This document shows positions 1 to 24,093 of a DNA stretch of 24,093 nucleotides, piece after piece. The stretch spans positions 1-24,093 of the IMG/VR virus record IMGVR_UViG_3300017764_000106, one strand, 5' to 3'. The notes under the pieces are model-generated. The model saw only the letters and a list, made by a program, of their open reading frames with translations. It was not told where the DNA came from and did not search any database. The translations under genes were made by a program, and so were the position numbers. Source of the stretch: a virus. Position 1 is the stretch's first letter, and each line of letters starts with the position of its first letter.

Positions 1-738
1 AACTTTTTCTATAAAATCAAGTTCTAATTGAAGAGAAAGTAAAGCTGCTTCATTTATTGCTGCTTCTAATTCAGGTGTTTTTAATTCAGGACATTCTTCT
101 AATAGAGTTCTGAATAACCAACATCCTGCTTCGGAATGTAATGATTCATCTCTAATACTCCACTCTACAATTTGCCCAACTCCTTTTAATTTATTTCCCA
201 TTTTAAAGGATAATAAAACAGCAAATGAAGAGAATAAATTTACACCTTCAGTAAATGCTGAGAATATAGCTAGTGATTTAGCTATTTCATGCCAATCTTT
301 TTCACCATTAAAACTATCTCTAACATTCATTAGATTTTCAATTTTAGCCATTGTAGCTTCATCTTCCATAAATTCAGCAAAGTTAGTTAATCCTAACTCT
401 TCATTTAATAGTGAGTATGCTTCAGCATGAATTGTTTCAAAAGCTCCAAATGTAGTAGCCATTGCTATAATTTCAGGTTTTCTAAACCAACTTGTAACTA
501 ACCCAGTCCAATAATCATTTACTACTGTTTCGGTTTGGGCAAATCCTTTTAATATAGAACCTATTACTTCTTTTTCTGTTTCTGATAGGTTTTGTTTCCA
601 ATCATTTAAATCTGACATCATGGGTACTTCTGTATGTAACCAATGGGCTTGTTGTTGTTTTAACCAATATTCATGTGCTTTAGGGTATTCAAAAGGCTTA
701 TAAACTATTCTTTCGGTAAGAAGGTTTCCTTTACTCAT
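1..738 (-). CDS. nrdB: Ribonucleotide reductase class Ia beta subunit (partial, C-terminus beyond window)
   Basis: This is the radical-bearing small subunit that, with NrdA, reduces ribonucleoside diphosphates to supply dNTPs for phage replication. The 246 visible codons begin at the ATG at 736-738 and run off the left edge without a stop, so the truncation comes from the window and not from mutation. The di-iron/tyrosyl-radical site is complete: E70, E101, H104, radical tyrosine Y108 in ETIHAEAY, E164, and E198/H201 in RDESLH. The spacings match E. coli R2 (84-115-118-122-204-238-241). The C-terminal tail that docks to NrdA is not visible. The gene follows the helicase by 18 nt and is likely the most distal visible gene of the replication operon. 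nrdA is presumably near or elsewhere in the genome. Confidence 0.95.
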   Translation of the reverse strand, partial: MSKGNLLTERIVYKPFEYPKAHEYWLKQQQAHWLHTEVPMMSDLNDWKQNLSETEKEVIGSILKGFAQTETVVNDYWTGLVTSWFRKPEIIAMATTFGAFETIHAEAYSLLNEELGLTNFAEFMEDEATMAKIENLMNVRDSFNGEKDWHEIAKSLAIFSAFTEGVNLFSSFAVLLSFKMGNKLKGVGQIVEWSIRDESLHSEAGCWLFRTLLEECPELKTPELEAAINEAALLSLQLELDFIEKV

Positions 739-756
739 ATTTTTGTTTGGTTTAAG

Positions 757-2121
757 TTATGAATTTAATTCAAAAAACTGTTTGCTTAAAGTCTTTCTGT
801 CATAACTATCAAAATCGTTATAACTTTGAGACTGGTTTGTTGGTGGAGATGATTCATAATCATCCGCATCATAATCATGTACTTCAAAATGACCTGTTGA
901 GGTGTCTGCTTTTACTCCAAATGTTAGCCCATCCATGCCATATCTATTTTTCATTATATGGAATCTTCCGGTGCCATTTACCTTATCTTCTTTTTTTCTT
1001 GACAGTGACATACAAAAGTCAGTAATCATAATCTTGTCATAAGACCCTGCAGCTTTATCTCCTTCAATAACATCATCTTTAGAACCTGCTCTGTTTACTT
1101 GAGATACACTCCAAATAGGTACCTTAAGTTCACGCGCTAATCCTTTAGTACTTGTATAAATATCATCTATTTCTCCCTTCCTATCTGCTGTTCTTTTTCT
1201 TGTTGAAAGTAAGTCAACATAATCTATTATAATCAAGTCAGGAACCATATCAAAGTCTTTAACCTTTTGAATGTGAGACTCTAAAGTTGATACTGTTGCC
1301 TTACCAGGTGAAAATTCTTTTATGATAAGTTTTCCTGGAATTTGAGGTAATACTTCTTCAACTTTATCTCTATGTTGTAAAATTTTATTCACAGGGACAT
1401 TTGTAAAAAACGCATCATATCTTCTCCCTACATAATCTTCTCCCAATTCTAAAGTATAATGAACTACATTATATCCTAATCTTACAGCATATCCACCTAA
1501 AGCAACTAGGGACCATGATTTACCTCCTCCTGGATTACCAAATATTAATCCGAAATCTCCTCCACCAATTCCACCTTGTAATAATTTATTTATTTCTTCC
1601 CAAGGGGTTGGTATTGTAACTCTATTATCTTCTCTAAATCTTGCTTCTAAATCCTTATTATATTCATGACCTATATTTTTTTCTTGTCCTGCTTTTAAAG
1701 CATTTTCAATCATAAATTTAATAGAATCATAATCTCCAGCTTTCAATAAATCAACACTACCTAATAATGCTTTTTTTAACTGTTGATTTTTACAAAAGGT
1801 TGAAAATTCTTCTTGAACATATTTTAAATCATCATCTGAGGATTTATATGCTTCTCTTAATTGTTCTTTAATAGATAATTTTAGTACATCATTTTCTACT
1901 TTTTGAACTTCCACTTTAAGGACTTCCATTGAAGGGTTAATATTATACTTATCATAATATTGAAGAATTTCTTTAATTATCCACTTATGAGATTGATTAG
2001 GAAAATATTCATCACTTAAAATATCATGAATATTTACTAAAAATTCTTTATGTGTTAATAAGGACGAAATTACTTTAATTTGGAATTGGTGTCCATATTG
2101 GTCTATTGATTGTAGAGTCAT
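757..2121 (-). CDS. Replicative DNA helicase, DnaB/T4 gp41 family
   Basis: This is a hexameric 5'-3' replicative helicase that unwinds the fork for the phage polymerase. It has 454 residues, close to T4 gp41. Residues 1-150 form the helical N-terminal domain. The RecA-like motor follows, with Walker A GNPGGGKS at 195-202, Walker B LIIID at 296-300, the sensor motif SVSQVNR at 338-344 and a C-terminal KNRYG at 391-395 that fits the arginine-finger region. The last 35 residues are acidic and low in complexity. It lies 7 nt downstream of the 5' nuclease gene, within a run of replication genes (pol, SSB, UvsX, nuclease, helicase, NrdB). No separate primase is visible in the window. Assignment to gp41 rather than to bacterial DnaB rests on the T4-like neighbours. 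Confidence 0.93.
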   Translation of the reverse strand: MTLQSIDQYGHQFQIKVISSLLTHKEFLVNIHDILSDEYFPNQSHKWIIKEILQYYDKYNINPSMEVLKVEVQKVENDVLKLSIKEQLREAYKSSDDDLKYVQEEFSTFCKNQQLKKALLGSVDLLKAGDYDSIKFMIENALKAGQEKNIGHEYNKDLEARFREDNRVTIPTPWEEINKLLQGGIGGGDFGLIFGNPGGGKSWSLVALGGYAVRLGYNVVHYTLELGEDYVGRRYDAFFTNVPVNKILQHRDKVEEVLPQIPGKLIIKEFSPGKATVSTLESHIQKVKDFDMVPDLIIIDYVDLLSTRKRTADRKGEIDDIYTSTKGLARELKVPIWSVSQVNRAGSKDDVIEGDKAAGSYDKIMITDFCMSLSRKKEDKVNGTGRFHIMKNRYGMDGLTFGVKADTSTGHFEVHDYDADDYESSPPTNQSQSYNDFDSYDRKTLSKQFFELNS

Positions 2122-2128
2122 ATAACTT

Positions 2129-3154
2129 TTATTTTTCTGTAACTAATTTTTCAAATATATCTTCAACCCAAAATTCAACATTTCTAATAATGCCTCCTAA
2201 TTGATCTACATGATACATATCTAAGAATTGCTTCGGAAGATACGAAAGATCTTTGTCGTCTGCAACCCTATTTAAATATTCTTTATCATTTTCATCAAGC
2301 ATTGGATTACTTAAATCCATTACTTTATAATTTTTCTCTAGATCATCTATCCCTTGGATAATTCTTGCATAAATAACATTTTCTTTCATTTTTGATTCTG
2401 ATATGTTATATATGTCATCCATAGTTATATCTTCTAAAAATAATTCAGGAAATAATTTAGCTAATTTCTTTTCACCTAATCCTTTTACTCCCTTTACTTT
2501 ATCAGAATTATCCCCCATTAGAGTTTTATAGATAATAAAATTAGAAGAAGACATATTATATTTTTCTTCCATTTTATCTTCAGTATAAAATGTTTTTTCT
2601 ATTGGTCTGTATACTATAACATTTTTATTTACCAATTGGAGAAAATCTTTATCAGATGATACTATAAAAATTTGATCTTTTTCGTTTTTAGGTAAGGTTT
2701 GACTATAATGTGCTATAATATCATCGGCTTCAACTTTATCAATTGAAACTGTTTTAACAGGTAATGTTTTTAAATACTGGATTATTCTAACTAATTGGTC
2801 TACTTTAGCATCATCCTCTTCATCATGATTTTCAAATACTTCCCAATTTGTAATTCGTTGTAAATTTCTACCTGATTTGTATTCGGGAATTAGGTTCTTC
2901 CTATTATTGGAAGAACCCACTCCATCAAAAACCACATAAACACCTGTTGGTTGGATTTGTCTTATTAATGCACCTAATGAGCGAAAAAAACCACCTAAAC
3001 CTCCTACATGGACTCCATTTGGGTTAACCATATTAAGCATAGCAAAATTTCTAAAAAATAAATTTAAACCATCTATTAATATTATTCTTTCACTTTCTAC
3101 CCCAGAATTTTCTTCCATGTTATTTAGTAGATTTAGTAGTTCTTTCTTATCCAT
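2129..3154 (-). CDS. 5'-3' exonuclease / T4 RNase H-like FEN nuclease
   Basis: This is a flap/5' nuclease expected to remove RNA primers and flaps from lagging-strand fragments. Numbering from the ATG at 3154, the metal-binding acidic residues are D28 in LIDGLN, D77 in VFDG, E142/D144/D145 in VEADDI, D168/D170 in SSDKDF and D215/D218 in GDNSD. The helix-three-turn-helix DNA-binding motif KGVKGLGEKK lies at 221-230. The frame stays open to an ATG at 3211, 56 nt inside uvsX. I prefer the ATG at 3154 because it sits one base after the uvsX stop (TAA-G-ATG), which fits translational coupling, and because the conserved domain starts only near residue 24. This gives 341 residues, against about 305 in T4 RNase H. 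Confidence 0.9.
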   Translation of the reverse strand: MDKKELLNLLNNMEENSGVESERIILIDGLNLFFRNFAMLNMVNPNGVHVGGLGGFFRSLGALIRQIQPTGVYVVFDGVGSSNNRKNLIPEYKSGRNLQRITNWEVFENHDEEDDAKVDQLVRIIQYLKTLPVKTVSIDKVEADDIIAHYSQTLPKNEKDQIFIVSSDKDFLQLVNKNVIVYRPIEKTFYTEDKMEEKYNMSSSNFIIYKTLMGDNSDKVKGVKGLGEKKLAKLFPELFLEDITMDDIYNISESKMKENVIYARIIQGIDDLEKNYKVMDLSNPMLDENDKEYLNRVADDKDLSYLPKQFLDMYHVDQLGGIIRNVEFWVEDIFEKLVTEK

Positions 3155-3155
3155 C

Positions 3156-4232
3156 TTAATCAGGTTCATTTGTAAATGGTGTAATATCTTCATACTCTTG
3201 GTCTTCCTCAACTACTTTAAAGTCGCCTCCTCCTAAAATACGTTTCCATTCATCATTATATTGTTCTTTATATTTCTTAAGATCTTTGTCTGAATCATTT
3301 ATAAAACCATGAGGTGTCATTATAATTTTTCCTCTTGTAGTAACACCATTAATATGATTTTTATCAATTTGCACATTTGCTCTTTTGGCAAATTCTATCT
3401 GCTTACCATCTTTAATTGCTTTAATCTTAGATGTTCCAGCTGACATTACATTACCAAATGTAACTACAAATGTTGAATCAAACCACATTGCATAACCTCC
3501 CTTATTCATAAGTTTAGGTTGTCCCATTGGAGATTCCGGTTTTAAAGTCCATACCTTATTAATACACACAAGGGTATTGGTATATGGATTACTTTCCTTA
3601 CGTGACAAGACTATACGCTGATTTACATTATTTCCAAATTGGGTTGACATAGCACCAGCATTCCATTCATTATTATTTTTATTTGATTTAATTGACATTT
3701 CACAAGGAACTGATCCAATTGAATCCCAACAGAATAATAAGTCATAAGGTAAATTTCCTTTCTTCTGCTCATCTAATAAATCTAAAATAAACCCAGCTAC
3801 ATCTTCAATTGTATGAATTGTTTCTCTATCAACATATAAGAAATTACCTGTGTAATCTAATATCTCACCTGTTTCCTCATCTACAATAGTATCAATTTCA
3901 AGCCCCATTTGAGTTGCATGCTCCCAATTCCACTTCATCTCAGTAATAATGAAAACGGGTAAAATACCTCTTTTCTGTGCTGAAACTGCAGCTTCAATAA
4001 GTGCAGTTGTTTTACCTGTATCTGAATGACCTCTAAGTAATACAATATGCCCCATTGGAATCCCAGGAACTGACAAAACATCTTTGTAAGCATCCGAAAG
4101 TGGAATCCATTCTTGGTCTTTAAATTTAGCCTTGGATGTTAATCCTTTTTTACTCTTAAAACCCTCTAAATTGAAGTTGGATTTAATTTCCGAAGAGGCT
4201 GCCTCCGATAGAGATTTTCTTCTCTTTGCCAT
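3156..4232 (-). CDS. uvsX: UvsX-like recombinase (RecA/Rad51 family)
   Basis: This strand-exchange ATPase forms filaments on ssDNA and drives recombination-dependent replication and repair. It has 358 residues, somewhat shorter than T4 UvsX. Walker A is GHSDTGKT at 68-75, the probable catalytic glutamate is in ITEMKWNWEH (E98), and Walker B is LLFCWDS at 165-171. The C-terminus is acidic (VEEDQEYEDITPF), as in RecA-type proteins. The first 45 residues are basic and probably serve the filament interface. It lies between the gp32-like SSB (22 nt upstream) and the 5' nuclease (1 nt downstream), consistent with a shared recombination-replication transcript. Confidence 0.93.
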   Translation of the reverse strand: MAKRRKSLSEAASSEIKSNFNLEGFKSKKGLTSKAKFKDQEWIPLSDAYKDVLSVPGIPMGHIVLLRGHSDTGKTTALIEAAVSAQKRGILPVFIITEMKWNWEHATQMGLEIDTIVDEETGEILDYTGNFLYVDRETIHTIEDVAGFILDLLDEQKKGNLPYDLLFCWDSIGSVPCEMSIKSNKNNNEWNAGAMSTQFGNNVNQRIVLSRKESNPYTNTLVCINKVWTLKPESPMGQPKLMNKGGYAMWFDSTFVVTFGNVMSAGTSKIKAIKDGKQIEFAKRANVQIDKNHINGVTTRGKIIMTPHGFINDSDKDLKKYKEQYNDEWKRILGGGDFKVVEEDQEYEDITPFTNEPD

Positions 4233-4254
4233 AATGTATATTTTTAAAGATTAA

Positions 4255-5115
4255 TTAAAACGGTAAATCATTATCATCTGCTTCGCTATCATCACTAAAC
4301 AAATCATCAAATTTATCTGTTTTAGATTGTTTTGATTTACTTGTATCTAATGAATAATTAGCTGATGGTGTAGATGATTTTGCATCCGTATCAAATGGTT
4401 GAGGAGCTTCAGAAATAATTTCACCCTCAGTCTCATCTTCAGGAGATAAGAATTTAGCTAAATTAGATTTGATTTCCTCGTAAGAATATCTCTTAAAAAT
4501 TGACATTGGATCTGGTTGGTCTTCTAATAAAGTTTTAACTACAGCTTCATCATTAGATAATGTTGTAACTTTCATTGAAGGTGCAACTGTTGTTTTATTG
4601 TAAGATGTTCCTGTAACTTCAGGCCCTACAGTAGTTAATTTAATATCTCTACCTTCTACAATATCAGTGTAATCACCAACTTCAGTATCATCTGCCATGT
4701 TTAAAAAATCTTGATAAACCATAGAACCAAACTGCCATAATTTAACACCTTCATCTTCTTGTCCTCTAACAATAATAGGTGCAAATGTTCTAACTTTCGG
4801 ATCTAGTTTCTTTGCTAATCTCCAATTTTCACTATCACTTGTTTGTCTTAACTGTTTAACAAATTCTTCAATTGGACATTTATCACCCCAATTTGCAGGT
4901 GAAGCCATAACCTTAATATCTCCAATCCCATAGTAAAACTTCATCTCCGTAAAAGGATATGAGGGATTAGTTTTTGAAGGAACTACTCTAACTGTTTCCT
5001 TTCCTACAGTAGGTCTAAAGAAATAATTCTTCTTTTCACCATTACTGTTTCCAGACCTCTTCTCATTTTGAGTGTTGAAGTCATTTAATCTCTGCTTAAT
5101 TGCATTTAAATCCAT
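4255..5115 (-). CDS. Single-stranded DNA-binding protein, T4 gp32-like
   Basis: This protein coats ssDNA at forks and recombination intermediates and would be a partner of UvsX, the helicase and the polymerase. Its 286 residues follow the gp32 plan: a basic N-terminal arm (about 1-35), an OB-type core with aromatic-rich blocks (YFFRPTVGKETVRVVP and EMKFYYGIGDIKVM, about 31-70), and an acidic low-complexity tail (about 225-286). Two points differ from T4 gp32. The protein has a single cysteine (C80), so the His/Cys zinc site of T4 cannot form. The C-terminus is DDNDLPF, which looks like the tip of bacterial SSB (acidic residues then PF) that recruits partner proteins. It starts at the ATG at 5113-5115, after a 68-nt structured, AT-rich leader. 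Confidence 0.85.
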   Translation of the reverse strand: MDLNAIKQRLNDFNTQNEKRSGNSNGEKKNYFFRPTVGKETVRVVPSKTNPSYPFTEMKFYYGIGDIKVMASPANWGDKCPIEEFVKQLRQTSDSENWRLAKKLDPKVRTFAPIIVRGQEDEGVKLWQFGSMVYQDFLNMADDTEVGDYTDIVEGRDIKLTTVGPEVTGTSYNKTTVAPSMKVTTLSNDEAVVKTLLEDQPDPMSIFKRYSYEEIKSNLAKFLSPEDETEGEIISEAPQPFDTDAKSSTPSANYSLDTSKSKQSKTDKFDDLFSDDSEADDNDLPF

Positions 5116-5183
5116 AATATAACTAATTTAATTTTAAAATGTTTATGTTGATTGAATGTACGAACATTCCTTCGGGGAGCCAA
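5116..5183 (-). promoter_or_regulatory. Structured leader upstream of the gp32-like gene
   Basis: This 68-nt gap lies between the stop of the upstream gene and the SSB start. It contains a perfect 6-bp inverted repeat (GAATGT at 5154-5159 and ACATTC at 5164-5169, 4-nt loop). It is preceded on the minus strand by TTGGCTCCCCGAAGGA, which can form a short CC-rich stem. A stretch of about 38 nt with almost no G or C then runs to the ATG. T4 gp32 represses its own translation by binding a structured 5' element followed by an unstructured AU-rich ribosome-binding region, and the layout here is similar. Autoregulation is inferred; I could not fold or test it. Confidence 0.4.
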
Positions 5184-5657
5184 CTATACTTCTAAGATTT
5201 TATAAATCTTTGTTTTTAGTTGTTTTAGCTCATTGTGTTGTGTTAGCAAAACCGTATTTCTATAATGCTGCCAATTAATTGGGAATTTGGTATCAACTAC
5301 CCCTCCATTTAATTTTTTAATTAGCTCATTTAAAGCATTTATAGTGTAAAGTGTATTTGATTCTTTCTTTCTATGAACCAAAATTGTATTTTGAGGAATT
5401 GAACTAACATTTCCTTGCTCTACGTTGTAAGTACAAACATACTCATCATTACTTTTTATATATAATACAAATATCTTTCTATATAAGATATCATACTGAG
5501 AGGTAATGTTTTCTAATAGTCCATCTAACTCATCAAGAGTAGTGAATGTTGCAAATAACCTGTTGTTCAAATCTTTTATATTTAATGTATTAATTTCAGT
5601 AAAATCGTCTACATTATACATATTATCTTTTTTATTCAAAGTTGTAAGTGTCTCCAT
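5184..5657 (-). CDS. Conserved hypothetical protein between polymerase and SSB genes
   Basis: This 157-residue protein is of unknown function. It has no transmembrane segment, signal peptide or catalytic motif that I recognise. The most distinctive stretches are IPQNTILVHRKKESNTLYTI at about 90-110 and ALNELIKKLNGGVVD just after it. I recall similar sequences in uncultured marine phages but cannot assign a role. The ATG at 5655-5657 overlaps the end of the polymerase gene by 26 nt; a second ATG (codon 13, at 5621) would start just outside the overlap. The tight fit between the polymerase and gp32-like genes suggests a replication accessory role, by position only. Confidence 0.7.
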   Translation of the reverse strand: METLTTLNKKDNMYNVDDFTEINTLNIKDLNNRLFATFTTLDELDGLLENITSQYDILYRKIFVLYIKSNDEYVCTYNVEQGNVSSIPQNTILVHRKKESNTLYTINALNELIKKLNGGVVDTKFPINWQHYRNTVLLTQHNELKQLKTKIYKILEV

Positions 5658-6894
5658 AACTTAATTTTGTGTTTAATCCTCGATCTTTAAATAATTCTTG
5701 GATTTGTTTAAATTCATTTTTTTCATTTCTGTCTAAATCAAACAAGAACGCATCATATGTGTAAAGTACCAACTTTGTATTCTTATCTTTTAATATCTTT
5801 ATTATATCCCACATAATACAAACATTAAGTGACGTCTCCAAATTTTGAAGTAAATAATTCAATAGTTTTTGCGGATTCATGTCATTTAATGCACTTTTTA
5901 CAAATCTATGTTTGGATATTGGACACTCCACAAAACCTTCTTCTTGAAACTTTTGCCACAAACTATCTATATATTCCTGCGCTCTTTTGAAAAATTCCAA
6001 ATCCCTATATTCTTTCCAGATTCCCCCATACATTTGTTTAAATGTGATTTCTTTCGCTTTTTGGTAATCAACTCCGTACATTTCACTAAAGCTTTCATGA
6101 ATATCACCAGGGGGAAAAGTATAGCCTGTAAGCTTAGCCAAAAGAGTAGGATGGTAAGCACCAATGTCCAACTCAACCATTTTGTCATTACGCGGTATAA
6201 AGATTTCTCTGTCTCCATTTTTTTTATTAATTGCTCCATAATTTATGCCTCTAAATATATTACTTGGTCTTCCTGTTAATGTTTTAAAATTATACTCCGT
6301 ATAAACTAAATCTTCCTTTATATTATGGAATGTAGTCTGAAACTTATCTCGGTTTACTTTCAATCCATTCCTCTCAATGTGGTTAAACACTAGGGTTGCT
6401 TTTGTGTTGTAGAATTTATTTACTTCCTTTGGGATATTCCCTTTTAAAGTCTCAAACATGGCTTCACACATTTCATAGTGTTTAACAATAGGGATTATTC
6501 TGTTTATATCCCCAAGGTCTTGATAGGTGTTATAATAAAATTGATGACATTGTGTTAATTCTCGTATATACGGAGGGTTAGGTGGGGTGGATATGTCAAA
6601 AGTGTTTTTGTTTTGATAATAGTTGAGAAATTCTTTTCTATCTCTTACGTATACCGCATCAAATTTGTTTATTACGTGTTTTATCTTGTCTATATCCAAC
6701 AGTAACGTTTCACTATGGGAAATAGGCAACATAAAACCTTTTGTCGCATCTAACGGTCTAATATAAACAGCACATATGTCATTTTGTGATGAATGAGTAT
6801 TGTAGCTATAAGGGATTACTTCGATAAATGCATCTCTATAACTACTTGATTTTAATACGTTTAATTGATTTTCAATTTCAATTAACCAAAACAT
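5632..6894 (-). CDS. Divergent family A-like DNA polymerase, small, with degenerate N-terminal domain
   Basis: This is probably the phage DNA polymerase or a polymerase-derived protein. Numbering from the ATG at 6894 (420 residues), motif A is LDIGAYHP with catalytic-position D243. It is followed by a fingers segment GDIHESF (compare DIHRATA of Pol I) and motif B AKEITFKQMYGG at 280-291, which aligns with AK...F...YG of Pol I (K281, F285, Y289). Motif C is TYDAF with D381 in place of HDE. Residues 1-150 resemble the fold order of a 3'-5' exonuclease domain, but I see no DxE active site. It is much shorter than a Klenow fragment (about 605 residues). The frame extends to a TTG at 6927, but that codon abuts a hairpin, whereas the ATG at 6894 has AAAGG just upstream. 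It is separated from the structural genes by the hairpin at 6928-6945. Confidence 0.7.
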   Translation of the reverse strand: MFWLIEIENQLNVLKSSSYRDAFIEVIPYSYNTHSSQNDICAVYIRPLDATKGFMLPISHSETLLLDIDKIKHVINKFDAVYVRDRKEFLNYYQNKNTFDISTPPNPPYIRELTQCHQFYYNTYQDLGDINRIIPIVKHYEMCEAMFETLKGNIPKEVNKFYNTKATLVFNHIERNGLKVNRDKFQTTFHNIKEDLVYTEYNFKTLTGRPSNIFRGINYGAINKKNGDREIFIPRNDKMVELDIGAYHPTLLAKLTGYTFPPGDIHESFSEMYGVDYQKAKEITFKQMYGGIWKEYRDLEFFKRAQEYIDSLWQKFQEEGFVECPISKHRFVKSALNDMNPQKLLNYLLQNLETSLNVCIMWDIIKILKDKNTKLVLYTYDAFLFDLDRNEKNEFKQIQELFKDRGLNTKLSYGDTYNFE

Positions 6895-6927
6895 AACCTT
6901 TAATTTATTTGGATGTAAAGATAACAA

Positions 6928-6945
6928 TGGCTCCTTACGGAGCCA
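6928..6945 (-). terminator. Hairpin between structural block and polymerase gene
   Basis: On the minus strand TGGCTCC and GGAGCCA form a perfect 7-bp stem closed by GTAA, a GNRA-type tetraloop. It lies 21 nt after the stop of the NlpC-like gene and 33 nt before the polymerase ATG. The downstream strand (TTGTTATCTTT) is T-rich without a clean U-tract, so it may be a weak terminator, an RNA-processing signal or an mRNA-stabilising hairpin. The same TTGGCTCC start appears in the gp32 leader near 5176-5183. Confidence 0.55.
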
Positions 6946-6966
6946 AATTGTATTAGAAGATGTTAT

Positions 6967-7353
6967 TTATTTGTTATAATTGGGTCTAAATATTTCTAAC
7001 ATACCTTCATATTCATTATTGACATCTTCAAAAGATATTATTCTCATTTTTTCTCCCCAACCTTCTACTTCCATAACCTCACCATTACCAATGAATATGC
7101 TATAGTGTCTTGGTGGGTTGTCTTCCCATCTACCCCAAACTAAAATATCACCTATTTGCATATCCTTAACTTGAGGTAATTTTAGGATTTCTGTTTCATC
7201 TGAAACTAGTTGAGCGAATAATTGACAATTAAGGAAGCCATTTGTAGAGCATATACCTTTACCCATATCAATTAGTTCATCTCTTAGTGAATTAGGGGTT
7301 TCTTCATGTAATTTACCTTCAGCTAAATATTTTTTTAGATCGAAAGAGTCCAT
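6967..7353 (-). CDS. NlpC/P60-like cysteine peptidase with capsid-targeting-like N-terminal tag
   Basis: This is probably a cell-wall hydrolase carried in the virion. Its 128 residues begin with the tag MDSFDLKKYLAEGKL, shared with the next gene upstream (7370-7651). The catalytic core is NlpC/P60-type: nucleophile C43 in NCQLFAQLV, the QIGDILVWG strand at about 66-74, and H83 in HYSIFIGNGEVMEVEGW. A CHAP-type amidase is the main alternative. There is no signal peptide or membrane segment, so secretion by the host is unlikely. The tag contains L-A-E at 10-12, which fits the (L/I)-x-E site cut by the T4 prohead protease gp21 in internal head proteins. I infer packaging into the head and delivery with the DNA. 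A late-type element precedes it, overlapping the stop of the upstream gene. Confidence 0.65.
   Translation of the reverse strand: MDSFDLKKYLAEGKLHEETPNSLRDELIDMGKGICSTNGFLNCQLFAQLVSDETEILKLPQVKDMQIGDILVWGRWEDNPPRHYSIFIGNGEVMEVEGWGEKMRIISFEDVNNEYEGMLEIFRPNYNK
7309..7337. repeat. 29-nt direct repeat, copy 1 (tag-coding)
   Basis: This 29-base stretch is identical to 7607-7635. It encodes part of the shared N-terminal tag (KKYLAEGKL) of the two neighbouring genes and starts 16 nt inside the coding sequence. Identity at nucleotide level, including synonymous positions, points to recent duplication or gene conversion of the tag rather than convergence. Confidence 0.9.
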
Positions 7354-7368
7354 AATTGTTGTTTATTT

Positions 7369-7377
7369 GTTATAAAA
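7369..7377 (-). promoter_or_regulatory. Late-promoter-like element, variant (TTTTATAAC)
   Basis: The coding strand reads TTTTATAAC 15 nt upstream of the ATG at 7353, a one-base variant of the TATTTATAAC element found before the other structural genes. It overlaps the stop codon of the upstream gene. Confidence 0.35.
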
Positions 7378-7651
7378 TTTCACTTGCTAAGTTTTGAGCA
7401 AATTCTTCAACTTCATCAGGGTCATAATCAAATTCTTCTACATCCTCAATAAATTCGGCTTCACCATCAGTTAAAATTCTTGCTAAAACATTTCCTGCCT
7501 CACCTATAGCATATTCTCTATCTTCATCATTTGAAATGTCTAGCATTCTTTCTTTAAAATCTTCTATTTGTTCAGGAGAGAGTTGTATTGATTCTTCTTC
7601 TTTTAGTAATTTACCTTCAGCTAAATATTTTTTTAAGTCAAATTTGTCCAT
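7370..7651 (-). CDS. Small acidic protein with capsid-targeting-like N-terminal tag (candidate internal head protein)
   Basis: The 93 residues start with MDKFDLKKYLAEGKL, the same tag as the NlpC-like protein downstream. The remainder (about 18-93) is strongly acidic, predicted helical, and has no recognised domain; EDVEEFDYDPDEVEEFAQNL near the C-terminus is typical. The L-A-E at positions 10-12 would be a fitting prohead-protease cleavage site. A small, charged, tag-bearing protein matches the character of T4 internal proteins, although those are mostly basic. Function after delivery is unknown. The stop is 16 nt before the NlpC-like start codon, and a TATTTATAAC element lies 18 nt upstream of this start. 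Confidence 0.6.
   Translation of the reverse strand: MDKFDLKKYLAEGKLLKEEESIQLSPEQIEDFKERMLDISNDEDREYAIGEAGNVLARILTDGEAEFIEDVEEFDYDPDEVEEFAQNLASEIL
7607..7635. repeat. 29-nt direct repeat, copy 2 (tag-coding)
   Basis: This copy is identical over 29 bases to 7309-7337 and encodes the same tag segment in the upstream of the two tagged genes. The two copies are 298 bp apart in direct orientation, so recombination between them could delete one gene or swap the bodies behind the tag. Confidence 0.9.
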
Positions 7652-7669
7652 GTTTGTTTATTTTTATTT

Positions 7670-7679
7670 GTTATAAATA
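7670..7679 (-). promoter_or_regulatory. Late-promoter-like element TATTTATAAC
   Basis: The coding strand carries TATTTATAAC 18 nt before the ATG at 7651, in the gap that follows the 203-residue protein gene. It is one of seven close copies upstream of structural genes in this window. Confidence 0.5.
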
Positions 7680-7688
7680 TACGAAAGA

Positions 7689-8300
7689 TTATTCAGGCCT
7701 CCAAAACTTTAAATAGTTAGCTTTTAGGAATTCTTGTAGCCCTCTTATCTTTAAATCTTTTTCCTTTAGTTGTGTTAAGTTCCTGTTTGTTATAAACACT
7801 GTCTCATCTTCACCTTTTATAAGCCATGTTAGAGTAAATGGTTTAAATAATTCCCAAGCCCACTCTCCATTTTGCTTAGATATTTTATTATATGTTTCTT
7901 TAGTTACTTCTAGATATTTTACTTCATTATTCTTTTTTACAAAATATCGTGTAAATTCACCTAACTCATAATCCTCATCCGTTGGTGTTGGATAATACAT
8001 TTGAGGTAGAAATTTATCTGTAGGTTTAGTTAAATCTACATTTTTTAGTTTAGCATACTCTAAAGATACTTCCGAATCCAAATCTATTGATGTGATTAAT
8101 GTTGGGTTTTCTGGAGTTTCTGCTATAACTAATTTTTCTATCTCATAATGAGGTTTAATATTTGGATTTTGCCCCGCATACATCTTCCCATCATATGTCT
8201 TCCAATATAGACCTTGGTAAGGTTTTTTGTCTTTTTTATAGACAAATTCTCCTTTATTAGCTACTAAATTGGTTTTAATTCTATTTTTAGGATAGTACAT
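7689..8300 (-). CDS. Conserved hypothetical protein of the baseplate region
   Basis: This 203-residue protein has unknown function. The N-terminal part (MYYPKNRIKTNLVANKGEF) and a following YQGLYWKTYDGKMYAGQNP are rich in aromatic and Gly-Asp turns, suggesting a small beta-rich structural domain. I recall similar N-termini in marine T4-like phage proteins of unknown role. No signal peptide, membrane segment or catalytic motif is seen. The start ATG lies one base beyond the stop of the large hub-like gene, so the two are probably translationally coupled, and a virion or baseplate role is suggested by position only. The next element downstream is a late-promoter-like motif. Confidence 0.65.
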   Translation of the reverse strand: MYYPKNRIKTNLVANKGEFVYKKDKKPYQGLYWKTYDGKMYAGQNPNIKPHYEIEKLVIAETPENPTLITSIDLDSEVSLEYAKLKNVDLTKPTDKFLPQMYYPTPTDEDYELGEFTRYFVKKNNEVKYLEVTKETYNKISKQNGEWAWELFKPFTLTWLIKGEDETVFITNRNLTQLKEKDLKIRGLQEFLKANYLKFWRPE

Positions 8301-8301
8301 A

Positions 8302-10605
8302 TTATTCAGCTGTTGATTTTGGAACCGATAATGAATCTAATGTGGTTGTCCAACCTGAAGGGGTAATTGAATGATTTATACCTTTAATAATTAAATCAAT
8401 ATTTTGACCATCATACATAGGAGGCAATACTTTTTGATCCATCTCAAATCTTTGATATAATTTCATCCCACCTAAACCATCCATTGTTAGTTTAAGATTA
8501 AAGGGAACAAAAAATGGGGATGTACCTTTATCTAAACTGTCTTTTTGGATTAATAATTTTTGATATCCTTCATTAAAAGTTGTAAAAGAAGAAATAACAT
8601 CAAAATCAAATTGAAGATCTACATACAGTTTCTTAAAATCTTCTAAAGCATTTTCCTTTTGGTTTACTTTATACTTATTGATTTTTTCATCTAGTTTTTG
8701 TTTATCTGTTAATGAGGATGATGATGATTCTTCTTCATCCGAAGGTAAAAAAACTTTAGGAACAATTCTATCTTTTAAACCCTTATTATAATTTTTAAAT
8801 GAAGTAGTATTTGAATCAATTGTTATAGAGTTAGATGCTGCTCCTATAGATATCATAGTTGCAAAATCATCTGTAAGTCCTGAGGATAGATCAATATTTC
8901 GGATAAAACTTCCTAACCTAATTACTTCTCCATTTTGGTTTTGGGTGGTATTAAAACCATATAAATTAAAATTTGCAATTTCTTTTTTATCTACATTAGT
9001 TAACATAAGTGGGGATAAATCCATTATCTTGATTAATCCAGTATCATTATCTAATCTTAAGGTTAGATTATTAATACCTCCTAAGGAGTTATTGATTAAG
9101 TTTAATATATCATTTAGTAAATCAAATATTGTTATATTACCTTTACTATCTATTGATAATGAGATTAGATTAAATATTTCGTCTATGTTTAAATGAATAT
9201 TTCTTAAATCCCCTAAAAACTTGTTATTACCTTTTGTTGAATTTACTTTTTTATCTTCAATAGAATAGTCCTTTATATTTTTTAAATCAGTTTTTTCATT
9301 TAAAAATTTAATATTTTTCTTTTCTTCTTCATTTAATTTGTTATTTAAAAAATTTTCTAAATTAAAAGAAACCAATACTTTCTGAGGGTCAGAAGAAAAA
9401 GAATTTTTAGTAAAGACAAAAAAATCTTTAGCATCTTTACCCCTATTAACTAATATATCAAAATCAAATAAAGGGTATTGGTTATCAGTTTGAAGAAAAA
9501 GAGTTTGCCTTATTAAAAAGAGTAGATTTTTAAAACTTATATAGCTATTATATTCCTTAGGATTTTGGGAACTTGGTATTATTCTTATAGTAGTTCCTTC
9601 AAAAGATATAATTTTTTTATTATCAGAAACTATTCCATCTTTTAAGGATTTAGTTTTAATATCATACAATTTTTTATGAAGGAGACTAATTTTAGTTATA
9701 GAATCTTTACCATCTTCTTTATTATCATCTTCTTTAAAAAAATTAGCAATATCTTTAAAAAGAGTTTGTTCTTCTTTAGAGATGTTATTAGGAATATTTA
9801 CATAAGGATTGGCAATTTTTAAAGATTCTATTGCATCTCCATATCCTGTGATTTGAATTGTGATATCATAACTCCCATCGTTATTAAAACTCCAATCAAA
9901 TTTACTTATCTTACCATAAACTCCATCATAGTTACCATCATAATCTAGTCTTCCTTTTTGGATTAGTTTGTAGATTGCAAAATTATCTTTATCTTCTCCT
10001 TTGAAAAATTTTTCTAAAGCTGGGGATTTAAATCGAGGAGTAGATAATACTTTATTATCATTGCTTAAATATAAACTCCATCCAAATTCTAACAACACTC
10101 CAAATCCAGGTCTCATATAAAGGGCATCTATTATAGCAAATTGCTCTCTGCTAAAACACTTAATATTAACTGTGCATTTTGATAAGGCTCCATTATTATA
10201 ATAAGTTACATCAGCACCTGTTATTCCAGGTTGAGGAACAAATCCTCTTTCTCCACCACCCCATCCATAAGCGCCACTAAATAGATTATCATTTTTAAAT
10301 CTTAACCCAGATTGGGGGGTTGGTGAGGATTTATCTACAACCCCTCCATGTAAAATACATTTTTTAGCTAATCCTCCACCAACAATATCATTTTCATTTA
10401 CTTCTAGTAAGTCTCTCAGTAAAATTGTATTTTTACCATTTTTTTCAAGGTTTACAGAGCTTGCTAACTTTAAAAAAGGAGTTTTGTTTTGATAATAGAT
10501 TAAATCTTTTGAAGGGATATTAGAATATGTTCCTAAAGACTCCTGTCTAACATCTATCTGCTTCTTAATCTTTGGATGAAAATTTTCTCCTAATATATTC
10601 CCCAT
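8302..10605 (-). CDS. Large baseplate/hub-like structural protein
   Basis: This 767-residue virion protein is probably part of the baseplate hub. The N-terminal third has a Gly-rich loop region (about 110-130, GAYGWGGGERGFVPQPGITG) followed by CTVNIKCFSREQF and a MRPGFGVLLEFGWSLYL segment (about 164-180). The middle (about 270-480) is lysine-rich and variable. The C-terminal 80 residues, with LTMDGLGGMKLYQRFEMDQK and then a IKGINHSITPSGWTTTLDSL ending, resemble the C-terminal beta domain of hub-type proteins that cap the tube (gp27/gpD-like fold). A serine/glutamate linker (EEESSSSSL) sits near residue 640. It lies between the gp53-like gene and the 203-residue hypothetical. I recognise the family type, not a specific T4 gene number. 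Confidence 0.6.
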   Translation of the reverse strand: MGNILGENFHPKIKKQIDVRQESLGTYSNIPSKDLIYYQNKTPFLKLASSVNLEKNGKNTILLRDLLEVNENDIVGGGLAKKCILHGGVVDKSSPTPQSGLRFKNDNLFSGAYGWGGGERGFVPQPGITGADVTYYNNGALSKCTVNIKCFSREQFAIIDALYMRPGFGVLLEFGWSLYLSNDNKVLSTPRFKSPALEKFFKGEDKDNFAIYKLIQKGRLDYDGNYDGVYGKISKFDWSFNNDGSYDITIQITGYGDAIESLKIANPYVNIPNNISKEEQTLFKDIANFFKEDDNKEDGKDSITKISLLHKKLYDIKTKSLKDGIVSDNKKIISFEGTTIRIIPSSQNPKEYNSYISFKNLLFLIRQTLFLQTDNQYPLFDFDILVNRGKDAKDFFVFTKNSFSSDPQKVLVSFNLENFLNNKLNEEEKKNIKFLNEKTDLKNIKDYSIEDKKVNSTKGNNKFLGDLRNIHLNIDEIFNLISLSIDSKGNITIFDLLNDILNLINNSLGGINNLTLRLDNDTGLIKIMDLSPLMLTNVDKKEIANFNLYGFNTTQNQNGEVIRLGSFIRNIDLSSGLTDDFATMISIGAASNSITIDSNTTSFKNYNKGLKDRIVPKVFLPSDEEESSSSSLTDKQKLDEKINKYKVNQKENALEDFKKLYVDLQFDFDVISSFTTFNEGYQKLLIQKDSLDKGTSPFFVPFNLKLTMDGLGGMKLYQRFEMDQKVLPPMYDGQNIDLIIKGINHSITPSGWTTTLDSLSVPKSTAE

Positions 10606-10607
10606 AA

Positions 10608-10931
10608 CTATTTTTCATTTAATGAATTAAAACTACTTATTATTGAATTTAAATCTACGGGAATTCTTAATTGAGTCCCCGGAGTAATTGAAATTGACCC
10701 AAAATCTATAACATCAGGGTTAGCTATTGATATTATCCACCATAATGTTATGTCATTATAAAATTGATTCGCTAATAAATCTAATCTATCTCCTTCATCA
10801 GTCAAAACATAAATATCATTTTCGTTAAGAGGAATTTCAGGATATGATGCTTGAGTATAATAATTTAACCCTAAAGTTCTTAAATCAGGATTAGTATTTT
10901 TCTCTATTTTTGTATTAGCGTAACGTTTCAT
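10608..10931 (-). CDS. LysM-like baseplate protein (gp53 / tail protein X type)
   Basis: This 107-residue protein probably joins baseplate wedge and hub. Residues 40-92 follow the LysM-like pattern of gp53 and tail protein X: a short start (DIYVLTDEGDRLDLLANQFY), an aromatic helix (LWWIISIANPDV), and a Pro-Gly turn ahead of the final strand (ITPGTQLRIPVD). Family members sit in contractile-tail baseplates and in extracellular injection systems. It starts 5 nt after the end of the 603-residue structural gene and ends 2 nt before the hub-like gene, so the three are probably made from one transcript. Confidence 0.7.
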   Translation of the reverse strand: MKRYANTKIEKNTNPDLRTLGLNYYTQASYPEIPLNENDIYVLTDEGDRLDLLANQFYNDITLWWIISIANPDVIDFGSISITPGTQLRIPVDLNSIISSFNSLNEK

Positions 10932-10936
10932 TTAAA

Positions 10937-12748
10937 TTATTTTTTTTTAGATAATCCATTACCCAAAATATATTTTTGTTTTGGATTCCCATGTGACTGT
11001 ACTTTCTGTGGTAAAAAGTTATGAATTGGGGTGAATGTCATTGATACTTTAATAACGTGAGGTAATTCTTTAGTTTGACCTGCATCTTCTCTATTTGGAC
11101 CCCCATCACCTTTACTATCAATAGCTATTTCCCAAGGAGATTCTTGAGGTACATCGTAAGTTAAACTTGATATAAAACCATGTTGTTCTCTTATATAACT
11201 CCCTACTGTTAGTCTAGTAATATTTCCTCTCATAAACCCACCTGTTGAATAATCAGGAGCTAATGTTGAAGCTAAATGATTTAGCTTTTTATACATAGGC
11301 ATTAATTCTGGTTTAGATTGGGCTGCTACTGTAAAACTTACATTTATAGTTCTATTAAAATTTCCATAATTGTATAATGTATCTCCTCTACCAACATAAT
11401 TTACAGGATTCCAAGTTGCATTATAAGCATCATTAAAACTATCTAAAAATGCTCTAAAGTGCATATAAACTGCGGTACCATCCCCTTTACTATTCCAAAC
11501 ATCAGCAATTCTAAATTGAACTAGATCATTTATACTACTTTCTGATGGTCCTGAAACTAATATGGTATCTGATGATGTAATTGTATCTAGAGCTTCAAGA
11601 TTATCTGCACTATAATTCCATATATTTTTATTATCTTTTGTATTACGTTTACCTGGGTCTCCTAGATTAACTCTACCATGAATATTTTTTTTAGAATTAT
11701 TATAATCAGGAGATAGGGATAGTACTTTACTTGAAGGAGTAGGTGAATTTTTAAGCTCTTTATACTCTTTTAAATTTCTTCTAAAATCAGATGGGTTTAA
11801 TTTAGAATAATCTATTATACCATCATTAACTATTAAAGAAGTTTCAGAATTGGGAGCACCCACATTAGTGAATCTACTTTGAGGGTTTGTTGTAATATTT
11901 ACACCATTCACATCTCCAGGAGTAAATTGGAATTTATTTTCTACAAACCCCTTAAATCTTTTACCTATTGTATACTCAGCAGTTTTAATTGAAGTTTGAC
12001 CTATACCACCAACAGAAGAAGGACCTCCCCCATATTGTAATATTGTAGTTTTATTAGGAAAATAATCAATACCTCCAAAAGTATTACTTATAGCACTACC
12101 TATTTTCCCTAAAAGACTTGAGTCTCCTGATTCTTTTGCTTCTAATTGACCTTGATGTAGTTTATATAATCTATTAAAGGATATCAATTGATCTTTTTCT
12201 CCTGTAATACCATCAGAATGGAATACATTTTCATATTTTTGAACACCTAAAATAGTTAACCCTGTAGGATCTATACCTAAATGATTTAAATGCCCACCAA
12301 AAGCATTAACCCCAGCTTGTGCTATTGTTGAAGTAGGTAAGTAAGTTCCTTGATTTAAAGGACCTTTAGATGCCTCAGTTCTAACTGATGTTTTGGATAA
12401 GATATTTTCTTTAACTGTGTATTGTATACCTCTAGCACCATTAGTAGTGTCAGCAAACATTTGAGTTAATCGGCTAACATCTTTAACAGATCTAGTTACA
12501 GATAAAGCACCACCTCTAATTATTATATCGGGTCCACCTGTACCTAAAATACCAGGACCTGTGTATGGAATAGGATCATTATTATTATCTACAAAGGATC
12601 CATCAGCACCCGGAATTTCTTTTCTGATATAAGGTTGTTGAGCAAACCTACCGGGTTCTTTTCCCTCATCATTTAGAGCTTTCCCCCCAGGTTTATCTGT
12701 TTGTCCAAATTTTAGGGACTTTAGTTTTGTTTTTAATTCAATTAACAT
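10937..12748 (-). CDS. Tail/baseplate structural protein with C-terminal tube-like domain
   Basis: This 603-residue virion protein has a Pro/Gly-rich extended N-terminus (residues 1-90, with IPYTGPGILGTGGPDIIIRG). The most conserved-looking part is C-terminal, about 410-590: FRIADVWNSKGDGTAVYMHF, RAFLDSFNDAYNATW, YVGRGDTLYNYGNF and FMRGNITRLTVGSYI, ending in MTFTPIHNFLP. Alternating hydrophobic strands in this order are reminiscent of tube-fold proteins that nucleate the tail tube on the baseplate (gp48/gp54 type). I offer that as the likeliest role, not a firm homology. It lies between a 74-residue protein and the gp53-like gene. Confidence 0.55.
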   Translation of the reverse strand: MLIELKTKLKSLKFGQTDKPGGKALNDEGKEPGRFAQQPYIRKEIPGADGSFVDNNNDPIPYTGPGILGTGGPDIIIRGGALSVTRSVKDVSRLTQMFADTTNGARGIQYTVKENILSKTSVRTEASKGPLNQGTYLPTSTIAQAGVNAFGGHLNHLGIDPTGLTILGVQKYENVFHSDGITGEKDQLISFNRLYKLHQGQLEAKESGDSSLLGKIGSAISNTFGGIDYFPNKTTILQYGGGPSSVGGIGQTSIKTAEYTIGKRFKGFVENKFQFTPGDVNGVNITTNPQSRFTNVGAPNSETSLIVNDGIIDYSKLNPSDFRRNLKEYKELKNSPTPSSKVLSLSPDYNNSKKNIHGRVNLGDPGKRNTKDNKNIWNYSADNLEALDTITSSDTILVSGPSESSINDLVQFRIADVWNSKGDGTAVYMHFRAFLDSFNDAYNATWNPVNYVGRGDTLYNYGNFNRTINVSFTVAAQSKPELMPMYKKLNHLASTLAPDYSTGGFMRGNITRLTVGSYIREQHGFISSLTYDVPQESPWEIAIDSKGDGGPNREDAGQTKELPHVIKVSMTFTPIHNFLPQKVQSHGNPKQKYILGNGLSKKK

Positions 12749-12754
12749 CTACTC

Positions 12755-12979
12755 TTAGAATGTTTTTCCTTCAGGTGAGTTATCTCTATAGTTAGTAGGA
12801 GGAACTTGACCCTCTAAATCTAAATTTGAAGGGGCAGGTTTATCTACTATATTAGGGTTATTATTAATTGAGTATTCATCATGTAATTTTGAACCTCTAA
12901 AATCCGGTGTAGAAGCTACACCACCATTTAAGTTTGATAATACTGATCCTAATTGTCTTAATTTGTCTAGTAATCCCAT
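12755..12979 (-). CDS. Small hypothetical protein downstream of the tape measure
   Basis: This 74-residue protein starts with an amphipathic helix (MGLLDKLRQLGSVLSNL) followed by a Pro/Asn-rich, probably disordered tail. No family is recognised. Support for it being real comes from its own late-promoter-like element 12 nt upstream of the ATG, the 6-nt spacing to the next structural gene, and full use of the space between its neighbours. A structural or assembly role is inferred from position alone. Confidence 0.6.
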   Translation of the reverse strand: MGLLDKLRQLGSVLSNLNGGVASTPDFRGSKLHDEYSINNNPNIVDKPAPSNLDLEGQVPPTNYRDNSPEGKTF

Positions 12980-12991
12980 AATTTATGTTTT

Positions 12992-13001
12992 GTTATAAAT
13001 A
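12992..13001 (-). promoter_or_regulatory. Late-promoter-like element TATTTATAAC
   Basis: TATTTATAAC lies 12 nt upstream of the ATG at 12979 in the 38-nt gap after the tape measure gene. Just upstream, a 14-nt perfect palindrome (CTCCAAATTTGGAG, 13023-13036) at the end of the tape measure coding sequence could act as a weak terminator. Confidence 0.5.
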
Positions 13002-13017
13002 TTTAAATTTTAAAATT

Positions 13018-15792
13018 TTATGCTCCAAATTTGGAGGTATTCATTGCAACTGCGGTATTTAATCTATTACCATCAACTGAAATATTTTGTCCTTGTTCTA
13101 CTGCCATTATTAAACGTTCTAGGAGTTGTTCAGTTCTACCATTTCCTTTACCTCCATCTAAATTAGTACCACCAATAATCACATCATCTTTCCTATATTT
13201 AAGTGGTTTTTGACCTGGACGTATAATGAAATCGTCTCCTTTATCGGCATTAGTTATGTCTAATGATTTTATATTAGCCAAATCAATTTCTTGTTGCTCA
13301 AATTGTACAATTTCAGATGGAGAATAGTTACCTGATATAGCCATATCATTAACTTTGGTACGTGCTTCTTCAGAGAGAGAAGAAAATGTAATTATCTCAT
13401 CTTGTTGGGAGAGAAACTTTAAATATTCATTTTGTTCTTTTAATAATCTTTCTTTCTTAAGTTTCATCTCCTTATCTACCCCATCCGAAATAATAGAAAA
13501 TGCACTTTGAGTATTATCTTCAATTTGCTCATCTAATTTTTCTAATTTATCAATTTGGGATGAAGAAATAGAAATATTATTTTTTTCTTCTATCTTTTCA
13601 GCTTGTTCTACACCTGTAGGACCTCCTCCTACTAAGGCTTCAACTAAAACTTGAAGAGATTCTGCTAATTTATCTAAGGTCCCACCATCAACAAACTTTT
13701 TAAAAGTATCTTTAGCTCTTTCTAAAGAATCATTAAATTTTTCTTGAGCTGATTGGGCTTTTAAACTTGCAAGGGCTTGTTCTCCTAGTTGTTCTCTTAT
13801 TATAGCTTCAGCCTTAGCACTTTTTTGTGCTGCTTCAACTAAATCTTTTCTTGATTTAATTTCAACACCTAATTCATTTTTTATCCCCGCAACTTTTAAG
13901 TTTTGAAAAGCTTTTTGAAGATTAAAATTATCTTCTTGCTTTTTCAGAACATCGGCCATTTGATTTACTTCCATACCTAAAGATTTAGCTATGGCTTGTC
14001 TTTGAATTACATTAAATTCTGTAAATTTAGAATATGTTATGCCTTGATCTGTTAATTCTTTTGCTACTTTAGCAGTTTCACCCATTAAGGCAAATCTTCT
14101 AGCTTCTTCAAGATTAAGCTGCCTTCCGGTTAATAATTCAGCTTCCATTTCAGCTTCAATACTACTTTGGAAGTTTAATAAATTATTACTAATCCCTTCA
14201 ACATCTTTTAAATTAAAACCTAAAACTTTAGCTTGATAAACCGCTTGAGCTAGAGCTTCAGTACTTCCTCTATAATTAGCCCTTAAATTTCCAGATATTT
14301 GTGTTGATTCTTCTAGAGTTTTTTTAGCATCAAATTGTAATCCAGTTTCAATGCTTTGAAGTTGAAGTCTTCCTAATAAAGATTTAGTATATTCTTCAGA
14401 AGTAACTCCTGTAGCTTCAGCATCTAATAATAATCTTGTTTGAGCATCTGCTGAAAGACCTATTTGTCTTGCTAAGATGGCTGAAAATTGAATATTATTT
14501 TTTATTCTATTACCAAATCCAGTAACTAAATCTAATTGGAATCCTAATTGATCATTTATCCCTCCTAAAGTTTCTAGGTATTTAGTAGCATTTATATAAA
14601 CTCCTTCAGTTGCAACTGTTAGTCTTTTTACTTCATCATATATACCTCTAGCTTCTTCTCGACTTACTAGTAAAGTTTTCGATAAGTTTGCAGAAGCAAC
14701 AGAAGCTTCATTCATAGCTCCCACAAAAAACTTAACTACTTTTATTATAGCTTGAATAGCTATAAGAGCTATGCCTATAGGACCAAATGCTCCTCTAATA
14801 GCTCCCCCCAAAGATTTAAACCCAGCTTTCATAGGACTTATGGCAGCAGTTGCTTGTTTGGTTATCCCCAATGATTTAGCTTTATTTGCTGCTGCTTTAC
14901 CTGTAAGATTTCCTAATTTGTCTTGAAGACCTAATTCTTTAATCTTTTCAGCATTAAGGCCTTTTCCAGTTTTTAGGGCATTAAGAGAATTTCTAGATAT
15001 TCCTTTAGCATTATCAAAATTCATCTTATTTGAAATAGCTTGATCTTTTGCTGCTTTAGAAGCATCTTGGAAGGGAGCAGCAAATTTTCTTAAACCAGGA
15101 ATTGATTTTGAAATATCTTCTAACCCTGAAAATGTTTTTACTCCAAGATTATCTTCTATTTCTTTTATTTTTTTGATTTCTCTGTCTAATTCATTATTTA
15201 TATCCTCATGGATGGATAAATTTTCGGTATTAGATTCTAATATACCTTGTATACTTTCAAACTGTTTTTTAGATAAACCTAATTCCTCAGCTCTTTTTTT
15301 TATATTTTCATCACTTAATCTATTTCCGGCTTTATCTAAATATAAATTTTTCTCTGTAAGGTCATTTTGAGTGAGTAAATTTCTAATTTCTAATTCAGAT
15401 GATGAAATTTGGTCTTGAAATGATTTTAATTTACCTTTTTGATTTTCTAAATCTTTAGATGATAATGAATTATACCCTTTTTGGTGATCTTCTATTTTTT
15501 GGGTAATAGTTCTAATCTTATCTGTAGACTGGATTGCTCTTTTTACTCCATTAGAATTCTTCTTCCATTCATCAGTTATAGCTCTTAATTGAGCATTTAT
15601 TGATTGAAAAGGATTTTTAAGATCTTCGGCTTGTTGTTTAGCTATTTTAATTTGAGCATTAATAGCTTCAATACCTTTTCTAGTATTTTCTATACTACTA
15701 GTATCAATATCTATAAAATCTTTACCATTAAGATTTTTTAAGTCTTTTTTAAGTCCCTCAAGTTGTTTTTTTAAATCATCTAAATTAGCCAT
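13018..15792 (-). CDS. Tail tape measure protein
   Basis: This 924-residue protein sets tail length and is probably ejected with the DNA. Residues 1-230 are a long coiled-coil region with repeated Lys/Glu/Leu/Gln patterns. A single strongly hydrophobic segment lies at about 334-359 (FGPIGIALIAIQAIIKVVKF), as is common in tape measures that insert into the host membrane. The remainder is again helical and rich in Ala, Gln and Glu. It is larger than T4 gp29 (590 residues). At the commonly used 0.15 nm per residue it would give a tail of roughly 140 nm. It follows the gp26-like gene and its overlapping frame, the expected place for tape-measure chaperones, and has a TATTTATAAC element 14 nt upstream. 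Confidence 0.85.
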   Translation of the reverse strand: MANLDDLKKQLEGLKKDLKNLNGKDFIDIDTSSIENTRKGIEAINAQIKIAKQQAEDLKNPFQSINAQLRAITDEWKKNSNGVKRAIQSTDKIRTITQKIEDHQKGYNSLSSKDLENQKGKLKSFQDQISSSELEIRNLLTQNDLTEKNLYLDKAGNRLSDENIKKRAEELGLSKKQFESIQGILESNTENLSIHEDINNELDREIKKIKEIEDNLGVKTFSGLEDISKSIPGLRKFAAPFQDASKAAKDQAISNKMNFDNAKGISRNSLNALKTGKGLNAEKIKELGLQDKLGNLTGKAAANKAKSLGITKQATAAISPMKAGFKSLGGAIRGAFGPIGIALIAIQAIIKVVKFFVGAMNEASVASANLSKTLLVSREEARGIYDEVKRLTVATEGVYINATKYLETLGGINDQLGFQLDLVTGFGNRIKNNIQFSAILARQIGLSADAQTRLLLDAEATGVTSEEYTKSLLGRLQLQSIETGLQFDAKKTLEESTQISGNLRANYRGSTEALAQAVYQAKVLGFNLKDVEGISNNLLNFQSSIEAEMEAELLTGRQLNLEEARRFALMGETAKVAKELTDQGITYSKFTEFNVIQRQAIAKSLGMEVNQMADVLKKQEDNFNLQKAFQNLKVAGIKNELGVEIKSRKDLVEAAQKSAKAEAIIREQLGEQALASLKAQSAQEKFNDSLERAKDTFKKFVDGGTLDKLAESLQVLVEALVGGGPTGVEQAEKIEEKNNISISSSQIDKLEKLDEQIEDNTQSAFSIISDGVDKEMKLKKERLLKEQNEYLKFLSQQDEIITFSSLSEEARTKVNDMAISGNYSPSEIVQFEQQEIDLANIKSLDITNADKGDDFIIRPGQKPLKYRKDDVIIGGTNLDGGKGNGRTEQLLERLIMAVEQGQNISVDGNRLNTAVAMNTSKFGA

Positions 15793-15806
15793 TGTAAACT
15801 AGTTTT

Positions 15807-15816
15807 GTTATAAATA
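15807..15816 (-). promoter_or_regulatory. Late-promoter-like element TATTTATAAC
   Basis: TATTTATAAC lies 14 nt before the tape measure ATG at 15792 and immediately after the hairpin at 15820-15845 on the same strand. The terminator-then-promoter order supports a transcription start here. Confidence 0.55.
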
Positions 15817-15819
15817 TTA

Positions 15820-15845
15820 AAAGGCATCACTTTTTGGATGCCTTT
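15820..15845 (-). terminator. Hairpin at the end of the 109-residue frame
   Basis: AAAGGCATC (15820-15828) and GATGCCTTT (15837-15845) form a perfect 9-bp stem with an 8-nt loop, followed on the minus strand by TTTTAATATTT. The stop codon of the upstream frame lies within the hairpin. The U-tract is short, so termination may be partial. Confidence 0.6.
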
Positions 15846-16156
15846 GTAACATAAGAGGGTATAGGTACTTTAGACCTTTCAGGTAATTTACCTTTATCAG
15901 GATTAGATAAATCAATATCATTTTGACTTTTTTCTTGAGCTTCATTCTGATCCTGGAAGTATTTATTAATACTATTAAATGTAAACTTTCTTAACCATAT
16001 AGGCATATTGTAAACATCATACCAATTATATCCACCATTGCCATGAAATATTATTTCGTGTATTTGGGTAAATAAATTTTTCCTCACTTGAGGAGCAACT
16101 TTAGAGGTCAGGCCAAAAAAAGTTAAGAGTAATAGGAATAGCGACCTCCTCACCAC
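15827..16156 (-). CDS. Overlapping frame after the gp26-like gene; probable frameshift extension or assembly chaperone
   Basis: This open frame of 109 codons overlaps the end of the gp26-like gene by 56 nt in the +1 (equivalently -2) frame. Its only possible start in the overlap is a GTG without convincing context, and no ATG occurs until deep within the frame. The conserved-looking part, RKNLFTQIHEIIFHGNGGY followed by MPIWLRKFTFNSINKYF, begins just after the overlap. This arrangement, directly before the tape measure gene, matches tail-assembly chaperone pairs such as lambda G/GT, where the second frame is reached by ribosomal frameshift. A run of seven T on the coding strand (16115-16121) lies in the overlap. 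Independent initiation from the GTG is the alternative. The tail is charged and probably disordered. Confidence 0.6.
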   Translation of the reverse strand: MVRRSLFLLLLTFFGLTSKVAPQVRKNLFTQIHEIIFHGNGGYNWYDVYNMPIWLRKFTFNSINKYFQDQNEAQEKSQNDIDLSNPDKGKLPERSKVPIPSYVTKASKK

Positions 16157-16829
16157 TGTCAGCTGTAAATTTTAAATCAACATCTGGAGATTCTTCTTTA
16201 ATGTAATTTCTTAATGCTCTTGAATCCCTTGCTAGTAAATGATTTTCAACAAATCTCCTAATTTCATTTCTATCTGTAGTATCACCTACAGCCATAATTT
16301 GATGTTTTAGTCTAGTTGTTACTTCACCTGATTGTACTCCTACTTTAGAAGAATTTTTAATTTCCTTCTCAATATCTTCCTCATCTTTTTCAGTTAAAAA
16401 TCTAACTATGAGTTCTTGATCATTTGATGGAAGAGTATACTTAGTGTAGCCTTTTTCTGTGAGATTCTGCGTATTAAACGGTTTATTATCGATTAACGAT
16501 AGGTCTACAGTGTATTTGGTGCCTTCGTATTCAAATTCGTAATCTTTACCGTAACCCAATATTCTGGAAGCTACCAAAATCGCGTTTTTATCTCCTGGAT
16601 GTATGTCTTTAATATTGAATTTCTTCATTGTTAGTGATTCTAACAATTTATCCAATACAACTCCTTTCTCAATGAAATTTTGGTTTGTTAAGATATCCTC
16701 TTCTTTAGCAGTCATGTACTTCATTTCCACTTTTCCACTTCTTAGGGGATGATCTTCAGGATAAATTAACCCTTTTGAAGGTAATTCAACCGTTTCCGTA
16801 GGGAATAAATTTTGTTCTTGATTTTCCAT
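16101..16829 (-). CDS. T4 gp26-like baseplate/tail assembly protein (PF12322 type)
   Basis: This 242-residue protein resembles the T4_baseplate family. The N-terminal signature is VELPSKGLIYPEDHPLRSG followed by VEMKYMTAKEEDILTNQNF (about 14-52), then a KNAILVASRILGYG segment. The C-terminal half is charged and helical and ends FFWPDL, a terminus I recall as typical for marine relatives. Family members act in baseplate or hub assembly; in this position, just before the tape measure, a chaperone role is also possible. The stop at 16101-16103 follows the seven-T run where the frame below could be entered. The ATG at 16829 is preceded by a 103-nt gap holding a terminator and a late-promoter-like element. 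Confidence 0.75.
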   Translation of the reverse strand: MENQEQNLFPTETVELPSKGLIYPEDHPLRSGKVEMKYMTAKEEDILTNQNFIEKGVVLDKLLESLTMKKFNIKDIHPGDKNAILVASRILGYGKDYEFEYEGTKYTVDLSLIDNKPFNTQNLTEKGYTKYTLPSNDQELIVRFLTEKDEEDIEKEIKNSSKVGVQSGEVTTRLKHQIMAVGDTTDRNEIRRFVENHLLARDSRALRNYIKEESPDVDLKFTADSGEEVAIPITLNFFWPDL

Positions 16830-16861
16830 ATAAATTTTATTTGTTAATAACCTAAATTCTT

Positions 16862-16871
16862 GTTATAAATA
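16862..16871 (-). promoter_or_regulatory. Late-promoter-like element TATTTATAAC
   Basis: TATTTATAAC lies 32 nt before the ATG at 16829 and directly downstream of the strong terminator at 16877-16907. This is the clearest terminator-promoter pair in the window. Confidence 0.6.
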
Positions 16872-16876
16872 CCAAG

Positions 16877-16907
16877 ATAAAAAAAGAGCCTGGCAAAGCC
16901 AAGCTCT
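16877..16907 (-). terminator. Rho-independent terminator after tail tube gene
   Basis: On the minus strand AGAGCTTGGC and GCCAGGCTCT form a 10-bp stem (one G-T pair) around a TTT loop, followed by a run of six T. It lies about 25 nt after the tail tube stop codon. Termination here would uncouple the abundant sheath and tube transcripts from the baseplate genes below. Confidence 0.85.
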
Positions 16908-16932
16908 AATTTAAAAATATTTTCTTCTTGTA

Positions 16933-17421
16933 TTAGAAGTTCAATACACAGTAATCCATACCTAATGACAGAGTTAAGTTTTGGGCTGCGTTTTCATTAT
17001 CCCAGTTATATTCACCGAATTCAGCAGATTTGATAAATGCTCCTTTAATTACCCATTCTGAAACAACGTCTCCTACAGGTCCTAAAACATTAATTACTAC
17101 ATCTTTCTTATAGAAATCAGAGTAACCATCTCTACCTGTAACTGATTCGTGGTGTAATCTTGTCCATTCCATTACTGCTTGAGCTCCAGAAGGTGTGATT
17201 GGATCAAATAACGTTAAGTTAATATCATTCCACTGTAATTTACCTTTAATCTTTCTATAAACATTGATGTGGTTTAATTTGATCTCATCTTGTGAGAATC
17301 CCATTCCACTAACACCCTTGATTATATATGAAGGCATCCCATCCACATACATAACAAATCTATTCTGTTGTTTTGGTTCAAATGCGGTGAAAAATATTTC
17401 GTTTGGATCTAATACTGCCAT
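16933..17421 (-). CDS. Tail tube protein, T4 gp19-like
   Basis: This protein forms the inner tube of the contractile tail. It has 162 residues, nearly identical in length to T4 gp19 (163). Typical features are NRFVMYVDGMPSYIIKGVSG at about 20-40, the NHINVYRKIKGKLQWNDINL block at about 50-70, the TRLHHESVTGRDGYSDFYKK stretch at about 87-106, and a C-terminal strand AAQNLTLSLGMDYC. It lies directly after the sheath gene, the standard order, and is followed by a strong terminator. A variant of the late-promoter-like element lies 25 nt upstream. Confidence 0.92.
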   Translation of the reverse strand: MAVLDPNEIFFTAFEPKQQNRFVMYVDGMPSYIIKGVSGMGFSQDEIKLNHINVYRKIKGKLQWNDINLTLFDPITPSGAQAVMEWTRLHHESVTGRDGYSDFYKKDVVINVLGPVGDVVSEWVIKGAFIKSAEFGEYNWDNENAAQNLTLSLGMDYCVLNF

Positions 17422-17446
17422 TTTATCTTTATTTTATTATTCGTTT

Positions 17447-17457
17447 GTTTATAAATA
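17447..17457 (-). promoter_or_regulatory. Late-promoter-like element (TATTTATAAAC)
   Basis: The coding strand reads TATTTATAAAC, one A longer than the usual form, 25 nt before the tail tube ATG at 17421 and 16 nt after the sheath stop. It would allow extra transcription of the tube gene. Confidence 0.5.
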
Positions 17458-17473
17458 TTTACTATTCAAATTT

Positions 17474-19180
17474 TTATGCCGGGAAAGTAGCTCCTGTTGG
17501 TAAAATGTTGAAATCTAAGTAAATGAATTCGGCAGTTTTAGTTGGTTGAACATAAATAGCTCCTACCATTTCATTTCTATCAATAACATCTGCTGTGTTA
17601 TTTGATTCGTCCATTATTACTTTATAAGCAAATAATCCTTGTCTTTGTTGAACACTTTCTAAATATGGATTAACTTGAGCTAAGAAACTATTTCTATTAG
17701 CAACTGAATTTTGTTCGAAAACAAATGTATCAGCAATTTGTGAAATATATCCTTTCAATTCAATCAATAACCTTCTAACATTTACTCTATCTAGAGCACT
17801 TGCTTTAGTTTGTAATGTTTTCTGACCAAATACTACAATACCTTTATTTGGGAAAGTTCCGATTGGATTTACTTTTCCAGCATATAAAGTATCTCTATTT
17901 GATTGTGTTAATTTTCTTTCTGTATCTTGAGCTGTAATAACTCCTCTTTTCATACCTGCAGGTGCAAACCATGCTTCACTAGCATTATCACTTGAAACAT
18001 AAACACCAGGCATTACAGTTGAAGCAGGAACCCATTTCCCATTAATTTGTAACCAAGGCCAGTAACTAGCAGCATATGAAGTATTTAAACTACTTGCTTT
18101 TGATACTACTTCAGCAATTTTGGCTCCATATACTTTTAAATCAGCAACAGCAATAGCATCTCCTCTATCTTCAACCATCCCAATTAATAAATCAAGAGCT
18201 GCATTATGTTCATCATATACTAAACCTGGGGTTGTAATAATATTAAAATTAAATTCATCTTTATTTCCTAATAAATTAATAGCAACATTATAATCTCCCT
18301 CAGTTATACCTTGAGTTACAGTTGAAATATTATCATTGTAAGTATCACTACCATCTCCTAAAACATCACCTGTAGCTGCCCCCATAGCTCCACTTTGTGC
18401 TACTGGGATATAATCTGCAAATTCTAGACTATTAATAGAACCATCACTTTTTAAGTAATCAGGTGTTTTTAATTCTACTGAACTTACTCTTACATATCTA
18501 GATACGTTAGAATATTGTCCTTGTTTTTGTAGATATTTACTTCCACCGTCATCTAAAACAGATAATTTTTGATCACCAATTCTTTTAGCAATGTAATTAT
18601 TTGATTTTGGGTCTAGGCTTAAATTAATATAGGATTCTAAAACTGCTTTTTCTCTTGTTGAATCATTTCCTCTTCTAATATCTAAGGTAAATGTTCCTGA
18701 AGCAGTATCTCTATTTGAAATTTCCCATCTTAAATTATCATCTGTACCATCTGCTAATACACCATTACCATTAGCTGTAGAATCACTATTCATGATTTCC
18801 CCTTCACCTAAAGTTTCTAATGTAAATGCACTTCCACTTGCAATAGCACCTGCTGTGCTTCCTGAAATAAAAGATGAAGATGCAGCTGAAAATGATGATC
18901 CTGAAACTACTCTAGTTACTAGTAAAGTTTCACCACCATTATTAAAATAATTTTTTGCGGAAACTGAAGTTAAGAATTCTTTGGTGTCTGAACCACTGTT
19001 GAAAGTAGTACCAAAAGCAGCCTCATATTCTGTATAACTTGTAACCAATGTTGGAATTTCAACCGGACCTTTTGCAGTAGGACCAACAACTGCAGCTCCT
19101 GCTACAATAGGACCTGCTGTGATTAATGATTGATCTCTTTCCCTGGTTAATACTCCTGGAGATATTAATTTTTCTGCCAT
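17474..19180 (-). CDS. Contractile tail sheath protein, T4 gp18-like
   Basis: This is the major sheath subunit, which contracts to drive the tube into the host. It has 568 residues, against 659 in T4 gp18. The N-terminus is characteristic: LISPGVLTRERDQS, then GPIVAGAAVVGPTAKGPVEI and a SYTEYEAAFG segment. The C-terminal part has the conserved core, including FGQKTLQTKASALDRVNVRR (about 450-470), a VFEQNSVANRNSFLAQVNPY segment, and a final YIYVQP-type strand region that interlocks subunits. The middle (about 90-290) is Ser/Thr/Gly-rich and probably forms the variable outer domains. It is followed by the tube gene. Confidence 0.95.
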   Translation of the reverse strand: MAEKLISPGVLTRERDQSLITAGPIVAGAAVVGPTAKGPVEIPTLVTSYTEYEAAFGTTFNSGSDTKEFLTSVSAKNYFNNGGETLLVTRVVSGSSFSAASSSFISGSTAGAIASGSAFTLETLGEGEIMNSDSTANGNGVLADGTDDNLRWEISNRDTASGTFTLDIRRGNDSTREKAVLESYINLSLDPKSNNYIAKRIGDQKLSVLDDGGSKYLQKQGQYSNVSRYVRVSSVELKTPDYLKSDGSINSLEFADYIPVAQSGAMGAATGDVLGDGSDTYNDNISTVTQGITEGDYNVAINLLGNKDEFNFNIITTPGLVYDEHNAALDLLIGMVEDRGDAIAVADLKVYGAKIAEVVSKASSLNTSYAASYWPWLQINGKWVPASTVMPGVYVSSDNASEAWFAPAGMKRGVITAQDTERKLTQSNRDTLYAGKVNPIGTFPNKGIVVFGQKTLQTKASALDRVNVRRLLIELKGYISQIADTFVFEQNSVANRNSFLAQVNPYLESVQQRQGLFAYKVIMDESNNTADVIDRNEMVGAIYVQPTKTAEFIYLDFNILPTGATFPA

Positions 19181-19218
19181 TTTATTTGATTTTTAAAGTA
19201 TTTTTTTTATTGTATTTA

Positions 19219-19228
19219 ATTATAAATA
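19219..19228 (-). promoter_or_regulatory. Late-promoter-like element (TATTTATAAT)
   Basis: TATTTATAAT lies 38 nt upstream of the sheath ATG at 19180, in a 68-nt gap with no other structure seen. The final C of the usual form is replaced by T. Confidence 0.45.
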
Positions 19229-19248
19229 TGTAGAAAAATCTGTAAAGT

Positions 19249-19503
19249 CTAGTCTTGTGAAACAAACTCGCCTGTTTCTAAAGAAATAGTTCCTTTTCCG
19301 TATTTTTCTTCAATATTACCTATAATTTCGTTTTCTTGTTTTTGTAACTCAAAGAGATTATTTTTTAATTGATCTCTTTTAATTTCTAAATCCATGATTT
19401 GAACACTAACTTCCCCTGTCATTTGGGTTAATCCTTGAAACTGTGATCTTAAATCAGTAATTAATTTAATTTCTTCTTCTGTTAAAACTTTGTTGTCTTC
19501 CAT
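19249..19503 (-). CDS. Small coiled-coil protein upstream of the sheath gene
   Basis: This 84-residue protein is dominated by one long helix, about residues 6-68, with heptad-like spacing of Leu/Ile/Met (LITDLRSQFQ, VQIMDLEIKRDQL, LFELQKQENEIIGNIEEKYG). No family is recognised. A scaffold, adaptor or assembly role is possible, but there is no direct evidence. It is located between two small genes and the sheath, in the structural block. A degenerate version of the late element (ATTTATAAT) lies in the 36-nt gap upstream. Confidence 0.65.
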   Translation of the reverse strand: MEDNKVLTEEEIKLITDLRSQFQGLTQMTGEVSVQIMDLEIKRDQLKNNLFELQKQENEIIGNIEEKYGKGTISLETGEFVSQD

Positions 19504-19539
19504 TTTTAAAAACTTTTATGATTAATTATAAATTTTATA

Positions 19540-19866
19540 TTATTCTGTTATATATTGTACCCATTTACCTGACACATCAGATTGTACAGTTTTTCCACAT
19601 TCCATTAGAGATTCTGCTATTTTATTATAAGCCATTGTTTCTATCTTTTCAACCCCAATTTCATCAGGATCTAATTGAAATTCAAACTTCTTTTTTAAAT
19701 CTCCATAGAATATCTCTACTCTATCTTCCTTACTTTCATCTTTAAAATAAACTACTGGAAACATACAGTATCCATCTTTATTTCTATAATATTCAGTAAT
19801 ATGGAAATATAAACTAGTAGTTTCACCTTTATCTGTTGGTGTTGAGTTTGTAATTTTTAAAGCCAT
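19540..19866 (-). CDS. Hypothetical protein of the tail block
   Basis: This 108-residue protein is a mix of strands and helices. The N-terminal half has beta-like blocks (TTSLYFHITEYYRNKDGY, CMFPVVYFKDES). The second half is charged, followed by a helix (IETMAYNKIAESLMECG). No domain is recognised, and there is no signal peptide or membrane segment. A late-promoter-like element lies 16 nt upstream of the ATG, so it is probably expressed with the virion proteins. Confidence 0.65.
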   Translation of the reverse strand: MALKITNSTPTDKGETTSLYFHITEYYRNKDGYCMFPVVYFKDESKEDRVEIFYGDLKKKFEFQLDPDEIGVEKIETMAYNKIAESLMECGKTVQSDVSGKWVQYITE

Positions 19867-19882
19867 TTTTTTAATTTTATCT

Positions 19883-19892
19883 GTTATAAATA
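19883..19892 (-). promoter_or_regulatory. Late-promoter-like element TATTTATAAC
   Basis: TATTTATAAC lies 16 nt before the ATG at 19866, in a 67-nt AT-rich gap after the adhesin block. It is the copy farthest upstream in the window. Confidence 0.5.
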
Positions 19893-19933
19893 CGGTAAAT
19901 TAATTTTAGAATGCCAAAAGATAATATCTATTT

Positions 19934-20269
19934 TTATCCTTCACTATTTAAAATCTGTACATAAGATATGGTAGCATTAATACTACCACTTACAGATGTT
20001 GTAATTTTTAGTGAATCGTTATTATCCAATACTAAGGTACCATCAATAGCTTGGAATGATGAAGCATTAGGTACTACAACACTACTAGCTAAATGATATT
20101 CAGCATTACTATCACTACTATCAACCCATGTCATTGTAACCTCAGCATTTGAACTTGTAATATTAGTTAAATGAACTGATTTTATTAAACATTTATCTGT
20201 AGCCCCTGAAGTAAGTACAGTAGTGAATGATCCTGAGGTTATATTTGCTCCTGCGTTTAAATATTCCAT
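19934..20269 (-). CDS. Small beta-rich probable virion protein
   Basis: This 111-residue protein is rich in Ser, Thr, Ala and Asn with alternating hydrophobic residues (CLIKSVHLTNITSSNAEVTM, SLKITTSVSGSINATISYVQ), the pattern of a single beta-sandwich. Such small proteins decorate heads, tails or fibres of many phages, and I cannot tell which applies here. It is the last gene of the fibre/adhesin block, 25 nt after its upstream neighbour, and has no late element of its own. Confidence 0.6.
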   Translation of the reverse strand: MEYLNAGANITSGSFTTVLTSGATDKCLIKSVHLTNITSSNAEVTMTWVDSSDSNAEYHLASSVVVPNASSFQAIDGTLVLDNNDSLKITTSVSGSINATISYVQILNSEG

Positions 20270-20294
20270 TTTATTTTTATTTTAATTTTTAATT

Positions 20295-20906
20295 TTATGA
20301 TGTTGTATTATAAGTACCATTTAAATAATTCATAACCCCATTTTCTAATGAGGGTGTATAGTATGATTTTGAAGGAAAACCTGATTCATTGTAAATAGAA
20401 GTTCCTTGAATATAATCAAATAAACCATCAACATTATTAGTAGTCTTTGATTCTATACCATAATATACATATTTTTCATTTAGTAATAAAGTATCATTAG
20501 CTACTTCATCTGATTGAGATGGAGTTAATCTATAAGATATAAAAGATTTTGAGCTATTCCACCTTATTTTTCTAGCTTCTTGAGAATTATTAATAAATTC
20601 TTTCCAAAAATTTTCTTGCTCAGCATCTGTGTATATAGTATCTCTATCATCTTTACCAACACAAAAATTACTAGCTGCGTAAGGTTTATCATATTCAGTT
20701 AAGTTTTCAAACCCTCCTAAAGCAGATATAAAACCTATTGCACCCTCTTTTTGGTATATATAATCTACCCCTGCTTCTTCACCTATTTTAAACCAATACT
20801 CAACACATGAAATATCTAGATAATCTTTATCTAAAACTTCTTTAAATTGATATGTGGGAGATAATGGATTAGCTCCATAATATTTTCCTATTTTTATATA
20901 TGACAT
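20295..20906 (-). CDS. Hypothetical protein of the fibre/adhesin block
   Basis: This 203-residue soluble protein is aromatic-rich, with no recognised family. Visible blocks include CVEYWFKIGEEAGVDYIYQK, AIGFISALGGFENL and a C-terminal YNESGFPSKSYYTPSLENGV segment. It lies 12 nt after the LamG-like adhesin and 25 nt before the small beta protein, so it is probably co-transcribed with the fibres. A tail-fibre accessory or chaperone role is possible by position only. Confidence 0.55.
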   Translation of the reverse strand: MSYIKIGKYYGANPLSPTYQFKEVLDKDYLDISCVEYWFKIGEEAGVDYIYQKEGAIGFISALGGFENLTEYDKPYAASNFCVGKDDRDTIYTDAEQENFWKEFINNSQEARKIRWNSSKSFISYRLTPSQSDEVANDTLLLNEKYVYYGIESKTTNNVDGLFDYIQGTSIYNESGFPSKSYYTPSLENGVMNYLNGTYNTTS

Positions 20907-20918
20907 TTTATTCTATTT

Positions 20919-21749
20919 TTATGTGATGTTGTATCTATCTTTTAAATAATTTTCTGTTTGTAGTTGCCCTGCTGAGTTTAGAGGGGTTGGATACCAAATA
21001 AGTTCTCCATAATCCCAATCACCATCATAAGCATCAGATCCTCCTCTATTTAAAGAAATTCCTTCCCCCGAAGCATTTAGATCAGTTGAAGTTTGAGCTT
21101 GTGTTCCTGATTCAGCATCAGGACCTATAAGTTCAGCCGTCATTGTAGTTTGATCGTAATGGAACTTGTAAATATTTACATTTGAGGTTCCTGCCCCATT
21201 TAATTCTACTCTTTTATCACCATCATTCCAATAATCTATAAAAAATCTTAACTTACTGGCATAATAATATATTCCCCACCCGGTTCCCCAAGTTGTTCCA
21301 TTTGTTCTACTAACAAAAAAAGAAAATTGAGAAGGATATGAATTTCTTTTGGCTACTACATATAAACAAAACCCCCCAGAAGCATCTAATGTAGAATCAT
21401 CAGCTGTTTCCATAGAATCTTCATTAGCTGCATCTATACTAGGTAAATTATTCATAGCAGAGTTAACGGGTGTAAAGGTTGGAAAATCTCCAGATACATT
21501 TTGTATGAAATTATTTCCATTTCCACTTTTATCATCCCATTGAGATACATTATTAGATCCATCTTTAGTAACTCCTTCAGTTGATCTAACCCAAACAGAA
21601 TAACCAACAGCCGGCTCTAACCCACTATTTAGTCTACCATTAAGTCTTTCTAAATAATGTTGAGTAGAACCTAAAGATCCACTATACACTTCATTAGTTC
21701 CTGATCGTGTGTCGGGGTTTGAATATCCACTATTTCCTTTTTTACCCAT
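20919..21749 (-). CDS. LamG/concanavalin A-like adhesin, tail-fibre associated
   Basis: This 276-residue protein is probably a receptor-binding protein. Residues 1-42 form a module (KKGNSGYSNPDTRSG ... YLERLNG) shared with the next gene upstream. The remainder has the signature of LamG/ConA-like jelly-roll domains in surface proteins: VSQWDDKSGNGNNFIQ at about 63-78, a central GGFCLYVVAKRNS strand, and the closing ELIWYPTPLNSAGQLQTENY followed by LKDRYNI. Such domains bind glycans. Its start codon overlaps the stop of the upstream gene (TAATG), so translation is coupled. Confidence 0.7.
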   Translation of the reverse strand: MGKKGNSGYSNPDTRSGTNEVYSGSLGSTQHYLERLNGRLNSGLEPAVGYSVWVRSTEGVTKDGSNNVSQWDDKSGNGNNFIQNVSGDFPTFTPVNSAMNNLPSIDAANEDSMETADDSTLDASGGFCLYVVAKRNSYPSQFSFFVSRTNGTTWGTGWGIYYYASKLRFFIDYWNDGDKRVELNGAGTSNVNIYKFHYDQTTMTAELIGPDAESGTQAQTSTDLNASGEGISLNRGGSDAYDGDWDYGELIWYPTPLNSAGQLQTENYLKDRYNIT

Positions 21750-22540
21750 TATACATTTGCTTTTAACCTAACATTTGAAATTGTCCATGCAGGTTGATTT
21801 TGAACACTACTATCACTTTCAAAACTAAAAACAATTCTTCTAGTTACTCCAGTATTCCATAAAGTTCCAGTAGAGATTTCAGTTCCATCTATAGTTATAT
21901 CTTCTCCATAAAAGGCATTTCTTGCAGCTGAGGTTCCTGCTCTTGAATCTGAATCTTCACTATTAAATTTACCATTATTGGTATTGGTAGCTACATTGGA
22001 TCCTACAATTCTTTCATATCCAGTTCCATTTAAACCATAACCTGTACCTGCACTTGGAGTAAATGATGTATCACAGAACATTATATATCCAAAATCAAAA
22101 CTACTTGCACCTGAGCCATTTTCTCCATAACACATCCATTCAAAAGTTAATGTTAAGGAAGTTGCTCCTGATGGTATGTCAAAATCAAAATACATATGAC
22201 ATTCTGTATTTGATGTGTAATCATTGTTATCATTGTCATCTGAAATATATGCTGCGTGGGATGAACCTGATGGTATTGTTTTGATTGCTCCATCATTACC
22301 TTTAGTTTTTTGACCACATATCCATTTTTTAGTGGAGGATTCATCTACTGTAGTCCATTTGGATAAGTCTCCGGTAGAAAAAGTATCTTCAAAGAGGAAT
22401 TCTCCAGAGGGTTCAAAATTTCCATCTAATCTTTCAAGACGATGTTTTCTCATAGATATTGATCCTATACTAGATGTAATATTAGCTCTAGTATCAATTC
22501 CTAGGTAACCACCATTTCCTTTTTTTATACTTATTCCCAT
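21749..22540 (-). CDS. Jelly-roll (choice-of-anchor J/MAM-like) adhesin, tail-fibre associated
   Basis: This 263-residue protein is probably receptor-binding. Residues 1-41 form the module shared with the downstream gene (KKGNGGYLGIDTR ... HRLERLDG). From about 45 it reads FEDTFSTGDLSKWTTVDES, an AAYISDDNDNNDYTSNTEC stretch, TSLTLTFEWMCYGENG, and a final WTISNVRLKANV. This order is typical of choice-of-anchor J/cleaved-adhesin beta-sandwiches common in Bacteroidota surface proteins. The frame is open to an upstream start at 22603, but the ATG at 22540 lies one base past the stop of the fibre gene and begins exactly at the shared module, so I use it. Confidence 0.65.
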   Translation of the reverse strand: MGISIKKGNGGYLGIDTRANITSSIGSISMRKHRLERLDGNFEPSGEFLFEDTFSTGDLSKWTTVDESSTKKWICGQKTKGNDGAIKTIPSGSSHAAYISDDNDNNDYTSNTECHMYFDFDIPSGATSLTLTFEWMCYGENGSGASSFDFGYIMFCDTSFTPSAGTGYGLNGTGYERIVGSNVATNTNNGKFNSEDSDSRAGTSAARNAFYGEDITIDGTEISTGTLWNTGVTRRIVFSFESDSSVQNQPAWTISNVRLKANV

Positions 22541-22541
22541 A

Positions 22542-24093
22542 TTACATTGTACTAAACCAAACAAATATTTTTGTAGAAGTAGTTGGATCATCTCCTCCAC
22601 CACCAGTTCCAGTTAATCCACTACCATCACCAACGAATGAACCTGAAAATGTAGATCCTGAAACTGTTCCTGTAAATATAACAGTTCCATCATCTAATAC
22701 TTTAACTAATTCATCATTATTATCATTTTCTAATAAAAGATTTGTTGTACCACTTGTTGAACCTTCACCAGTAGCATGTATAGTAGCAGTTGGGGTAACA
22801 TTATTTACACCAATTCTACCCCCAATCCATGACTTACCACCACTTTCATCTTTAACTGTTAACCCTGTAACTCCTGTAGGTCCATCTTTAGCCCACATAG
22901 CAACAGAGCTAGGCATATTAGATGAAGGTTCGGAAATGTTAGTATTATTGTAATTAGCTAAATAAAATATACCTTTACCAGCTCCTGATTTTATAATACC
23001 AACATCAGTTCTCATTGTATCTCTACCACCAACTGCAAAGTTAGCTCCTACATTGGTTCCTGGATCACTAAACCATCCTGAACTTGCTCGACTATCTTCA
23101 AGTCCTACAAATATTGCTTTAGATGATCCCCAACCTGCATCAGTTCCAATTCCAAAACCTATAATGATCTGGTTGTCAGCATATGATTTAACATCTTCAC
23201 CTATTACTATTGATTTATTAATATTTGCAGTTGTTTTTCCTGCAATATTATTAGTTCCAATAGAAGTAAGATTATCACCAAATAAATCATTGTTTTGACC
23301 CGCAGTAAAGTTATAATTTCCTTTAACCACATGCGAGGCACCAAAGACAGAGGTTGAAGTACCTTCAACTGTTAGGGTTTGACCAAAAGCAATACTTGTA
23401 TTAAATGCTTCGCTAACACCAACAATAACGGTGTTACCACCAATAAATGATCTTCTAACTAATTGCCCATTACCAAATGTATTCCCATCACCAATAACTA
23501 AGTTACCTTGTGAATATGTTCCAGATAATGTATTAGCACCACCTGTATTTATTTCTACAACATCTCTTGTTGTTTCTCCTGTGTCTAATTTAATACTACT
23601 TGCGGTTTCTTCCCAATAAGAAGTTCCACCACCTGCAGAACCCGATATTTCAAAGCTAGTACCTACTTGGTTAATAGTTACATTTGGTCCTGCTACTAAA
23701 TCTACATAAGATGATGTTTGAGCATGTGAAGCACTTGTTGCATTAGCAACAGTACCATCTATATTTGAAGCACCTACATAAGATGCTGTTTGAGCAGTTT
23801 CTACATAAGATGCTGTTTGGGCTGTTTCTACATAACTTGCGGTTTGAGCAGTAGTTACGAATGAAGCTGTTTGAGCTGTTTCTACATATGAAGCCGTTAA
23901 AGCATGTGAAGCACTTGTTGCATTAGCAACAGTACCATCTATATTTGCAGCACCTACATATGAAGATGTTTGAGCTGTTTCTACATAACTTGCTGTTTGA
24001 GCAGTAGTTACGAATGAAGCTGTTTGAGCTGTTTCTACATATGAAGCCGTTAAAGCATGTGAAGCACTTGTTGCATTGGCAACAGTACCATCT
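22542..24093 (-). CDS. Long tail fibre protein (partial, N-terminus beyond window)
   Basis: The frame is open from the right edge (first full codon at 24092) to the TAA at 22542-22544, giving 516 visible residues. No start codon occurs in the first 254 codons, so the N-terminus lies outside the window. A GTG at 23330 is internal: the protein continues unbroken across it (VFGASHVVKGNYNF). Residues 1-130 are tandem repeats of the nonapeptide TASYVETAQ inside a larger unit with DGTVANATSASHA. The middle (about 200-350) has YadA-head-like beta repeats (SIAFGQ, SIVIGEDVKSYADNQIIIG). Near the C-terminus is FVGDGSGLTG, a motif I know from phage fibres. It probably forms a trimeric fibre shaft, and two small adhesins follow it. 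Confidence 0.8.
   Translation of the reverse strand, partial: DGTVANATSASHALTASYVETAQTASFVTTAQTASYVETAQTSSYVGAANIDGTVANATSASHALTASYVETAQTASFVTTAQTASYVETAQTASYVETAQTASYVGASNIDGTVANATSASHAQTSSYVDLVAGPNVTINQVGTSFEISGSAGGGTSYWEETASSIKLDTGETTRDVVEINTGGANTLSGTYSQGNLVIGDGNTFGNGQLVRRSFIGGNTVIVGVSEAFNTSIAFGQTLTVEGTSTSVFGASHVVKGNYNFTAGQNNDLFGDNLTSIGTNNIAGKTTANINKSIVIGEDVKSYADNQIIIGFGIGTDAGWGSSKAIFVGLEDSRASSGWFSDPGTNVGANFAVGGRDTMRTDVGIIKSGAGKGIFYLANYNNTNISEPSSNMPSSVAMWAKDGPTGVTGLTVKDESGGKSWIGGRIGVNNVTPTATIHATGEGSTSGTTNLLLENDNNDELVKVLDDGTVIFTGTVSGSTFSGSFVGDGSGLTGTGGGGDDPTTSTKIFVWFSTM
23697..24093. repeat. Coding tandem repeats in tail fibre gene (27-nt units in 153/180-nt blocks)
   Basis: Three near-identical copies of a 45-nt segment start at about 23721, 23901 and 24054 (spacings 180 and 153 nt). 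Between them lie 27-nt units encoding TASYVETAQ or TASFVTTAQ: three in the 153-nt block and four in the 180-nt block. All spacings are multiples of 27 or at least of 3, so the frame is kept. The array continues past the window edge. Confidence 0.9.

Follow-up and report, generated by a model that had tools for sequence, protein, structure and literature searches.

In the present study, a virus record of 24,093 bases (the window, i.e. the whole stretch of DNA analysed) was found to carry two neighbouring genes whose products share a leader at the N-terminus (Table 1). The sequence-only reading had claimed that both proteins start MD(S/K)FDLKKYLAEGKL, with L-A-E at residues 10-12, and that their bodies are then wholly different. 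The ORFs and translations confirm each of these points. Residue 3 is the sole difference over 15 residues, and the 128-aa and 93-aa proteins have nothing in common past the leader. The codons of the two leaders differ by three synonymous changes (TTC/TTT, GAT/GAC, CTA/TTA), and codons 7-15 are identical over 27 bases. A chance origin of the shared leader is excluded because 104 IMG/VR stretches contain the 12-mer FDLKKYLAEGKL without a mismatch.

Table 1. Features of the two tagged genes and their surroundings in the window
Feature	Position	Strand	Basis or remark
Tagged NlpC/P60-like protein, 128 aa, proposed head cargo	6967..7353	(-)	Intact ORF; weak Pfam, PHROG and RipA-type matches
Leader of 128-aa protein, residues 1-15 = MDSFDLKKYLAEGKL; first [LIV]xE is L10-A11-E12	7309..7353	(-)	Conservation of F4, Y/F9, L10, E12
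Second predicted protease site of 128-aa protein, L15-H16-E17	7303..7311	(-)	Sequence; second [LIV]xE within 14 aa in 203/230 tagged proteins
Putative NlpC/P60 catalytic segment of 128-aa protein	7069..7227	(-)	C43 7225-7227, H83 7105-7107, E95 7069-7071
Tagged acidic protein, 93 aa, proposed head cargo	7370..7651	(-)	Intact ORF; body homology to tagged L217 protein
Leader of 93-aa protein, residues 1-15 = MDKFDLKKYLAEGKL; first [LIV]xE is L10-A11-E12	7607..7651	(-)	Conservation of F4, Y/F9, L10, E12
Second predicted protease site of 93-aa protein, L16-K17-E18	7598..7606	(-)	Sequence; second-[LIV]xE count over tagged proteins
Promoter-like TATTTATAACAAATAA upstream of 93-aa gene	7664..7679	(-)	Also present at the tail-tube, tape-measure and hub genes and at further virion genes of the window; putative function
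TTATAACAAATAA upstream of 128-aa gene	7363..7375	(-)	
TATTTATAA(CA) copies	7664-7679, 12994-13001, 15809-15816, 16864-16871, 17450-17457, 19221-19228, 19885-19892	(-)	Predicted late promoter, likely
Family A polymerase-like protein, 420 aa	5632-6894		Homologue of immuto gp001

In its tail sheath the window shares 57% identity with Flavobacterium phage vB_FspM_immuto (immuto), and the gene order is as in immuto: sheath, tube, hub, tape measure, gp36-gp32 homologues, polA, SSB, UvsX, RNase H and helicase. The two tagged genes sit between the gp32 homologue and polA, and in immuto and another relative (G039) tagged genes occupy nearby slots between polA and RNase H. Besides gp001, immuto encodes gp199, a longer polymerase of family A. 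The motif TATTTATAA(CA) lies 15-45 bases 5' of the genes for the gp36 homologue, tape measure, hub, tube and sheath, of a 108-aa gene and of the 93-aa tagged gene, and is absent upstream of the replication genes of the window. At the tagged genes of relatives no clear enrichment of the promoter-like motif was found (7/36 vs 62/514), and the late-promoter pattern holds within the window.

Identity of the two proteins

The earlier assignment of the 128-aa protein to NlpC/P60 stands in part: weak matches converge on it and C43, H83 and E95 are in place, but the family cut-offs were missed. The score against Pfam PF00877 was 14.1 bits (E 0.047, cut-off 23) and against NF033742 12.8 (cut-off 335), and a six-frame search did not detect NlpC/P60 in this protein. 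PHROG 329 (minor tail protein) was matched with E 4e-4, and weak matches to RipA, RipB, the CD1368 hub hydrolase and All1292 were obtained. C43 and H83 are at the positions first read for them, and C43, H83 and E95 have the catalytic order and spacing. In the alignment with RipA, H83 and E95 fall on its 'HVTIYLGNGQMLEA' motif with the H-to-E spacing kept, and the Cys lies outside the aligned part; the RipA triad is C383/H432/E444. The protein thus shares the Cys-His-Glu pattern of RipA, RipB and the CD1368 hub hydrolase and, unlike established members, falls below the Pfam and NCBIfam cut-offs. The AlphaFold2 single-sequence model was poor (pLDDT 51), and Foldseek matches of this model were uninformative. 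With scores under the curated cut-offs and a poor structure model, membership of NlpC/P60 is likely but short of established, and the protein is a probable NlpC/P60-type cysteine peptidase.

Among the loci collected, the body of the 128-aa protein has no relative: one related locus was found, its match confined to residues 1-34, and matches in phages reached E about 0.3 at best. The only NlpC/P60 genes above cut-off in the relatives (G010, G015) are untagged and unlike the 128-aa protein. From its sequence the 93-aa protein is a small acidic domain (net charge -21), and the sole homology of its body is to the C-terminal end of a larger protein with the tag, L217:9708-10262 (-) of G019 (E 3e-23), so the claim of complete divergence between the two neighbours holds.

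A wall hydrolase packed in the head had been called unusual, a view which the precedent of T7 gp16 qualifies. This head-core protein is a lytic transglycosylase, a wall-cleaving enzyme which is kept in the head and ejected, and in this it resembles the proposed NlpC/P60 cargo. It differs in being a large core protein with transglycosylase activity and without a cleavable leader.

An exchangeable leader on unrelated proteins

In all 96 decoded ORFs (96/96) the exact 12-mer lies 2-3 residues past the start Met. The pooled IMG/VR scans gave at least 230 distinct tagged proteins, which fall into at least 120 body clusters, 83 of them singletons; these are lower bounds, as some leader scans gave only the matches listed, and they count sequences and not independent events because the records and leaders are related by descent. 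Of 108 tagged representatives, at most two matched any one Pfam or PHROG family. The tag sought in phage databases on unrelated bodies was therefore found, and many unrelated bodies with no common family do not fit a leader that is part of one conserved folded domain. A short N-terminal leader is thus common to otherwise unrelated proteins.

The leader is N-terminal throughout save in a few fused frames. Internal copies in L052, L064, L027 and L190 retain LAEGKLLKE or LAEGRLLKE, without FDLKKY, at domain joints, as expected if the LAEGKLLKE part were the cutting site and FDLKKY the targeting part. At L232 2528-3781 a tagged protein with a second leader, MEKQFDLKKFLVENKLTSNS, in the same frame was observed in a MAG contig assigned to an uncultured bacterium; this contig is probably phage DNA in a bacterial bin. 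The tblastn search of the 21-aa leader against cultured phages gave no match; with so short a query it is an insensitive test, because immuto carries a leader variant, FDLKKFLVENKLT, which was missed. In cyanophage S-RIM32, Mel-JY01 and LR756508 the tag did not exceed the control rate.

Conservation within the leader was read from unbiased columns, for which only M--FDLKK[YF] was specified and residues 10 onward were free. Among the matches listed, L made up 89% at residue 10 (I 4, V 2) and E 89% at residue 12, with a variable residue 11 (A, V, S, T, K, N, D) between them. When residue 4 was left free it was F in 126/126 of the matches listed, and residue 9, left free, was Y/F in 147/147. A second [LIV]xE occurred within 14 residues in 203 of the 230 tagged proteins (88%), against 46/230, 34/219, 26/200 and 26/174 body windows (13-20%), and its E was mostly +5, +6 or +12 from the first E. 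The L15 codons CTA, TTA, CTT, TTG and CTC were all seen across leaders, so that conservation is at the amino-acid level.

Leaders of other kinds are found on the same cargoes. In 22 cargo families, 58 homologues bear a different leader, and [LIV]xE is present in 53 of these 58, the background being 35% for other N-termini and 24% for internal windows; since leaders of one class are related, these figures count sequences and not independent events. On the Zeta-toxin-like kinase cargo (PF06414, 1e-16) the leader is MNDFDFKKYLAEGRLLKE in one phage but MISLINLLKEA elsewhere. In G039 the HiPIP-annotated cargo starts with MINLLDILSEA, a further cargo family bears MTRLEKLINEVLSEE, and in L044 two leader classes stand in tandem, MDNFDLKKYLAEGKLSKENK and then MIKLTDLINES.

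Several cargoes recur. The Zeta-toxin-like kinase was seen at L017:2713-3537 (+) and in L096, L043, L064, L010 and others, once with the FDxKK leader and in many phages with MISLxxLLKE. The commonest tagged body (L010:9729-10163 (+) and 12 relatives) matches proteins annotated in other phages as 'high potential iron-sulfur protein'. Immuto gp077 (L108 17631-18632), near TerL, starts MADNFNLRSFLTENKLTKNAQLLKE and is annotated as cob(I)alamin adenosyltransferase; it looks like a tagged acidic helical protein, and the annotation is doubtful. In Microcystis phage Mel-JY01 (L288 276-2718), three adjacent proteins have the leaders MIKLKSLLQE/MIKLMSLVTE and related bodies (SDRVWHLT...). This trio is possibly ADP-ribosyltransferase-like, and its leader resembles the second tag class.

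Head genes in tag-carrying genomes

Peptidase_S77, the family of T4 gp21, is encoded by 13 of 29 tag records, by the isolate immuto as gp070 and, among the records of 50 kb or more in a second batch, by 12 of 19; none of the 14 control genomes has it. Among tag records above 100 kb (G009, G010, G013, G015, G019, G031, G032, G033, G036, G039, G044, G049), 11 of 12 had S77, a tally composed after the data were seen. The one without it, G010, has tag spacing as in its near-twin G015 and stops just short of the expected G015-type head module. Two large records with FDxKK but without [LIV]xE had no S77. A gp23 match over cut-off was seen in 16/26 records, most long records having gp23. The order TerL-portal-gp073-gp071-protease-scaffold-gp23 was constant among the records read, and tag arrays of up to six genes lie a few kb upstream of TerL-portal-protease-scaffold-gp23. 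Furthermore, a conserved [LI][VI]xE precedes a Gly-rich stretch in the gp23 homologues (12/12), and near the N-terminus, around residues 5-9, L[IV]E is present in 10 of 12 S77 proteases, comparable with LIE-9 of T4 gp21.

A gp21-type protease, gp23 and a scaffold are thus present in one genome in the relatives and in immuto, and the prohead protease on which the earlier reading depended does exist there. As the window, a fragment of 24 kb, contains no head genes, we infer its own protease from relatives.

Proposed capsid targeting and its alternatives

The sequence-only reading of the leader as a capsid-targeting signal has gained support, as the leader is modular and N-terminal, ends in [LIV]xE and co-occurs with an S77 protease, a gp22-like scaffold and gp23. 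We consider it quite likely that the shared leader is a T4-type capsid-targeting propeptide removed by the head protease, and capsid targeting of the tagged proteins is a prediction well supported by comparison. F4 and Y9 of the leader would bind the scaffold core of the prohead and draw the attached protein in. The gp21-type S77 protease would then cut after the E of [LIV]xE, at E12 and/or E17/E18, to free the mature cargo inside the head, and the cargo would exit with the DNA at infection. Injection into the host may follow as a natural consequence, and is less certain than targeting and protease removal. Cargo of the NlpC/P60 type would perhaps act on the wall during DNA entry.

The leader resembles the capsid-targeting sequence of T4 IPII and IPIII (MKTYQEFIAE; in the T4 record IPIII starts MKTYQEFIAEA) in being N-terminal, with an aromatic at residue 4 and a second aromatic just before [LI]xE, and in its occurrence on unrelated bodies in phages with gp20/gp21/gp22/gp23. 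In T4 IPIII, residues 4 and 7 target and residues 8 and 10 process (PMC9026906). The targeting aromatics Y4 and F7 and the processing residues I8 and E10 of T4 have counterparts here in F4, Y/F9, L10 and E12. Unlike in T4, the leader is longer (15-24 residues), usually has two [LIV]xE sites, belongs to several interchangeable classes, stands on at least 120 body clusters instead of a few, and is found also on fused cargo with internal sites.

Other phages offer partial likenesses. The head-protein propeptides of phiKZ/SPN3US are cut after E by a gp21 relative at redundant sites, and the paralogues gp53/gp54 have an identical 15-residue N-terminus, comparable with the shared leader; unlike here, those propeptides are mostly above 100 residues and the site is A/S-x-E. 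The packaging signal of P1 DarB is similar in that the 30 N-terminal residues suffice to send a reporter to the capsid, but there it concerns one protein, with no array of tagged cargo. The natural exchange of leaders would be indirect support for such sufficiency here.

It is unlikely that the leader only recruits assembly factors of the prohead core, which would be degraded or kept in the head with no injection. T4 gp67 and gp68 are indeed core proteins cut up by gp21, and in G036 a tagged gene stands between those for the protease and the scaffold. Most tagged bodies are acidic (median charge -8), unlike the T4 internal proteins, which are described as basic; this acidity favours assembly factors and counts against the T4-like reading. 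However, the unrelated body clusters (at least 120), including the Zeta-toxin-like kinase, HiPIP-annotated and NlpC/P60-like proteins, look like cargo, and cutting at two sites close to the N-terminus would leave the body whole. A fraction of the tagged proteins may belong to the core or scaffold, to be destroyed and not injected.

That the leader acts as a signal of localisation, folding or expression directed to some other destination, its likeness to a protease site being coincidental, is quite improbable. Short leaders serve other purposes too, but here L10 and E12 are kept while residue 11 is free, the second [LIV]xE stands at fixed distances, swapped leaders retain [LIV]xE, an S77 protease co-occurs, and amino acids rather than codons (five for L15) are conserved. 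A recent duplication of the two genes, or a leader belonging to one conserved folded domain, is scarcely tenable in spite of the 27 identical bases, since the two bodies share nothing, the leader stands on at least 120 clusters and other leaders are found on the same bodies; for the family, unrelated bodies and swapped leaders refute it, and local copying of leader DNA between the two genes may have occurred.

We found in the literature no virion proteomics for any tagged phage, immuto included, and, in the parts of the open-access literature available, no treatment of capsid targeting in this phage group. T4-type capsid targeting itself is already known, and would here be expanded and modular in the relatives of Flavobacterium phage immuto. 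On a broader proposal our judgement is evenly poised: that immuto-related T4-like phages practise mix-and-match injection, in which a few interchangeable cleavable leaders (FDLKKYLAE, MISLxxLLKE, MTRLEKLINE, MKKSELxxxIKEE and others) would direct fast-changing effectors, including enzymes and sometimes polyproteins cut internally, to the head for delivery with the DNA.

If capsid targeting by the leader is true, T4 capsid targeting would widen from a few internal proteins to more than 100 cargo families, and different swappable leaders on one cargo would help to define recognition by scaffold and protease. Many proteins of unknown function would gain a common destination, and head cargo would be testable in the cultured immuto. 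The leader would then be a sequence rule which lists the particle-borne, probably first-entering proteins of many uncultured aquatic phages, and it is among such first-entering proteins that anti-defence and takeover factors would be expected.
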